From: Halopseudomonas laoshanensis
GTDB lineage: Bacteria > Pseudomonadota > Gammaproteobacteria > Pseudomonadales > Pseudomonadaceae
Assembly: GCF_008365385.1 (NCBI RefSeq)
Contig: NZ_QOVF01000004.1
Span: 1-64,000, forward strand
DNA length: 64,000 nucleotides
Reading direction: 5' to 3'
In this document: positions 1-64,000 of the stretch, one piece after another
Layout of the letters: each line of letters opens with the position of its first letter
Numbering within the stretch: position 1 is the stretch's first letter
Notes under the pieces: model-generated
The model's input: only the letters and a program-made list of their open reading frames with translations
Told to the model about the DNA's origin: nothing
The model's database searches: none
Translations under genes and position numbers: made by a program

Positions 1-99
1 CTACAACTGGCTGAGACCACATCAATTCAATGATGGTTTAGCACCTGCCAGGGCAGAGGAAAAACTTTATCCACTGTCCGGAATCAGTTGACCACTACA
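1..99 (+). mobile_element. 3' end of an IS3-family insertion sequence
   Basis: The window opens inside an insertion sequence. The last codons of an IS3-type integrase-core transposase run to a TGA at 89-91, and the sequence just beyond (about 81-99, ending in CTACA) has the position and the terminal CA expected of the right inverted repeat of an IS3-family element. The left end and the rest of the transposase are outside the window, so copy number, target duplication and intactness cannot be judged. Confidence 0.7.
2..91 (+). CDS. IS3-family transposase, C-terminal fragment (29 residues visible)
   Basis: Reading from base 2 gives YNWLRPHQFNDGLAPA followed by RAEEKLYPLSGIS and a stop. This is the conserved C-terminus of the DDE integrase-core (OrfB) transposases of the IS3 family, where a YNxxRPH motif closes the rve domain. 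The gene is cut by the left window edge, so it may be intact upstream. Only the family is supported; the subgroup cannot be assigned from 29 residues. Confidence 0.75.
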   Translation, partial: YNWLRPHQFNDGLAPARAEEKLYPLSGIS

Positions 100-141
100 G
101 CGGGAAGACGTGTTGGGATGGGGGAGATGCGTTCTTTCTGT

Positions 142-243
142 CGTCATCCTCGCGAAGGCGGGGATCCATTGGGTTTTTCGTTTGGCGAGTGAGTCGAAGT
201 CTGCCGCGAGGCCGTATGGATTCCCGCCTTCGCGGGAATGACG
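142..243. repeat. 102-bp REPIN-like element (copy 1)
   Basis: Two palindromes in inverted orientation bound the element. The left one begins CGTCATCCTCGCGAAGGCGG at 142, the right one ends CGCGGGAATGACG at 243. The spacer ends in GAGGCCGTATGGATTCC. Elements at 5060-5161 and 7221-7322 have exactly the same 102-bp length and layout, which points to one mobile family. No RAYT-type transposase is visible in the window. Confidence 0.8.
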
Positions 244-334
244 GGGTGGAGGCGGGAATGACGGGGTGGAGGAGGGAATGACGGGAGTGGAGGAGGGAAT
301 GATGAGAAGGGGGGCGAGAATGACCGGTGCGGGG
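233..334. repeat. Degenerate ~20-bp tandem repeat trailing the REPIN-like element
   Basis: Units of about 20 bp follow the right palindrome: 233-252 and 253-272 are identical (CGGGAATGACGGGGTGGAGG), then 273-293, 294-313 and 314-334 decay progressively while keeping a GGGAATGA-like core. The first unit is the 3' arm of the right palindrome itself, so the array looks like repeated duplication of that half-site. The rest of 92-446 contains only this repeat cluster; I see no gene in it. Confidence 0.75.
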
Positions 335-446
335 CAAGAACGACGGGCTTGAGGTGGGCACGGTGCAGCTGAAATGACTGGCCGGCGGGACGATGAGGGT
401 AGGCGGCTTTGGGATCCATGCCCCTGGGCCGCTTCCTCGTTCTTTC

Positions 447-2006
447 TCAGCGTTTGTTAAACCGCTCCACCAATGCCGCCTGCTGCGCAGCAGTACTTGC
501 CAACTCATTGCTCAGCACCGCACTGCGTTGGGCTTGTGTCGCCGTGGTGTCGGCCAGGCCGGAGATGTTGTTGACGTTGCGGTTGATCTCCTCGGCAACG
601 GCGCTCTGCTCTTCGGCTGCGCTGGCGATCTGGCCGGTCATGTCGTTGATGCGTTCGATTGCAGCGCGAATGCCGTCCAGCGCCTCGTCTGCTTCTATCA
701 CCTGAGCAACGCCGCGGTCAGCCTGTTCGTGACCGGCGCGCATGGTGTCGACCGCGCGTTTTGCCGCCGTCTGCAAGTTGCCTATCAGGCCGTGAATCTG
801 TTCGGTGGAGTCTGCGGTGCGGCTGGCAAGGGCGCGGACTTCGTCGGCGACCACGGCAAACCCGCGGCCCTGTTCGCCGGCACGGGCGGCTTCAATGGCG
901 GCGTTGAGGGCGAGCAGGTTGGTCTGGTCGGCGATGCTCTTGATCACATCGACAACCTTGCCGATTTCCTGTGCGTCGCTGGCCAATTGCGATGACACCG
1001 TGGCGGCGGAACTGACGGAGGCAGAAAGAATCTCGATGGCTTCGCGCGTTTTGCTGGCGACAGCTTTGCCGTGCGCGGAGAGCTGGTTGGCATCGCGGGT
1101 GGCTTCAGCGGTGCGCTGCACATTGCCGGCAACTTCCTGTGTGGCAGCGGCCATTTCGTTGATCGCGGTAGCGACCATGTCAGTTTCAATGCGCTGCTGG
1201 TTGAGGCCGTCATGGCTGCGGGTAGCCAGTTCACTGGCTTCAGTCGCTTGAGCCTTGAGCTGTTCGGCGCTGTCCAGTACGCGGGTCAGGCAGGTTTGCA
1301 GACGTGCTTGCTGGCTCAGAAGCGCCATTTCGATTTGGCCGGTTACCCCTTGCTGGGAGGTGTACATGGTCGCGAGCAGGGGATCATCGATGCTGTTATC
1401 CGCGACCGACAGGGCGCGCTGCAGACCCTGGTCATAAAAGGCTTTCAAGGCAAAGCCAGCCGGCAGTGCAATGGCCGCGGCCAGGGCAATGCCCCAACCC
1501 TCAAGGAACATGCCGACTGCAGCGCCGCCTGCGGCAATCGTGACGGCGGGCAATACACCGCGAATGATATTGCCCCAATCGATGACGACGGCTTTATTAC
1601 CCTTGTTCAGGCGGTTATACAGCGCTTCCGCTCGGGCGACCTGTGCCTGATTGGTTTTCACCCGCACGGATTCATAGCCTACGGCCTTGCCGTTCTCCCA
1701 GATGGGAGTGACAAACGCATTTACCCAATAATGATCACCGTTTTTGCAACGATTCTTGACTATGCCCATCCAACTCTTACCGCTCTGCAAGTAACTCCAC
1801 ATGTGGGCAAAAACTGCGGCGGGGGTATCTGGATGGCGGACCATATTATGCGGACTGTTAATCAGCTCATGGCGGTCGTACCCGCTGACGGCGACGAAAG
1901 CATCATTGCAGTAGATGATTTTGCCTTTAAGGTCAGTAGTGGAGATCAGGCGTTGCTCGGCACTAAACGTCCGTTCCCGCTGTGTGACTGGCTGATTGTT
2001 GCGCAT
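447..2006 (-). CDS. aer: Aer-like aerotaxis receptor (PAS methyl-accepting chemotaxis protein)
   Basis: A 519-residue energy/oxygen-taxis receptor. The N-terminus ([11 protein letters not shown], then a PAS fold to about residue 120 with the ISTTDLKG and [12 protein letters not shown]-like segments) is typical of Aer, where PAS binds FAD and senses redox state. A hydrophobic hairpin follows (about 145-200), then a cytoplasmic MCP signalling domain with the conserved [20 protein letters not shown] tip. There is no extended periplasmic sensor domain. The start at 2006 is chosen over an in-frame ATG at 2096 because the family begins MRNNQPVT. It is transcribed divergently from acnA. The C-terminus (LVERFNKR) has no CheR-tethering pentapeptide. 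Confidence 0.88.
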
Positions 2007-2160
2007 TAGGGTTCCGTATCTGGTTGTTCGGCTATGCTTTATATCGGCCTGTGCTCGTGCATCTTGAGCGAAGGTTGCGGTATCTGGCATGGCCATTTAG
2101 GGTGAAGCATAGCCAATATGATAAGCGGCACTCAGTCGCCGGCCGATAAAGGAGATAACT

Positions 2161-4896
2161 ATGTCTGATGTAAATAGCCTGGGTACGCTCAGCACATTGA
2201 AAGTAGGCGAGCATGAGTATGCCTACCATTCGCTTCCCAAGGCAGCAGAACAGTTAGGCGACCTGAGCCGACTGCCGACCTCATTGAAGGTTTTGCTTGA
2301 GAATCTGTTGCGTCACGAGGACGGTAAAACGGTCACGCGCGATGATATTCAAGCGATGGCCGACTGGCTGAAGAACAAAAAGTCAGACCGTGAGATCCAG
2401 TATCGCCCAGCACGGGTGTTGATGCAGGACTTCACTGGCGTTCCCGCGGTAGTCGATCTGGCCGCCATGCGCGATGCGGTGGCGCGGGCCGGTGGTGATC
2501 CGCAGCAGATCAACCCCCTGTCGCCTGTAGATCTGGTGATCGACCACTCGGTGATGGTGGATCACTTTGCCGATGACAGCGCCTTCAACGACAACGTCGA
2601 GATGGAAATGCAGCGCAACGGCGAGCGCTATGAATTCCTGCGCTGGGGTCAGAAGGCGTTTAATAATTTTCGCGTCGTGCCGCCGGGCACGGGTATCTGC
2701 CATCAGGTGAATTTGGAATACCTGTCCCAGAGCGTCTGGGCTGAAGAAAAAAACGGTAAGCACTGGGCCTATCCGGACACGCTGGTGGGCACTGACTCGC
2801 ATACCACCATGGTTAACGGCCTGGGCGTGCTGGGCTGGGGGGTCGGTGGTATCGAAGCCGAGGCAGCCATGCTCGGCCAACCTGTATCCATGCTGATTCC
2901 CGAGGTGGTCGGCTTCAAGCTGACCGGTAAACTGCGCGAAGGCATGACCGCTACCGATCTGGTACTGACCGTGACGCAGATGCTGCGCGGCAAGGGTGTA
3001 GTGGGCAAGTTTGTTGAATTTTATGGTGATGGGTTGGCGGAACTGCCACTGGCAGACCGCGCGACCATTGCCAATATGGCGCCGGAGTACGGTGCTACTT
3101 GCGGCTTCTTCCCGGTGGATGATGAAACCATGCGTTATCTGCGCCTGACCGGTCGCCCGGATGACGTGGTCGCGCGGGTAGAGGCTTACAGCAAGGCTCA
3201 AGGCATGTGGCGCGAAGCCGGGCATGAGCCCGAATTTACCGACAGCATGCACCTGGACATGAACGACGTCGAAGCCAGCCTTGCCGGCCCGCGTCGTCCG
3301 CAGGATCGCGTAGCGCTGGGCGATGTGCACAAGGCCTTTGATGAACTGCTGGGCCTGCAGATTCGGCCGGTGGATAACGAACAGTCGCGGCTGGAAGGCG
3401 AGGGCGGTGGTGGGACCGCAGTAGGTTCTACCAGCGAGGATGCCCTGGTGCAGCTCGACGGCGAAGAGCATGTGCTCAGCCACGGCGCTGTGGTCATTGC
3501 AGCGATTACGTCCTGCACCAATACATCCAACCCGACGGTCATGATGGCCGCTGGTCTGGTGGCGAAAAAGGCAGTGGAGCGTGGTTTGCAGCGCAAGCCT
3601 TGGGTCAAGTCTTCGCTGGCGCCCGGTTCGAAGGTGGTAACGGATTACCTGCTCAAGGCCGGTCTTACCGAATACCTGGATGAGCTAGGCTTCAATCTGG
3701 TCGGCTACGGCTGCACCACCTGTATTGGTAACTCCGGCCCGTTGCCAGAGAGCATTGCCAATGCGATTACCGAACATGATCTGGTGGTGTCTTCCGTGCT
3801 GTCGGGCAACCGCAACTTTGAAGGCCGGGTGCATCAGCATGTGAAAGCCAACTGGCTGGCCTCACCGCCACTGGTGGTGGCTTACGCGCTGGCGGGCAAT
3901 ACGCGGATGAATCTGACCGAAGAGCCGTTGGGCTTGGATAAGGACAACAAGCCGGTGTTCCTGCGCGATCTGTGGCCAAGCAATGCTGAGATTGCCGAGG
4001 CCGTGGCCCTGGTGGAAGACAGCATGTTCCGTGAGCGCTACGCCGATGTGTTCAGCGGCGACGAGCATTGGCAGTCTATTCCGGTAGCCGAGGGCAAGAC
4101 TTACGCCTGGAAAGAGGACTCCACCTATGTGAAGAATCCGCCGTATTTCGAGCAGATCGACCAGCCGATCCAGGCGCTCAAGCCGGTGAACCAAGCGCGT
4201 GTCTTGGCCGTGTTCGGCGACTCGATCACTACAGACCATATCTCCCCTGCGGGCAATATCAAGGCCAGCTCACCTGCTGGTGAATATCTGCAAAGCCTGG
4301 GTGTGAATCCGGAAGACTTCAATTCCTATGGCTCGCGCCGTGGCAATCATGAAGTGATGATGCGCGGTACCTTCGCTAATATCCGTATTCGCAACCGCAT
4401 GCTGGGGGGTGAAGAGGGCGGCGAGACCATCCATGCGCCAAGCGGCGAACGGATGTCCATCTATCATGCCGCGATGCGCTACCAGCAGGATGCGACGCCA
4501 TTGGTGGTGTTTGCGGGCAAGGAGTACGGGACCGGCTCCAGCCGCGACTGGGCAGCCAAGGGTACCAATCTGCTAGGTATCAAGGCGGTGATTGCCGAGA
4601 GCTTCGAGCGTATTCACCGTTCCAACCTGGTAGGCATGGGCGTGCTGCCACTGCAATTTGTGGATGGGCAGAACGTTGGCGCGCTGATGCTTGATGGGCA
4701 CGAAGTGGTTGATATCGAGGGTATTGATGACAACCTGCGGCCCGGCCAGACGCTGAACGTGACTGCCACGCGGCCTGACGGCGAGAAGGTCAGCTTCAAG
4801 GTGCTGTGCCGTATTGATACCGGCAATGAGATCGACTACTTCAAGGCCGGTGGCATTTTGCACTTTGTATTGCGCGAGTTGATTGCCGAGGGGTAA
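2161..4896 (+). CDS. acnA: Aconitate hydratase A
   Basis: A 911-residue TCA-cycle aconitase (citrate to isocitrate). The three [4Fe-4S] cysteines are visible in the TSCTNTSNP segment and in [16 protein letters not shown]. The C-terminal swivel domain carries [14 protein letters not shown] and the substrate-binding [14 protein letters not shown] motif. Length and architecture match the AcnA/IRP1-type enzyme rather than AcnB. An AAAGGAG Shine-Dalgarno sequence ends about 6 bases before the ATG. It is monocistronic, with a repeat cluster downstream. Confidence 0.97.
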
Positions 4897-4909
4897 GGCG
4901 GTCATTCAG

Positions 4910-4943
4910 TTGGCCCGGCGGTTGGGTTCAGCCGCCGGGCCAA
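4910..4943 (+). other. Strong GC hairpin 13 bp after acnA, without a T-tract
   Basis: TTGGCCCGGCGG (4910-4921) pairs perfectly with CCGCCGGGCCAA (4932-4943) around a 10-base loop. On the acnA strand the hairpin is followed by ACAAAAAA, not by uridines, so it is not a canonical intrinsic terminator; it may protect the acnA mRNA 3' end or act with Rho. The A-run would serve as a T-tract only for transcripts entering from the other side, where it would precede the stem. Confidence 0.55.
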
Positions 4944-4957
4944 ACAAAAAAGCCGAA

Positions 4958-4985
4958 TGGATCCCCGCTTTCGCGAGGATGACGG
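4958..4985. repeat. Single REP palindrome (right-end type)
   Basis: A lone copy of the right-hand palindrome, TGGATCCCCGCTTTCGCGAG followed by GATGACGG, with no left partner at the expected distance upstream. It is slightly degenerate (CGAGG in place of CGGGA). Together with the elements at 5060-5161 and 5225-5252 it fills most of the 391-bp gap 4897-5287, in which I see no gene. Confidence 0.65.
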
Positions 4986-5059
4986 GGCTTGGTGCGCGCG
5001 CCTCGTTGTTCCCATCCCCCACTGGCATCCCTAGCCCCCACACATTCCCGCATTCACCT

Positions 5060-5161
5060 CGTCATTCCCGCGCAGGCGGGAATCCATACGGCCTGGTGTT
5101 TTGGGTCAGTGGTTGTGCCAGACGGAAGTCCGCTTGGATCCCCGCCTTCGCGGGGAGGACG
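5060..5161. repeat. 102-bp REPIN-like element (copy 2)
   Basis: Begins CGTCATTCCCGCGCAGGCGG at 5060 and ends with the inverse-oriented palindrome CCCCGCCTTCGCGGGGAGG then ACG at 5161. The length is identical to copies 1 and 3 (102 bp). The spacer carries TTTTGGGTCAGTGG and GTCCGCTTGGATCC, related to the spacers of the other copies. Degenerate half-sites (TCGTCGTTCC) continue downstream at roughly 20-bp spacing to 5224. Confidence 0.8.
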
Positions 5162-5224
5162 GGGAGTTGGCGCGCCCACCTCGTCGTTCCTGGATACTCA
5201 ACTCGTCGTTCCCCGCATCTCACC

Positions 5225-5252
5225 TCGTCATTCCCGCGAAGGCGGGAATCCA
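5225..5252. repeat. Single REP palindrome (left-end type)
   Basis: CGTCATTCCCGCGAAGGCGG followed by GAATCCAT, an unpaired left-end palindrome close to the stop codon of the beta-propeller gene at 5288. Upstream of it, at 5181-5224, TCGTCGTTCC half-sites recur, mirroring the tandem tails seen beside other copies. Confidence 0.7.
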
Positions 5253-5287
5253 TTTTGACCTTGGCATGGTTCGCCAGCAAGCCAGCC

Positions 5288-6910
5288 TCAACTCCCGGCC
5301 GGCTCAAGCTCAATCTTATACAACCCATTATCCACATCAGATGTGAAATATACTGTGCCGTCAGCCGCCACCGCGACCCCAGTCGGAATCCCGCTGGGCG
5401 GCATGCCGGGGCCGGCGGGGAAGCCTATGGGTAGATTCTCCGCCAGGGTGCTACGTTCACCGGTTTCAACATTCAAACCTATCAGACGCTGCGCGGCGGT
5501 TTCCGCGATAACGAAATTCCCATCGGCGGTCTGTGCCAACCCCTCCGGCATCAGCAGGCGTTCGGCAACACGCTTTACTTCACCGCTGGCGGGATCCACT
5601 CGGGTCAGGAACCCCGCAGCTTCAGTCAGATAAATCTGTCCGTCCTGGCCCAGAATCATCTGTACCGGACCTTGTAGTCCGTCGGCTAGCGTACGTTTGT
5701 TATCCAACTCGGCACCACTGAGATGCACCAGTGATCCGCTTGCCAGCTCGCTAACCACGATGCTGCCATCGGGCAGTTCAATGGCATCGGAAGGGGCGTT
5801 CAAGCCGTGGATCAGTCGGATGGTGCTGTGACCATCCCGGTCGATAACCTGAAGGGTGCCGGTGGAGAAACTGGTCAGCAGTAGCCGCGTTTTACCCAGA
5901 CCAACTGCGATGGGGTACTCGACGTCTGAACCATGTGCGCGACGAATATCATGCACCTCGCCGGTGGTTGTATCTACCGAGCGAAAGGCGAACACATCGC
6001 TGACGTAGAGGGTTTTGCCATCTTCCGCCAGCGCAATACCCGCAGGTACCGCCAGCTCGCCCTGAGTGATAACGCGCACTTCGCCGGTGCTCGGGTTGAC
6101 CTGGGAAATGCCATTATCCGCCATGTTGGAAACGTATATGCGGTCCTGTGCATCGATGGCCAGGTTGTCCAGCGCGGTGTCGAGCTCAGCCACCAGCTCG
6201 GTGTCACCGGTGGCGATGTCTACACGCATCAACTGGCCGCTTAAGGTGTCGACCACATAGAGGTTGCCCTTGGAATCGAAGTTCACCGCAGCCGGGGTGC
6301 CGAAGCCGTCAGCCACCGTTTTCATCTCGCCATCTACCGGGTTGATCTTGACGACTTCCCCTTTGAACCATAGCGGGCCATACACCCAGTCATCCTTGCC
6401 TACTTCAAAACCATTGAAGCCGCCCATGTCTTTCTTGATCAAACGCGGTTCGGACTCACCCTTGACGTCAATCTCCCAAAGCGCGTCGCCGAGGAACACC
6501 TGGCTGGCGAACAGTTTGCCGGTTTGCTGGTTGAAAGCGATGGAGTTGATGCCTGGCTTGCCTTCAGCGAGGACGCGTACAGGTGCATCGTCATTTTCCC
6601 GATACAACACCTGGCCTGAATAAAAGCCGGTCCAGGCCATCTCGCCATTCGGGCCGATAGCGATGTCATCCGCCTGGCCCTGGTCTGGGCCGATAAAGGT
6701 GCTGACCTCGCCATTGTCCGGGTCTACCTGATAAATACTGTTGCCGACCACACTGCCTGCAAGGAGGCGACCCTGATGGTCCACCGCCAGGCCGTGCACG
6801 CCTTTGAATTCGGACGGGGCGACGAGGGGCTGAGGTGCTGAGTAGGAGGAGGCGAAGGCGCTGGCGGAGATCAGGCTGGCCAGAAGCGTAATGGAGAAAG
6901 TGGCTTTCAT
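5288..6910 (-). CDS. Secreted SMP-30/NHL-type beta-propeller protein
   Basis: A 540-residue protein with a clear signal peptide (MKATFSITLLASLISASAFA, cleavage near residue 21). The body is a string of about 40-residue repeats of the form hydrophobic-DxxGxLYVVDxxSGQLxRVD, as in SMP-30/gluconolactonase and NHL-type six-bladed propellers; roughly two propellers would fit the length. I see no catalytic signature and cannot name a substrate. An AAGGACG ribosome-binding site precedes the ATG. It is transcribed alone between two repeat clusters and is probably periplasmic. Confidence 0.75.
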   Translation of the reverse strand: MKATFSITLLASLISASAFASSYSAPQPLVAPSEFKGVHGLAVDHQGRLLAGSVVGNSIYQVDPDNGEVSTFIGPDQGQADDIAIGPNGEMAWTGFYSGQVLYRENDDAPVRVLAEGKPGINSIAFNQQTGKLFASQVFLGDALWEIDVKGESEPRLIKKDMGGFNGFEVGKDDWVYGPLWFKGEVVKINPVDGEMKTVADGFGTPAAVNFDSKGNLYVVDTLSGQLMRVDIATGDTELVAELDTALDNLAIDAQDRIYVSNMADNGISQVNPSTGEVRVITQGELAVPAGIALAEDGKTLYVSDVFAFRSVDTTTGEVHDIRRAHGSDVEYPIAVGLGKTRLLLTSFSTGTLQVIDRDGHSTIRLIHGLNAPSDAIELPDGSIVVSELASGSLVHLSGAELDNKRTLADGLQGPVQMILGQDGQIYLTEAAGFLTRVDPASGEVKRVAERLLMPEGLAQTADGNFVIAETAAQRLIGLNVETGERSTLAENLPIGFPAGPGMPPSGIPTGVAVAADGTVYFTSDVDNGLYKIELEPAGS

Positions 6911-7024
6911 GGGGCGTCCTTGTTTTTAGTGTAATTGCTCTATCTTAGCTGGGAATTTTGCTAAGGGTGGGTTTTATGGGCGGGATTGATGATGGGGGAT
7001 AGGGCGGGGTGAGTGATTGGGGAG

Positions 7025-7120
7025 GCCGTTCAAATGGATTTCCCTTTTCGCGGGAATGACGTTGGGCGGGAATGACCCGGGCGGGAATGGTCTGGGTGGG
7101 GAAGGAGTAACGTTGGGCGA
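7025..7120. repeat. Right-end REP palindrome with degenerate tandem tail
   Basis: GGCCGTTCAAATGGATTTCC leads into a palindrome ending CGCGGGAATGACG at 7061. It is followed by decaying copies of GCGGGAATGACG at 7065-7120 (TTGGGCGGGAATGACCCGGG, then GCGGGAATGG and so on). As at 233-334, only the right half of the element is present before the tail. The 497-bp gap 6911-7407 holds this cluster and the element at 7221-7322, and I see no gene in it. Confidence 0.65.
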
Positions 7121-7220
7121 GATGAAGGTGGGGTGGAAATGGCGGAGTGAGGGCTGCGGTTGCTTTTGGGGGGTATTGGAAGCGCGGTAGCTACGGGTTG
7201 ATACCACGAGCTAACAGCAC

Positions 7221-7322
7221 CGTCATCCTCGCGAAGGCGGGGATCCATTTGGCTTCTCGGCTGGCTGACATGGTGATGTGAGCTGCGAGACCGCTTGGAT
7301 TACCGCCTGAGCGGGAATGACG
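7221..7322. repeat. 102-bp REPIN-like element (copy 3)
   Basis: Starts CGTCATCCTCGCGAAGGCGG at 7221 and ends GCGGGAATGACG at 7322, again exactly 102 bp. Its left palindrome and following bases match copy 1 closely, and its spacer end GCGAGACCGCTTGGATTACC resembles copies 1 and 2. A tail of half-sites (GCGGGAATGACAG, GCGGGAACGACG, GCGGAAATGACGG) continues to about 7380, next to the stop codon of the ABC transporter gene. Confidence 0.8.
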
Positions 7323-7407
7323 GGGCGGAGCGGGAATGACAGTGGGCGGGAACGACGTAAGCGGAAATGACGGCGTGGGGCGGAGCTCGGGGGGGCGGAA
7401 GGGCGGG

Positions 7408-9240
7408 TTAAACATCCTCGCCCAAAAAGCCACCCGACTGCCGCGCCCACAACTGCGCATAAAGCCCGCCCTGGGCGAGCAATTCAGCATGGGTGCCGTC
7501 TTCGATAATCCGACCCTGGTCCATCACAATCAGCCGATCCATTGCCGCGATGGTAGACAGACGGTGAGCGATGGCGATGACGGTCTTGCCTTGCATCAGG
7601 GTATTGAGGCTGTCCTGAATTGCGGCTTCGACTTCTGAGTCCAATGCCGAGGTGGCCTCGTCAAGAATCAGAATAGGCGCGTCCTTGAGCATCACCCGGG
7701 CAATCGCGATACGCTGGCGCTGGCCGCCGGAGAGTTTGACGCCGCGCTCACCCACGTGCGCATCGAAGCCGGTGCGGCCCTTGGCGTCTTCCAGTTCGGC
7801 GATGAAGTGATCTGAGCGCGCCTGCCTGGCGGCCTTGATCAGCATGGCTTCGTCAGCATCGGGGCGGCCGTAGAGAATGTTGTCGCGTACCGAGCGGTGC
7901 AGCAGCGAGGTGTCCTGGGTGACCATGCCGATATGCTGGCGTAACGACTCCTGGTTGACCTCGGCGATGTTCTGACCGTCGATCAGAATGCGTCCGCCTT
8001 CGACATCATGAAAACGCAGCAGCAGATTGACCAGGGTTGATTTGCCGGCGCCTGAGCGGCCAACTAGACCGATCTTTTCGCCGGGTTTGATGGTCAGGTG
8101 TAGGTCGTCGAATACGCCCTGGTCCTTGCCGTAATGAAAGAGCACGTGATCAAAGCGAATCTCGCCGCGCTCGACCTTAAGCGCAGGGGCGTCTTCCACG
8201 TCCTGTACGATCTGCGGCTGGGAGATGGAGTTGATGCCGTCCTGCACGGTGCCGATATTTTCAAACAGCGCCGACAGCTCCCACATGATCCACTGCGACA
8301 TGCCCCAGAGTCTCAACACTAGCCCGGTGGACACCGCGACCGCACCAATAGTGGCGGCTTCATTCAGCCACAGCCAGATCGCCAAGCTGGTCACGCTGAC
8401 CAATAGCAGACCATTGAGCATATAGAGCAGGAAGTTGACCTGGGTGACCAGGCGCATTTGCCGGTACACCGTGACCATAAAACCGTCCATGCCTTCGCGG
8501 GCATAGGTCGATTCGCGCCGTGAGTGGGAGAACAGTTTTACTGTCTGGATATTGGTATAGCTGTCGACAATCCGACCGGTCATCACCGAACGCGCATCGG
8601 CCTGACGCTCGGCGACCTTGCCCATCTTCGGGATATACACGCGCATCAGCAGCACATAGCCGAGCATCCAGGCGATCATCGGCAGTGTCAGGCGCCAATC
8701 GGCGATGCCGACTACCAACAGCGTGCCGAGGAAGTAGACCACTACGTAGTTCAGCACGTCGATCAGCTTGATCACGCATTCACGCACGGCCAGCGCGGTC
8801 TGCATCAGCTTGGTCGCGATACGCCCGGCGAATTCATCTTGATAGAAAGCCATCGACTGCTTGAGCAGATAACGGTGCACCAGCCAGCGGATGCGCATGG
8901 GGTAGTTGCCCATCAGCGTCTGGTGGCTGACCAGCGAGTTGCTGAGAATCATCAGCGGCAACAGCAACAGCACTATCAGCCCCATGCCAACCAGCTTCCA
9001 GCCTTCGTTCTGAATAAAGGTCTCGCGGTTCTGTACCGAGAGCCAGTCGACGATGTTGCCAAGGAAGCTGAATAGCCACACTTCAGTAATCGCGATCCCG
9101 GCCATCAGCACCGCGGCAATGCTCAGATACAACCAGCTGCCGCGGGTGAAGTACATGCAGAACGCCAGCAGCGTGCGCGGCGGCTCCTGGGGTTCGTCCG
9201 AGGGGAAGGGGTTCAGTCGTTGTTCAAACCAGCGGAACAT
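7408..9240 (-). CDS. ABC exporter, fused permease and ATPase (MsbA/MDR type)
   Basis: A 610-residue half-transporter. Residues about 30-330 form a six-helix type I exporter membrane domain; residues about 350-595 form the nucleotide-binding domain with Walker A GRSGAGKST, signature LSGGQRQRIAIA, Walker B ILILDEATSALD and the H-loop IAHRLSTI. It would dimerise in the inner membrane. The substrate (lipid, drug or peptide) cannot be read from the sequence, and no companion gene is adjacent. It could equally be a lipid flippase paralogue or a multidrug exporter. Confidence 0.88.
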   Translation of the reverse strand: MFRWFEQRLNPFPSDEPQEPPRTLLAFCMYFTRGSWLYLSIAAVLMAGIAITEVWLFSFLGNIVDWLSVQNRETFIQNEGWKLVGMGLIVLLLLPLMILSNSLVSHQTLMGNYPMRIRWLVHRYLLKQSMAFYQDEFAGRIATKLMQTALAVRECVIKLIDVLNYVVVYFLGTLLVVGIADWRLTLPMIAWMLGYVLLMRVYIPKMGKVAERQADARSVMTGRIVDSYTNIQTVKLFSHSRRESTYAREGMDGFMVTVYRQMRLVTQVNFLLYMLNGLLLVSVTSLAIWLWLNEAATIGAVAVSTGLVLRLWGMSQWIMWELSALFENIGTVQDGINSISQPQIVQDVEDAPALKVERGEIRFDHVLFHYGKDQGVFDDLHLTIKPGEKIGLVGRSGAGKSTLVNLLLRFHDVEGGRILIDGQNIAEVNQESLRQHIGMVTQDTSLLHRSVRDNILYGRPDADEAMLIKAARQARSDHFIAELEDAKGRTGFDAHVGERGVKLSGGQRQRIAIARVMLKDAPILILDEATSALDSEVEAAIQDSLNTLMQGKTVIAIAHRLSTIAAMDRLIVMDQGRIIEDGTHAELLAQGGLYAQLWARQSGGFLGEDV

Positions 9241-9424
9241 GAAATGGCCTGTGCGGGTGCGGCGAGGGGGCCGGTATTATGCGCGGTCGTGTTGGGCTGG
9301 CTCAAGAGTACAGATGGGTTCGCATGTGCAGGACTGTACTGGTTCACCTTCATTCTGTGAGGTGATTCCGGTCTTTGGCTGGGTGTGGGGGTAGGATTGG
9401 GTTTTGCTGACAGGGAGGTCGGGT

Positions 9425-9715
9425 ATGAGGTTGCCTGCGGTTTATATGATGGCTTCGGGTATACAGGGCACGCTGTATATCGGGGTGACGTCGAATCTGG
9501 TGCAACGGGTTTGGCAGCATCGGGAGGGTGTTGCTGACGGATTCACTGAGCGTTTCGGGGTGAAGAGGTTGGTCTGGTATGAGATGCACGAGACGATGCA
9601 GGCGGCGATCGGTCGGGAAAAGAGTTTGAAGAAGTGGAATCGGGCGTGGAAGGTGCGGCTTATTGAGGAGCGGAATTTGGCTTGGCGGGATTTGTGGGAG
9701 GAGATTTGCGAGTAG
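9425..9715 (+). CDS. GIY-YIG domain endonuclease (YhbQ-like, 96 aa)
   Basis: A single-domain small nuclease: the GIY-YIG core reads YMMASGIQGTLYIGVTSNLV, followed by the conserved Arg in QRVWQH and the metal-binding Glu in AAIGREKSLKKWNR. The length (96 residues) is usual for stand-alone GIY-YIG proteins of the UPF0213 type. The start at 9425 is preferred over 9404 because a GGGAGG site lies at the right distance. It sits directly beside a pair of GTCATTCCCGC palindromes, which may be meaningful since the family cuts structured or repeated DNA in some systems; that link is inference. Confidence 0.85.
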   Translation: MRLPAVYMMASGIQGTLYIGVTSNLVQRVWQHREGVADGFTERFGVKRLVWYEMHETMQAAIGREKSLKKWNRAWKVRLIEERNLAWRDLWEEICE

Positions 9716-9786
9716 GGGGTATTTGGATGTGATCCTCAGAGAGCTTGGCGGTCTACAGGGGTGGGAACATAAGTCTGTCTGATACA

Positions 9787-9818
9787 CCGCTTGGATTCCC
9801 GCCTGCGCGGGAATGACG
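9787..9818. repeat. REP palindrome, arm 1 of a perfect 32-bp inverted pair
   Basis: CCGCTTGGATTCCCGCCTGC continuing GCGGGAATGACG is the right-end palindrome of the REPIN-like family. Its exact reverse complement lies at 9917-9948. The 98 bp between them has no resemblance to the standard spacer and no gene. Confidence 0.8.
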
Positions 9819-9916
9819 GGGTAACAGGAAAGTAGGGTGGTATGCCTGAGCATCTGGTGATTCCCGCAAATTCGCACAGCTCCAGTTCAAACAATCTCTG
9901 GCCATATCTCCAGCAC

Positions 9917-9948
9917 CGTCATTCCCGCGCAGGCGGGAATCCAAGCGG
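9917..9948. repeat. REP palindrome, arm 2 of a perfect 32-bp inverted pair
   Basis: CGTCATTCCCGCGCAGGCGG continuing GAATCCAAGCGG is the exact reverse complement of 9787-9818. It lies 43 bp beyond the stop codon of the DAHP synthase gene, so the pair sits between the GIY-YIG and DAHP synthase genes, which converge on it. Confidence 0.8.
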
Positions 9949-9990
9949 ACTGTGAGCTGACGCAATTGCCCCTGAGCCGCCTCGATCAAC

Positions 9991-11343
9991 TTACCGCCGC
10001 GCGTTCTTCAACGTTTCCGCAATCATAAACGCCAACTCCAGCGACTGGTCCGCATTCAACCGCGGATCGCAGTGCGTGTGGTAGCGGTCCGACAGGCCGG
10101 CTTCGGTTACCGGGGTGGCGCCGCCTATGCATTCGGTGACGTTTTGGCCGGTCATCTCGATATGGATGCCACCCGCCCAGGTACCTTCGGCCTCGTGCAC
10201 GGCGAAGAACTGTTCCACTTCCTTGAGAATGCTGGCGAAGTCGCGGGTTTTGTAGCCGCTGGAGGCTTTGATGGTGTTGCCGTGCATCGGGTCAGAGCTC
10301 CACAGCACCTGCTTGCCTTCGCGTTCGATGGCGCGCACCAGCTGCGGCATATGCGCTTCAACCTTGTCTGCACCCATACGCACAATCAGGTTCAGCCGGC
10401 CCGGATCGTTTTCCGGGTTGAGCACGTCGATCAGCCGCAGCAACTCTTCTGGATCCGTGCTGGGGCCGGTTTTGACTCCGATGGGGTTATTGATGCCACG
10501 CATGAATTCCACGTGGGCGCCGCCGGGCTGTCGCGTGCGGTCACCAATCCAGAGCATGTGCGCGGAGCAGTCATACCAGTCGCCGGTGAGGCTGTCCTGG
10601 CGGGTGAAGGCTTGTTCGTAGTTCAGCAGCAGCGCTTCATGCGCAGTGAAAAAGGAGGTCTCGCGCAGCTGTGCGCTGTGTTCCAGGTCGACGCCGCAGG
10701 CGCGCATAAAGGCCAGGCTTTCGTCGATGCGGCTGGCGAGGTTCTCGAAGCGGTGGCTGGTCGCGGAGTTGGCGATAAAATCCAGGTTCCACTGATGCAC
10801 CTTGTCCAGGCTGGCAAAGCCGCCGGAAGCGAAGGCACGCAGAAGGTTCAAAGTGGCCGTGGCCTGGTGGTAGGCCATTAACAGCCGTTGCGGATCGGGG
10901 GCGCGGCCGCCGGCTTCGAAGGCTATATTGTTGATGATGTCGCCACGGTAGGCGGGCAGGGTCAGATCGCCCTGGGTTTCATCATCGGCCGAACGCGGTT
11001 TGGCAAACTGCCCGGCCATGCGCCCAACCTTGACTACCGGGCAGCTGGCGGCAAAGGTCATGACCACAGCCATCTGCAGCAGTACCTTGAAGGTATCGCG
11101 AATCTTCGGTGCGGAGAACTCGGCAAAGCTTTCGGCGCAGTCGCCGCCCTGCAACAGGAATGCGCGGCCCTGGGTGACTTCAGCAAACTGGCGGCGCAAT
11201 TCACGCGCTTCCCCGGCAAATACCAGCGGCGGATAACTCGCCAGCGTGCTTTCAACCTGCGCCAAAGCATCGGCATCGGCATACGTGGGTTGCTGAATGA
11301 TCGGTTTGCTGCGCCAGCTGTCGGGGGTCCAGGGTGCGGTCAT
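9991..11343 (-). CDS. Class II 3-deoxy-7-phosphoheptulonate (DAHP) synthase
   Basis: A 450-residue enzyme for the first shikimate step (phosphoenolpyruvate plus erythrose-4-phosphate to DAHP). It is the plant/class II type, recognisable from the N-terminal [19 protein letters not shown], the metal-ligand [11 protein letters not shown] motif, [14 protein letters not shown], and the C-terminal [17 protein letters not shown]. The start at 11343 is used because the family begins MTxxWTPxSWR; the longer in-frame extension to 11724 overlaps the divergent gene. Pseudomonads usually carry class I AroF/AroG as well, so this may be an extra isoenzyme or a secondary-metabolism feeder. No phenazine genes are near. 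Confidence 0.93.
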
Positions 11344-11454
11344 GTGGTCTCTTGAATTGGGTATTGAAGTGCTGCAATGGTACTCTGAGTCATGACATTC
11401 AGACAGCCCATCCCTTTTTTCAAGCGTGTTTTCAACGCTTTGAGGCCTTTTTCG

Positions 11455-12228
11455 ATGAGTAATGAAGAGAGCCTGCTCGAAGCCATTCGTGACGATTACG
11501 GTGTGCTGCGTGTAACCGAATCGGAAGGTTACCGCTTTCTGTATTTTGGCGAACAGACCGAGCAAAGCTGCTGCTTTGAGGCGGATCCCGCCTGGTTGGA
11601 GTACGACTACACGCGGGCCATGTTGCTTGCGCTGTATTGGCAGAACCGGCCGCAGCAAGTGACCTTGCTCGGACTGGGCGGTGGCAGCCTGGCTAATTGC
11701 CTGCTCAAGCATTTTCAGCCGCAACAGGTGACTGCTGTGGAGTTGCGCCCGGCGGTGGTAGATGCGGGTCGCAAGTGGCTGGGCTTGAGCGAAGATCCGC
11801 GGCTCGAAATCAAGATTGGCTGCGCGGAGCAGTACATCAACGAATCACCGGCCAGCTGCGATCTGCTGTTTGTTGATCTGTATATGGAAGGGGGTATTTC
11901 GCGCTTGCAGCTGCAGGCCGAATTCTTCCAACGCTGTCACCGGGCACTGCGGCCCGGCGGGTTGCTGGTCATCAATCAATGGCAGCTGGGCAACACTGGT
12001 AACCCCTATGCCGGGCGCATGCTGGAGCAGCTGTTTGGCGACAAGTATCTGCAGGTGCCGGTCGAGGAGGGCAACATCCTGTTATTCATACCCGCCAGTG
12101 GGCAGTTGTTTCTGGAAAAGCTGGCATTACGCAGCTGGGCGGATGATTTGGAGGCGCAGCTGGGTTATTCGCTGCGCCCGTATATCGAGGCGCTACGCCG
12201 CGCGAGCGATGCGCCGGTTATCGACTAA
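11455..12228 (+). CDS. Spermidine synthase-like methyltransferase-fold protein
   Basis: About 257 residues with a Rossmann-fold aminopropyltransferase core: [17 protein letters not shown] (nucleotide-binding glycine loop), then [20 protein letters not shown] and [12 protein letters not shown]. This resembles the SpeE-like proteins found widely in Pseudomonas rather than a classical SpeE: no speD is adjacent, and I could not check the polyamine-site residues. The start is uncertain: ATG 11392 gives 278 residues, but the family-like region begins [16 protein letters not shown] at 11455. It is divergent from the DAHP synthase gene. Confidence 0.78.
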
Positions 12229-12234
12229 TCCGGC

Positions 12235-13074
12235 TCAGCCCCGAGCGACAGGGCGCTGTGGGTCGGTAATCCATTCACTCCAGGAGCCCGAGTACAATTT
12301 GGGTTCTGGCAGTCCGGCCTCGACGGCGGCGAGGATGTTGTGGCAGGCGGTTACGCCGGACCCACAGTAACTTACCAGTTCTTTTCCGCTGTCGTGCCAG
12401 GGCGCAAAGCGGGTTTTGAGTTGTTCCGGCGTTAACCAGCGTCCATCGGCGAGTGTGTTCTCGGCGCACGGCAGATTGGCCGCACCAGGAATATGCCCGG
12501 CGACCGGGTCCAGCGGTTCCACCTCGCCGCGATAGCGTGCTGGACCGCGGGCGTCGAGCAACTGCAGCGATGAGTCCTCCAGGCGCTGGGCAATTTCCGC
12601 TGCATCAATCAGCTTGCTGTTATCCGCTTGGCCTTGAAAATTGCCTTCTGCCGCCGGGCGCGGCGTTTCCTGGCTTACCGGCAGGCCAGCGGTAGTCCAG
12701 GCCTGAAACCCACCGTCCAGGACCTTGACTCTTGTATGGCCAAGCCAGCGCAACGACCACCACAGACGAGCAGCAAACAAACCGGCGCCGTCGTCATAGA
12801 CCACCACCTGATCAGCATTATTCAGGCCGATGCGTTGCAGCCGCGCTTGCAGCACCTCTGGATCGGGAAGCGGATGGCGCCCGGTGATGCCAGGAACGAC
12901 CTTGGCAGACAAGTCCTTATCCAGATGCATATAGCGCGCGCCGGGAATGTGGCCAGCGGCATAATCGAAACGACCCTGATCCGGTTGGTCCAGTGAAAAG
13001 CGGCAATCGATCAGGCATAGCTTTGGGTCATCAAGCAGTTTTGCCAGGGCGTGGATATCGATAAGCTGGGACAT
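12235..13074 (-). CDS. sseA: 3-mercaptopyruvate sulfurtransferase
   Basis: A 279-residue tandem-rhodanese protein. The inactive N-terminal rhodanese domain spans about 1-140 and the catalytic domain about 155-275. The active-site loop is CGSGVTA with the cysteine near residue 237; the CG[S/T]GVT form marks mercaptopyruvate rather than thiosulfate sulfurtransferases. It transfers sulfur from 3-mercaptopyruvate to cyanide or thiol acceptors. It converges with the spermidine-synthase-like gene across only 6 bp, and no terminator is visible between them. Confidence 0.9.
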   Translation of the reverse strand: MSQLIDIHALAKLLDDPKLCLIDCRFSLDQPDQGRFDYAAGHIPGARYMHLDKDLSAKVVPGITGRHPLPDPEVLQARLQRIGLNNADQVVVYDDGAGLFAARLWWSLRWLGHTRVKVLDGGFQAWTTAGLPVSQETPRPAAEGNFQGQADNSKLIDAAEIAQRLEDSSLQLLDARGPARYRGEVEPLDPVAGHIPGAANLPCAENTLADGRWLTPEQLKTRFAPWHDSGKELVSYCGSGVTACHNILAAVEAGLPEPKLYSGSWSEWITDPQRPVARG

Positions 13075-13317
13075 GTGCCGGTCTCCTGAAGAAGCTGATT
13101 GGCCAGTGTAGCTGCATATGTGTGGTGGCAGCGCACTATTGGTGAGAACGTCATATTCTGCTACTTCGTCCTGATTCTGGCTTACCTGCCATATGGGTCG
13201 CGAGCATGCATCGCTATGCTGGAGAACGGTTGCATGACCAGCTCAGCCAAACTGTCGAGCCAAGGAATCTGGTCAACCTGTTCATTCAACGGCAGTTAAT
13301 CGACGAAAGGAGGCGAC

Positions 13318-14496
13318 ATGCCCGGCCCGCTGGAATCACTGAAGATCCTCGACTTCTCCACGTTGTTACCCGGCCCCTTTGCCTCGCTGATGCTCGCCGA
13401 CATGGGCGCCGAGGTGTTGCGCGTGGAATCACCCGAGCGCGTGGACCTGGTGCGCATGTTGCCGCCCCACGTAAACGGGGTATCCACCAGCCATGCCTAC
13501 CTCAACCGCAACAAGGGCTCCATCGGGCTTAATCTCAAGGCTCGCGAGGCGCAGGCGATCGTGCGCGGATTGATTGCCGAGTACGACATCCTGATCGAGC
13601 AATTCCGTCCGGGTGTGATGGATAAACTGGGCGTGGGCTATGAGGCGCTCAAGGCCATCAATCCGCGGTTGATCTATGTGTCTATAACCGGTTATGGCCA
13701 GACCGGGCCCTATCGAGACCGCGCCGGGCATGACATCAACTACCTGGCGCTGTCCGGGTTGGCCAGTTATACCGGCAGGCGGGATGATGGGCCGGTGCCG
13801 CCGGGCATGCAGGTGGCGGATGTGGCCGGTGGGTCGCTGCACGCCGTGGCGGGCCTGTTGGCAGCCGTGGTGCATCGTGAGCGCACTGGTGAAGGTCAGC
13901 ATGTGGACATCAGCATGACCGATTGTGTATTCAGCCTGAATGCCATGGCGGGAGCCGCGTGCCTTGCGGCCGAGGTGGAACCCGAGCTGGAAGGCACCAT
14001 GCTCAATGGGGGCAGCTTCTATGATTACTATCGCACCCGAGACGGTCGCTGGATGGCCGTCGGCAGCCTCGAACCGCAATTTCTGAAAGCATTGTGCGAA
14101 ACCCTGGGTCGGCCGGAATTGGCGGCTACCGGTTTGTCCGCCAGCAAGAGTGATCAGCAAAAGCTCAAGGCCGAGCTCACCACCGCGTTCCTGCAGCATG
14201 ATTTCAGCCACTGGTGCGAGCAGTTTGCCGGGGTGGATGCCTGTGTTGAACCAGTGCTGTCATTGAAGGAAGCCGCACGACATCCGCAGCTGGTGGCTCG
14301 TGGAGTGGTGCAGCAGGTGCCGGTTGGCGACGTCATGCAACCGCAAATGGCCTGCCCGATCGTATTCGGTAGTGGTGCGAGTATCCCCAGGCATGGTGGT
14401 AAGGCCCTGGGCGAGGATTCGGAACGGATCCTGTTGGGCATGGGTCTAACGCCAGAGGAAATTGCTGCCTTGCGGGCAGCCAGGGCGGTCGGCTAA
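13318..14496 (+). CDS. CaiB/BaiF CoA-transferase family III protein, probably alpha-methylacyl-CoA racemase-like
   Basis: A 392-residue member of the class III CoA-transferase family. The N-terminus reads LKILDFSTLLPGPFASLMLADMGAEVLRVE, and the catalytic aspartate is in the GHDINYLALSG segment. The IGLNLKAREAQ and GYGQTGPYRDRAGHD motifs are like those of alpha-methylacyl-CoA racemases (Amacr), which act on 2-methyl-branched acyl-CoAs. That would fit the branched-terpene breakdown encoded further along, but the genes are 30 kb apart. A strong AAGGAGGCGAC site precedes the ATG. CoA transfer to an organic acid is the alternative. Confidence 0.85.
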   Translation: MPGPLESLKILDFSTLLPGPFASLMLADMGAEVLRVESPERVDLVRMLPPHVNGVSTSHAYLNRNKGSIGLNLKAREAQAIVRGLIAEYDILIEQFRPGVMDKLGVGYEALKAINPRLIYVSITGYGQTGPYRDRAGHDINYLALSGLASYTGRRDDGPVPPGMQVADVAGGSLHAVAGLLAAVVHRERTGEGQHVDISMTDCVFSLNAMAGAACLAAEVEPELEGTMLNGGSFYDYYRTRDGRWMAVGSLEPQFLKALCETLGRPELAATGLSASKSDQQKLKAELTTAFLQHDFSHWCEQFAGVDACVEPVLSLKEAARHPQLVARGVVQQVPVGDVMQPQMACPIVFGSGASIPRHGGKALGEDSERILLGMGLTPEEIAALRAARAVG

Positions 14497-14640
14497 GGCT
14501 GGCGATACACAAGATGCGCTGTTGAGAAGCATCCGACCAATGGTCCTGAATTTTTCCTGATGCTGGCCGATAACCACTCATTAGCCGGACATCCAATGCG
14601 GGTGTTCATTCACTGGATATGCATCCGGGAGAAGGTATCG

Positions 14641-15750
14641 ATGACTCAATTCAACTCCATTCAGCCAGGTATGGTGCGTCAGAACGCATCCACGTCCAAC
14701 TGCATGCCGCGCCTTGATCCGCAGCAAACCCTGGCTAATCGGTTGGCCGAACGACTGGGCCTGGAAAAGGCCAGCTTGAACGGCAAGGCAGACGATTTTG
14801 CGCCAGCCAAGGTTGCTGAACGTATTCTGGGGTTTATCGGTGGCCGGCTGGAGTCGCAGAAGGCCGCGGGCGCGGACACTACCGAACTGCAGAAAATGTA
14901 TGACCAGGCCGCGAAAGGCGTAGAGCAGGGCTTCAAAGAAGCACGCAAGATTCTCGATGGCATGGGGGTGCTGGGCGGCAACATTGCCGCTGATATCGAC
15001 AAGACCTACGAGCTGATTCAGACCGGCATGAAGGACATGGCCGAGCGTCTGCTACCGCAGGCGAGCGACGCAAACCAGCCCTCGTTGTCGGCCAATGCCA
15101 GCCGTTTCGAGGCGCAGTCCCAGACTTTTGATCTGTCCGTCACCACGCGCGAGGGTGACCGTTTGCGTATCAGCGTGGCTCAGGCGTCGTCCAGGGCATC
15201 CAGCAGCCAGGTAGAGGCGGGTGGCACCCAGGCGCAGGGTCAAAGTATCCAGGTTGGCGGCTGGCAGGTGGAGGTCGAAGGCGATCTGAACGATCAGGAA
15301 CGCAAGGCGCTGGAGCAGTTGCTCGGCGAAGTACAGGGCCTGTCGGATCAGTTTTATTCTGGCGACTACGCAGGCGCCTTTGACCGCGCGTTGGAACTGA
15401 ACCTGGACGGCGGGCAGTTGGCGTCCATGTCACTCAACCTGACGCAGACCAGTGTGCGCCAGGTGAATGAAACCTATGGTCGGGTAGCTGGCCAGGAAGC
15501 GCCTTCCAGTGCGGTGAACAGCGACCTGCGTGAATATGCCGATGGTTTGCTTGAGGCCCTGCGCACGGCCAACGACCTGACCTCGTCACCCAGCGATTTG
15601 CTGCGTGATCTGCTCAAGGGCGGTATGGCGATGGACGACCGCTTTGACCAAGGCCGGCTGGACAAGGCCATGAGCCTCAACGATCTGTTACTTGAAGGCC
15701 TCAAGGGGCAAGTCGAGAACCCTGCCGAGCAGGCAGTTGACAGCGAGTAA
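14641..15750 (+). CDS. DUF5610 domain-containing protein
   Basis: About 369 residues, Gln/Ala/Ser-rich, without a signal peptide or membrane segment. Residues about 20-135 (LANRLAERLGLEKASL ... MKDMAERL) look like the DUF5610 helical domain found in Pseudomonas hypothetical proteins. The central part is low-complexity; the C-terminal half is helical with acidic patches. The start at 14641 is chosen over an upstream ATG at 14560 because GGAGAAGG sits just before it. It stands alone; no function is known to me. Confidence 0.72.
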   Translation: MTQFNSIQPGMVRQNASTSNCMPRLDPQQTLANRLAERLGLEKASLNGKADDFAPAKVAERILGFIGGRLESQKAAGADTTELQKMYDQAAKGVEQGFKEARKILDGMGVLGGNIAADIDKTYELIQTGMKDMAERLLPQASDANQPSLSANASRFEAQSQTFDLSVTTREGDRLRISVAQASSRASSSQVEAGGTQAQGQSIQVGGWQVEVEGDLNDQERKALEQLLGEVQGLSDQFYSGDYAGAFDRALELNLDGGQLASMSLNLTQTSVRQVNETYGRVAGQEAPSSAVNSDLREYADGLLEALRTANDLTSSPSDLLRDLLKGGMAMDDRFDQGRLDKAMSLNDLLLEGLKGQVENPAEQAVDSE

Positions 15751-15821
15751 GTTTGCTGGCGTTTGTCTGCGGGAGGTCGAGGCGATCAGGGGCATGCCCT
15801 GGGTAGTCTTCGGAAGGTCAG

Positions 15822-15868
15822 AATGGATTCCCGCCTGTGCGGGAATGACGGAATGGCGTGAATGACGG
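15822..15868. repeat. Right-end REP palindrome with short degenerate tail
   Basis: AATGGATTCCCGCCTGTGCG continuing GGAATGACGG (to 15852), then a decayed half-site GCGTGAATGACGG. This is the most distant copy from the main cluster and again is a right-end type followed by half-site tails. Confidence 0.7.
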
Positions 15869-15904
15869 AAATAGCAGAAGTGCTGGAAATGCCGGGAAAA
15901 GGAA

Positions 15905-16402
15905 TCAGCTGTGAAACGCCTGCTGGCCGGTGAAATGCAGCAAGTGGCCGCAGCGGCGGCATTGATATTGCCTGCCACGTTGCACCCAGGCATGGCGCTG
16001 CGGGGTGAAGTGCACCTCTGCCGGGCAACCACAGCGGTAGTAATAGCGGGTGCCACGGCGTTTGACCGGGTAATCATGGCAGCGTTGCGCGGGTAGCTGG
16101 AACAGCCCGGTCATGATGCTCTGCCATTCCGGCCCGTGCGGACGGATGCGTGCACCGAACAGTTGATCGGCGAGCAGGTGCGCTACTTCGTGCGGCACCG
16201 TTTGCTGCAGAAAATCTTCACTGTGATCGCGATACATCTGCCCATTGAAGCGCAACAGGTTGCGGCCCAGATAAGCGACACCGGCGCGCTGCCCGCGCAG
16301 GTCAATATCCACCCGCGGACGTGGAAAGCGGCGATTGAACCGGGTTTCCGCGAGCTGGTAGCAGTGTTCGAGACGCGCCATGAGTTTATCCATGGGGCGC
16401 AT
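15905..16402 (-). CDS. sprT: SprT family zinc metalloprotease-like protein
   Basis: About 165 residues. The HEVAH zinc motif begins near residue 71 (QQTVPHEVAHLLADQLFG), and the C-terminus carries a zinc ribbon (YRCGCPAEV ... YQCRRCGHLL). This is the bacterial SprT architecture, related to the DNA-protein-crosslink protease Spartan; the bacterial role is poorly defined. The first ATG overlaps a TATAAT-like -10 hexamer, so translation may begin at the later ATGs (16393 or 16381), which match the usual family start. Confidence 0.88.
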   Translation of the reverse strand: MRPMDKLMARLEHCYQLAETRFNRRFPRPRVDIDLRGQRAGVAYLGRNLLRFNGQMYRDHSEDFLQQTVPHEVAHLLADQLFGARIRPHGPEWQSIMTGLFQLPAQRCHDYPVKRRGTRYYYRCGCPAEVHFTPQRHAWVQRGRQYQCRRCGHLLHFTGQQAFHS

Positions 16403-16438
16403 TATAAGATGAGGGCGCGGCCTGGCAACGCCACAGGG

Positions 16439-16906
16439 TCAAAAAATACCGGCTTCAAGACCGGCGGCCACGGTCAGCCCCAGTTCTTGCGCTTGCGCAA
16501 CAAAATCTTCCTGCCAGTCACCTTTGAATACTACAGGCTCCTGTACCCATTCCCAGCGCAAGCCAGTGACGATACTTTGCACCGCGCGGCGGGTGCCGGT
16601 CCCGTCCAGGCCTGCACGAATGTACAGAGCGCAGGGCAGGCCCTGCTTTTGCTCCAGTACCGGGTAGTAGCATCGGTCAAAAAAGTCCTTCAGCGCGCCG
16701 CTCATATAGCCCAGGTTCTCGGTCGTACCCAGGATGATCGCATCGGCCTGCAAAACGTCGTCCGGCTGCGCCTCCAGCGGTGGCTTCCAGCTCACGTTTA
16801 CGCCGCTTACTTCAGGATGACGCGCACCCTCAAGGACCGCCTCGACCAAGCGCCGGGTGTTGTCCGACGGGGCATGGGCAACGATCAGCAAATGCTTTTC
16901 AGTCAT
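16439..16906 (-). CDS. Flavodoxin-like NAD(P)H-dependent oxidoreductase
   Basis: A 155-residue flavodoxin-fold protein. The FMN phosphate loop is AHAPSDNTRRLVEAV near the N-terminus, and ADAIILGTTENLGYMSGALKDFFDR is the flavin-binding segment typical of WrbA/FMN-reductase-like proteins. The start at 16906 is supported by GGGAGAG; a longer frame to 16939 lacks one. Substrate unknown. It lies upstream of, and in the same direction as, sprT. Confidence 0.78.
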   Translation of the reverse strand: MTEKHLLIVAHAPSDNTRRLVEAVLEGARHPEVSGVNVSWKPPLEAQPDDVLQADAIILGTTENLGYMSGALKDFFDRCYYPVLEQKQGLPCALYIRAGLDGTGTRRAVQSIVTGLRWEWVQEPVVFKGDWQEDFVAQAQELGLTVAAGLEAGIF

Positions 16907-16971
16907 GCGGCTCTCCCATAGTCGATGGCATGTGCGCACTCAGGCTAGACCTGGCACGCGGCGAGGGACGC

Positions 16972-17262
16972 CTAGCGCCGATTACCCCATACCTTGGCCA
17001 CTGCGCGTTCGGTACCCAGCCAGGCGACCACGATGGCGAAAAGTCCGACCAGACAGAACACGCCAATAGGTACATATACCGCAACATCAATCCCGCGCGG
17101 GATAAACACCGCCAGTGCGGTACCCAACCCGAGAAATAGCAGACCAACCACCCATAAAATCAGCCGTGCTCGGGGGGTGTAGGTATACGCTTGATCCCCA
17201 CCTTCAAGGGGCGTGAGCAGGGGGCTGAACAGTCGGCGGGCAAAATTATTCACGCTGTGCAT
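16972..17262 (-). CDS. Small two-helix membrane protein, conserved hypothetical
   Basis: A 96-residue protein with a polar N-terminus (about 1-30), two hydrophobic helices (about 33-53 and 60-82) separated by IPRGID, and a short basic tail. It resembles unnamed Pseudomonas inner-membrane proteins. It may be cotranscribed with the flavodoxin-like gene 65 bp downstream. No function can be proposed. Confidence 0.65.
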   Translation of the reverse strand: MHSVNNFARRLFSPLLTPLEGGDQAYTYTPRARLILWVVGLLFLGLGTALAVFIPRGIDVAVYVPIGVFCLVGLFAIVVAWLGTERAVAKVWGNRR

Positions 17263-17493
17263 GGCGGGTCCGTGATGCAGATAGGGCGGTTGATGGTGCC
17301 GCCAGTGTAACGCCTTGCAGCGGCTGAATTGAAATATTGTTGTGCGGATTAGCGGTGGCGGGCGCCTGCTCGATGGGGTATGGTTTTTTCATAAGAGCCA
17401 GAAATACTTACTATTTTCGATCAGCTTAGAGCTGACAGCACTTTTGCACCCCCTCTGTCTGGAACCGATAGCAACCCATAAGGACTCGGCTCC

Positions 17494-18801
17494 ATGATGA
17501 TCATATTGCTGCCTATTGCAGCATTGTTGTGTGGTATCGCCCTGCTGTTGCTGGGCACCGGTTTACTCAATACCTTGCTGGCCCTGCGCGGCAGTGGCGA
17601 AGGTTTTGCAGACCAGACGCTGGGCCTGTTGGGCTCGGCTTATTTTGTTGGTTTTATTGTTGGTACCTGGCTATGCCCAAAGCTTATTCGGCGCATGGGG
17701 CATGTGCGTGCGTTCGGCTTTTTTGCCGCCGCCGCTGCCGCATCAGTGCTGATCCATGTGCTGTTGATCGATGTTGGCGTATGGCTGTTCCTGCGTGTGC
17801 TGACCGGTACCGCTCTGGTAGGGATCTATACCGTCATTGAGAGTTGGTTGAATACCCAGGCGCCGCCGGAGCGACGCGGACAGGTATTCGCGATCTATAT
17901 GGCGGTGAACCTTGGGGCGCTGGCACTGGCCCAGCAGTTGTTGCGGCTGGACAGCCCAATGGGCTTCAGCCTGTTTGCGGTCGCTGCCATTCTGATCATC
18001 GTCGCACTGATGCCTGTGGCCGCCACCAAGCTGAGCCAACCGGTCATAAGCGATACCCCCGGGCTGTCTCTCAAGCGCTTGTGGCTTGCCGCTCCGGTAG
18101 CCTGCGCTGCAGCGACATTGTCAGGTCTGGCCATGGGCGGATTCTGGGGGCTTGGTGCGGTTTACGCCGGACGCATGGGCATGGATGCGACGCAGGTAGC
18201 AGGTTTCGTATCTGTAGTGATCGTGGCTGGCGCGCTGTTTCAATGGCCGATGGGCATTCTTTCCGATCGGGTAGATCGGCGGCTGGCATTGGCGATTATC
18301 GCCGGGGTTGCCGCCGCCGGCGGAGTCTGTATGGCGTTATTCGGCCCGATGGGACAGTGGCTGCTGGTCGCTGCCGCGCTATTCGGCGGTGGCGCATTTG
18401 CGGTTTACCCTGCGGCCGTTGCGCATCTGATCGACCACCTCCATCACGAAGATATTCTCTCCGGCAACGCTTCGTTATTGATGCTGCATGGCGTTGGCGC
18501 TGCGGTAGGTCCGGCGCTGGCCGGCTGGCTGATGGGGCTCACCTCGGCCATGGCGCTACCGCTGTTCTTTACGCTGATGTTCGGGCTCTGCGGGCTATAT
18601 GCGCTGCAGCAATCGCGGCTGGGCAAGGACCGCATCGTCGATAGCGCAGCACATTACGTGCCCATGGTTCGCACGTCGCCAGCCGTGCTGGAAATGATGC
18701 TGGAAGACGCGGAAACCGACATCTCGCCTTCAACCGCTGACAGCGAGTCTACAATTAAACCGGCAGCCAACAGGAGTAACGCCGATGATTCTGGCAACTG
18801 A
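17494..18801 (+). CDS. MFS transporter of the YcaD type, coupled to ggpPS
   Basis: A 435-residue, about 12-helix major facilitator with a hydrophilic 60-residue C-terminal tail. Helix and loop patterns (LGSAYFVGFIVGTWLCPKLIRRMGH; IESWLNTQAPPERRGQVFAIYM) match YcaD-like carriers. Its last 17 bases overlap the start of the glucosylglycerol-phosphate synthase gene, implying translational coupling. A ycaD-like gene beside ggpPS is known in Stenotrophomonas rhizophila, so a role in moving glucosylglycerol or a related solute is a reasonable inference, but the substrate is not shown by the sequence. Confidence 0.85.
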   Translation: MMIILLPIAALLCGIALLLLGTGLLNTLLALRGSGEGFADQTLGLLGSAYFVGFIVGTWLCPKLIRRMGHVRAFGFFAAAAAASVLIHVLLIDVGVWLFLRVLTGTALVGIYTVIESWLNTQAPPERRGQVFAIYMAVNLGALALAQQLLRLDSPMGFSLFAVAAILIIVALMPVAATKLSQPVISDTPGLSLKRLWLAAPVACAAATLSGLAMGGFWGLGAVYAGRMGMDATQVAGFVSVVIVAGALFQWPMGILSDRVDRRLALAIIAGVAAAGGVCMALFGPMGQWLLVAAALFGGGAFAVYPAAVAHLIDHLHHEDILSGNASLLMLHGVGAAVGPALAGWLMGLTSAMALPLFFTLMFGLCGLYALQQSRLGKDRIVDSAAHYVPMVRTSPAVLEMMLEDAETDISPSTADSESTIKPAANRSNADDSGN

Positions 18802-21046
18802 TCTTGATGGAACCTTCCTCGGCGGTGATCCTGACAACCGCCAACGTTTATATCAGCTGATCGACGCGCATCCTGACATCCAGTTGATTTTTGTCACTGG
18901 TCGCGGCCTTGAGGTAGTGGTGCCGCTGTTATCGGACCCGGCGATTCCGCGCCCGGATTACATCATCTGTGATGTTGGGGCGACGCTGGTCGACGGCCAC
19001 ACGTTGCAGCCGGTGTACCCGCTGCAAAGTGAAATCGAAGCCACCTGGCCAGGTGAGCAGGTGGTAGCGGCGCGCATGGCCGAGTTTCCTGGAATTGATC
19101 GGCAGACGGTGCCGCAGCAGCGGCGCTGTTCTTACTTCTGTGATGCGGGAGCGGTAACGGAGGAAGTGCGCGAGGCTGTCAAAGCGCTGGGTTGCGATCT
19201 GCTGTATTCCGCTGATATGTACCTGGACTGTCTACCTGCAGGGGTGAACAAGGGCAGCACCCTGCGGCGCTTGATTGAGCATCTTGCGGTGTCCGAAGAC
19301 GAGGTGTTGGTCGCGGGTGATACCTTGAATGACCTGTCGATGTACGAGCAGGGCTTCAAGGGCGTGTGCGTTGGTGAGTCCGAGACCGCGCTGCTTGATG
19401 CCACGGCAGACCGCGCCAAGGTTCTGCATGCGCGGTTGAGTGGCTGCGGCGGCATCCTTGAAGCCTTCGGGCATTTTGGCTTTCTTGGCCCGCAAGGGGT
19501 GTCTTCCGAACTGCCGGAGCTGAGCATCAAGGGCAAGGCCGACCTGGTCATGGTCTACCACCGCCTGCCTTATGAAGAGGCCATGGAAGAGGGCAAGCTG
19601 GTACGTCGACCGCACACCTCGCCGAACGGTATTCTGCCCACGCTGATGAGCTTCTTTTCCGGCGAGCAGCGCGGCTCCTGGGTGGCCTGGTCGATCCACG
19701 ATCCGCGCCAGGGTCGGGTGTTTGAGGTGCATACCAAGGTCGATGATGAGCGTTATCCGAATCTGGTTGCAGCACGGGTGGCGCTGACCAAGGAAGAAGT
19801 CGACGTGTTCTACAAGCGCTTCTCCAAGGAAGCCTTCTGGCCCACGTTGCACACCTTCTGGGAGCGGGCGATTTTCCGCGAGGAGGATTGGGCGGTATTT
19901 CTCAAGGTGAACCGTCTGTTTGCCGAGCGTACTGCGTCCGAGGCGGCTGAAGGCGCGGTCGTCTGGCTACACGATTACAACCTGTGGATGGTGCCGGCAT
20001 TTTTGCGTCCGTTGCGCCCGGACCTGACTATCGCGTTCTTTCACCATACCTACTTCCCCTCGGCGGACGTGTTCAACGTGCTGCCCTGGCGCCGACAGAT
20101 TATCGGCAGCCTGCTGCAGTGCGATTACATCGGTTTTCACATTCCCCGGCAGTCGGAGAACTTTGTCGATGTGGTGCGCGGCGTAGCGCCGGTAGAAGTG
20201 CTGGAAACCCAGGGCTGCGCGCCGCGGTTTCTCACCTATGGTTGCGCGGTCGGGCTGGACAACATGACCCGGACCATGGCTGTGCATGGCCGGCATATCG
20301 GCCTGGGCGCGCATCCGGTGGGGCTGGACGTAGGCCGGGTTGCAAGCGTGATTGACGAGCCCGAGTGCCAGGCACAGATGCAGGAATTGCGCGAGCAGCT
20401 GAAAGGCTTACGCGTGGTGCTCTCGGTTGAGCGGCTGGATTACACCAAGGGCATTCTGGCCAAGCTGCTGGCTTTCGAAGCACTATTGGACGCGCATCCC
20501 GAGCTGATTGGTAAAGTCTCGCTATTAACCATCTGCGTCCCGGCAGCCCGCGAGATGACCATCTACGAAACGCTGCTGGCGCAGATCGAACAGGCGGTGG
20601 GTCGCATCAATGGCCGGTTCTCGCGGGTTGGCTGGTCACCGGTGCAGTTCTTCTACCGGGCCTTTCCGTTCCGCGACCTGATTGCCTATTACCTGATGGC
20701 TGACGTGATGTGGATTACGCCGTTGCGCGATGGTCTCAATCTGGTTGCCAAGGAATACGTCGCTACCCAGGGCTTGTGCGAGGGTCGCGGTGTACTGGTT
20801 CTGTCCGAGTTTGCCGGCGCGGCGGCCGAGCTGCATGGCGCCTTGCTGACCAATCCGCACGATCCGCATGATATGCGCGATACGCTCTATCTGGGGTTGA
20901 CGCTCGGGCGGGCTGAGCGCGAAGCGCGCGTACGCGAGATGTTTGGCGTGGTGCAGCACAACGATATCAAGCGCTGGGGGGATGAGTTCCTGCAGGCCGT
21001 CAAGGATAGCCGCCGTGAAGGTGAGGCGTTTCTGAACAAGGGTTAA
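18785..21046 (+). CDS. ggpPS: Fused glucosylglycerol-phosphate phosphatase/synthase (GgpPS)
   Basis: A 753-residue fusion. Residues 1 to about 235 are a HAD/sucrose-phosphatase-like phosphatase (DLDGTFLGG nucleophile motif, later GDTLNDLSMYEQ). Residues about 255-750 are a GT20 glycosyltransferase of the GgpS branch: SPNGILPTL, SKEAFWPTLHTF, WLHDYNLW, FFHHTYFPSADVFNVLPWR and ITPLRDGLNLVAKEY. The protein would join ADP-glucose and glycerol-3-phosphate, then dephosphorylate the product to the compatible solute glucosylglycerol. The alternative, trehalose-6-phosphate synthase, is less likely because these motifs follow GgpS. AGGAG lies before the ATG, within the MFS gene. A 17-bp tandem repeat overlaps the stop codon. 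Confidence 0.9.
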   Translation: MILATDLDGTFLGGDPDNRQRLYQLIDAHPDIQLIFVTGRGLEVVVPLLSDPAIPRPDYIICDVGATLVDGHTLQPVYPLQSEIEATWPGEQVVAARMAEFPGIDRQTVPQQRRCSYFCDAGAVTEEVREAVKALGCDLLYSADMYLDCLPAGVNKGSTLRRLIEHLAVSEDEVLVAGDTLNDLSMYEQGFKGVCVGESETALLDATADRAKVLHARLSGCGGILEAFGHFGFLGPQGVSSELPELSIKGKADLVMVYHRLPYEEAMEEGKLVRRPHTSPNGILPTLMSFFSGEQRGSWVAWSIHDPRQGRVFEVHTKVDDERYPNLVAARVALTKEEVDVFYKRFSKEAFWPTLHTFWERAIFREEDWAVFLKVNRLFAERTASEAAEGAVVWLHDYNLWMVPAFLRPLRPDLTIAFFHHTYFPSADVFNVLPWRRQIIGSLLQCDYIGFHIPRQSENFVDVVRGVAPVEVLETQGCAPRFLTYGCAVGLDNMTRTMAVHGRHIGLGAHPVGLDVGRVASVIDEPECQAQMQELREQLKGLRVVLSVERLDYTKGILAKLLAFEALLDAHPELIGKVSLLTICVPAAREMTIYETLLAQIEQAVGRINGRFSRVGWSPVQFFYRAFPFRDLIAYYLMADVMWITPLRDGLNLVAKEYVATQGLCEGRGVLVLSEFAGAAAELHGALLTNPHDPHDMRDTLYLGLTLGRAEREARVREMFGVVQHNDIKRWGDEFLQAVKDSRREGEAFLNKG

Positions 21047-21075
21047 GACAAAACAAGGGTTAAGACAAAACAAGG
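21036..21075 (+). repeat. 17-bp tandem repeat across the ggpPS stop codon
   Basis: ACAAGGGTTAAGACAAA occurs at 21036-21052 and 21053-21069, with a third partial copy beginning at 21070. The first unit contains the TAA stop of ggpPS (21044-21046), so the array lies in the 3' end of the gene and its untranslated tail. Confidence 0.8.
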
Positions 21076-21115
21076 GAAGGATTGAGGGAAGGAGTTGAAG
21101 AATGGGACTGGGAAA

Positions 21116-21143
21116 CCTGTTCGCGCCCTGTGGCGCGAACAGG
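21116..21143. other. Perfect 12-bp hairpin between convergent genes
   Basis: CCTGTTCGCGCC pairs exactly with GGCGCGAACAGG around a CTGT loop. It lies between the convergent ends of ggpPS (21046) and the choice-of-anchor lipoprotein gene (21154). Neither strand has a good T-tract after the stem, so it may mark the 3' ends of both transcripts without being a standard intrinsic terminator. Confidence 0.6.
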
Positions 21144-21153
21144 TAATTCGCTA

Positions 21154-23025
21154 TTACAGCTGATCTATCTGATAGATAACCGTGGTGCCGCTAACTTCGT
21201 TACCCACCACCAGCAGAGCTTCACCACTTGGAGAGTCCGCTGCGGGTACGAAATACAAACCTTCCGGGCCCAGGTCGCCGACTGCTGCCAGGTTGGTTTC
21301 CGGGTCCAGCTCGAAATCTTCACGGGTGCTGAAGTAGTCTTCGAAGGCGGGCGCCTGCGGGTCGGTTATATCGTAAACCATGATGCCGCCCATGCGCTCC
21401 AGACCAATAAAGGCGAAGGTCTTGTCGCCCAGTTGACCCAGGGCAATACCTTCAGGCTCGGGGCCTTTGGCGTCGCTGCGACTGTCGAAGGCATCGCCCT
21501 CATCGTGACCGGTATTGAAGTAGTCCACGCAGGGGATATCCCGGTTGCTGCCGGCAAAGCAGTCGGCGCTGGCCAGATATTGCTCGAACTGATCACCGGA
21601 GTCCCATACCAGAGCACCGTTTTCATCCCAGATCGCGAATGAACGGGCGCCGTAGGAGTAGAGCTTGTCGTACATCAGGCGATCACCAGTGGGATTCTCG
21701 GTGCCGGTGGTGTCGAACATCACCGGGCTGCCATCGCTGTTCTTGCGGTAGCCATCCACCCAGGTGATGTTCAGACGGCCGAGGGCGTCATCCTCACGGC
21801 AATCGCCTGGCTCACCAGCAGAAGCGCCGCAGTAACCGAATACGTCCGGGTTCAGCAATGCACCAGCGCCTAGCTCACGCAACTGTGGAGGCAGGTCATC
21901 ACCGGCGCGACGGTCAAAGCCGTTGGCATGCACCAGATGCTTGACGCGGAACTCTTCAACAAAACCCTGGCTGGCATCACCGGCCCAGTACAGGTCATTG
22001 TCTTCGCCCCAGGCTCTGGCATCGCCTTCGTTGGCAGTGACAATGTAAGTGCTGCCGTCCAGGTTATAGCTGGCGATGGCATCCGGATGATAGATACCCA
22101 CCACGCCCGGCCAGGTGCTGATGTTCAGCACGCTGTCCTCGTCGCTGGCATCAATGCCATTACCGGCAACACCGTAATCCTTGAAGCCTAGTGGCAGGAT
22201 ATCGGTCACCTGCGCGTCGGCAATATTGATCTTGGCCAAGGCGTTGTTTTCCTGCAGCGCGACCCAGGCGGTGCTGCTGTCGGTGGCGACGGTGATGTAC
22301 TCAGGTTCCATGTCCTGGGCGACGCTGGCGCCAGGGCCGTAAATGCGCACACCAGCATCTCGCAGCGCGTCGGCTTGCGTGTTGTAAGCGGTGAAATCAG
22401 CAGTGCGCACGTCACCCATGGTGCCGCCGTCCAGTGCAATGATGCTCACCGAGCCTTCAGGATCAACGCTGTAGTCATCACTGGGTTCGCCTTCGTTGGC
22501 GACCAGCAGATACTCTCCACCGGGTGTGAAGGTGAGCATGTCTGGCAGAGCGCCAACCTGGGTCGAGTCGATCAGTTGCAGCGTTGTCGCATCATATATG
22601 GCGGCAAACCCAGGGTCGGTCTTGCTGGCTGCTTCAATAGCGATGGCGAGAAAGCCGTTGTGGTAGGCAATGCTGTTGACCACGGCGCCGGCGGCGATGT
22701 CTTCGACCGTCAGGCTGCCAGTCCGCGCCGGGTTGGCCAGGTCACGTGCATCGAGCACATCAACGCTGCCATTCAGCGCGTTGACGACGAAAATTTGCTG
22801 GTTTTCAGGATCATAAACCGGGATTTCAGCGGCGCTGACACCAAACTCGTTGGAGCTGTAGCGGCCCTGGAAGCTCAGTGCAATGCTCTCTGGCGTTGTG
22901 ACCGGATCGGTAACGGGGGGTGGAACGGCAACGCCATCATCATCGTCATCATTGCTGCCAGAATTGCAGCCGGCGAGCGCAGCAATCAACGCCACGGTGC
23001 TGGTGGCCATCATCCACTTTTTCAT
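21154..23025 (-). CDS. Choice-of-anchor I family lipoprotein (beta-propeller)
   Basis: A 623-residue lipoprotein: signal sequence with lipobox LAGC (Cys near residue 20), followed by an Asp-rich linker. The mature part is a long beta-propeller with the IVTANEGDARAW segment and GLERMGGIMVYDITDP, as in choice-of-anchor I proteins, some of which are annotated as atypical alkaline phosphatases. Enzymatic activity cannot be confirmed here. A possible Pho box lies upstream at 23061-23089. It has an AAGGATAAAG ribosome-binding region and is monocistronic. Confidence 0.78.
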   Translation of the reverse strand: MKKWMMATSTVALIAALAGCNSGSNDDDDDGVAVPPPVTDPVTTPESIALSFQGRYSSNEFGVSAAEIPVYDPENQQIFVVNALNGSVDVLDARDLANPARTGSLTVEDIAAGAVVNSIAYHNGFLAIAIEAASKTDPGFAAIYDATTLQLIDSTQVGALPDMLTFTPGGEYLLVANEGEPSDDYSVDPEGSVSIIALDGGTMGDVRTADFTAYNTQADALRDAGVRIYGPGASVAQDMEPEYITVATDSSTAWVALQENNALAKINIADAQVTDILPLGFKDYGVAGNGIDASDEDSVLNISTWPGVVGIYHPDAIASYNLDGSTYIVTANEGDARAWGEDNDLYWAGDASQGFVEEFRVKHLVHANGFDRRAGDDLPPQLRELGAGALLNPDVFGYCGASAGEPGDCREDDALGRLNITWVDGYRKNSDGSPVMFDTTGTENPTGDRLMYDKLYSYGARSFAIWDENGALVWDSGDQFEQYLASADCFAGSNRDIPCVDYFNTGHDEGDAFDSRSDAKGPEPEGIALGQLGDKTFAFIGLERMGGIMVYDITDPQAPAFEDYFSTREDFELDPETNLAAVGDLGPEGLYFVPAADSPSGEALLVVGNEVSGTTVIYQIDQL

Positions 23026-23060
23026 GTCTTTATCCTTGGATTGTGAAAGACGTTATTGAT

Positions 23061-23089
23061 ACGGCAGAGTGATGACAAACTGATGGCGA
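23061..23089 (-). promoter_or_regulatory. Possible PhoB-type direct repeats upstream of the choice-of-anchor lipoprotein gene
   Basis: On the minus strand three 7-mers at 11-bp spacing read TCGCCAT, TTGTCAT and CTGCCGT, resembling the CTGTCAT unit of a Pho box; only the middle one is close to consensus. They end 36 bp before the start codon. The match is weak and could be chance. Confidence 0.3.
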
Positions 23090-23167
23090 CTTCTTTTCAG
23101 TATGATGACCGTCATGCTTGGCCGCCATTGGGTTGGGGCGGCCGAGGCTTTGGTCTAGACTGGCGGC

Positions 23168-23779
23168 ATGGCTGATATCACTCCCGACGCATTACTCCCT
23201 GCCGGTTTCGAGGCCGAGCTGCTGACCTTGCTGGCAGCGCGACCGGACGGCATCGACGAATTTGCCTTGATTCGCGAATTGGCGGCGATGTTCCCCGACT
23301 CGCTGTTCGCCGCTCCAGATGTGCTGCGCGAGCCACTGAGCTTATTTCAAGCGCATTTTCTCCTGTTCCACGTGCTGCATCGGTTATCTGATCGGCTGGC
23401 AAATGAGCGTTTGGAAATTGAGGTGCATGCGTTGCGGATCCGTTTGCTGTCGCGGCGGGGTGGGGGCGATGGCATCGTCACGCCAGACCCGTTGCGCGCT
23501 TACTATCTGGACTGGAATCAATGGCTGACCACTCAGGGCGACGACGTGGAGAAATTGCTTCAGGGCTTTCGTCAGGGACCCTTCTCAGTCCCGGAGGATG
23601 AGCTTGCGCAGGCGCATGGGGTATTCGAATTGCCAGCGCCATCCAGCGCCCATCAGGTCAAGCAGCGCTATCGATCACTGGTGCAACAACATCACCCGGA
23701 CAAGGGCGGTGAGACGGCCAACATTCAGGCGGTGAATCAGGCTTTCTTAATACTCCAACGCTATTACGGGAAAGCTTGA
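23168..23779 (+). CDS. DnaJ-domain protein (DnaJ-related, J domain at the C-terminus)
   Basis: A 203-residue protein. Residues 1 to about 130 match the helical DNAJ-related N-terminal domain of gamma-proteobacteria. The J domain is at the C-terminus with the essential HPD in LVQQHHPDKGG, followed by ANIQAVNQAFLILQRYYG. It should stimulate a DnaK-type Hsp70, but the client is unknown. It is a single gene divergent from the choice-of-anchor lipoprotein gene. Confidence 0.85.
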   Translation: MADITPDALLPAGFEAELLTLLAARPDGIDEFALIRELAAMFPDSLFAAPDVLREPLSLFQAHFLLFHVLHRLSDRLANERLEIEVHALRIRLLSRRGGGDGIVTPDPLRAYYLDWNQWLTTQGDDVEKLLQGFRQGPFSVPEDELAQAHGVFELPAPSSAHQVKQRYRSLVQQHHPDKGGETANIQAVNQAFLILQRYYGKA

Positions 23780-23959
23780 AGTCGCGAATCACTCTAAGCA
23801 AAGCAGCACATTGGCAACAAATTTGTCTATAGTCGATGGCAAGGGAATGCGGCAAACGGTCGCACCTGGACACCCGCTGCCGGCGCTACCTCACCACTGC
23901 AATCAGAGGTGAAAAAGGTCAGGACCGCGGGAATGAATAATAATTTCGGAGAACTGACC

Positions 23960-24559
23960 ATGATCCACCACGTAGTGGGGTTGTTCACCCATCCTGACCA
24001 GGAATGGAAGGAAATCAAGGGTGAAGAAGAAACCATAGGCCACATGTACTTGACTCATGTGCTACTGCTCGCTGCCATTCCGGCGGTGTCAGCTTATATC
24101 GGTACTACCCAGGTAGGCTGGGCGATCGGCACCACTGAAGCGGTCAAACTGACCACTGCCAGCGCACTGTCCATGACGGTTCTTTCCTACCTGGCGATGC
24201 TGGTCGGTGTCGCGGTAATGGGCGCCTTCATTCACTGGATGGCGCGCACTTATGATTCCAGCCCTTCCATCAGTGACTGCATCGTATTTGCCGCTTACAC
24301 CGCCACGCCGCTGTTTATTGCCGGCGTCGCAGCGCTGTATCCGAGCCTGTGGTTGGCCATGTTGGTGGGTACTGCCGCCATCAGCTACACCGTTTACCTG
24401 CTATACCAGGGCATTCCGATTTTCATGGATATTCCGCCGGAGGAGGGCTTCATGTTCTCCAGCTCGATTCTCGCCGTAGGCCTGGTAGTACTGGTCGCGA
24501 TGATCGCTACGTCGGTTATTTTCTGGGGCATGGGCGTGGGTCCAATCTACGTCCGCTAG
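23960..24559 (+). CDS. YIP1 family inner-membrane protein
   Basis: A 199-residue membrane protein with five predicted helices between about residues 30 and 195. The N-terminus MIHHVVGLFTHPDQEW is typical of the Yip1-domain proteins of Pseudomonas. The start at 23960 is supported by GGAGAA eight bases upstream, although in-frame ATGs exist at 23909 and 23933. The function is not established. A strong terminator follows at 24576. Confidence 0.82.
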   Translation: MIHHVVGLFTHPDQEWKEIKGEEETIGHMYLTHVLLLAAIPAVSAYIGTTQVGWAIGTTEAVKLTTASALSMTVLSYLAMLVGVAVMGAFIHWMARTYDSSPSISDCIVFAAYTATPLFIAGVAALYPSLWLAMLVGTAAISYTVYLLYQGIPIFMDIPPEEGFMFSSSILAVGLVVLVAMIATSVIFWGMGVGPIYVR

Positions 24560-24575
24560 TGCCTCTGCGGGGTCC

Positions 24576-24617
24576 AAACCCCCTGCCGATTGAAAGATCG
24601 GCAGGGGGTTTTGTTTT
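24576..24617 (+). terminator. Rho-independent terminator after the YIP1 gene
   Basis: AAACCCCCTGCCGAT (24576-24590) pairs perfectly with ATCGGCAGGGGGTTT (24597-24611) around a TGAAAG loop, followed by a T-rich run (TTGTTTTTT). It separates the YIP1 gene from ttcA. Confidence 0.92.
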
Positions 24618-24668
24618 TTAGCGTGAGCATTTCCGGCTAAAATAGCGGTTTTTCTCGCCGGAGTTCCC

Positions 24669-25493
24669 ATGGCCAGCCTGAGTGTCAACCAGAACAAGTT
24701 GCAGAAACGCCTGCGCCGCCAGACCGCGGAAGCGGTGACCGATTACAATATGATCGAAGACGGCGACAAGGTGATGGTCTGCCTGTCCGGTGGGAAGGAC
24801 AGCTACACCTTGCTGGATATGCTGCTGCACCTGCAAAAGGTCGCGCCCATTCGCTTTGATCTGGTCGCGGTGAATCTGGACCAGAAGCAGCCTGGTTTTC
24901 CTGAAGAGGTACTGCCAGCGTACCTCCAGGCATTGGGGGTGGAATACCACATCCTTGAGCGCGACACCTATTCGGTGGTGATGGAAAAAGTGCCGGAGGG
25001 TAAAACCACCTGTTCTCTGTGCTCGCGCTTGCGCCGCGGTAACCTGTACACCTATGCCGATGAAATAGGCGCGAATAGGTTGGCGCTCGGGCACCATCGT
25101 GACGACATTGTCGAAACCTTCTTTCTCAACATGTTCTACGGCGGCAGTCTCAAGGCCATGCCGCCCAAGTTGCGTTCCGATGATGGCCGCAATGTGGTGA
25201 TCAGACCGCTGGCTTATTGTAATGAGAAGGACATAACCGCGTACGCCGAGCTGCAGGCATTCCCGATCATCCCGTGCAACCTGTGCGGTTCGCAGGAGAA
25301 TCTGCAGCGGAAGGTGATCAAGGAGATGCTGCAGGGCTGGGAGCGCGAAAGTCCCGGGCGGGTGGAGAGCATCTTTCGCTCGTTGCGGCACATTCATCCG
25401 TCGCAACTGGCTGATACCCAGCTGTTTGATTTTGCCAATCTTCGTGTTGATGAAGCGGCGACGCCACGCATGGTCAAATTGATGAATCTGTGA
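24669..25493 (+). CDS. ttcA: tRNA 2-thiocytidine(32) synthetase TtcA
   Basis: A 274-residue tRNA thiolase that makes s2C32. The PP-loop ATP site is [15 protein letters not shown], and two CxxC pairs for the iron-sulfur cluster are in [12 protein letters not shown] and [12 protein letters not shown]. The [18 protein letters not shown] segment is also conserved. It is directly followed by the tag-like gene, as in other pseudomonads, with 32 bp between them. Confidence 0.96.
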
Positions 25494-25525
25494 CGTGACA
25501 AAGCTGTTATTGCCTGGGGGCCTAG

Positions 25526-26197
25526 ATGCGTGACTATCGCTGGTTACACGAGTTCTGCCTGAACCGTTTTGGCTCTGCCGCTGCGTTGGAAGCGCGGTTG
25601 CCAACGCCGCGCAGCCCTGAGGCATTGCGCCAGATAGCCGACGACCGCTATCTCTCCACGCTGGCTTTGCGGGTATTCCGCGCGGGTTTGAAGCATAGTC
25701 TGGTGGACGCCAAGTGGCCGGCCTTCGAACAAGCCTTTTTCGGTTTCGATCTGGATAAGGTCGTGTTGATGGGCGGGGAGCATATCGAACGCCTGATGCA
25801 GGACGCGCGTTTGATCCGGCACCTCGGCAAGCTCCGCAGCGTACCGCGCAACGCGCAGATGCTGATGGATATACGCACGGAGCACGGTAGCGTCGGCAAC
25901 CTGATTGCAGATTGGCCGGTGACGGATATCACTGGGCTCTGGCGATTGCTCAGCAAGCAAGGCAACCAGTTGGGAGGGCTCTCTGCACCGCGTTTTTTAC
26001 GCATGGTCGGCAAAGATACCTTTGTTGCAACCGACGACGTCGCCGCAGCGCTGAAGGCCCAGAATATTGTGGATAAGAAGCCAACCAGCCAACGGGATCT
26101 GGCCGCTACCCAGGCGTTTTTCAATGAATTGCACGCGCAAAGTGGCCGACCTATGTGCCAGTTATCTGTCATGTTAGCCAGCACCGTCAATAATTAA
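25526..26197 (+). CDS. tag: DNA-3-methyladenine glycosylase I
   Basis: A 223-residue base-excision repair glycosylase removing 3-methyladenine. It has the Tag-type helical fold with RVFRAGLKHSLVDAKWPAFEQAF and RLIRHLGKLRSVPRNAQ segments, and GLSAPRFLRMVGKDTFV near the C-terminus, closely like the Pseudomonas proteins of this name. It probably shares a transcript with ttcA. The zinc-binding residues of E. coli Tag are not obvious, which is usual in this subgroup. Confidence 0.85.
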   Translation: MRDYRWLHEFCLNRFGSAAALEARLPTPRSPEALRQIADDRYLSTLALRVFRAGLKHSLVDAKWPAFEQAFFGFDLDKVVLMGGEHIERLMQDARLIRHLGKLRSVPRNAQMLMDIRTEHGSVGNLIADWPVTDITGLWRLLSKQGNQLGGLSAPRFLRMVGKDTFVATDDVAAALKAQNIVDKKPTSQRDLAATQAFFNELHAQSGRPMCQLSVMLASTVNN

Positions 26198-26281
26198 GCG
26201 GGTCGAATTTTGGGAAATAAGTTGACTATCAGGGACTTGAGCGGCATGGTTCAACCATTGTCACACTTGCCGGTAGTCCCT

Positions 26282-26860
26282 ATGCGCGTAAAAGCTCTCG
26301 CTGTTCTGGTCATGCTTGCCTTGTTGGCAGGGTGTTCCAGCGCGCCCAAGCCGCGCACTGCGGCCACCTCGACTCCCGCCTGGAATACCTCTACTGACTC
26401 CTCCTCGGCCTCATCCAGGTCAACTAAATCACCCAGATCAACCTCTAACTACGCTCCTCTGGTGCGCACTTTGCCGCCAATCAATCAGGATGTGGTGTTC
26501 CACGCCATCAGCCTGGTGGGCACGCCATACCAATATGGTGGCAGCACGCCGGAGACCGGCTTTGATTGCAGTGGCTTGATCAACTATGTTTATCGCCAGG
26601 CTGTGGGCATGGCGCTGCCGCGCACTACTGCGGGCCTGAATGCGCTCTCTGCGGAAAACCCGGCTGTGGGTGCTCTGGAGCCGGGTGATCTGGTGCTGTT
26701 CGCGATGAACGGTGGCAACCGCGTTAACCATGCCGGTATCTATGTCGGCGATGGGCGTTTCCTCCACGCTCCCAGTAGTGGCGGCAAAGTCCGGATGGAC
26801 AGTCTGCAGGCCAACTTCTGGCAGCGCACTTATACCGGCGCTCGCCGGGTACTCGAGTAA
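26282..26860 (+). CDS. NlpC/P60 (C40) cell-wall peptidase lipoprotein
   Basis: About 192 residues. The N-terminal lipobox is LLAGCSS, then comes a Ser/Thr-rich linker, then an NlpC/P60 domain with the catalytic Cys in GFDCSGLINYVY and the His in RVNHAGIYVGDGRFLHAP. It probably cleaves peptidoglycan stem peptides at the outer-membrane side. The start at 26282 is preferred because MRVKALAVLVMLALLAGC is a complete lipoprotein signal; upstream in-frame starts (26246, 26210) would precede it with a non-signal extension. The 140-bp region after it holds the ptx promoter. Confidence 0.85.
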   Translation: MRVKALAVLVMLALLAGCSSAPKPRTAATSTPAWNTSTDSSSASSRSTKSPRSTSNYAPLVRTLPPINQDVVFHAISLVGTPYQYGGSTPETGFDCSGLINYVYRQAVGMALPRTTAGLNALSAENPAVGALEPGDLVLFAMNGGNRVNHAGIYVGDGRFLHAPSSGGKVRMDSLQANFWQRTYTGARRVLE

Positions 26861-26939
26861 TCCTGCTGCGTTTTTACCCCTCGTTTATTTGACGCTCCAT
26901 ATCGGATTGCGCTTGTAGTTTTATACAGGCGTGGCCGAG

Positions 26940-26983
26940 CTGTCGTGGAAATGTCATTGCCCCGTCACCGTCGTGTCATGAAA
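26940..26983 (+). promoter_or_regulatory. Four tandem 11-bp PhoB-binding units (double Pho box) upstream of ptxA
   Basis: Four contiguous 11-bp units begin CTGTCGT, ATGTCAT, CCGTCAC and GTGTCAT (starts at 26940, 26951, 26962 and 26973), the spacing and sequence expected for PhoB half-sites. The array ends 64 bp before the ptxA start codon. A TAGCGT at about 26991 lies where a Pho-promoter -10 would be. This predicts induction of ptxABCDE by phosphate starvation. Confidence 0.85.
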
Positions 26984-27046
26984 TCACCCTAGCGTTGCAT
27001 TGTGAGTTGCAATACAGCGGCTCGCATTATTGCAAAAGGTGATCAT

Positions 27047-28737
<1,691 letters not shown>

Positions 28738-28746
28738 GGAGTGACC

Positions 28747-29577
28747 ATGCATATGCAACCTAGCGCCTCAATACCTCAGCCAGTCGACGAGCAGCAGGGC
28801 GTGCTTGAGCAATACAGCAAGGGTTGGAAGCGCCGCCTGCTGCAGTTACTGGTCGTGATGGGTATTGTGCTGATCGCTGCCTGGTATGTCGGGCTGCTCA
28901 ACGCCGGTACCCTTGCGGAAGGGATCCCGGCGATCATGACCTTGGCCGGGGAATCCTTTCCGCCGGATTTTCGCAACGCGGCCGACTGGTTTCTGCCGCT
29001 GGTGGATACCCTGGCGATGAGTATTGCCGGCACAGCCGTGGCGGTGTTGTTCTCGGTGCCGCTGGCATTTCTCGCAGCGCGCAATACCTCGCCCCACCCA
29101 TTGGTGTTTCAGGTTGCACGCGTACTGCTGAACGCACTGCGCTCGGTACCAGAGCTGATCATGGGCATCATCTTTGTGGCCGCCGTGGGTTTTGGCGCGT
29201 TGCCGGGCGTATTGGCGTTGGGTCTGCATTCGATCGGCATGGTCGGCAAGTTTTTTGCTGAAGCGATCGAGCATGTGGATGAAGCCCCGGTAGAGGCGGC
29301 CAGAGCGGCGGGGGCCTCGCCATTGCAGGTGCTCTATCACGCGGTGCTGCCTCAAGTCATGCCGCAGTTCGCTGATGTTTCCATCTACCGCTGGGAATAC
29401 AACTTCCGCGCGTCTACGGTCATGGGCATGGTTGGCGCGGGCGGAATCGGCTTTGAGCTCATGGGCTCGCTGCGCATCATGCAGTACCAGGAAGTGTTCG
29501 CCATTCTGTTGGTCATCCTGTTGATGGTCACCCTGGTTGACGCCCTCAGTGGCCGACTGCGTAAAGCATTCAAATAA
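28747..29577 (+). CDS. ptxC: Phosphite ABC transporter permease PtxC
   Basis: A 276-residue inner-membrane permease of the PhnE family with about six helices. The ABC-coupling EAA-type loop is EAARAAGASPLQVLYHAVLPQVMPQF. AAGGAG lies five bases before ATG 28747, favouring it over GTG 28741. It is 9 bp after ptxB and 9 bp before ptxD, consistent with one polycistronic message. Confidence 0.92.
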   Translation: MHMQPSASIPQPVDEQQGVLEQYSKGWKRRLLQLLVVMGIVLIAAWYVGLLNAGTLAEGIPAIMTLAGESFPPDFRNAADWFLPLVDTLAMSIAGTAVAVLFSVPLAFLAARNTSPHPLVFQVARVLLNALRSVPELIMGIIFVAAVGFGALPGVLALGLHSIGMVGKFFAEAIEHVDEAPVEAARAAGASPLQVLYHAVLPQVMPQFADVSIYRWEYNFRASTVMGMVGAGGIGFELMGSLRIMQYQEVFAILLVILLMVTLVDALSGRLRKAFK

Positions 29578-29586
29578 GAGCTTTTT

Positions 29587-30597
29587 ATGAAACCACGTTT
29601 AGTCATAACGCACCGTGTACACCAGGAAATCCTCGACATGCTGGCGCCACATTGCCAGTTGATTACCAATCAAAGCGATAACACGCTGCCGCCGGAAGAA
29701 GTCCTGCGCCGGGTCAGCGATGCCCAGGCGATGATGGCATTCATGCCGGACCGCGTCGGCGCTGACTTTCTCGATGCCTGTCCGCATCTGCAGGTGATCG
29801 GGGCGGCGCTCAAGGGCTTCGATAACTTCGACACTCAGGCATGCACCGAGCGCGGTGTATGGTTGACCTTTGTGCCGGACCTGCTGACAGTGCCGACCGC
29901 AGAATTGACAGTGGGACTGACGATCGGCTTGTTACGTCAGGTCAGGGCCGCTGACGCCCATGTGCGCACAGGGCAGTTCCAGGGCTGGCGGCCGCAGTTT
30001 TACGGGCTGGGTATCGAAGGTACGCGTCTTGGCATCATTGGCATGGGTGCGATCGGTCAGGCCCTGGCTCAGCGCTTCAAGGGCTGGGGTGCGCAGATTC
30101 GCTACAGTGAGATACAGCCGTTGGATAAGGCGCAAGAGACGGCGCTGGAGATGCAACACTTCGCGTTGGATACGCTGCTCGAGGAGTCCGACGTGGTGAT
30201 CCTGGCATTGGCATTGACGCCCAAAACGTTGCACACGCTGAACGCCGCGCGACTCGCGCAGATGAAACCTGGGGCGTTTCTGATCAATCCCTGCAGGGGC
30301 TCGGTCGTTGATGAGAAAGCCGTATTGAACTCGCTGCAAAGCGGACACCTGGCGGGCTATGCAGCCGATGTATTCGAAATGGAAGACTGGGCTCTGGAAG
30401 GGCGGCCGCGCTGCATTGATGCGGACCTGCTGGCCCACCCCAATACCTTGTTCAGTGCCCATATTGGATCAGCCGTCAGCCGCGTTAGGTTGGCGATAGA
30501 ACGTCGCGCGGCGGATAACATTTTGCAGGTCTTGCTGGGCGAGGAGCCGCAGGACGCGGCTAATCGGCCGGTCAATCCGCGGGCGGTCGTATGTTGA
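29587..30597 (+). CDS. ptxD: NAD-dependent phosphite dehydrogenase PtxD
   Basis: A 336-residue D-isomer 2-hydroxyacid dehydrogenase-family enzyme oxidising phosphite to phosphate with NAD. It aligns without gaps, from memory, to the Pseudomonas stutzeri WM88 enzyme: Lys76 (ALKGFDNFD), Met53, Trp134 and Tyr139 ([10 protein letters not shown]), Arg237 ([10 protein letters not shown]), Glu266 (VFEMEDW), His292 (SAHIGSAV) and Arg301 are all present at the same numbers. The dinucleotide loop is GMGAIG, and Glu175 after the second strand predicts NAD over NADP preference. It overlaps ptxE by seven bases. Confidence 0.96.
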
Positions 30598-31493
30598 ACC
30601 TCACCTGGATCAATACCTTGGTAACCTTGTTTCAGCAGGGCAGTTTCAAGGCCGCAGCTGACAGCCTGGGGTTGGCCCAGCCTACGGTCACCCAGCATAT
30701 ACAGAAGCTTGAGGAGCAACTGGGTATCGCCCTGGTGCAGCGCGGTCGCAGTGGCTGCCATCCCACTGCGGGGGCGCAGCGGTTGATGCCTTTTGCCGTA
30801 AGCATGCTGAGCCTGAACCAGCGTGCACTGGCAGCGGTGCGTGGCGAGCAGTGGAGAGTCGGTGCCAGCTCCAATATCGGCATCTATCTGCTGCAACCAC
30901 ACGTCCGGTCATTTTTGGCTGAGCAAGGCGATGCCGCACTCGACCTGGTGATCGACAACAATCCGACTATTGCGCAGAAACTGAGCCAGGCTGAGATCGA
31001 TATGGCGATAATGGAGTGGTGGCAGCCGCTCGATGGCTTCGAGTCCCGGCCGTGGCGCAATGAGCCGGTGGTGGTAATTGTGCCGCCGGATCATCCGTTC
31101 GCCTGCCTGACAGAGATTACGCCGGAGCATCTCGCCGGTATGGCACTGATCGGCGGAGAATCCGGAACGGGCACCGGGCGGCTGCTGGCTGAGTTCTTCG
31201 CACGCGCTGATCAGCTCCCCAGCGTGTCCATGCAATTGGGCAGCACCGAAGCGGTCAAGCAGGCGGTACGTGCCGGGCTGGGTATTTCGCTGGTGCTTGC
31301 GTCTACTGTGACGCAGGAGGTGGAGGTGGGTGCACTCTGTGCTATTCCTCTGGCAGGGGCTGGCCTGAACAAGGAACTGATGCTTGTATGGCGCACGACC
31401 GCCGGAGCCCAGGTGCCGCATTTTATCCAGCATCTACTCGCCAGCCCGGCGCCTCATTCCAGCGCTACGAATAGCAGCGTCAGGCCGTTGTAG
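30591..31493 (+). CDS. ptxE: LysR-family transcriptional regulator PtxE
   Basis: A 300-residue LysR regulator: N-terminal winged helix-turn-helix (about residues 1-60, [25 protein letters not shown]), then the effector-binding domain. It overlaps the end of ptxD, so is translationally coupled. The same gene order, ptxD then a LysR gene, occurs in Pseudomonas stutzeri WM88. Its role in phosphite regulation is not proven there to my knowledge, and the Pho box suggests the main control is PhoB. It overlaps the convergent CPBP gene tail by 40 bp. Confidence 0.88.
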
Positions 31494-32194
31494 AGTGCGT
31501 GGGCGGCAATGCACAGGATCAGCTGGTCGTATTTCCAACGTAGCCAGCCGAGCAGGGCACCGAGCAAGGCAATCACCAGCACGCCGCCGGGGCTGTAGAA
31601 ACTGTGCATCAACGCAAAGATCAGCGTGGTTACCGGCAATGCCAGCCAGATGCCCGGGCGGGTGCGTTGCAGTGACTTGAATAACCAGCCGCGGAAAACC
31701 ACTTCTTCGGCGAACGGCACCCAGAGGATGGCGATCAGCAGCCCGGCTATCAGGCGCGGCCAGGGTAGATCGAGCAGCGGAGTAATGGCCTGTGGCCGAT
31801 TGGGCGCATCGGGCTCCAGTGCAATGGGTAGGCGGATATCCAGCCAGCTGGCGAGCGGATCTGCGCCCAGCACCATGGCAACAGCAAACAGGCAGGCTAG
31901 CAGCAAACCGGGCAGCGAGAGGCCGGCGCCCCATAGCCAGGGCATCGGCTGACGCGGTGAAAGTAACCAGGCAATAATCAGACTACCCAGAATGACTAAC
32001 CCGGCAAACAGCGCATCCAGCAGCAGAAATTGCGTATCGATATGCCAACGGATCCCGCTCAATTGCATCAACAGGGCTGCGGCATGATGGCTGAACAGGG
32101 CGAGCAGGGCATAGGCGATGGCCAGCCGTGCCAGGATCAGAGCATCGTCCAGGGCATGCCTGCTATCCGCGGGTAGCGCCAGGTGGTGCTTCAC
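31454..32194 (-). CDS. CPBP-family intramembrane metalloprotease
   Basis: A 246-residue, roughly eight-helix membrane protein of the CPBP (CAAX protease/bacteriocin-processing) family. The metal motifs are PFAEEVVFRGWLF (EExxxR) and LIFALMHSF (FxxxH), with a final HALYNG segment. Substrate unknown; members process prenylated proteins or handle bacteriocin self-immunity in other bacteria. Its last 40 bases overlap antisense with the end of ptxE. Confidence 0.83.
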   Translation of the reverse strand: MKHHLALPADSRHALDDALILARLAIAYALLALFSHHAAALLMQLSGIRWHIDTQFLLLDALFAGLVILGSLIIAWLLSPRQPMPWLWGAGLSLPGLLLACLFAVAMVLGADPLASWLDIRLPIALEPDAPNRPQAITPLLDLPWPRLIAGLLIAILWVPFAEEVVFRGWLFKSLQRTRPGIWLALPVTTLIFALMHSFYSPGGVLVIALLGALLGWLRWKYDQLILCIAAHALYNGLTLLFVALE

Positions 32195-32230
32195 GCGGCA
32201 AATCGACCAGGTGATTGCAGGTCACTACTG

Positions 32231-33310
32231 TTACAGCGGCTTGATGCGTTCATGCAATTTTCCTGAGTCAGCCAAGTCGAGAAATTCATCACCGAGCCGC
32301 TGGCTCTCGGCCATGGCGGTGCGCCAGTAACGCTGGCGACCAGCGTCATCGCCAAGAAAGCGATTAAAGTCGCGCCGATCCGGCAACTTGCCGAAGGGTA
32401 ACTTGGCGAGATAGTCGCGCGAGGGCGACATCAACAATACGTTCTTCAGTTGCTCTAGATTACCCCGACGCCAGGGCAGGCTCTTGTCGAACCAGCCAGG
32501 AACAACGCGATCAAGAAAGTGCGGGTAGAGCACCACGCCGGGGGCCTGGTAAGGCAGGTCGAGGTGATAGTCGAGCAAGCCGCCATCCCGATAGACGCCA
32601 AGGCGAGCACCGGGAATATCGCGTACGCCCTGCATCACCCAGGGGATGGCGCCGGAGGCCATCAACGCAGAGCGCAGGTTGCCGGTGTTTAAACTGATGT
32701 GCTCACTGGGAAAGTCGACCAGGTCAGCCAGCGGCGGACGCTGCCGCGGATCATGCAGGATTACCCGTTCGAAATAGCGCTTCAGATGTCGGCGGCCCAG
32801 CAGGTTGGCGCCAATCACCCCGCCCAGCCCTAGGCCCAGTCGCGAGCGCGTATCGTGTTGCAGCAGGCCCAGGCTTTTCACCACCATGACGTTCAGATGG
32901 TACTGGGGGTTGTGCAGAATGCTGTGCGCATCCTCACCCAGCAGCTCGTCCAGCATCACTCCGCAGCGCTGGCTGATCTGCGCCATACTGATGCCCTTGG
33001 GAAACTGCATGCTCGTGTACAGCTCGCCGAGCCGACGAAGACCCTCTACCGGATCGGGCAAGCAAGCGCTGGCAAACCGCCAACTGCCAATCGATGCGCC
33101 AATCAGGCTGCGCGGTTGTGGCGTGCGCGGCAGCCAATCACCGAACAGGGCCAGATCCAGACCCTGAATGCCCAGCGCCTTGGGGCCGCCGGCAGCACCG
33201 GGGATCATGTGAACGTCAGCCGGCTGCAGCCCTTGCTCACGGATATGCACCAGTGCCTGATGGCCGGCGCGTAGTTCCAGTGCCGGGGATGAAATATGTA
33301 TTGCGGTCAT
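32231..33310 (-). CDS. Patatin-like phospholipase family protein
   Basis: A 359-residue patatin-fold protein. The oxyanion and nucleophile motifs are GAAGGPKALGIQGLD and SLIGASIGSWRFA (GxSxG-type), with the partner Asp in YRDGGLLDYHLDLPY (DG[G/A]). It would hydrolyse acyl lipids. Start 33310 follows AAGGAT; the longer frame to 33403 lacks a site. It is divergent from the PepSY operon. Confidence 0.83.
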   Translation of the reverse strand: MTAIHISSPALELRAGHQALVHIREQGLQPADVHMIPGAAGGPKALGIQGLDLALFGDWLPRTPQPRSLIGASIGSWRFASACLPDPVEGLRRLGELYTSMQFPKGISMAQISQRCGVMLDELLGEDAHSILHNPQYHLNVMVVKSLGLLQHDTRSRLGLGLGGVIGANLLGRRHLKRYFERVILHDPRQRPPLADLVDFPSEHISLNTGNLRSALMASGAIPWVMQGVRDIPGARLGVYRDGGLLDYHLDLPYQAPGVVLYPHFLDRVVPGWFDKSLPWRRGNLEQLKNVLLMSPSRDYLAKLPFGKLPDRRDFNRFLGDDAGRQRYWRTAMAESQRLGDEFLDLADSGKLHERIKPL

Positions 33311-33352
33311 GCGGTATCCTTGTTGCAGCCTGTTTTTCCAGGACCGACCGTT

Positions 33353-33369
33353 TTTAAGTTTGGCTTCAG
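33353..33369 (+). promoter_or_regulatory. Putative response-regulator box (PmrA/BqsR-like direct repeat) upstream of the PepSY operon
   Basis: TTTAAG, five bases, then CTTCAG at 33353-33369 resembles the YTTAAK-N5-YTTAAK direct repeat bound by PmrA/ColR/BqsR-type OmpR-family regulators. It lies about 50 bp before the first PepSY gene, whose operon encodes such a regulator. One hexamer mismatch on each side leaves room for chance. Confidence 0.45.
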
Positions 33370-33417
33370 CTTGGGGTACTAGTATGCAAGCGTACTCAAA
33401 CAACGGAGATCTATAGT

Positions 33418-33723
33418 ATGAAAAATCTTATCGCAATGTCCTGTGCTGCTGTTCTGACTCTTGGTAGTGCTGCTGTGTTGGCCGATGATGTACGCATTGA
33501 TGAAGCTCAAAAGCTGGTCACTGACGGTACCATTCAGTCTTTTGAAAAGTTGAACGAAAAAGCCCTGGCCACTCAGGCCGGCACCATTACTGATACCGAG
33601 CTGGAGCAGGAATACGGCCGTTATATCTATAAAGTCGAGATCCGCGATGCCCAAGGTGCAGAGTGGGATATTGATATGGATGCTACCAATGCTGAAATTC
33701 TCAAGAATGAAAAAGACAGCTAA
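33418..33723 (+). CDS. Periplasmic PepSY-domain protein 1
   Basis: 101 residues: signal peptide to about residue 22 (LGSAAVLA), then a single PepSY domain (IDEAQKLVTDGTIQSFEKL ... YGRYIYKVEIRDAQGAEWDIDMDATNAEIL). Small PepSY proteins are commonly periplasmic partners of two-component systems or peptidase inhibitors. It heads an operon with a second PepSY protein, response regulator and kinase, which suggests a sensory accessory role. A terminator-like hairpin lies just after its stop. Confidence 0.82.
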   Translation: MKNLIAMSCAAVLTLGSAAVLADDVRIDEAQKLVTDGTIQSFEKLNEKALATQAGTITDTELEQEYGRYIYKVEIRDAQGAEWDIDMDATNAEILKNEKDS

Positions 33724-34060
33724 TCGTTCCTGCAGTAACCAGAAAGCCGCCTTGCGCGGCTTTTTCTGTTGGGCGCTGTTAAGTCTGTCGCTCGGCTGGG
33801 CCACAGTCAGCTACGCGGGCCGGGATATCGATCAGGATGAAGCCTTGTATCTGGTCGAGCAGGGAGTGGTTAAACCTCTGCAGGAATTTCTCGACGATGC
33901 GCTCGAACGCTTCCCCGGACGCTTTCTGGAAGCGGAGCTGGAGTGGGACGACGGGCGCTATGTCTATGAGTTGGAAATCGTCACCAAGGCGCACCGGGTT
34001 TTGGAGCTGGAATACGATGCGGTGACTGGCAAGCTTTTGGATGTTGATGAGGAAGATTGA
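33707..34060 (+). CDS. Periplasmic PepSY-domain protein 2
   Basis: A paralogue of the preceding gene, about 117 residues from ATG 33707 (in-frame ATGs also lie at 33647 and 33689). A signal-like hydrophobic stretch ([20 protein letters not shown]) precedes a PepSY domain ([21 protein letters not shown] ... [28 protein letters not shown]). The start overlaps the end of PepSY 1, and its N-terminal codons contain an intrinsic-terminator-like hairpin. A TTG start at 33752 would shorten it to the signal peptide. The start is therefore uncertain. Confidence 0.7.
33743..33766 (+). terminator. Terminator-like hairpin inside the start of PepSY protein 2
   Basis: AAAGCCGC (33743-33750) pairs with GCGGCTTT (33756-33763) around CTTGC, followed by a T-run (TTTTT in GGCTTTTTC, then CTG). 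It lies 20 bp after the PepSY 1 stop codon and within the PepSY 2 frame, so it should reduce, not abolish, read-through into the regulator and kinase genes. Confidence 0.75.
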
Positions 34061-34731
34061 TGCGGTTGTTACTGGTGGAGGACACCGTCGAGTTGGCGGA
34101 CAGCTTGTGTGCTGTGCTCAAGGACGGTGGTTATGCGGTTGACTGGCGTGCCGACGGGCGCGATGCGCTGATTCTGGGTGAGCAGGAGCCTTACGATCTG
34201 TGCATTCTGGATCTGGGTTTGCCGGGGATGGATGGGCTCGAGATTCTGACGCGCTGGCGCGCCGCCGGAGTCGCCTTGCCGGTGTTGATACTGACCGCCC
34301 GCAGCAATTGGAGTGAGCGAGTCGAGGGCTTGCGCGCTGGCGCGGATGATTATCTGGTCAAACCCTTCCACTCCGAGGAGCTGCTGCTGCGGGTGCAGGC
34401 ATTGCTGCGGCGCAGCCACGGGCGTCAACCGCAAGCGTTATTGCAGGCGGGCGGTCTGGCGCTGGATGAAAGCAAGCAGCAGGTGTCTGGAGCAGGTCTG
34501 GACGCTGTGCAACTGTCTGCTACCGAATTCAAGCTGCTGCGCTATTTCATGCTGCACACTGGCCAGTTATTGTCGAAAACGCGGTTGGCCGAGCATCTGT
34601 ATGAATATGAAAGCGAACGCGATTCCAACGTGATCGAAGTACAGATCAATCACCTGCGTCAAAAGGTCGGTCGCGAGAGTATCCAGACCCGGCGTGGGCA
34701 AGGTTACATATTTAGCGGGCGCGCGCAGTGA
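34060..34731 (+). CDS. OmpR-family response regulator
   Basis: 223 residues. A receiver domain occupies about 1-115 with phospho-acceptor Asp51 ([13 protein letters not shown]) and the acidic pair at Glu7-Asp8, and Lys in [10 protein letters not shown] winged-helix DNA-binding domain (about 125-222) ends RRGQGYIF. It overlaps the PepSY 2 stop by one base and the kinase start by four (GTGA), so the three are coupled. By similarity it is of the QseB/PmrA/BqsR group; which stimulus it answers is not visible. Confidence 0.9.
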
Positions 34732-36044
34732 AAAGTATTGGCCGGCAACTGGGCCTGGGGTTGATTGCGATCATGCTGGCCACCGTCGTGCTCGTGGGGC
34801 AGGGTAGTGTCTGGCTGTTCGATCAGGCCCTGCGCGGCTACCTGACTACGGTGCTGCAGCGTGAGACCGATAGCCTGCTGACCGCCCTGCGTTCCGGTCC
34901 CGACGGGTTGTATCTGGACGTGCAGCGGATTGATCCGGATTATCAGCGGCTGTATTCAGGGCGCTATTTTGTCATCGACGCCGGCGAGCGCTGGCGCTCG
35001 CGCTCACTCTGGGACACCCGTCTGCCGCTGGACGCCGAAGGCCTGCACAACACCCTGGTAGCTGGCCCGGATGATCAGCAATTGCTGGTTTGGTCCGGGC
35101 GCTACGAGCTGCCGGAAGAGTCGGTGCGGATCAGTGTTGCCATCGATTACCTGCCATTGCTCAAAGCCTTTGATCGGACCCGCTGGCTTATCTGGGGGCT
35201 GGGCGGGGTAGCCATTCTGATCAGCCTGCTGGTCCAGCAACTGCTGCTCAGGCGCGCTCTGCTGCCGCTGCGTCGCGCGCGAGGGGAGTTAGCCGAGTGG
35301 CATGTTGGCAAGCGCTTGCAGCTCAGCGAAGAAGTGCCGGAGGAACTGCAGCCTTTGGTCGCCGAGATCAATCACTTGGGGCGCCAGGTGGAGCAGATCA
35401 TCAAACGATCGCGTAGTGGCCAGGCTGACCTTGGCCATGCGCTGAAAACGCCGTTGGCGGTATTGGAAACACTAGTAAGCGAATGCTCCGGACGCCTGCC
35501 AGAGGACAAGGTGCAAGCGCTGAAAACTCAATTGGTGTCCATGCGCGGGCAGATGGAGCGCGCCTTGCAACGCGCCAGACTGGCGCCGGAAAGCCAGGCC
35601 GGGCGACGTTTTAACGCCGCTGAGGATCTACCCTGGCTGCTGGAGTCACTGGAGCGCATTCACGGCGACAAGGTGCGCATGCAAACCTTGATTCATCCTC
35701 AGGCGGCTGCGGACTGGCCGTTTGAACGTGAAGATATGCTTGAGCTGTTGGGCAACTTGCTGGATAACGCCTGCAAGTGGGCAGCGACAACAGTGCAATT
35801 CGAATGCGCGCTGAACCACCAAGAGCTGATCTTGCATGTCCGTGATGACGGTCCCGGCGTGCCGGAAAAGGACCACGTACGCATCCTGCGTCGGGGGCAG
35901 CGGCTGGACCAAACCGTCAACGGCCAAGGCCTGGGTTTGGCCATTGTCGGTGATCTGGTCGAGGTCTACCGCGGGCAGGTAACCTTGGCAGAGGCCGCCC
36001 TGGGCGGCCTCGAAGTAACCGTGGTGCTGCCCTGGCAGAACTGA
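34728..36044 (+). CDS. Membrane sensor histidine kinase
   Basis: 438 residues starting from GTG. Helix 1 (about 8-30) and helix 2 (about 150-170) flank a roughly 115-residue periplasmic loop. The phospho-acceptor is His237 in [16 protein letters not shown]; the ATPase shows N box [10 protein letters not shown] and G boxes DDGPGVP and GQGLGLAIV. The periplasmic side could meet the two PepSY proteins encoded upstream. It converges with the EAL gene 16 bp away. Confidence 0.9.
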
Positions 36045-36060
36045 TCCGTGGCCAGGTTGA

Positions 36061-37224
36061 TCAGATCAACGCGGTATCGATATCCACCAGCAGCAGATGT
36101 CGGCTGTTGTCGATGAACAGCCCTGAGGTGATGCAGTACTGGTTGGTTGTGGCGTCCCGATAGCGGTTGGACAGAATCACCCTGCTGTCTTGCCCGGCTT
36201 CGGCGAGGATCTGATAGAAGTAGGGGCGCCAGGACCAATTGTGATCCAGATAGCGGGGGTCAGCCTTCCAGCTATTGTTGGTCCATTCATAGTTTGGCGA
36301 AATCTGCGTGCCATGGGCGTCGCAGAGAAAGCAGCGCAGTAGCCAGGGGTAGGATTTGGGCGAGGGCAGGTCCGTCGGTTTGCCGCCCTTGGCCAGCCAT
36401 TTTCTTAAATCGCCGAAGAGTACCGAGAGCGAGTTGCGCAGCTCCATCAGTTTCGCGCGCTCTGCCAGCTTGCCTGCCGCGTAGTCATCACGCATGCGTG
36501 AGAACTCAGCTTTTACCGCATCCGGCGGCAGGAAGTTCTCTGCCGGGCGGGCAAACAGGTAGCCCTGCACATAGCGCGCGCCACATTCCAGAGCAAAGTG
36601 CAGCTCCTGTTCGGTTTCCACTCCTTCAGCAATGATCCAGCAGCCACTCTTTTCCGCCATCAAAGCCAGCGCCTTGACGAAATCACCGCTATTGCCGTTG
36701 CCGCTGGCCGCCTGACGAAATAGCTGTATATCCAGTTTGAGAATATCCGGCTCCAGTGCCAACACGCGATCCAGCATGGAATAACCGGCACCAAAGTCGT
36801 CTATCGCAATGCGGATGCCGGCTTCCCGATAGCGGCGTACGGCTTCCTTGAGTTCCTGCAGGTCTCCTTGCAGCTCAGTAATTTCGAATACCACCTGCTC
36901 CGGCGGCAGGCCTATTTCTTCAAGAAGTTGCAAGCTGGGCAGGGGCTTGCCCGGCTCCAGTCGGCTGACCCATAGCGGCGAGATATTGATGCTGATGAAG
37001 CCATCGGGGTTGTCCCTGAAGGCTTCCAGAGCCATGCGCCGAATCGTTCTGTCCAGGTCCAGCAGATCGTCAGGGTCGACACCAGGGTCGGTGAACAGCG
37101 GGCCAGCGCTGACAATCTGGCCCTGTTCGTCGCGCAGTCTGGCAAGGGCTTCGTAGCCAGCAATGCGACCGGTGGCGGTATCGATCAGCGGTTGAAAAAA
37201 CGGCAGTGGTTGACCATTGAACAC
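36061..37224 (-). CDS. EAL-domain c-di-GMP phosphodiesterase with C-terminal sensory-like domain
   Basis: About 387 residues. The EAL domain covers roughly 1-245 (GYEALARL, FEITELQGD, IDDFGAGYS, KLDIQLFR, IAEGVET), so hydrolysis of c-di-GMP is expected. The C-terminal region (about 270-385, CFLCDAHGTQISPN ... LSNRYRDATTN) resembles a soluble Cache-like fold and would sense a cytoplasmic ligand. The GTG at 37224, preceded by TTGGAG, is taken as start; a frame open to ATG 37392 adds a non-family-like extension. Confidence 0.82.
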   Translation of the reverse strand: MFNGQPLPFFQPLIDTATGRIAGYEALARLRDEQGQIVSAGPLFTDPGVDPDDLLDLDRTIRRMALEAFRDNPDGFISINISPLWVSRLEPGKPLPSLQLLEEIGLPPEQVVFEITELQGDLQELKEAVRRYREAGIRIAIDDFGAGYSMLDRVLALEPDILKLDIQLFRQAASGNGNSGDFVKALALMAEKSGCWIIAEGVETEQELHFALECGARYVQGYLFARPAENFLPPDAVKAEFSRMRDDYAAGKLAERAKLMELRNSLSVLFGDLRKWLAKGGKPTDLPSPKSYPWLLRCFLCDAHGTQISPNYEWTNNSWKADPRYLDHNWSWRPYFYQILAEAGQDSRVILSNRYRDATTNQYCITSGLFIDNSRHLLLVDIDTALI

Positions 37225-37618
37225 AACATACTCCAAGTGAGAGGGACAGCGGCTGGGCGGTGCATGCAAGATTATAGCCAAGGGAAATGAAAGCGGCGGC
37301 TTTACCGGGATTAGACGGCCGCCTGACTTTGGTGGAAGTCTTTCCTGTTTGTTATTGGTGCGTGGAAGACCGTCTTGGTATGACGTTTGCACTCTTGTGG
37401 TGAGTTATTGCAGATGGCGCGCACGATTATGGTGCCAATCCATGTGATCAGTAACCTACACCCTTAATAAATGTCTGAAAAACATAGAAAAAATTCACCA
37501 GACAGAATTTATGCTTAATTCCTATTGGTGTCGCGCTGGTGTGATACGCACCATTTAGACGCTGGAGCAGGGATTTATGCATTTATCTGGTGCGTTTTTC
37601 ATATAAAAGAGGCTCGCT

Positions 37619-38827
37619 ATGGAAAACTTGCACAGCGCTGTGGAAACACTGATGCATGGCGCCAACACCATGTTCATTCTGATGGGCGCGATTATGGTTC
37701 TGGCCATGCACGCCGGCTTTGCGTTTCTTGAGGTAGGCACTGTACGGCAAAAGAACCAGGTTAACGCGCTATCGAAAATCATCAGTGATTTTGCCATCTC
37801 GGGCTTGGCGTACTTTTTCATCGGCTATTGGATAGCTTACGGCGTCACCTTCTTTGAGGGGGCCGAGGCGCTGACTGACCAGAACGGTTACTCGCTGGTT
37901 AAATTCTTTTTCCTGATGACCTTTGCTGCGGCCATCCCGGCGATCATCTCTGGCGGCATTGCCGAGCGCGCACGCTTCGCGCCCCAACTGGTGGCGTCGC
38001 TGCTGATAGTCGGCTTTATCTATCCATTCTTCGAAGGCCTGGTATGGAACGGCAACATGGGCTTTCAAGGCTGGCTGGAGGCAAGCTTCGGCGCGCCGTT
38101 CCATGATTTTGCCGGCTCGGTTGTTGTGCATGCGGTCGGTGGCTGGTTGGCGCTGGGCGCGGTGTTGATGCTGGGTGCACGGCGCGGGCGCTACCGCGAC
38201 GGGCATGTGGTGGCCATGCCGCCATCTAATATTCCGTTTCTGGCACTGGGTGCCTGGATCCTGACCATCGGCTGGTTCGGCTTTAATGTGATGTCGGCGC
38301 AAACCATCGATGGGATCAGTGGCCTGGTAGCCGTCAATTCGCTGATGGCGATGGTTGGCGGTACGTTAGCCGCGCTGCTGGTTGGCCGCTTCGACCCTGG
38401 CTTTTTGCACAATGGCCCGCTGGCAGGCTTGGTGGCGGTATGCGCCGGCTCGGACATCATGCACCCGATCGGTGCGTTGGCCACGGGTGCGATTGCTGGC
38501 GGGCTGTTTGTCTGGACCTTTATCCTCACCCAGAACAAGCTGAAAATCGATGACGTGCTGGGTGTATGGCCCCTGCACGGACTGTGTGGCGTCTGGGGTG
38601 GTGTAGCGGCAGGTATCTTCGGCACGCAGGCGCTGGGCGGTTTGGGTGGTGTCAGTCTTGCTTCCCAGGTGGTCGGATCGCTGGCTGGTGCCATTTTTGC
38701 GCTGGCAGGCGGTGTTTTGGTTTACGGCGTGATCAAGGCTACCGCGGGTATTCGTCTGAACGAAGAAGACGAGTTCATGGGTGCGGATTTGGCCATTCAC
38801 AAGATTGGGTCTGTTTCGGACGATTGA
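37619..38827 (+). CDS. amt: Ammonium transporter (Amt/MEP family)
   Basis: A 402-residue, 11-helix ammonium channel. The twin-histidine pore residues are in VVVHAVGG and VWPLHGLCG, and the gate and binding aromatic residues lie in MTFAAAIPAIISGGIAERARF. No signal peptide is evident, unlike the classical glnK-linked AmtB, and no glnK is adjacent. Start ATG 37619 follows AGAGG. The regulatory input was not identifiable: I found no good -24/-12 sigma-54 site. Confidence 0.93.
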   Translation: MENLHSAVETLMHGANTMFILMGAIMVLAMHAGFAFLEVGTVRQKNQVNALSKIISDFAISGLAYFFIGYWIAYGVTFFEGAEALTDQNGYSLVKFFFLMTFAAAIPAIISGGIAERARFAPQLVASLLIVGFIYPFFEGLVWNGNMGFQGWLEASFGAPFHDFAGSVVVHAVGGWLALGAVLMLGARRGRYRDGHVVAMPPSNIPFLALGAWILTIGWFGFNVMSAQTIDGISGLVAVNSLMAMVGGTLAALLVGRFDPGFLHNGPLAGLVAVCAGSDIMHPIGALATGAIAGGLFVWTFILTQNKLKIDDVLGVWPLHGLCGVWGGVAAGIFGTQALGGLGGVSLASQVVGSLAGAIFALAGGVLVYGVIKATAGIRLNEEDEFMGADLAIHKIGSVSDD

Positions 38828-38874
38828 TTGCTGCTGGTATCAGGCCTTTTCTGGGTTGTGAGGAGTCCGTGTAG

Positions 38875-38989
38875 GGGCGCCGCTGGCTGTTAGCCTGTGC
38901 GCGACACGCTACAAGCCATCCATGGGGCTCGGCGGCGCACATCCCTGTGCGCCGCCGGTACGCGCACAGGCTAACAGCCACCGACGCCC
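38875..38989 (-). repeat. Structured inverted-repeat element, copy A
   Basis: 29-bp ends at 38875-38903 and 38961-38989 pair with three mismatches (the inner 19 bp, GGCTGTTAGCCTGTGCGCG, are perfect). Inside, GGCGGCGCAC/GTGCGCCGCC make a second 10-bp hairpin on the same strand with a six-base loop. On the minus strand its core (CGAGCCCCATGGATGGCTTG then TAGCGTGTC) matches copy B on the plus strand, while the terminal stems are different sequences. It lies downstream of amt in a gene-free 429-bp stretch. Confidence 0.85.
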
Positions 38990-39052
38990 GAGAGCATTGT
39001 GCTGGCTGGATCGACAGAAGCTCTTATAAGCTGCAGCTCGGAGTAAATTTGC

Positions 39053-39158
39053 CGATTTTGACTTGGCCCACTCCAGGACCGTCAGAGCACAGGGATGTGC
39101 GATGACGAGCCCCAGGGATGGCTTGGAGCGTGTCCTGGAGTGGGCCAAGTCAGGATCG
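39053..39158 (+). repeat. Structured inverted-repeat element, copy B
   Basis: A perfect 21-bp end pair TGACTTGGCCCACTCCAGGA(C) at 39059-39079 and 39132-39152, extended by CCGAT/ATCGG outside a two-base mismatch. The core ACCG, GCACAGGGATGTGC and CGAGCCCCAGGGATGGCTTG is shared with copy A in inverted orientation, but the terminal stem differs completely and still self-complements. No gene lies inside. Confidence 0.85.
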
Positions 39159-39212
39159 GCATGGCTCACCAACCCGAGCCAATCGCTTTTCAAACTAGAT
39201 CGAGAGCACAAA

Positions 39213-39239
39213 AAAAGCCCGAGCATTGCTCGGGCTTTT
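39213..39239 (-). terminator. Bidirectional-type terminator after the OprD porin gene
   Basis: AAAAGCCCGAGC (39213-39224) pairs with GCTCGGGCTTTT (39228-39239) around a three-base loop. On the minus strand, the porin's orientation, it is followed by a T-tract (39218 down to 39209), and the plus strand also has TTTTC after the stem. Confidence 0.9.
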
Positions 39240-39256
39240 CTGCATTACAAAGATGG

Positions 39257-40501
39257 TTACATCAAAGGAATGGTGTAGTTGACGATCAGGCGGTTTTCAT
39301 CCAGATCGCCAGTTGCGGCATTGGAACGGACCATCGCATTACGCCATTGCAGCGCAACGTTCTTGAGCGGGCCGGACTGGATGGTGTAGGTGAAGTCGAT
39401 ATCACGTTCCCATTCCTTGCCTTCACCACCGCCGACAGCGGTAAAGTTGTCGCCGCTAACGTAGCGGATCAGACCCTTCAAACCGGGGATGCCATATTGG
39501 GCAAAGTCCAGATCGTAGCGTGCCTGCCAGGATTTTTCGTCTGAGCGGGCAAAGTCCAGAATCTGAATATAGTTGGCGATATAGGGGTTGTTTTCGGCAA
39601 GGTAGGGGAACGCGGTGTCACCGTCGCTGTGCTGATAGCCGAGGCGGAACACGTGTGGGCCCGTTCCGGCTGAGAGCATAATCGACTTCATCTGGTGATC
39701 GATATCGAGCGGCTGATTGCCGTTGTCGGACGTATCAAAGTACGCCAGATTGGCACCCAACGCCCAGTCACCCAGACTGACCGTCTGAATCAGGTTAACC
39801 AAGTTCTGCTCGTACACATCGTCCAGTTCGCCACGCCACAAACCGAGGGTCGAGCCGATTTCAGTAAACTTGTAGGTACCCCCCAGGTAGTTGAAACGAT
39901 CAGAAGTACCGCCCACAGTCGCGCCGATGTCCTGACGATCCGTACTGGCGCGGTAGTTGACCTGGCGCAGCTGGCCGGCCTGAACATCCAGGTTTTCGAT
40001 CTCACCCATGCTCAGGGCGCCGCCGGTATAAGTCTGTGGCAACAGACGGATGTCGCTGGCCTGGGCTATCGGAATGGTCGGGAACAAATTACCGACCTTG
40101 AGGACGGTGTTGGAGGCCTTGGCTTTTACCGTGCCGGTAATGTGGCTGTAACCATCCGGGCCTTCGTTGCCAAAAGCGCTGGGCAGCAAGCCGGTACCGG
40201 CAGTGTCGTCCTCGGAGTGGAGCTTCAGACCCGCTGCGCCATAAACGTCAAGGCCAAAGCCTACTGCGCCTTGCGAATAACCTGATTCGGCTCGCAGGAT
40301 AAAGCCCTGTGCCCATTCTTCAGCCTTCGAAGCAGCGCCGGGTGGAGTAGAGCGGAAATCGCGATTGAAATAGAAGTTGCGCAGTTGCAGCGAAGCTTTG
40401 GTGTCTTCGACAAAGCCGGCCGCGTTGGCGGTGGTGGCAAGCGGAGCTGCCAGAGTAAGGGCCACAGCAGCGGCCAGGGCGTTGGTCTTCACATGCTTCA
40501 T
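39257..40501 (-). CDS. OprD-family outer-membrane porin
   Basis: A 414-residue porin with a signal peptide (to about ANAAG, residue 28) and the OprD pattern: FVEDTKASLQLRNFYFNRDFR near the start of the mature protein, alternating amphipathic strands (SGYSQGAVGFGLDVYGAAGLKL) and a terminal MPLIVTYNVILR-type strand read as ENRLIVNYTIPL. OprD-family channels take up amino acids, aromatic or other carboxylates; the substrate here is unknown. AGGAG lies before ATG 40501. A terminator follows. Confidence 0.9.
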   Translation of the reverse strand: MKHVKTNALAAAVALTLAAPLATTANAAGFVEDTKASLQLRNFYFNRDFRSTPPGAASKAEEWAQGFILRAESGYSQGAVGFGLDVYGAAGLKLHSEDDTAGTGLLPSAFGNEGPDGYSHITGTVKAKASNTVLKVGNLFPTIPIAQASDIRLLPQTYTGGALSMGEIENLDVQAGQLRQVNYRASTDRQDIGATVGGTSDRFNYLGGTYKFTEIGSTLGLWRGELDDVYEQNLVNLIQTVSLGDWALGANLAYFDTSDNGNQPLDIDHQMKSIMLSAGTGPHVFRLGYQHSDGDTAFPYLAENNPYIANYIQILDFARSDEKSWQARYDLDFAQYGIPGLKGLIRYVSGDNFTAVGGGEGKEWERDIDFTYTIQSGPLKNVALQWRNAMVRSNAATGDLDENRLIVNYTIPLM

Positions 40502-40679
40502 TATTGTTCTCCTGGTGTGATCAAGTGCAGGCCGGTGCTCGCCGGGCGCGGAAACAAATAAAGCACTTAAGCAGGAGATGCTCTCTAAGACATTCGTCGA
40601 ACTGTCATAATTCGGCCCAGACCGACCCTCGAGAGGCTGATCGACCTCGCGGCGAAACAGTTGTTCTTGACGGCTCCAT

Positions 40680-40716
40680 GCCGCTGGCGATAGCGCGAAC
40701 TGTGATCGCCAGCGGC
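40680..40716. other. 12-bp perfect hairpin in the oprD/FMN-reductase intergenic region
   Basis: GCCGCTGGCGAT (40680-40691) pairs with ATCGCCAGCGGC (40705-40716) around a 13-base loop. It lies between the porin start (40501) and the stop of the FMN reductase gene (40772). Neither strand shows a T-tract after it, so I do not call it a terminator. The remainder of the 270-bp gap holds no gene that I can see. Confidence 0.6.
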
Positions 40717-40771
40717 TATTAGACTTTAGCAGGGGGCCGCACCTTCAGTCATAAAAGCGCGGTGGGTGGGC

Positions 40772-41368
40772 TCACATGCCGTTGGCGAAATCCGGATTGC
40801 TCATGTCGATTTCACTGCGCAAAGGTTTGAGCGCCTGAGCATAGCGCAGCAGGATATCCAGGTTGTAATCCATTCGGGCGCGAATGCGGCGGTCATCCTC
40901 AGCGACCGGTTCAGGCATGTTCAGCACGTTCTCCACGTTGCGCACGATCAGGTGTTCGGGGATGTAGCAAAGCCGGCAATTCTTGTAGCTGGAGGCACGC
41001 AGTTCGCTGATCGGATAGGCGCCGCCAACGCCAGAGGAAATGCCGCCCAACATCGCCGGCTTGTGCGCCAGCTGCGCCTTGGTTGCATACAGGAAGAAGT
41101 TCTTGATGGCCGGACAGGCCATGCCGTGCCATTCGGGAGCAAGAATCACCAGCGCATCGGCCTTGGCCAGTTGCTTTTCAAACATGCTCCAAGGGCCAGT
41201 ATCCTCTGCAGGCCACAGCGGTAACGGATAGTTGCCCAGGTCGATTACCGATACGTGTTCGGCATCCAGTTGATGCTGACTGATCAGCGACTGGCGCATA
41301 AAACGCGCTACTTTGGCGGTCTGGCTGTTGCTGCGACTGCTGCCGGCGACAATGGCGACATTAAGCAT
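40772..41368 (-). CDS. NADPH-dependent FMN reductase family protein
   Basis: A 198-residue flavodoxin-fold protein with the flavin phosphate loop AGSSRSNSQTAKVARFM and the NAD(P)-site segment LVILAPEWHGMACPAIKNFFLY. It fits the NADPH-dependent FMN reductase family (ArsH/SsuE/chromate-reductase-like). The start at 41368 is set by AGAGGACG; the longer frame to 41566 adds an unrelated extension. Substrate unclear, and no sulfonate or arsenic genes are near. Confidence 0.82.
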   Translation of the reverse strand: MLNVAIVAGSSRSNSQTAKVARFMRQSLISQHQLDAEHVSVIDLGNYPLPLWPAEDTGPWSMFEKQLAKADALVILAPEWHGMACPAIKNFFLYATKAQLAHKPAMLGGISSGVGGAYPISELRASSYKNCRLCYIPEHLIVRNVENVLNMPEPVAEDDRRIRARMDYNLDILLRYAQALKPLRSEIDMSNPDFANGM

Positions 41369-41565
41369 GGCGCGTCCTCTGTAATGGATGATGCGCGACA
41401 TGCTAGCGCTGCTGGCGGCAGGGCAATAGCGCAAAAAAGTGATCGAAACTATCGAAGGAGTCTGACCGGCACTTTTGCCCCGGCCTTTTTGACAGTTCTC
41501 GCAGCTTACGGCAGAGTACGCGCCCTTCGGCAATTGCCTTCCTTCCTTGATATGAGAACTGGACA

Positions 41566-42885
41566 ATGAACGCTGTGATAGCCGCTGTAGCGGTGATGCT
41601 GGCCCTGAGTCTGTGCCGTGTGCATGTAGTAGTCGCGTTGATCATCGGCGCGGTAGTCGGTGGCCTCATGGGTGGCCTGGGCCTTGAAGCCACGTTGGAG
41701 GCCTTTCAGGGCGGCCTGGGCAAGGGCGCCAATGTGGCGCTGAGCTACGCCCTGCTGGGGGCCTTCGCGGTGGCGATTGCCAAGTCCGGTCTGGCCCATG
41801 CGCTGGCGGACAAGGCCCTGATTCTGGTCAACCGCCAGCAATCGGGCGGGCAGGGCATGTTGCGTGGGCTGTTGCTGATGGTGTTGCTGGCGGTGGCGAT
41901 CTCTTCACAGAATATCCTACCTATCCATATCGCCTTCATCCCACTGCTGGTGCCGCCTTTGTTGTTTGTCATGGCCCGGCTCAAGCTGGACCGCCGATTG
42001 GTCGCCTGCGTCCTGACCTTTGGCCTGATCACACCCTATATGTTTCTGCCGGTCGGCTTTGGCGGGATTTTTCTGAATGACATCCTGCTGGCGAACGTGG
42101 CCGAGAGTGGCAGTGAAATCGAAGGTGTGAACGTGATGCAGGCCATGGCCTTGCCGGCACTGGGTATGCTGCTGGGTTTGGGCGTAGCGGTGTTTATCAG
42201 CTATCGCCGGCCACGTGAGTACGATGTGACACCAGTAGAGACGGTCGAGCGCCTGGAGAAAGGCTACAACCCGCGCTCGCTTTTGGTAGCGCTAGTGGCG
42301 GTGGTCGCCGCCTTTGCGGTGCAGCTGTGGCTGGACTCGATGATCATTGGTGCGCTGGCCGGGTTTGTGATTTTTTCCATCTCCGGTGTGGTGCGCTGGC
42401 GTGAAGCCGATGACGTCTTTACCGAAGGCATGAAGATGATGGCGATGATCGGTTTCATCATGATAGCCGCGGCTGGTTTTGCCGAGGTCATGCGTGCTAC
42501 CGGGTCCATTCAGACGTTGGTGGACAGCTCGGCGGGCATCATCGGTGATAATCGCGCGCTGGCTGCATTGCTGATGCTGCTGGTGGGTCTGCTGATCACC
42601 ATGGGTATCGGGTCGTCATTCTCGACCATCCCGATCATCGCGGCGATTTATGTTCCGTTGGCCATGCAGCTGGGTTTCAGTCCATTGGCCATCGTCGCGC
42701 TGGTGGGCACTGCGGCCGCACTGGGCGATGCCGGCTCGCCCGCGTCAGACTCAACTCTGGGCCCGACTGCGGGTTTGAACGTAGACGGTCAGCACAACCA
42801 TATCTGGGACACGGTGGTGCCAACCTTCCTGCACTACAACCTGCCATTGATTGCCTTTGGCTGGTTAGCGGTGATGGTGCTCTAA
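41566..42885 (+). CDS. Na+/H+ antiporter family membrane protein
   Basis: A 439-residue, about 12-helix transporter of the NhaC/Na+-H+ antiporter-family group: [41 protein letters not shown] and [23 protein letters not shown] segments. Ion specificity cannot be read; several relatives move organic anions or amino acids. It is divergent from the FMN reductase gene. Confidence 0.83.
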
Positions 42886-42907
42886 AGGCCGCTTGAAGCT
42901 TCCGGGT

Positions 42908-44557
42908 CTAGATCCGGAAGCGACTCACCAGACCGTCGATCTGCTTGCCCAGCTGGGTCAGATGCTGGCTGGCTTCGGCGGTTTGCTGCGCACCTTCGGT
43001 GGTTTCGCGGGCCAGTTCGGCCGCTTCGGTCACGTTGCGGTTAACGTCTTCGACCACGGTTGACTGTTGGGTGGTGGCACTGGCAATCGAAGCGTTCAGC
43101 GCGACCATCTGCTGCATGGAATGGGCAATCTGTTCCAGCGCAGCACCCGCAGCATTCACCTGTTCGACGCTCTGCTCGGAATACTTGTCGCTCTGATTGA
43201 TCACGTCGACCACCACCTGGGTATTGGTCTGCAGTTTGCTGATCATGTTGTGAATTTCTTCGGTGGACTTCTGCGTGCGCTGAGCCAGGTTACGCACCTC
43301 ATCAGCAACCACGGCAAAGCCACGACCCATTTCCCCGGCCCGTGCCGCCTCGATAGCCGCGTTGAGTGCCAGCAGGTTGGTCTGCTCGGCGATGTTGCGG
43401 ATAACGTCCAGTACCGAGGTGATCTCGTTGGCATCGCTGGACAGGGTTTCCATATGCTGCACGGCGGTCTTCACGCTGCCAGACAAATGCTGGATCTGCT
43501 CGATGGTTTTCTCTACCTGAACGCGGCCGTTGTTGGCGCCTTCATTGGCATTTTCCACTTCCTGAGCGGCGGCGTTGGCGTTCTGCGCGACGTCCTGCAC
43601 ACCATAGGTGATCTCGTTGATCGCGGTCGCCATCAACTCCATACGTTCGGATTGGCTGGTCATGCCGCGCAGGCTGTTATCACTGATCTGGTCCAATTGC
43701 TGGCCCGCGCTGATCAACTGTCTGGCACTGTCGCCTAGCTGTTGCACAATGCCGCGCAAATTGGCGGTGAAGGTGTTGAAGTGCAGAGCCAGCAAGGACA
43801 GCTCGTCTCTGGCGTCATCATCGAGTTTACGCGTCAGGTCGGCTTCGCCGCTGGCAATGTCACGCATGGCCTCGACCACGCGGTTCAGCGGTTTGGAGAT
43901 GCTGCTGCCAATGACGAACAGAATAGCGATCATGACTGCGGTAATGCCGGTGATAATCAGCAGCAGACGGATCACCTCATCACGGAACTTGGCCTCCATA
44001 TCTTCGATAAAGATGCCGGTACCGACCATGTAATCCCAGGGTTTGAAATGCTTGAAGGCGGCGATCTTGTCCTGGCCTACATCTTCACCGGGTTCCTGCC
44101 CGGGGCGGGTCCAGGTGTACTCTATAAAAGCGGTGCTTTGCGTACGGGCCATGTTGACCATGTCAACGATGACGTTACTGCCGCCGGTGGAACTGTTGAT
44201 GTTGCTCAGGTCCATGCCTTCGGTCTGTGGCGCCATGGGATGCATAATCATGACGTTGTCCATGTCATTGACCCAGAAGTATTCTTTTTCGTCATAGCGG
44301 AGCCCGCGCAATGCGGCCAGCGCTTGCTGACGAGCCTGTTCGCCGGTTAGCTCGCCGCTGACTTCCAGGCTGTGGAAATACGCCATCATGTCATGGGCGC
44401 TCTCCACCAGATGGGTGGCCTTGGTAATCTCCGCCTGGCGAAACTCTTCACGCATGCTCAGAAGCGAGACCACGGCGAGCAAGGTCATACTTGCCAGCGC
44501 AACGATGAGTATCAACCAGATCCTTTGACTGATCTTTATCCGGCGCAACAAATTCAT
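42908..44557 (-). CDS. Methyl-accepting chemotaxis protein with single Cache sensor
   Basis: A 549-residue receptor: helix 1 (about 13-33), periplasmic single-Cache domain (about 40-185; [46 protein letters not shown]), helix 2 (about 190-210), HAMP, then the MCP signalling domain with [20 protein letters not shown]. It would sense a small carboxylate or similar ligand. The GGAGGTTGTAG site precedes ATG 44557. No C-terminal CheR pentapeptide. Confidence 0.9.
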
Positions 44558-44766
44558 CTACAACCTCCAGGTTACCGCGGCCAACTGCTATTTTTATTAA
44601 GGGTCTAATGACCTGACACATCCTGCAATCTATGTCGGCAGCCGGAGGAAAAACCTGAGCGATATTTTCTTGGCGCCAATGATGTCAATTTGACGGCATT
44701 TGCGCTTTGATTCAATAGGCATTGATCTGTATAGCTGGCATCTATCGAGCACTATTGGCCAAAGCG

Positions 44767-46734
44767 TTATGGGCTGATTTCCAGCAACCGCTGACGATGC
44801 CGCACCTGTTGCCCGGCGCTGACCGCGACGCTGGAGATAACGCCGTCGCAGCCGGCTTTGAGCTGATGCTCCATTTTCATCGCTTCCATCACCATGAGCA
44901 GTTGCCCGCGGCTGACCTGATCACCTTCGCTGGCAAGTACGCTGACGATGGCGCCGTCCATCGGTGCATGCAGGCTGTTGCTGTCGGATGACTGTGCAGT
45001 GCTGGCTGGCCGCTGGCTGGCATCCCGTAACGTCAGACTGCCGTTTTCGCCCTTGAGCCAGATCTGCTGACCATCGATTCGATAGGCCAGGGGCATGCGC
45101 ACGCCGTCGAGCTCAATCCAGGATGGCGGCTGATCAAGAGCTGGTAACTTGAGTTCGAGCAGTTGCTCGCCGATGCGGGCCTGCATCAAGCCGGGGGTAG
45201 TGGGGGCTTTCGGTGTGAGATAAACCGGATATATTTCGCCTGCATGCTCAAGCAAGTAGCGGCTTGGCAGACTTGCGCTGTTGCTCCAGCCCGGCATCCG
45301 GTAGCGCGCGGCGGACTGTTGAAAGAGAAGGGCCGCTGCCATTGCCAGTTCCGGAGCGGAGGGTGGTTGCGGCGTCAGGCTCGGGTCTGCGGCGAATTGT
45401 TCGGTGGTCAGCGCGGTGGTCGCCTCGCCTGAAATAAAGGCGGTGCTTTGCAACAGGTTGATCAGGAAGCGCTGGTTGGCGACAACGCCCAGCAGCACCG
45501 ACTGCTCCAACGCGCGAATCAGTTTCAGGCGGGCCTCTTCACGGCAGTTGCCGTGGGCAATCACCTTGGCGAGTAGCGGATCGTAAAAGGAACTGATGAT
45601 CTGGCCTTCTTTCAGGCCGTGATCCACCCTTACGCCGGCACTATCGGTGGGCTGCCAGCAGCGAATCTGGCCGGTCTGCGGGATAAAGTCGCGGGTGCTG
45701 TCTTCGGCGTACAGGCGCACTTCCATAGCATGACCTCGCAGGGCTATCTGCTCTTGCTGCAGCGGCAGCGGGCGCCCTTGGGCTACGCTGATCTGCCAGG
45801 CGACCAGATCCACACCCGTGAGCATTTCGGTCACCGGATGCTCGACCTGCAGGCGCGTATTCATTTCCAGAAAGTAGAAATCACGCTGCTCGTCGAGCAT
45901 GAACTCCACTGTGCCGGCGCCATAATAGTCAACGCTGGCGGCGGCCTTGACTGCGGCATCGCACATGCGTTGGCGCAGTTTGGCGGTCATCACCGGGCAG
46001 GGCGCCTCTTCGATGACTTTCTGATGGCGGCGCTGCACCGAGCAATCACGCTCGCCCAGGTGCAAAAGATTGCCGTGCTGATCGCCAAACACCTGCACCT
46101 CGACATGCCGTGGCCGCAGCAGTGCTTTTTCCAGAATCAGTTCATCACTGCCAAATGCGCTGAGCGCTTCCGAGCGCGCACTGCGAAGTTGTGCGAGCAA
46201 CTCGCCGGGTTCGCTGACCAGGCGCATACCGCGACCGCCGCCACCGGCGCTGGCCTTGATCATCAGCGGATAGCCAATTGATTGGGCGTGCTTGCTCAGG
46301 GTCTCGTCATCCTGTGCGGCGCCTTCGTAACCGGGGATGCAGGGCACGCCAGCGGCGAGCATGGCGATCTTCGACAGGCGTTTGCTGCCCATCAGGCGAA
46401 TGGCTGCAACCGAGGGACCGATAAAGCAGATATTCGCCTGGGCGCAGGCCTCGGCAAAATCGGCGTTCTCGGAGAGAAAGCCATAGCCTGGGTGGATCGC
46501 GTCGGCGCCTGTGCGCTTGGCCGCAGCAATGATTGCCTCGATATTCAAGTAAGACTGGTTGACCTGCGCCGGGCCGATACAGATCGCTTGGTCAGCCAGC
46601 TGCGGATGCAGGCTGTCGGCATCTGCCTCGGAATAAACCGCTACGCTGCGATAGCCGAGAGCGCGCACGGTGCGCAGAATGCGACAGGCGATTTCGCCAC
46701 GGTTGGCGACCAGTATGCAGTTGAAGGCGCTCAT
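44767..46734 (-). CDS. atuF: Geranyl-CoA carboxylase biotin-containing subunit AtuF
   Basis: A 655-residue biotin-dependent carboxylase subunit: biotin carboxylase about 1-450 (ATP-grasp GGGGRGMRLV, EMNTRLQVEHPVTEM), then a linker and a C-terminal biotinyl domain with the biotinylated lysine Lys620 in VMEAMKMEHQL. It partners AtuC to carboxylate geranyl-CoA in citronellol/geraniol breakdown. A LiuD-type methylcrotonyl-CoA function is the alternative, but the position last in an atuABCDE operon favours AtuF. Confidence 0.88.
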   Translation of the reverse strand: MSAFNCILVANRGEIACRILRTVRALGYRSVAVYSEADADSLHPQLADQAICIGPAQVNQSYLNIEAIIAAAKRTGADAIHPGYGFLSENADFAEACAQANICFIGPSVAAIRLMGSKRLSKIAMLAAGVPCIPGYEGAAQDDETLSKHAQSIGYPLMIKASAGGGGRGMRLVSEPGELLAQLRSARSEALSAFGSDELILEKALLRPRHVEVQVFGDQHGNLLHLGERDCSVQRRHQKVIEEAPCPVMTAKLRQRMCDAAVKAAASVDYYGAGTVEFMLDEQRDFYFLEMNTRLQVEHPVTEMLTGVDLVAWQISVAQGRPLPLQQEQIALRGHAMEVRLYAEDSTRDFIPQTGQIRCWQPTDSAGVRVDHGLKEGQIISSFYDPLLAKVIAHGNCREEARLKLIRALEQSVLLGVVANQRFLINLLQSTAFISGEATTALTTEQFAADPSLTPQPPSAPELAMAAALLFQQSAARYRMPGWSNSASLPSRYLLEHAGEIYPVYLTPKAPTTPGLMQARIGEQLLELKLPALDQPPSWIELDGVRMPLAYRIDGQQIWLKGENGSLTLRDASQRPASTAQSSDSNSLHAPMDGAIVSVLASEGDQVSRGQLLMVMEAMKMEHQLKAGCDGVISSVAVSAGQQVRHRQRLLEISP

Positions 46735-46755
46735 GCGGATTCCTTGGGCATTCGA

Positions 46756-47553
46756 TTATTCAGCCCAGCTGGGCGGTCTTTTCTGCACTAATGCCTGGGT
46801 GCCCTCGGCGCCTTCGGCTCCGGTGACGGACTCGGCAAAGGCCTCGGCTGCCTGGTCGAGCAGGCTGTGCATCGACTGCTCGCCGCAGGCCAGTAACAGG
46901 TGTTTGGTACGGGCATTGGCCTGGGGTGCGCATTGGCGGATCTGCTGCAGATAGCTGTCGAGCTGCATTTGCAAGTCCTCGCTATTGTTCTCACTGTGGT
47001 GCACCAATCCCAGACGTAGCGCTTCGTCGCCATTGAAGCGGGCGGCGGTCAGCGCCAGGCGACGGGCCTGGGTCAGGCCGATGCGCTTGACCACGAAGGG
47101 TGCGATCTGCGCAGGAATGACACCCAGGCTGGTTTCTGGCAGACCGAAGCGGGCATCCTCCAGGCACAAGGCAATATCCGCTATGCAGGCCAGACCCAGG
47201 CCACCGCCCAGCACCGTACCTTCCAGCACCACCAGCACCACTTGCGGCTGTCGCTCGGCCAGCTCCAGCAGACGGCCGAAGTGCCTGTTCAGTTCGCGGT
47301 AGGCGTTCTGGCCAGTGGCTCTGGCGTTGGCCATGTCCTTTATGTCGCCGCCGGCACAGAAATGACCACCGGCGCCGCGCAGAACGATGGCCCGTAGCTG
47401 CTCGTCATTGGCGGCGATGGTCAGGGTATCGATCAACTCTTCAAGCATCGTCAGGTTCATGGCGTTGCGGCTGTCTGGCCGATTCAGGGTGATTTGCAGC
47501 ACGCCGGGCTGCTGGTCCAGCAGTAACGTCTGGCAGGCAGGGTAGGTCATCAC
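46756..47553 (-). CDS. atuE: Isohexenylglutaconyl-CoA hydratase AtuE
   Basis: A 265-residue crotonase-fold enzyme: oxyanion-hole segments GAGGHFCAGGDIKDM and GTVLGGGLGLACIADIALC, ending with PSWAE. In the Atu pathway it hydrates isohexenylglutaconyl-CoA. Its start overlaps the atuD stop (ATGA), and 21 bp separate it from atuF. Confidence 0.87.
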   Translation of the reverse strand: MMTYPACQTLLLDQQPGVLQITLNRPDSRNAMNLTMLEELIDTLTIAANDEQLRAIVLRGAGGHFCAGGDIKDMANARATGQNAYRELNRHFGRLLELAERQPQVVLVVLEGTVLGGGLGLACIADIALCLEDARFGLPETSLGVIPAQIAPFVVKRIGLTQARRLALTAARFNGDEALRLGLVHHSENNSEDLQMQLDSYLQQIRQCAPQANARTKHLLLACGEQSMHSLLDQAAEAFAESVTGAEGAEGTQALVQKRPPSWAE

Positions 47554-48737
47554 TGGGTGCCCTCACGCTGGGTGGGTGAGGCTGGCCGTTTGCCGGGCAG
47601 GGTGCCCATCAGCTTGCAGATGATGCCGAGCATGATTTCATCGGCACCACCGCCGATGGAGACCAGGCGCACGTCGCGATAGGCGCGGGCGACCGGGTTG
47701 TCCCACATATAACCCATGCCGCCCCAGTACTGTAGGCAGGCGTCGGTCACTTCACGGCCGAGTCTGCCGGCCTTGAGTTTGGCCATAGAGGCCAGTTGGG
47801 TGACGTCCTTGCCGGCCACGTATTGCTCGGTGGCCTGGTAGACCAGAGCGCGCAGGCATTCGATCTCGGTTTGCAGTTCGGCCAGGCGGAAGTGAATCAC
47901 CTGGTTGTTGATCAGCGGCTGGCCGAAGGTCTGGCGTTCCTTGCAATAGGCGATGGTGCTGCCGATGCAATGCTCCAGGCCTTTGAGGATATTCGCCGCG
48001 CCGAACAGACGCTCTTCCTGGAATTGCACCATCTGCATCATGAAGCCGGCGCCTTCCTGACCGAGCAGGTAGCGCCGGGGCACGCGCACGCTGTCGAAAA
48101 AGACCTGCGCCGTTTCCGAGCTGCGCATGCCGAGTTTATCCAGTGGCTGGCTGAGACTGATGCCAGGGGTGTTCATCGGTACCATGATCAGCGACTTGTT
48201 GCTGTGCGGCTTGCCGTCGGAGGTGTTGGCCAGCAGACAGATGAAGTCCGCCGAGGGCGAGTTGGTAATCCACATCTTGCTGCCGTTGATCACATAATCA
48301 TCGCCGTCCTTGCGCGCTGTGGTACGGATGCTCGCGACATCCGACCCGCCGCCGGTTTCCGATACACCGATACAGCCGACCCATTCGCCGCTGATCGCCG
48401 GGCGCAAAAACTCTTCGCGTAGCGCATCCGAGCCAAAGCGCGCCAGGGCCGGGGTGCACATATCCGTCTGCACCCCAATGGCCATAGGCACGCCGCCGCA
48501 GTGGACGGTGCCGAACTCTTCTGCGGCAACGATCGAATAGCTGTAATCCAGCCCCATGCCGCCATAGGCTTCAGGTTTGGAGATACCCAGCAGGCCGAGA
48601 TCACCAGCCTTGCGGAAAAGCTCATGCATGGGGAAAGTGCCGGCCGCCTCCCACTCATCAACATGGGGATTGATTTCCCGGTCGATAAATTGCCTGATCG
48701 TGCGGCGCAGGGCGTCATGTTCTTCGGTAAACAGCAT
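47550..48737 (-). CDS. atuD: Citronellyl-CoA dehydrogenase AtuD
   Basis: A 395-residue FAD-dependent acyl-CoA dehydrogenase: LLGISKPEAYGGMGLDYS, GCIGVSETGGGSDVASIRTTA flavin/acyl-CoA motif and QYWGGMGYMWDNPVARAYRDVR. In this operon it would oxidise citronellyl-CoA to geranyl-CoA. It is translationally coupled to atuE and 14 bp after atuC. Confidence 0.88.
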   Translation of the reverse strand: MLFTEEHDALRRTIRQFIDREINPHVDEWEAAGTFPMHELFRKAGDLGLLGISKPEAYGGMGLDYSYSIVAAEEFGTVHCGGVPMAIGVQTDMCTPALARFGSDALREEFLRPAISGEWVGCIGVSETGGGSDVASIRTTARKDGDDYVINGSKMWITNSPSADFICLLANTSDGKPHSNKSLIMVPMNTPGISLSQPLDKLGMRSSETAQVFFDSVRVPRRYLLGQEGAGFMMQMVQFQEERLFGAANILKGLEHCIGSTIAYCKERQTFGQPLINNQVIHFRLAELQTEIECLRALVYQATEQYVAGKDVTQLASMAKLKAGRLGREVTDACLQYWGGMGYMWDNPVARAYRDVRLVSIGGGADEIMLGIICKLMGTLPGKRPASPTQREGTQ

Positions 48738-48751
48738 GGGATGATCTCCGG

Positions 48752-50368
48752 TTACAGGCGGGCAACGCCAAAGGTGTTGGGGGACAGCGGCCGGGCCGCC
48801 GCTTCAGCGCAGATATCCAGCAACAGGCCGAACAGCGTGCGGGTGTCGCGCGGGTCGATCAGACCGTCGTCCCAGAGGCTGGCAGTGCCATAGAGCGCGG
48901 TGGATTGGCTATCGAGCTTCTGCGCGGTCGCCTGCTCAAGCATATCCAGCATCGCCGGGTCGGCGGTCTTGCCGTCCCGGGCGTGTTTGCCTTCGGTGAC
49001 GATGCGCAGCACCTTGCCGGCCTGCGCGCCGCCCATCACCGCGGTGCGGCTGTTGGGCCAGGCGAAGATAAAGCGTGGATCCAGGCCGCGGCCGCACATC
49101 GCATAGTTGCCCGCACCGTAGGAGCCGCCGACGACTAACGTAAGCTTGGGCACGCGGGCGTTAGCCACCGCCTGGATCATCTTCGAACCATGTTTGATCA
49201 CACCCTGGCGCTCGGCTTCGGTGCCGACCATAAAGCCGGTGGTGTTGTGCAGAAACAGCAGCGGGGTATTGCTCTGGTCGCACAGCTGGATAAATTGCGC
49301 GGCTTTGGCTGCACCCTGGGGCGTGATCGGGCCGTTGTTGCCGATCAGCCCGCAGCGGTGCCCATGGATACTCAAATGACCGCAAACGGTTTGACTGTCG
49401 AACTCGTTCTTGAACGGCAGAAAGGTCGACGCATCGGCGATGCGGGCGATGATCTCGCGCACGTCATAGGGCGTTTTCGGATCGGCAGGCACGACGCCCA
49501 GCAGCTCTTCAGAGTCATGCAATGGCGCCTCCCAGGGCTGGGCGACAGCCTGCGGTAAGCGTTCATTCCACGGCAGGCTGGCGAGAATATCGCGGGCCAG
49601 GCGTACGCCGTCGGCGTCATCCTCGGCAAGATATTCCGCGGTGCCGGCGACTTCGGCGTGCATCTGCGCGCCGCCAAGTTGCTCCTCAGTGGCGATCTCG
49701 CCGGTGGCGGCCTTGAGCAGCGGCGGGCCGGCAAGGAACATTCGCGCCTTGCCACGTACCACCACGACATAATCCGACAGCCCTGGTTGGTAAGCACCGC
49801 CGGCGGTGCTGGAGCCATGCACCACGGTGATCTGCGGGATGCCGGCGGCGGACAAACGCGCCTGGTTGGCAAAAGCCCGCGCGCCTTCGACGAAAATCTC
49901 CGCCGCGTAGCTCAGGTTGGCGCCACCGCTTTCTGCCAGCGTAATTATCGGCAGTTTGTTTTCAGCTGCGATCTGCTGCAGGCGCAGTGATTTTTTCAGT
50001 CCGCTCGGTGAGATAGTGCCGCCCTTGATCGCGCTGTTGTTGGCAATCACCAGGCAGCGCACCGCTGATACGTAGCCGATGCCGGCGATCAGCCCGCCGC
50101 CGGCCAGGGTGCCGTCCTTGTCGTCATGCAGCTTGTAGCCGGCCAGCGCGCAGAGTTCTATAAAGGGGGCGCCGGGGTCCAGCAGCAAACCCAGGCGTTC
50201 ACGTGGCAATAACTGACCGCGTTGTTCGAAACGCGCCTTGGCCTGCTGGGCCTTGTCCAGCACCTGCTGCTCGACGCTGCGAAAGCTGTCGATGGCGGCC
50301 AGCATGGCGTCGCGGTTGGCAGCAAAATCACTGTCAGACGGATTGATTTGCGATTCCAGAATGGGCAT
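48752..50368 (-). CDS. atuC: Geranyl-CoA carboxylase carboxyltransferase subunit AtuC
   Basis: A 538-residue carboxyltransferase of the propionyl/methylcrotonyl-CoA beta-subunit family: AESGGANLSYAAEIFVEGARAF, GSSTAGGAYQPGLSDY and NNGPITPQGAAKAAQFIQL segments. It carries the acyl-CoA half-site for AtuF. ATG 50368, preceded by GAGGG, is preferred over the GTG nine bases upstream; it begins one base after the atuB stop. Confidence 0.9.
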   Translation of the reverse strand: MPILESQINPSDSDFAANRDAMLAAIDSFRSVEQQVLDKAQQAKARFEQRGQLLPRERLGLLLDPGAPFIELCALAGYKLHDDKDGTLAGGGLIAGIGYVSAVRCLVIANNSAIKGGTISPSGLKKSLRLQQIAAENKLPIITLAESGGANLSYAAEIFVEGARAFANQARLSAAGIPQITVVHGSSTAGGAYQPGLSDYVVVVRGKARMFLAGPPLLKAATGEIATEEQLGGAQMHAEVAGTAEYLAEDDADGVRLARDILASLPWNERLPQAVAQPWEAPLHDSEELLGVVPADPKTPYDVREIIARIADASTFLPFKNEFDSQTVCGHLSIHGHRCGLIGNNGPITPQGAAKAAQFIQLCDQSNTPLLFLHNTTGFMVGTEAERQGVIKHGSKMIQAVANARVPKLTLVVGGSYGAGNYAMCGRGLDPRFIFAWPNSRTAVMGGAQAGKVLRIVTEGKHARDGKTADPAMLDMLEQATAQKLDSQSTALYGTASLWDDGLIDPRDTRTLFGLLLDICAEAAARPLSPNTFGVARL

Positions 50369-50369
50369 A

Positions 50370-51239
50370 TCAGTCACCCTCTTTAAGCACGTCGGGGGTC
50401 ACTGCGCGGTGGAAACCATCGAAAGGCGCATTGTTTTTTGCTGCCGGCAGCGGCCATACCGCGTTGCCCAGGCTGGCACCGCCATCAATGCGCAAGCTCG
50501 CGCCATTGATAAAGGCGGCTGCCGGGGAGAGCAGAAAGATAATTGCCGCCGCCACCTCTGCTTCGGTGCCCAGACGCTTGAGCGGCACGCCGTCTTTCAG
50601 GCGCGGGATGATTGCCTTCATGGCGCCGTCATAGGTGTCCATGCCGCTGGAGGCGATCCAGCCTGGGGCGACGGCGTTGACCGTCACCCCGGCATGCGCC
50701 CATTCAAACGCAGCGGTCTTGGTGAAGTTATCCATACCGGCGCGTGCTGCGCCCGAGTGGCCCATGCCCGGCATACCGCCCCACATATCGGCGAGCATAT
50801 TGACGATACGCCCGCCGGTTTTGCACATACTCTGATTGAACACCTCGCGGGCGACCAGAAAGCCGCCGACCAGATTGGTCCGCATAACGGTCTCGAAGCC
50901 CTTCTGGCTGATCGCCGCTAAAGGCGAGGGGAACTGTCCGCCAGCGTTATTGACCAGTCCATGAATCGCGCCGTGTTCTTGCACCAGGGTCGTAACTAAC
51001 TGGCGCACGGATATCTCCTCGCGGATGTCACAGCGCTGCCAGGATGCCCGCCCGCCGTCTTCAATGATTTCGGCGCAGGTGTCTTCCAGTTTCTCCGGCT
51101 GCCGACCTACCAGCACCACGTGGGCGCCTAGCGAGGCCAACTCGTGGGCGGTGCAGCGACCGATCCCGCTACCGCCGCCGGTGACTACGATAGTCTGATT
51201 TCGAAATAAGTCGGGCTTGAAGATGCTGCTGTAGCTCAT
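50370..51239 (-). CDS. atuB: Short-chain dehydrogenase AtuB
   Basis: A 289-residue SDR: cofactor loop VTGGGSGIGRCTAHEL, NNAGGQFPSPL, and a C-terminal RIDGGASLGNAVW segment. The usual Tyr-x-x-x-Lys catalytic pair is not apparent at its expected place (GHSGAARAGMDNFTK has no Tyr), as in other SDRs of the peroxisomal dienoyl-CoA reductase type. Its role in the terpene pathway is not known precisely. Confidence 0.86.
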   Translation of the reverse strand: MSYSSIFKPDLFRNQTIVVTGGGSGIGRCTAHELASLGAHVVLVGRQPEKLEDTCAEIIEDGGRASWQRCDIREEISVRQLVTTLVQEHGAIHGLVNNAGGQFPSPLAAISQKGFETVMRTNLVGGFLVAREVFNQSMCKTGGRIVNMLADMWGGMPGMGHSGAARAGMDNFTKTAAFEWAHAGVTVNAVAPGWIASSGMDTYDGAMKAIIPRLKDGVPLKRLGTEAEVAAAIIFLLSPAAAFINGASLRIDGGASLGNAVWPLPAAKNNAPFDGFHRAVTPDVLKEGD

Positions 51240-51278
51240 TGGTTTTTATCCCGTTATTGTTCTGATCAAGCACGTTGG

Positions 51279-53075
51279 TCAAGCGTGTTGTTGAAGTAAG
51301 TCGGGCGGAATGCTGATCGGGATTTCCAGCAGCTGCTGGGCGAAAGCCTTGCCCTGCGGATCGATGCGCAAGCTGGCCACGCCGCCGCCGCCCAGGCTGT
51401 TTTCCAGTAGAAAGTTCAGACTGTGGCTGCCGGGTAGATACCAGCGGGTTACCCGACCGCGCTGCGGGTCCAGTACATGGGCCATCCACTCGGCGACTGC
51501 CTGCTCGCTCAGAGCCGCTGCGATCCAGGACAAATACTCCGCTCGCCGGGCCATGACGCCGATATTGCTGTGGTTGCCTTTGTCGCCGGAGCGAGCGACG
51601 GCCAGCTGCATCAAGGGCACCTGCATCAGCTTGGCGGTTTCCTTGAGGGGTGGTGCGGGTCCCGTTGCGGTCGATACCGGCCCGGTTGAGACGGCTGCCA
51701 GGTCAGGCAGCCCCACCGGCGAGGTCTGCCCATTCAATTGCACGCTGAGTTCGCAATCGGCTTTGTCGATGAGAAAAGAGAACAGTCGAATCATCGGGTA
51801 TACCGTCGGTCGGCCGCCGACGATGCCGGTCAAGCCCGGTGCCATGCCGGTCGCGGCCTGGGCGATCTCTCGGGAGAACAGCACCAACGCCTGCTTGTTG
51901 GTATGGCTGACCGCCATTTTGATCACCACCTCCCGAGTGTCGCCCCGGCGCGCTTGGGGGCCGTAGGTAGCCTCGCTGCCGAGTAGCTCGATATCCACCC
52001 GGCGGTAATCTTCCCAGCCACGTTGGCTAAACATCTCTCGGGTTCTGTTGATAATCGCCTGACTGACGCGTTCCGCCTTGGCCACGGCTTCTACCCCGGC
52101 CATCAGGCAACTCGCTGTGCACTTGAAACCATCAGGCCAGGTAGCGCTGACTTTGTACTGGTCGGTGGGCGCGCGGCCCTGGGCTCCAGTGACTTCAACC
52201 AGATTTTCCGCGGCTTGCCTGAGCTTGACCGCGGTGAAATCGCAGATGACGTCAGGCAGCAGATAGTTACCGGGATCGCCGATTTCATACAGCAACTGCT
52301 CGCCTACCGTCAGTGGACTGATCAGCCCGCCACTGGCGGCGGGCTTGCTGATCAATATGCGCCCCGTCTGGTCTATCTCAGCAATGGGAAAACCGATGTG
52401 CTCAAAGTCGGGTACTTGCTGCCAGTCGGTAAAGTTGCCGCCAGTGCATTGCGCGCCGCACTCAATCAGATGCCCTGCCAGTGCTGCCTGGGCGAGGCGG
52501 TCGTAATCGTCCCAGGCCCAGCCGAACTCATGCACCAGCGGCGCGCTGACCAGTGCGCTGTCGACGATACGGCCGGTGATGACAATATCGGCGCCCTGTT
52601 GCAGGGCGGCGACAATCCCGGGTGCGCCCAGATAGGCATTGGCGGAAACGCATACAGCGGGGAGCGGGTCGTCACTGAACATGTCCTTCAGCCCCCGGTT
52701 TTTAAGCCTAGGAAGCTGAGGGCGCAGATCGTCTCCCAGTAGCACGGCGATATTCAGGGTTACACCAGCGCGGAGACTGGCTGCCTGGAGGGCGGCTGCA
52801 CAGGCTTGCGGATTGATGCCTCCAGCGTTACTGATGACCTTGACGCCGCCTGCGGCCAGTTGCGGCAGGAGGGGCTCAAGGACCTCGACAAAGTCGGTGG
52901 CATAGCCGGCGTCGATGTTTTTCATCTGGGCGCCGGCCATGATCGACATGGTAATCTCGGCCAGGTAGTCAAACACCAGATAATCCAGCTGCGCGCCATT
53001 CACCAACTGGGCTGCCGCAGTGGATGTATCACCCCAGAAGGCACTGGCACAGCCTATGCGTACAGCTTTATTCAT
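51279..53075 (-). CDS. atuA: AtuA-family acyclic terpene utilisation protein
   Basis: A 598-residue protein of unknown biochemistry, required as the first gene of acyclic terpene operons. An N-terminal AtuA domain (GCASAFWGDTSTAAAQLVNG to about residue 450) and a C-terminal AtuA-like small domain (LARSGDKGNHSNIGVMARR) are visible. The start at 53075 follows GGAGAAG. It is divergent from atuR across 135 bp that hold a candidate operator. Confidence 0.88.
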   Translation of the reverse strand: MNKAVRIGCASAFWGDTSTAAAQLVNGAQLDYLVFDYLAEITMSIMAGAQMKNIDAGYATDFVEVLEPLLPQLAAGGVKVISNAGGINPQACAAALQAASLRAGVTLNIAVLLGDDLRPQLPRLKNRGLKDMFSDDPLPAVCVSANAYLGAPGIVAALQQGADIVITGRIVDSALVSAPLVHEFGWAWDDYDRLAQAALAGHLIECGAQCTGGNFTDWQQVPDFEHIGFPIAEIDQTGRILISKPAASGGLISPLTVGEQLLYEIGDPGNYLLPDVICDFTAVKLRQAAENLVEVTGAQGRAPTDQYKVSATWPDGFKCTASCLMAGVEAVAKAERVSQAIINRTREMFSQRGWEDYRRVDIELLGSEATYGPQARRGDTREVVIKMAVSHTNKQALVLFSREIAQAATGMAPGLTGIVGGRPTVYPMIRLFSFLIDKADCELSVQLNGQTSPVGLPDLAAVSTGPVSTATGPAPPLKETAKLMQVPLMQLAVARSGDKGNHSNIGVMARRAEYLSWIAAALSEQAVAEWMAHVLDPQRGRVTRWYLPGSHSLNFLLENSLGGGGVASLRIDPQGKAFAQQLLEIPISIPPDLLQQHA

Positions 53076-53105
53076 GTGCTTCTCCGTTGCAACTGAACTC
53101 ACCTT

Positions 53106-53123
53106 ACCAAGCAAGCGCTTGGT
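53106..53123. promoter_or_regulatory. Candidate AtuR operator
   Basis: ACCAAGC (53106-53112) and GCTTGGT (53117-53123) are perfect 7-bp inverted arms around a four-base spacer, with CAAGCGCTTG nested inside. It lies between the divergent starts of atuA and atuR, where a TetR-type dimer would block both promoters. No experimental comparison was possible. Confidence 0.55.
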
Positions 53124-53210
53124 TTGAAAAGTCATGATGAATAGCGTTTAATGCCTCCCACTGACGTTTGGCGTAAATGCCATCTTTCCTTCCTGAATCT
53201 AGAGAGCCTG

Positions 53211-53858
53211 ATGCAGCACAGCGCCCCTGAAAATAACCAAAAAGTACTTGGCGAGCTGATGGCCGCTGGGCTGTTGACCGACCCGGCTACGCCGCGTGGC
53301 CGGTTACTGCAAGCCTCCGCACATCTGTTCAGCAGCAAGGGTTTTGAGCGCACCACGGTGCGTGATCTGGCCGCGGCGGTTGGCATTCAGTCGGGCAGCA
53401 TCTTTCATCACTTTAGAAGTAAAGACGACATTCTGCGGGCGGTGATGGAGGAAACCATTCACCGAAATACTGCGCTGATGCGCGTGGCAATCGAAGGTCT
53501 GGAAGACCCGAGGGAGCGCCTGCTGGCGCTGATTCGCTGCGAGCTGCAATCGATCATGGGTGGTACCGGGGAGGCCATGTCGGTCCTGGTCTATGAATGG
53601 CGTTCGTTATCCGAAGAAGGTCAGTTACTCATTCTGGGGCTGCGTGATATCTATGAAGGCGTCTGGCTGGATGTGCTGCAGCAGGCTTATGAAACAGGTC
53701 TGGTAACGGTGGAACCTTTTGTCCTACGCCGTCTGCTGACTGGTGCTTTATCCTGGACCATCACCTGGTTCAACCCTCAAGGGCAGATGAGCCTGGACGA
53801 TTTGGCCGAAAAGGCCTTGGAAATGCTGACCTGTTCCGCGAATAAGCATTCGTTTTAG
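53211..53858 (+). CDS. atuR: TetR-family regulator AtuR
   Basis: A 215-residue TetR repressor: HTH at about residues 30-75 (LLQASAHLFSSKGFERTTVRDLAAAVGIQSGSIFHHFRSKDDIL). Divergent placement against atuA identifies it as AtuR, which in Pseudomonas aeruginosa represses the atu operon. ATG 53211 is used; the frame is open to 53151 but the family start is near MQHSAPEN. Its ligand is likely a terpenoid acyl-CoA. Confidence 0.86.
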   Translation: MQHSAPENNQKVLGELMAAGLLTDPATPRGRLLQASAHLFSSKGFERTTVRDLAAAVGIQSGSIFHHFRSKDDILRAVMEETIHRNTALMRVAIEGLEDPRERLLALIRCELQSIMGGTGEAMSVLVYEWRSLSEEGQLLILGLRDIYEGVWLDVLQQAYETGLVTVEPFVLRRLLTGALSWTITWFNPQGQMSLDDLAEKALEMLTCSANKHSF

Positions 53859-53972
53859 CGTATCGTAAACACTTGCTGGCATTGTGGCATCAGGCCACTT
53901 TTATCCATTATGTGTCACGAGTCATGTCGCATTCAAAGCGCCTCTGAACAGATTGCGTTTGGTAAACCCATT

Positions 53973-54764
53973 TTGAAAACAGTACGTTATTTATTTTTAT
54001 TGGCTGCCTTGGGGGCTACGCTGCTGCTCTCCGTGCTGGCGCCCAGAGCTTACGCAGAGCCTGTTCAGGTAAAGGTGGGCGGTTACAGTTTTCCACCCTT
54101 TGTTAATCGGCCAGCCGACGGGCAGTGGTCTGGTTTGACGCTGGACGTAATAGCCGCCATGAACGCGCTGCAGGACGACTATCAGTTTATGTTTTTTTCT
54201 ACCTCGGCCAGCCGCCGTTATCATGATTTTGATAATAATCAGTACGACATAATGCTGTTTGAAAGTCCGCACTGGGGCTGGCAAGGCAAGTCGGTTGTTA
54301 GCTTGCACGGCCCCGTAACCGGGCGTGAGGTCTTTATTGCCAAGGCCGCCGAGGGTCGCGGGCAGGACTATTTTGCTCAGCGGCAGGGCAAGCGAATAGC
54401 CCTGTTCAGCGGTTATCATTACGCTTTTACAGGCTTTAACCCCGATCGAGATTATTTGCGCAAAGAGCATGGGGCAGCGATGACCTTCTCCCATGAAAGC
54501 ATCATTCAAATGGTATTGCGTGAGCGCGCGGAGTTTGGGGTAGTGACCGAAGCGTTCCTGCAACAGTATCTGGCTCAATACCCGCAGCATCAGGGCCAGT
54601 TGCTGGTCAGCGAAAAAGCCGATCAGCATTACCGACACGCACTGATCATGCGTCGGGGCTCGGCTCCCGGCATAAGCTATATGGATGATCTGTTTCAGCA
54701 GTTGAGAAACCAGGGTGAGCTCTCACGTCTGCTGGCGCTACATGGCTTAGCTGACGCCGACTGA
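53973..54764 (+). CDS. Periplasmic solute-binding protein (transporter substrate-binding domain)
   Basis: About 263 residues. A signal peptide (KTVRYLFLLAALGATLLLSVLA, cleavage near PRAYA) precedes a SBP_bac_3-like bilobed fold (VKVGGYSFPPFVNRPADGQWSGLTLDVIAAMN). No permease or ATPase is adjacent, so it may be an orphan sensor. The TTG at 53973 is the only start that gives a normal signal peptide; ATG 53910 would add 21 non-signal residues. Confidence 0.7.
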   Translation: MKTVRYLFLLAALGATLLLSVLAPRAYAEPVQVKVGGYSFPPFVNRPADGQWSGLTLDVIAAMNALQDDYQFMFFSTSASRRYHDFDNNQYDIMLFESPHWGWQGKSVVSLHGPVTGREVFIAKAAEGRGQDYFAQRQGKRIALFSGYHYAFTGFNPDRDYLRKEHGAAMTFSHESIIQMVLRERAEFGVVTEAFLQQYLAQYPQHQGQLLVSEKADQHYRHALIMRRGSAPGISYMDDLFQQLRNQGELSRLLALHGLADAD

Positions 54765-54888
54765 GTCTGTACGTTTTATGGAAATAGGCTAAAATGCCGC
54801 GTCCGTTCAGAGTGAAGCGGACAGGTTGATAGGGGGCACTTATGCCGAACTGCCCTGTCTACCCAGTACTCTCTTCAAAGGATTCCCC

Positions 54889-55560
54889 ATGCAATCAGCT
54901 TTTAAAACGTCTTTTGTGGCCGCCCTGATGACGGCCAGTATCGCCTTTGCCGGTGCTCTGCATGCGGAGCCCGAAGAGAAGAAAAAAGGTAAACAGAGCT
55001 CGGAAGAAGTGCAGATCGACAACAAGGTCGTCGTCGGCTGGATTGAGAAGGGTCGCATTCTTCCTGAGCACACAGCGGTCAAGATCAAGGTCGACTCGGG
55101 CGCGCTCACCTCATCCATGCATGCCGTCAATATTGAAGATTTCAAGCGCAAGGGTAAGCAGTGGGTCCGCTACGACGTCCCGGTGAAGGATGCTGACACT
55201 GGCGAATTGATTGAAATGGAGTTCGAGCGCCCGGTCTTCCGGCGCATTCTGGTACGTGGCGCCGGTGGCGAGGATCGTCGTCCCGTGGTCAAGATGTCGA
55301 TCTGCATGGGTGACCGCGTCTATGAAGAGCAGTTTTCCCTGCGTGATCGCGGCGACATGACCTATCCGGTGTTGATTGGCCGTCGGACTATTGAGCATAT
55401 CGGCCTGATCGATGTGTCACGCACCTTCATGCTGCCGCTGGAATGCTCCAAATCGGATGAAGAAGAAGAGCGTGACAAGCAGGAACGCATCAAGGATGAC
55501 GAGGCGTTGGATAGTGACGTCGATGCACCTGAAGAAGTAGAGGAAGAGCACGAAGAGTAA
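54889..55560 (+). CDS. Retropepsin-like aspartic protease family (formerly ATP-dependent zinc protease family) protein
   Basis: A 223-residue secreted protein: signal peptide to about residue 25 (AGALHA), then a domain with VKIKVDSGALTSSMHA (the DSGA active-site-like motif) and YPVLIGRRTIEHIGLIDVSRTF, and a highly acidic tail (EEEERDKQERIKDDEALDSD). The family was annotated as ATP-dependent zinc protease but has an aspartic retropepsin-like fold. Start ATG 54889 follows AAAGGA. Confidence 0.8.
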   Translation: MQSAFKTSFVAALMTASIAFAGALHAEPEEKKKGKQSSEEVQIDNKVVVGWIEKGRILPEHTAVKIKVDSGALTSSMHAVNIEDFKRKGKQWVRYDVPVKDADTGELIEMEFERPVFRRILVRGAGGEDRRPVVKMSICMGDRVYEEQFSLRDRGDMTYPVLIGRRTIEHIGLIDVSRTFMLPLECSKSDEEEERDKQERIKDDEALDSDVDAPEEVEEEHEE

Positions 55561-55620
55561 TCTTCAGTAGCATACTGACTACGTGCTCTTGACCAGCATG
55601 TGGTGAACGTCTTTATTGAC

Positions 55621-56151
55621 TCACCACATGAGGTCATCCGGTACCTGAAAGGCAGCGTAGGGGTCATCCTCTGCCGGGGCCTGCTGTTCCACCTTGGCAA
55701 TATGCACGGGCCACTGCGGCGCCCGTTCACTGACCTTGTGCGCGATCTCAACCGGGATCAGTTCAAAGTTGCCTGACATCCGAACCACGCCCAGCTGGCC
55801 TCGGCTCAACTTGCCAAATTGCTCTTCGGTGACATAGATCTTCTTGATCTTGTTCTTGCTGGCGAACTGGTAGGCGGTCTCACCGCCGGCCCTGTCCAAT
55901 TTGTTCTGTTCGATCAACTGCTTGGCCTGGGCCTCACGTTCCTTGCGTGCAGCGTCGTCCTTGCGTTGCTGATTGAGGGCGCGGTCGCGCTCGGCCTTCT
56001 CTGCACGGGCTTTCTCTACCGCAGCAGCTGAATCATAAGACTTTTCCGGTTCGTTTTTCGCGGCTTTCTTTTTTGCCCGCTGGGCTTGTTTGAGCTTCTT
56101 CTCGTCGACCAAGCCGGACTTGAGTAACTGAGCTTGCAGTGAATTGACCAT
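55621..56151 (-). CDS. DUF2058 family protein
   Basis: A 176-residue cytosolic protein: N-terminus SLQAQLLKSGLVDEKKLKQAQRAKKKAAK, a long charged coiled-coil (about 40-90, EKARAEKAERDRALNQQRKDD), then a conserved C-terminal KIYVTEEQFGKLSRGQLGVVRM domain. It matches the YaiL/DUF2058 family with no established role. It converges with the retropepsin-like gene. Confidence 0.85.
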   Translation of the reverse strand: MVNSLQAQLLKSGLVDEKKLKQAQRAKKKAAKNEPEKSYDSAAAVEKARAEKAERDRALNQQRKDDAARKEREAQAKQLIEQNKLDRAGGETAYQFASKNKIKKIYVTEEQFGKLSRGQLGVVRMSGNFELIPVEIAHKVSERAPQWPVHIAKVEQQAPAEDDPYAAFQVPDDLMW

Positions 56152-56203
56152 ACTGGGGAGCTACCTGCCTCGAGCGGTGAATAATAAAGGGCACATTCTA
56201 ACG

Positions 56204-56380
56204 TCAATCCTGCTCTTTTTCCCGCGCTTCCTGTGCTTCAACTTCAGCCTGCCGCGCCTTGATTCGCTTCATTTTTTCCTTGCTGATGGGCATTTTGTAA
56301 GCAGTTATGTAGACTTTATAGAGTGCACCCGCGACGGTTAACACCGCGAGTACTACGAATATCCAGCCAATTAAAGACAT
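56204..56380 (-). CDS. Small single-helix membrane protein, hypothetical
   Basis: About 58 residues: one N-terminal membrane helix (SLIGWIFVVLAVLTVAGALYKV) and a highly charged C-terminal helix (KEKMKRIKARQAEVEAQEAREKEQD). The start at 56380 gives an AGAGG spacing of nine bases. A longer frame begins at 56428. It lies 53 bp upstream of the DUF2058 gene in the same direction. Unknown role. Confidence 0.6.
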   Translation of the reverse strand: MSLIGWIFVVLAVLTVAGALYKVYITAYKMPISKEKMKRIKARQAEVEAQEAREKEQD

Positions 56381-56446
56381 GAGCATTTTCCTCTGGGCAG
56401 TTGTCCATAGCTTCATGATGCTCAACACCCGTTAACAAGGCAAATT

Positions 56447-57703
56447 ATGCTTGCACCCGAGTTGGCCGATACTCTGCGCGGCCGCATGCCCATGCTCTGG
56501 CTTAATCCTGGTAGCCGCAGCCTGGAAGATCCTTTATCTCCCGATCTGGTTGATGCCGCTGAGCGGCGGTTGCTGCGTGCCGCCCCATTGCTGGCAAAGA
56601 TATTGCCCGGCTTGGCTGGTAGCGATGGCCTGATCGAATCGCCGCTAATGGATGCGCAAGCCTTGCGTGATGCGCTGGGCGGTCAGTCACGCTGGCTGTT
56701 CAAGGCGGACAACCGTCTGCCGGTCGCGGGCTCGGTGAAAGCCCGGGGCGGGTTTCATGAGGTGTTGGAGTTTGCGGAGCAAGTCGCCCTGAGCCACGGA
56801 TGGGATGGAGTCAATTTCGCCGACCTGGCTGAGCCGCGCTGGCGCGCCTGCTTTGCTACCTACCAACTGGTGGTGGGTAGCACCGGTAACCTGGGTATCA
56901 GCATCGGGCTGATGTCCCGCGCGTTGGGGTTTGCTGCCCAGGTGCATATGTCAGATGACGCCAAGCAATGGAAAAAACAGCTGCTGCGTGACCAGGGCGT
57001 AGATGTCGTGGAGCACGCCGGTGACTACGCCAAGGCGGTCGCTGCCGGTCGGGCCATTGCCGAAGCCGATCCGCAGGCGCATTTTGTCGATGACGAGCGC
57101 TCTCTTTCGCTATTTTGCGGTTACGCCGTGGCCGGGCGGCGCGTCGCGGCGCAGTTGGCGGAGCAGGGTATCGAAGTTAACGCCGCCAACCCACTTTTGA
57201 TCTATCTGCCCTGTGGCGTCGGTGGCGCACCAGGGGGCATTACCTATGGGCTCAAGCAGGTGTTTGGTAACAATGTGCACTGCTTTTTTGCCGAACCACT
57301 TGAATCGCCCAGCGTGTTGGTGCAACTGGCGTCCGGTGTGCGTGATCCGATGTCGGTGCACGATATAGGGCTGAGTAACCGCACGCTGGCTGATGGTTTG
57401 GCGGTAGGCCAGGCCTCAATGCTTGCGTCGACCTGCATGCAGGATCGTCTGGCGGGGGTGTTCACCGTGCCGGATACGTCGCTAGGCTATTATCTCGAGT
57501 TGGCCTGGGAAAAGCTGGGCGAGCGCGTCGAGCCCTCGGCAGCGGCGGCCTTTCCCGGACCTGGCTGGATCACCGGCTCGCAGGCGGGCCTGCAGTGGTG
57601 TGCCCGGCATCAGGTTGATCCTTCCCGAGCGACCCACATCCTTTGGTGCACGGGCGGCAGTCTGGTGCCTGACGCCGAATTCCAGCAGTGGTTAAGCCAG
57701 TAA
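56447..57703 (+). CDS. dsdA: D-serine ammonia-lyase
   Basis: A 418-residue pyridoxal-phosphate enzyme (D-serine to pyruvate and ammonia). The PLP lysine is Lys98 in GSVKARGGFHEV; GSTGNLGISIGLMSR binds the cofactor phosphate, and the GVGGAPGGITYGLK loop is present. A regulator or transporter of the dsd system is not adjacent. AAGG precedes ATG 56447. Confidence 0.93.
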   Translation: MLAPELADTLRGRMPMLWLNPGSRSLEDPLSPDLVDAAERRLLRAAPLLAKILPGLAGSDGLIESPLMDAQALRDALGGQSRWLFKADNRLPVAGSVKARGGFHEVLEFAEQVALSHGWDGVNFADLAEPRWRACFATYQLVVGSTGNLGISIGLMSRALGFAAQVHMSDDAKQWKKQLLRDQGVDVVEHAGDYAKAVAAGRAIAEADPQAHFVDDERSLSLFCGYAVAGRRVAAQLAEQGIEVNAANPLLIYLPCGVGGAPGGITYGLKQVFGNNVHCFFAEPLESPSVLVQLASGVRDPMSVHDIGLSNRTLADGLAVGQASMLASTCMQDRLAGVFTVPDTSLGYYLELAWEKLGERVEPSAAAAFPGPGWITGSQAGLQWCARHQVDPSRATHILWCTGGSLVPDAEFQQWLSQ

Positions 57704-57710
57704 TGGGTGT

Positions 57711-58343
57711 TCAAGGCCGCATCGAATGTCCAAGCATGCCGATGGTGTAGCTGATCAGCGCATCGGCATCGGGTAGATCCGTGGCCTTTTGATCCGGCTG
57801 GCGGGCCTCCATGATCACGCCATGCAGTGCACCACGCAGAAAGTAAGCGGTCATAACCGGATCGGCCACGCGCTCTGGGCTCAGGCTTCCGTCAGCGATG
57901 CCCTGTTGCAATACCTCCACCATCAACTGCATGACCTGATTGCCGCAGCCCTGCAGCGCCTGGCTTTGATCGTCCTCGTCAAGCAAGTGCGGAAACGTGC
58001 CTGATTGGGTCAGCACGTCAAAATAATCAGGTTCCTCGCAGCTGAACGCATAATAAGCCGCGCCCAGTGCTCCGACCTTCTCTATACCCACGGCATCGGA
58101 CTGGGCTACCGCGACGAATCTGTCACGCAGCGCCTGCACTGAGCGCAACATGATGCCGCGCATGATCGCGGTTTTGTCTTTGAAGTACACATACAGCAAT
58201 GCGCGGCTGAGCTGCGCTGTGCGGGCAATTTCATCCATTGAGCATTTGTCGAAGCCTTTACTGAAGAAGGCCTTCTCGGCGGCGTCGAGAATGCTGTCCC
58301 GGCGCTCCTGTTTTTCCTGCTCACGACGTTGATCTAGGCTCAT
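57711..58343 (-). CDS. TetR-family regulator of the adjacent RND efflux pump
   Basis: About 210 residues; the TetR HTH spans about residues 10-55 (RRDSILDAAEKAFFSKGFDKCSMDEIARTAQLSRALLYVYFKDK). It is divergent from an RND membrane-fusion/pump pair, so is probably its repressor. ATG 58343 fits the family start (MSLDQRREQEKQERR); an upstream ATG at 58379 with an AGGT site is possible. Confidence 0.83.
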   Translation of the reverse strand: MSLDQRREQEKQERRDSILDAAEKAFFSKGFDKCSMDEIARTAQLSRALLYVYFKDKTAIMRGIMLRSVQALRDRFVAVAQSDAVGIEKVGALGAAYYAFSCEEPDYFDVLTQSGTFPHLLDEDDQSQALQGCGNQVMQLMVEVLQQGIADGSLSPERVADPVMTAYFLRGALHGVIMEARQPDQKATDLPDADALISYTIGMLGHSMRP

Positions 58344-58431
58344 AGGTGTTCTTTTCAATCCTGTTCTGTTCTCTTTCATGCTACCTGAGGCGCTCTGAAA
58401 TACGGCACTCCCGATTTGTTTTACTAGTTTG

Positions 58432-58465
58432 TTGACAAAGTGTCAATTAATGACAATATGTAAAG
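58432..58465 (+). promoter_or_regulatory. Promoter with overlapping palindromic operators for the RND efflux operon
   Basis: TTGACA (-35) at 58432 is followed after about 18 bases by TATGTA as a -10. The palindrome TTGACA-AAG-TGTCAA (58432-58446) overlaps the -35, and TGTCA-ATTAA-TGACA (58441-58455) overlaps it in turn. A TetR dimer bound here would occlude RNA polymerase. The divergent tetR promoter probably lies on the other strand nearby. Confidence 0.65.
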
Positions 58466-58503
58466 CATAGGGTTCCCCTGCGGCCGATATTTTGGAGTAC
58501 ATC

Positions 58504-59640
58504 ATGTCAACGGCAACGGTTAAAGCTAATGCTCTCATACTCGCTCTGCTTACTTCCGTCGTTTTTCTGAACGGTTGCGGGCCTGCTGGCAGCGCGGATG
58601 CGGCGGTCGGGGAGCAGCCACATGTGGTGCCGGTACGGGCGGTGGAAGTCACCGGTAGTGTCGCCGCGGAGCCACTGCGCTTTGCCGGCTCGGTGCGCGC
58701 CAGAGATCGCGCCAGCCTGACCTTTCAGGTGGGTGGCGTGCTGCGTTCAAGGCAGGTGGAAATAGGCCAGCAGGTGCAGGCCGGCGAAGTGTTGGCCGCG
58801 CTTTACAATCCAGAACTGGTGCCTGCGCGTGACGCCGCGCGCGCCCGATTGAATGAATTAAAGGCGCAGGCAGAGCAGGCGCGTCGTGAACAGCAGCGTG
58901 GTGAGCAACTGTTCGAGCGCGGCGTGCTATCGACCCAGGAGCTGGAACAGCAGAGCGCCCGATTGGCGGCATTGGATGCTAGCGTTAGCAGTGCCAGGGC
59001 CGCGTTGAAACAGAGCGAACAATTGAGTGCAGAAAGCCAATTGCGGGCGCCCTTTAGTGGCCGGGTAGAGGCGCTGCTGGTGGAACCAGGGGAGTTTGTC
59101 GCGCCTGGTCAGGCGGTCATGCGGCTGGCTTCATCCAACGGGCTGGAAGTCGAGGTCAGAGTACCTGCGCATCTGATAGGCGATCTGGTGGTAGGTCAAA
59201 CGTTGCCGGTCTGGTCTAGCCTGACCGGGTCTAGCCTGACTGGGTCGAGCCTGACCGGTTCGCAGGCGGACGGGCGGCAGGCTGTAGGGCGGTTGCTGGA
59301 GTTGGGGCAGGGTGCTTCGCAAGCGGGGGTTCTGTACCCGATGGTGGTCAGCCTTGACTCGACTCAGTTCCGCTCCGGCGACGCCGTGGAGGTCGGCATC
59401 GAGCGCAAGATGGGCGATGCTTTACGGGTGCCGCTGTCAGCGGTGATGCGCTCCGCCGATGGGTTGGCGGTATTTCAGGTCACCGAGGAGGGCAGGGTCA
59501 AGCGCGTAGCGGTCAGCGTGAGCGCAATGCAGGGCGAACAGGCGATTTTAAGTAACAGCCCGCTAAAGCAGGGTGACCAGGTTGTATATGCGGGGCTGAC
59601 ACGCTTGGCCGATGGCGATGCCGTGGAGCTGCTGCCATGA
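58504..59640 (+). CDS. RND efflux membrane-fusion lipoprotein
   Basis: A 378-residue periplasmic adaptor. Lipobox LNGC (Cys near residue 25), then biotinyl-lipoyl-like and coiled-coil domains (ARDAARARLNELKAQAEQARREQQ), and a beta-barrel. The (SLTGS)x3 tandem repeat lies in the beta-barrel region, encoded at 59215-59262 by three 15-bp units. Start 58504 follows GGAG. Its stop overlaps the pump start (ATGA). Confidence 0.88.
   Translation: MSTATVKANALILALLTSVVFLNGCGPAGSADAAVGEQPHVVPVRAVEVTGSVAAEPLRFAGSVRARDRASLTFQVGGVLRSRQVEIGQQVQAGEVLAALYNPELVPARDAARARLNELKAQAEQARREQQRGEQLFERGVLSTQELEQQSARLAALDASVSSARAALKQSEQLSAESQLRAPFSGRVEALLVEPGEFVAPGQAVMRLASSNGLEVEVRVPAHLIGDLVVGQTLPVWSSLTGSSLTGSSLTGSQADGRQAVGRLLELGQGASQAGVLYPMVVSLDSTQFRSGDAVEVGIERKMGDALRVPLSAVMRSADGLAVFQVTEEGRVKRVAVSVSAMQGEQAILSNSPLKQGDQVVYAGLTRLADGDAVELLP
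59215..59262 (+). repeat. 15-bp in-frame tandem repeat in the membrane-fusion gene
   Basis: Three units of 15 bp (TCTAGCCTGACCGGG, TCTAGCCTGACTGGG, TCGAGCCTGACCGGT) encode SLTGS repeated three times. The frame is preserved, so the repeat lengthens a loop of the adaptor without disrupting it. Confidence 0.85.
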
Positions 59641-62600
59641 ATCTTCTCGGGCTGGTACGCCCGCGGCTGATCAGTCTGGTGGTGGTCATGCTGTGCCTGC
59701 TCGGCATAGCCTCATACCTGACCATGGCCCGCCAGGAAGACCCGAGCTTTCCGCACCGTGCCGGGCTAATTACGGTGGTTTACCCCGGCGCGACGGCTGA
59801 AGCAGTAGAGCGGCTGGTGCTTGAGCCGTTATCAGATGAGCTATCCCAGGTTGAGGAGCTGGAATATTTTACCGCCACCGCGCGCACGGGTGTGGCGCTC
59901 ATCAGCCTCAATCTCGAAGATGCGATCTACGATACCGACTCCGCCTGGGATCGGGTGCGCCAGGCAATGACGCGCGCCGAACTGGAGTTTCCCGGCGGTG
60001 TGGCGCAGATCTCCCTTGACGATCGCATGATCGATATCCCCGCCGTGGTGTTGGCCGTGCGCGGCGATGCCTCGCTGGTGCATCTGGGGCTGGAGGCGGA
60101 ACGCCTCAAACGCGCGATGCTGGATATTCCCGGTTTGTCGCGTATTGATCTGGAAGGCAAGGCCGACGAGCAGGTCACCATCGCCCTGCGTGATGCGCAG
60201 ATGAGCCGCCTAGGCATTTCCCCTGCCTATCTGGCATCGATCCTGGCGCAGCGCAACCAGGTTATTCCCGGTGGCTTTGTGGTCTCCGGTGACAAGCGCA
60301 TGGGCCTGCTACCCAATAGCGAATTTGTCAGTATTGATGCCCTGCGCGGTACTCAGATTCCCTTGCCGGAGGGCGGCGAAATACCGCTGGAGGCCATCGC
60401 CGATATCTGGCGAGGCCCTCTGGAGCCTGCCCAGCCGAAAGCCTGGTTCGACGGCGAGCAAGCGGTCATCGTCAGCCTGACAGCGGTCAGGGGTCAGCTC
60501 GATGCGATCCGTTTCGGGGAGCAGGTGCGTGAACGCCTCGAGCAGTTGCGGCCCGAGTTTGCGCCGTTGCATATAGAAGAGATGTTCTTTCAGCCGGATC
60601 AGGTAAAGGAGCGGCTGGACGGGCTGGAGTGGAACCTGCTCGGCAGTGTGCTGATCATCGTGCTGGTGGTGTTTGTCGGCATGGGCTGGCGCATGGGCAT
60701 TCTGGTCGCCACCATGCTGCCGATGGTCGCCCTTATCAGCCTGGGCATTTACGATCTGGGCGGCGGCATACTGCATCAGATTGCGGTAATCGGTATGGTC
60801 ATTTCGCTGGGCATTCTGATTGATAACGCCATCGTCATGGTCGAGAACGTGCAGGATCGGCTCAACCGTGGCGAATCGCGCGCTCAGGCCGTTCGCCATG
60901 CCATCGCTGAGCTGGCCGGGCCTTTGGGCGCCTCGACAGCGACAACCCTGGCAGCTTTTACGCCCTTGCTCCTGGCCAAGGGTGGCACAGCCGATTTTAC
61001 CCGGGGCATTCCGGTGATGATCATGCTGACGCTGACGGTCAGTTACCTTCTGGCGATAGGCGTTGCACCCTTGCTCGCCGGCCGTTTTCTCAAGCCAACG
61101 CAAACACGCTCTAGCCGGGTGATGGAAAATATAGGCAATGGCCTTGCCCGACTCAGTACCGGCTCGCCGGTGTGGATGATCCTGCTTGGCGCGGTTATGG
61201 TTTGCCTGAGCCTGGCTTTGCTGCCGCAGTTGAAACTGCAATTTTTCCCCAATGCCGATCGGCCGTTGGTGGTGGTCGAACTGTATATGCCGGAAGGCAC
61301 CGATCAGCAGCGTACTGAACAAGTGGCCGCTGAGCTGGAGAGTCGGATACGTCAACGGCCCCAGGTGACGCAGGTGCATCGGTTCGCCGGGTCTGCCGGT
61401 CCGAGCTTCTATTACAACCTGACGCGTGCACCCCAGGCGCCTAACCGGGCGCGCATTGTTATTCATACCGAGGATCTGGCCGCCACTAACGGCATCATCC
61501 ACTGGGTCCGCGAGCATGTGGCCAATAGCATGCCGGAGCTGGATGTGGTCGCCAGTACCCTGGGCCAGGGTCCGCCGCGGGCGGCGCCGGTCGAGGTGCG
61601 GCTCTATCACCCTGACGACAACGTGCGCATAGCCGCCGCCGAACAGGTGTTTGCGCTGCTCAAGGGCAGCGTGGGCGCGGTGGATGTGCGGCATGATATC
61701 GATCTGGGTGTGCCAATGTTGCGCGTTGACGTGGACGATGCCCTGGCGGCGCGTTACGGCCTGACCCGGGCTGATGTTGCCCAGGCATTGAATACTCGCA
61801 GCCTGGGTCTGACCGTTGAGCAGTATCGCCAGGAGCGCGACCCGCTGCCGCTGGTGCTGCGCTCGCCAGAGGGCACGCGGCAGTCGCTGGAGCGCTTGAT
61901 GTCAGCCAGCGTATTCAATGACGAGGGCGAGTCGATTCCGTTGACGGCATTGGCGCGTATCCAGCCGGGCTGGCAGCCAGCGGGCATCCGCCAACGCAAC
62001 GGGGTGCGGGTGTATACCGTTACCGCGGGCCTGGAGGACGGTTACAGTTTCAGTCAGGTGCTTGATCAGATGTATAGCGGGCTGGCCGAAACACCGCTGC
62101 CAGCCGGCGTGCGGCTGGAGCTGGGCGGTGACAGCGAGGGCTCCGGTGATGCCAACAGCGCGATCTTCACCACCGCGCCCGTGGGTATGCTGTTACTGCT
62201 GTTTTTCCTGCTACTGCAGTTCAACTCCTTTCGCCGTGTCGGCATCATTTTGCTCACTGTACCCCTGGCTGCAGTGGGGGTGTTTCCGGGTCTGGTATTC
62301 TCCGGTTCACCGTTCGGCTTCCAGTCGGTACTGGGAATTATCGCGCTGGTGGGGATTGTGGTGAACAATGCCATTGTGCTGATCGATGTGGTGGATCAAC
62401 GTCTGGCAGAGGGTATGGATATCAAAGAAGCGGTCTACGAGGCGATAGTGCGTCGTACGCGCCCGATCCTGTTGACCACGGCTACGACCATCGCCGGGTT
62501 GCTGCCGCTGGCATTCTCCTCCTCCACATTATGGCCGCCGATGGCCTGGGCAATTATTTCCGGTTTGCTGGCCTCTACGGTACTCACCTTGCTGGTTATT

Positions 62601-62684
62601 CCGGCGGTATGCCGCCTGGTATTGAAGGCGCCCGCGAGTTCGTCATTAGCGATTGAGAGCCATGCTCAGACATCGAATGAATAA
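59637..62684 (+). CDS. RND efflux transporter permease
   Basis: A 1015-residue inner-membrane pump of the HAE-type RND family, about 12 helices with two large periplasmic loops. Proton-relay aspartate regions are recognisable in GILIDNAIVMVENVQDR and GIVVNNAIVLIDVVD; helix repeats suggest the usual duplicated halves. The outer-membrane factor gene is absent, so TolC/OprM-type partners must come from elsewhere. Substrate unknown. Confidence 0.92.
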   Translation: MNLLGLVRPRLISLVVVMLCLLGIASYLTMARQEDPSFPHRAGLITVVYPGATAEAVERLVLEPLSDELSQVEELEYFTATARTGVALISLNLEDAIYDTDSAWDRVRQAMTRAELEFPGGVAQISLDDRMIDIPAVVLAVRGDASLVHLGLEAERLKRAMLDIPGLSRIDLEGKADEQVTIALRDAQMSRLGISPAYLASILAQRNQVIPGGFVVSGDKRMGLLPNSEFVSIDALRGTQIPLPEGGEIPLEAIADIWRGPLEPAQPKAWFDGEQAVIVSLTAVRGQLDAIRFGEQVRERLEQLRPEFAPLHIEEMFFQPDQVKERLDGLEWNLLGSVLIIVLVVFVGMGWRMGILVATMLPMVALISLGIYDLGGGILHQIAVIGMVISLGILIDNAIVMVENVQDRLNRGESRAQAVRHAIAELAGPLGASTATTLAAFTPLLLAKGGTADFTRGIPVMIMLTLTVSYLLAIGVAPLLAGRFLKPTQTRSSRVMENIGNGLARLSTGSPVWMILLGAVMVCLSLALLPQLKLQFFPNADRPLVVVELYMPEGTDQQRTEQVAAELESRIRQRPQVTQVHRFAGSAGPSFYYNLTRAPQAPNRARIVIHTEDLAATNGIIHWVREHVANSMPELDVVASTLGQGPPRAAPVEVRLYHPDDNVRIAAAEQVFALLKGSVGAVDVRHDIDLGVPMLRVDVDDALAARYGLTRADVAQALNTRSLGLTVEQYRQERDPLPLVLRSPEGTRQSLERLMSASVFNDEGESIPLTALARIQPGWQPAGIRQRNGVRVYTVTAGLEDGYSFSQVLDQMYSGLAETPLPAGVRLELGGDSEGSGDANSAIFTTAPVGMLLLLFFLLLQFNSFRRVGIILLTVPLAAVGVFPGLVFSGSPFGFQSVLGIIALVGIVVNNAIVLIDVVDQRLAEGMDIKEAVYEAIVRRTRPILLTTATTIAGLLPLAFSSSTLWPPMAWAIISGLLASTVLTLLVIPAVCRLVLKAPASSSLAIESHAQTSNE

Positions 62685-62697
62685 CTGCGCTAACTGC

Positions 62698-62725
62698 TTG
62701 ACTGGCTTCGCAGAATGTTTACAAT
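62698..62725 (+). promoter_or_regulatory. Sigma-70 promoter with GC-rich discriminator, upstream of tRNA-Asp
   Basis: TTGACT at 62698-62703, a 16-bp spacer and TACAAT at 62720-62725, followed by GCGCGCC. A GC-rich discriminator right after the -10 is typical of stringently controlled stable-RNA promoters. The tRNA begins 78 bp later. Confidence 0.6.
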
Positions 62726-62803
62726 GCGCGCCTGTTCAGACGGACGGGTTAGATTGAATTGGCGCTTGCGCCAGCCAATTGACCTCAGCCGCTGTACCGA
62801 TGC

Positions 62804-62880
62804 GCAGCGGTAGTTCAGTTGGTTAGAATACCGGCCTGTCACGCCGGGGGTCGCGGGTTCGAGTCCCGTCCGCTGCGCCA
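62804..62880 (+). tRNA. tRNA-Asp (GTC anticodon)
   Basis: A 77-nt cloverleaf: acceptor stem GCAGCGG/CCGCTGC, discriminator G, encoded CCA at the 3' end, D-loop AGTTCAGTTGGTTAGA, anticodon loop CCTGTCACG with GTC, and T-arm GGGTTCGAGTCCC. The anticodon reads Asp codons GAC/GAU. Confidence 0.96.
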
Positions 62881-62890
62881 TCTTGTAGAA

Positions 62891-62921
62891 GCCCCGAGTA
62901 GCGATACTCGGGGCTTTTTTT
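62891..62921 (+). terminator. Rho-independent terminator after tRNA-Asp
   Basis: GCCCCGAGTA (62891-62900) and TACTCGGGGC (62905-62914) form a perfect 10-bp stem with a GCGA loop, followed by seven Ts. It is 10 bp after the tRNA's CCA end. Confidence 0.94.
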
Positions 62922-63014
62922 CGTCTTGCCATAAGCCCTCGGGACCCGCCTGGGTATGCATCCGCTAATCCGCAGGCGTAGACTCGTCTGACCTGTCCCC
63001 GTGCGAGTGATGCA

Positions 63015-63842
63015 TTGCAAAGCCTTTATATTCTTCAGCTCACAGCAGTTAGCTTCCTGTTCGCCTGGCGCCACTTGCCCGAGCCGTACTTGGGATGGTT
63101 GTTGCTGCCGGTCTGGGCGGTGGCTGGCTACTTGATCTTTGCGTCAAGCATCGAAGCCGCACGCCTGCGCCGCAGCGCCTGGTTGAACCAATACCTGATG
63201 GCTGATTCGCTATGGCATGTGCGGCTGCGTGGTGGTTGGCTGCTGAGTGGCTGGCATCTGCTGCTGTCATCGGTACTGGCGCTGTTCATGCTGGTCAAGC
63301 TGCTGTGGCTGAGCCCCTGGTTATGGCTGATGTTGCTGCTCAGCCTGCCACTGCTGTGGTGGCTGGACATCAACCTCCGACGCCGGCTGCAAAGCCATGT
63401 AAAGCCCCCGCTACTTGATGCCGTGAGTCGCCGCCTGCTGGTACCGCTGGGTGCTGCGCTGCTGTTGTGCGGTTATCTGTTGGTGTCGCTCAGTCTCTCG
63501 CAGCCGAATATGCAGGGCATGGGCTGGATTGATGCGCTGGGCAGGCATATGCAGGATACCCAGAGCAGTCTGCCGCTGCTCGCGCTCAGTGAAAGAGGCC
63601 ACCAGGTACTGGAGCTGAGCGTGCAGTGGGCGCTGCAGAATACCCTGGGTGATGCTGATAACAGCGGTATCCTGGGTGTGCTGGCGTGGAGTTTGCTGTT
63701 GATCAGTGGTAGCGCCTTCATCTGGGCCTGGATGCGTATGCTTACTGGCATTGCCACGCTTCGCAGCAAGCCCGCTGGCGTGTTGGATGCTGATAACCAA
63801 GCCAGCCATAGGCAGGCCGCAACAACGCAGGAGCGAGGGTGA
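63015..63842 (+). CDS. Multi-helix membrane protein, conserved hypothetical
   Basis: 275 residues from TTG 63015; no in-frame ATG or GTG gives a better start. Four clusters of hydrophobic helices lie at about 3-25, 75-95, 100-120 and 145-165, with two further helices near the C-terminus. I do not recognise the family. It overlaps the next gene by four bases (GTGA), so the two probably act together. Confidence 0.6.
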   Translation: MQSLYILQLTAVSFLFAWRHLPEPYLGWLLLPVWAVAGYLIFASSIEAARLRRSAWLNQYLMADSLWHVRLRGGWLLSGWHLLLSSVLALFMLVKLLWLSPWLWLMLLLSLPLLWWLDINLRRRLQSHVKPPLLDAVSRRLLVPLGAALLLCGYLLVSLSLSQPNMQGMGWIDALGRHMQDTQSSLPLLALSERGHQVLELSVQWALQNTLGDADNSGILGVLAWSLLLISGSAFIWAWMRMLTGIATLRSKPAGVLDADNQASHRQAATTQERG

Positions 63843-64000
63843 AACGTCTTTCTGCAAGCCGTTGGGTCAAACCGCTGGCCATGCTGGTGATGGTGGCGTT
63901 GCTGTTCGCCGGCTTGACTGCGGGCGTGCGTTTGCTGCAGGAGCGGGCCAGCGACAATCAGCTGTTTGCGGTGCTGATCAACGATCAGCAACTGGTCCTC
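63839..64000 (+). CDS. Membrane-anchored protein of unknown family, truncated by the window edge
   Basis: A GTG start at 63839 overlaps the stop of the preceding membrane protein gene. The first 54 codons (VKRLSASRWVKPLAMLVMVA then LLFAGLTAG) encode a basic N-terminus and a single hydrophobic helix that would act as a signal anchor, then VRLLQERASDNQLFAVLIND. The rest lies outside the window. Confidence 0.6.
   Translation, partial: MKRLSASRWVKPLAMLVMVALLFAGLTAGVRLLQERASDNQLFAVLINDQQLVL

Follow-up and report, generated by a model that had tools for sequence, protein, structure and literature searches.

Operon architecture and the question it raises

Why should a signal that resembles an intrinsic terminator lie within the first codons of a gene, and what would it do there? 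The question is raised by a four-gene operon of Halopseudomonas laoshanensis, located in a 64,000-nt stretch of contig NZ_QOVF01000004.1 (hereafter the window, meaning that whole stretch of DNA). Two genes for small exported PepSY proteins precede those of an OmpR-type response regulator and a sensor histidine kinase, and all four overlap stepwise, from PepSY1 through PepSY2 and the regulator to the kinase. The features that concern us are as follows.

33354..33369, + strand: BqsR-like box TTAAG-N6-TTCAG (TTAAGTTTGGCTTCAG) upstream of PepSY1
33418..33723, + strand: PepSY1, small exported PepSY protein in the bqsP position (ORF; Pfam PF03413, E=2e-10)
33707..34060, + strand: PepSY2, small exported PepSY protein in the bqsQ position, with the hairpin in its first codons (ORF; PF03413, E=1.1e-8)
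33743..33763, + strand: terminator-like stem-loop AAAGCCGC / CTTGC / GCGGCTTT (sequence, fold, conservation and paired changes)
33761..33765, + strand: T-tract TTTTTCTGTT after the GC-rich part of the stem (sequence reading)
34060..34731, + strand: OmpR-type response regulator in the bqsR position (PF00072 and PF00486)
34728..36044, + strand: sensor histidine kinase in the bqsS position (PF02518)

The PepSY1 frame ends with TAA at 33721-33723, while PepSY2 runs from an ATG at 33707 to a stop at 34058-34060, so that the two overlap by 17 nt; by our own reading, each protein appears to carry a signal peptide. Open reading frames and Pfam domains give the order PepSY, PepSY, response regulator, histidine kinase, which is that of bqsPQRS/carRS of Pseudomonas aeruginosa (PA2659-PA2656; PMC12666569, PMC12802237). 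Like that system, the operon combines two PepSY-type accessory genes, a regulator and a kinase with a BqsR-type box upstream, the comparison covering the published gene order and box consensus. Of the genomes compared, 33 of 37 in the genus and 278 of 298 sampled from the family contain a PepSY2 match; Halopseudomonas pelagia has a PepSY2 with 79% identity to that of the window.

A terminator-like hairpin in the PepSY2 frame

The arms of the stem (33743-33750 and 33756-33763) enclose the loop CTTGC (33751-33755), and the T-tract comes directly after GCGGC of the stem. An earlier note on this DNA had placed a stem with a T-run inside the PepSY2 frame and past the PepSY1 stop, and its sequence, position and frame were all confirmed. 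Hairpin and T-tract together occupy signal-peptide codons, coding for K-A-A-L-R-G-F-F over 33743-33765. The stem starts 19 nt past the PepSY1 stop, a common place for a terminator, and 36 nt past the PepSY2 ATG. This GC-rich stem-loop, with its 8-bp core stem and 5-nt loop, folds at -14.7 kcal/mol (33738-33772), a stability reached by 4 of 200 dinucleotide shuffles (3 of 200 for 33725-33775); within the 111-nt context of 33690-33800 the fold is unexceptional (25 of 200 shuffles, z -1.23). On a d'Aubenton-like scorer built for this analysis, with d>=0 as the threshold, the hairpin reached d=12.7. It was not listed by a simple terminator scanner, probably because that scanner extends the stem into the T-tract.

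Ten matches with d>=0 occur in the window, four of them in genes and in sense orientation, and the PepSY2 hairpin is the highest of these four (the next scores 11.5). A crude gene caller gave the sense label to the other three and took the PepSY2 hairpin for antisense, having chosen a minus-strand ORF over PepSY1. Across the genome, the pattern AGCC-N4..16-GGCTTTTT has 52 matches, and in 31 of these the stem has six or more Watson-Crick pairs. Of the 31, 29 fall outside any supported same-strand ORF, and the remaining two are the PepSY2 site and a site (L144) that precedes the probable start codon of a small ORF. At L144 the terminator-like hairpin falls within a 98-aa ORF, 31 nt from its first base, and translation probably begins past it (MWQSLATAL..); the neighbourhood, as we read the sequence, is the interval between an hflC-like gene and the next genes. 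When the PepSY2 protein was held fixed, 36 of 1000 synonymous recodings of the window sequence folded as stably, 7 of 1000 were both as stable and as T-rich, and 11 of 400 matched its terminator score. As many as 437 of 1000 were as T-rich, so in the window the signal-peptide core's codons largely account for the T-tract.

Several other identities were considered and set aside. A terminator shared by convergent genes does not suit the arrangement, since the gene to the left, on the minus strand, points away from the operon and the end of the convergent EAL gene is far off, at 36061. A repeat or mobile palindrome would recur, yet AGCCGCC[CT]TGNGCGGCT is found once in the genome. The best match to a known RNA family (Leu_leader, E=0.66, 20.2 bits against a cut-off of 50) is at chance level. 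A promoter of its own for PepSY2 was also rejected, no match to the sigma-70 consensus being present in 33300-33720 or 32000-37500, which is a weak test.

Conservation within Halopseudomonas

The junction between PepSY1 and PepSY2 was compared in 34 loci, namely 29 of the main Halopseudomonas group, three basal ones (L032, L163, L164), L031 from another genus and L165, the upstream ORF of which looks spurious. A score of d>=0 was found at the junction in 14 of the 29 main-group loci, the other 15 falling below it, and in none of the three basal loci; four control stretches in the same operons gave 0/34 each, and 0/52 each in the loci of other genera. In the 14 positive loci the score was matched by 0-17 of 400 synonymous recodings.

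Paired changes were followed by aligning 15 loci (14 of them distinct) without gaps. Of the stem cells, 98.6% are paired, compared with 30-54% for slid structures, and three of the ten stem pairs have changed on both sides. Covariation was assessed on five measures: none of 500 shuffles reached the paired percentage or the covariation score, and the less striking measures were reached by 14 of 500 (both-sided pairs) and 142 of 500 (pair types). The exchange of AAA/TTT for CCA/TGG replaces Lys by Pro and Phe by Trp while keeping the pairing across both arms; this Lys/Pro and Phe/Trp change comes down for the most part to a single difference separating two clades, in a tree whose backbone is not resolved. 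The third changed pair (G-C, G-U or A-U) varies at synonymous positions.

A separate clade in the tree of loci (L022, L028 and L030) has unrelated stems with TTTT tails, +15 to +41 past the PepSY1 stop (d 25.4, -9.4 and 2.2, respectively). The T-tract follows the stem directly in the window, its three nearest relatives, L014, L019 and L022, and it is richer than codon expectation in L015 (12 of 1000 recodings) and L023 (23 of 1000). Strong hairpins occur with no T-tract in L006, L007 and L025, with 2, 0 and 1 of 1000 recodings as stable, respectively. Judged by these sequence comparisons, the junction hairpin is a real, conserved and terminator-like element, and more than chance.

Junctions in other lineages

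A wider survey matched ten genomes of a family (f43) that we infer to be the Alcanivoracaceae, since one of the ten is a 100% match to L096 (Alcanivorax sp. 24). A junction hairpin is present at all ten loci, with a sequence unrelated to that of Halopseudomonas, and eight reach d>=0, a score matched by 0-24 of 400 recodings; their T-tracts are weak. Among 52 loci of other genera, d>=0 was found at the junction in two, L096 and L106 (Alcanivorax and Alloalcanivorax). One pass took in 47 loci of an 80-locus set. A further 23 loci from other genera and families, some repeating species of that earlier set, comprised 13 that yielded a junction and 10 that did not; with the exclusion of L200, whose upstream ORF is spurious, 12 were usable and none gave such an element.

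Folding at the junction is stronger than synonymous expectation in Halopseudomonas (28 loci, mean z -1.50), in the Alcanivoracaceae (10 loci, mean z -1.98) and, with no T-tracts, in other Pseudomonas (38 loci, mean z -1.28, 17 with p<0.1). Stutzerimonas (12 loci, mean z +1.01) and the basal group (3 loci, mean z +1.97) show the opposite, folding at the junction that falls short of synonymous expectation. Over the signal-peptide codons of PepSY1, folding is weak by the same standard in every one of the five groups (mean z +0.78 to +1.18). An earlier pass that used a different fold window covered 54 of the 69 non-Halopseudomonas loci (L044-L112), 52 of which had a PepSY1 ORF. Halopseudomonas gave a mean z of -1.68 against -0.08 for controls, whereas the 52 loci of other genera gave -0.76 against -0.71, and the folding signal outside Halopseudomonas is less secure because the latter values barely differ. 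The locus L003, which nearly duplicates that of the window, was excluded from both passes. Strong junction hairpins that lack a T-tract and are stabler than recodings were seen in several Pseudomonas (L045, L051, L066, L070, L076, L087, L091 and L093).

Translation across the hairpin

In 17 of the 18 hairpin loci a PepSY2 start lies upstream of the hairpin (ATG at -16 or -7 in 16, GTG in L005), and ribosomes therefore do translate it; the exception, L028, has no canonical PepSY2 start before the hairpin. The overlapping PepSY2 ATG is lost in L017, L018, L021 and L024-L028, where there is an ACG or no canonical codon. A start past the hairpin was considered, since a TTG (33752) lies in the loop, yet L008 has no ATG, GTG or TTG from the hairpin to +80; the upstream start is preferred on the sequences compared, though not proven.

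With usual footprint sizes, a ribosome initiating at 33707 would reach to about 33723-33727, and one stopped at the PepSY1 stop to about 33736-33738, so the stem at 33743 should be left free by both. Masking by a ribosome at either place thus does not fit these footprints; by the same measure, only a ribosome that had already translated 7-8 codons of PepSY2 and was following RNA polymerase closely could block the stem. The idea in the earlier note that ribosomes starting PepSY2 would cover the hairpin is not supported by this geometry, the stem beginning 36 nt past the ATG. No clear Shine-Dalgarno sequence is seen in the 14 nt before the PepSY2 ATG (tgaaattctcaaga), for which reason PepSY2 probably relies on re-initiation after PepSY1; such re-initiation would be too late to affect the first polymerase. 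Coupling, including by re-initiation, is frequent among overlapping genes (PMC6728339). Coupling may tune read-through, although this is not the simplest reading. Of the proposal that the hairpin sets the ratio of PepSY1 to the downstream regulator and kinase, one part has held, as a terminator-like element does stand between PepSY1 and PepSY2-regulator-kinase and its conservation fits; the coupling that was to govern it fits poorly.

Weighing the explanations

We put at about even the chance that the hairpin is a leaky, operon-internal intrinsic terminator placed after PepSY1 and within the PepSY2 signal-peptide codons. Transcripts would begin near the BqsR-like box, and many would stop near 33765 to yield a short PepSY1 mRNA, while a minority would read through into a full-length mRNA that carries PepSY2, the regulator and the kinase, whose overlapping genes are probably translated in a chain. 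The outcome would be more PepSY1 than sensor-module proteins and a damped positive autoregulation. We infer from the sequence the termination of RNA polymerase at the hairpin, the resulting ratio and its regulatory consequence alike.

If the hairpin protected or defined the 3' end of the PepSY1 mRNA after downstream cleavage (segmental stability), the PepSY1 message would outlive the rest of the transcript and the T-tract would be incidental. The junction hairpins without T-tracts in L006, L007, L025 and other Pseudomonas (38 loci) agree with this, as does the T-richness of the window, which is within codon expectation; but the tract comes directly after the stem in the window, its three nearest relatives, L014, L019 and L022, and in the earlier fold pass the signal of other genera was no stronger than that of controls (-0.76 against -0.71), and we consider the stability reading unlikely. 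The T-tract is left unexplained if the hairpin acts on translation, by lowering PepSY2 re-initiation or by slowing the ribosome on the signal peptide and so aiding export. Extra junction folding in three groups and the underfolded PepSY1 signal-peptide stretch in all five speak for such a role, but Stutzerimonas (+1.01) and the basal group (+1.97) have the same genes and no extra folding, which makes it quite improbable in our estimation.

A translation-coupled attenuator, in which ribosomes translating PepSY2 unfold the hairpin and thereby increase read-through, would suit both the ATG or GTG ahead of the hairpin in 17 of 18 loci and the frequent coupling of overlapping genes (PMC6728339). 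However, the stem stands beyond the ribosome footprints at 36 nt from the ATG and 19 nt from the stop, and no clear Shine-Dalgarno sequence precedes the PepSY2 ATG, so that we give this reading little credence. Lastly, the peptide KAALRGFF might itself produce an inverted repeat and a T-tract by coding coincidence, given that the terminator score of the window sequence is equalled by 11 of 400 recodings of this peptide, that its T-richness is codon-given and that the window contains four in-gene sense matches with d>=0. Against this stand the exchanges that retain pairing while replacing an amino acid on each arm (Lys to Pro, Phe to Trp), a third pair changed at synonymous positions, the unrelated stems at the same junction (L022, L028, L030 and the Alcanivoracaceae) and the control stretches at 0/34 each; coincidence appears very improbable.

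Known systems and implications

In the E. coli pyrE-rph attenuator, a terminator lies just past the upstream frame and before the next gene of the operon, as it would here, and the upstream ribosome comes near enough to block the stem. The window differs in that the stop is 19 nt from the stem and the downstream start is ahead of it.

In-operon stop signals (ioTTSs) of Methanococcus maripaludis leave upstream genes expressed above downstream ones (PMC10450193), as the hairpin would. Those archaeal signals are experimentally shown, whereas the present candidate, a bacterial hairpin in downstream signal-peptide codons, comes from sequence alone. The junction hairpin is a candidate variant form of operon-internal termination, within a gene start. 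No report of a terminator in a bqsPQRS-type operon appeared among the literature matches listed.

In dbfQRS of Vibrio cholerae, the gene of a small periplasmic PepSY protein also stands ahead of those of a regulator and a kinase, and DbfQ, by binding the kinase, shifts it towards phosphatase activity; dbfQRS has one PepSY gene and the window operon two (PMC12714742). No mention of a terminator, read-through or a stem-loop was found in that paper. It gives AlphaFold3 predictions in which PA2658, in the PepSY2 position, binds BqsS (ipTM 0.89) and PA2659, in the PepSY1 position, does not (0.11). If the hairpin terminates transcription, the split would fall between the kinase-binding and the non-binding PepSY protein as predicted by AlphaFold3 (PMC12714742), and separate roles of the two would become testable. 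One DNA stretch would then serve as both a signal peptide and a protein-ratio device in a two-component operon.

More generally, T-rich codons of a hydrophobic core with a GC hairpin just before them would make a leaky, signal-peptide-encoded terminator. We tentatively suggest, as a possibility that falls well short of probable, that such terminators arose more than once at the bqsP/bqsQ junction (in the unrelated stems of Halopseudomonas and in the Alcanivoracaceae), which would uncouple the expression of PepSY1 from that of PepSY2, the predicted kinase-binding partner, and of the two-component system. Terminators in gene starts can escape scans that set aside coding regions.

The upstream box and the operon surroundings

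The box at 33354-33369 is the sole match to TTAAG-N6-TTMAG in the window, where 0.09 are expected, and differs from TTAAG-N6-TTAAG, the BqsR box consensus (PMC4682146), by one mismatch among ten bases. A box with at most two mismatches lies upstream in 30/30 loci of the Halopseudomonas set and 52/52 other loci, compared with 75 of 1500 shuffles; with at most one mismatch it is found in 29 of the 30.

The Fe2+ ligand of the P. aeruginosa kinase BqsS is Glu48 (PMC12666569). In an ungapped reading, with PaBqsS itself outside the alignment, the window kinase appears to have Asp at the equivalent place (QRETDS), as do all 28 main-group Halopseudomonas kinases read over residues about 44-49. The Alcanivoracaceae kinases that could be read have a non-acidic residue there, and Glu is retained in most other genera. 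The two lineages with putative junction terminators are also those in which this position differs, and two are too few for linkage.

A 141-aa minus-strand ORF opposite PepSY1 (window 33379-33804) is probably spurious and misled a crude gene caller. Convergent to the kinase, on the minus strand at 36061-37392, lies a gene for an EAL-domain protein with a YkuI_C domain, which suggests a possible link of the operon to c-di-GMP.
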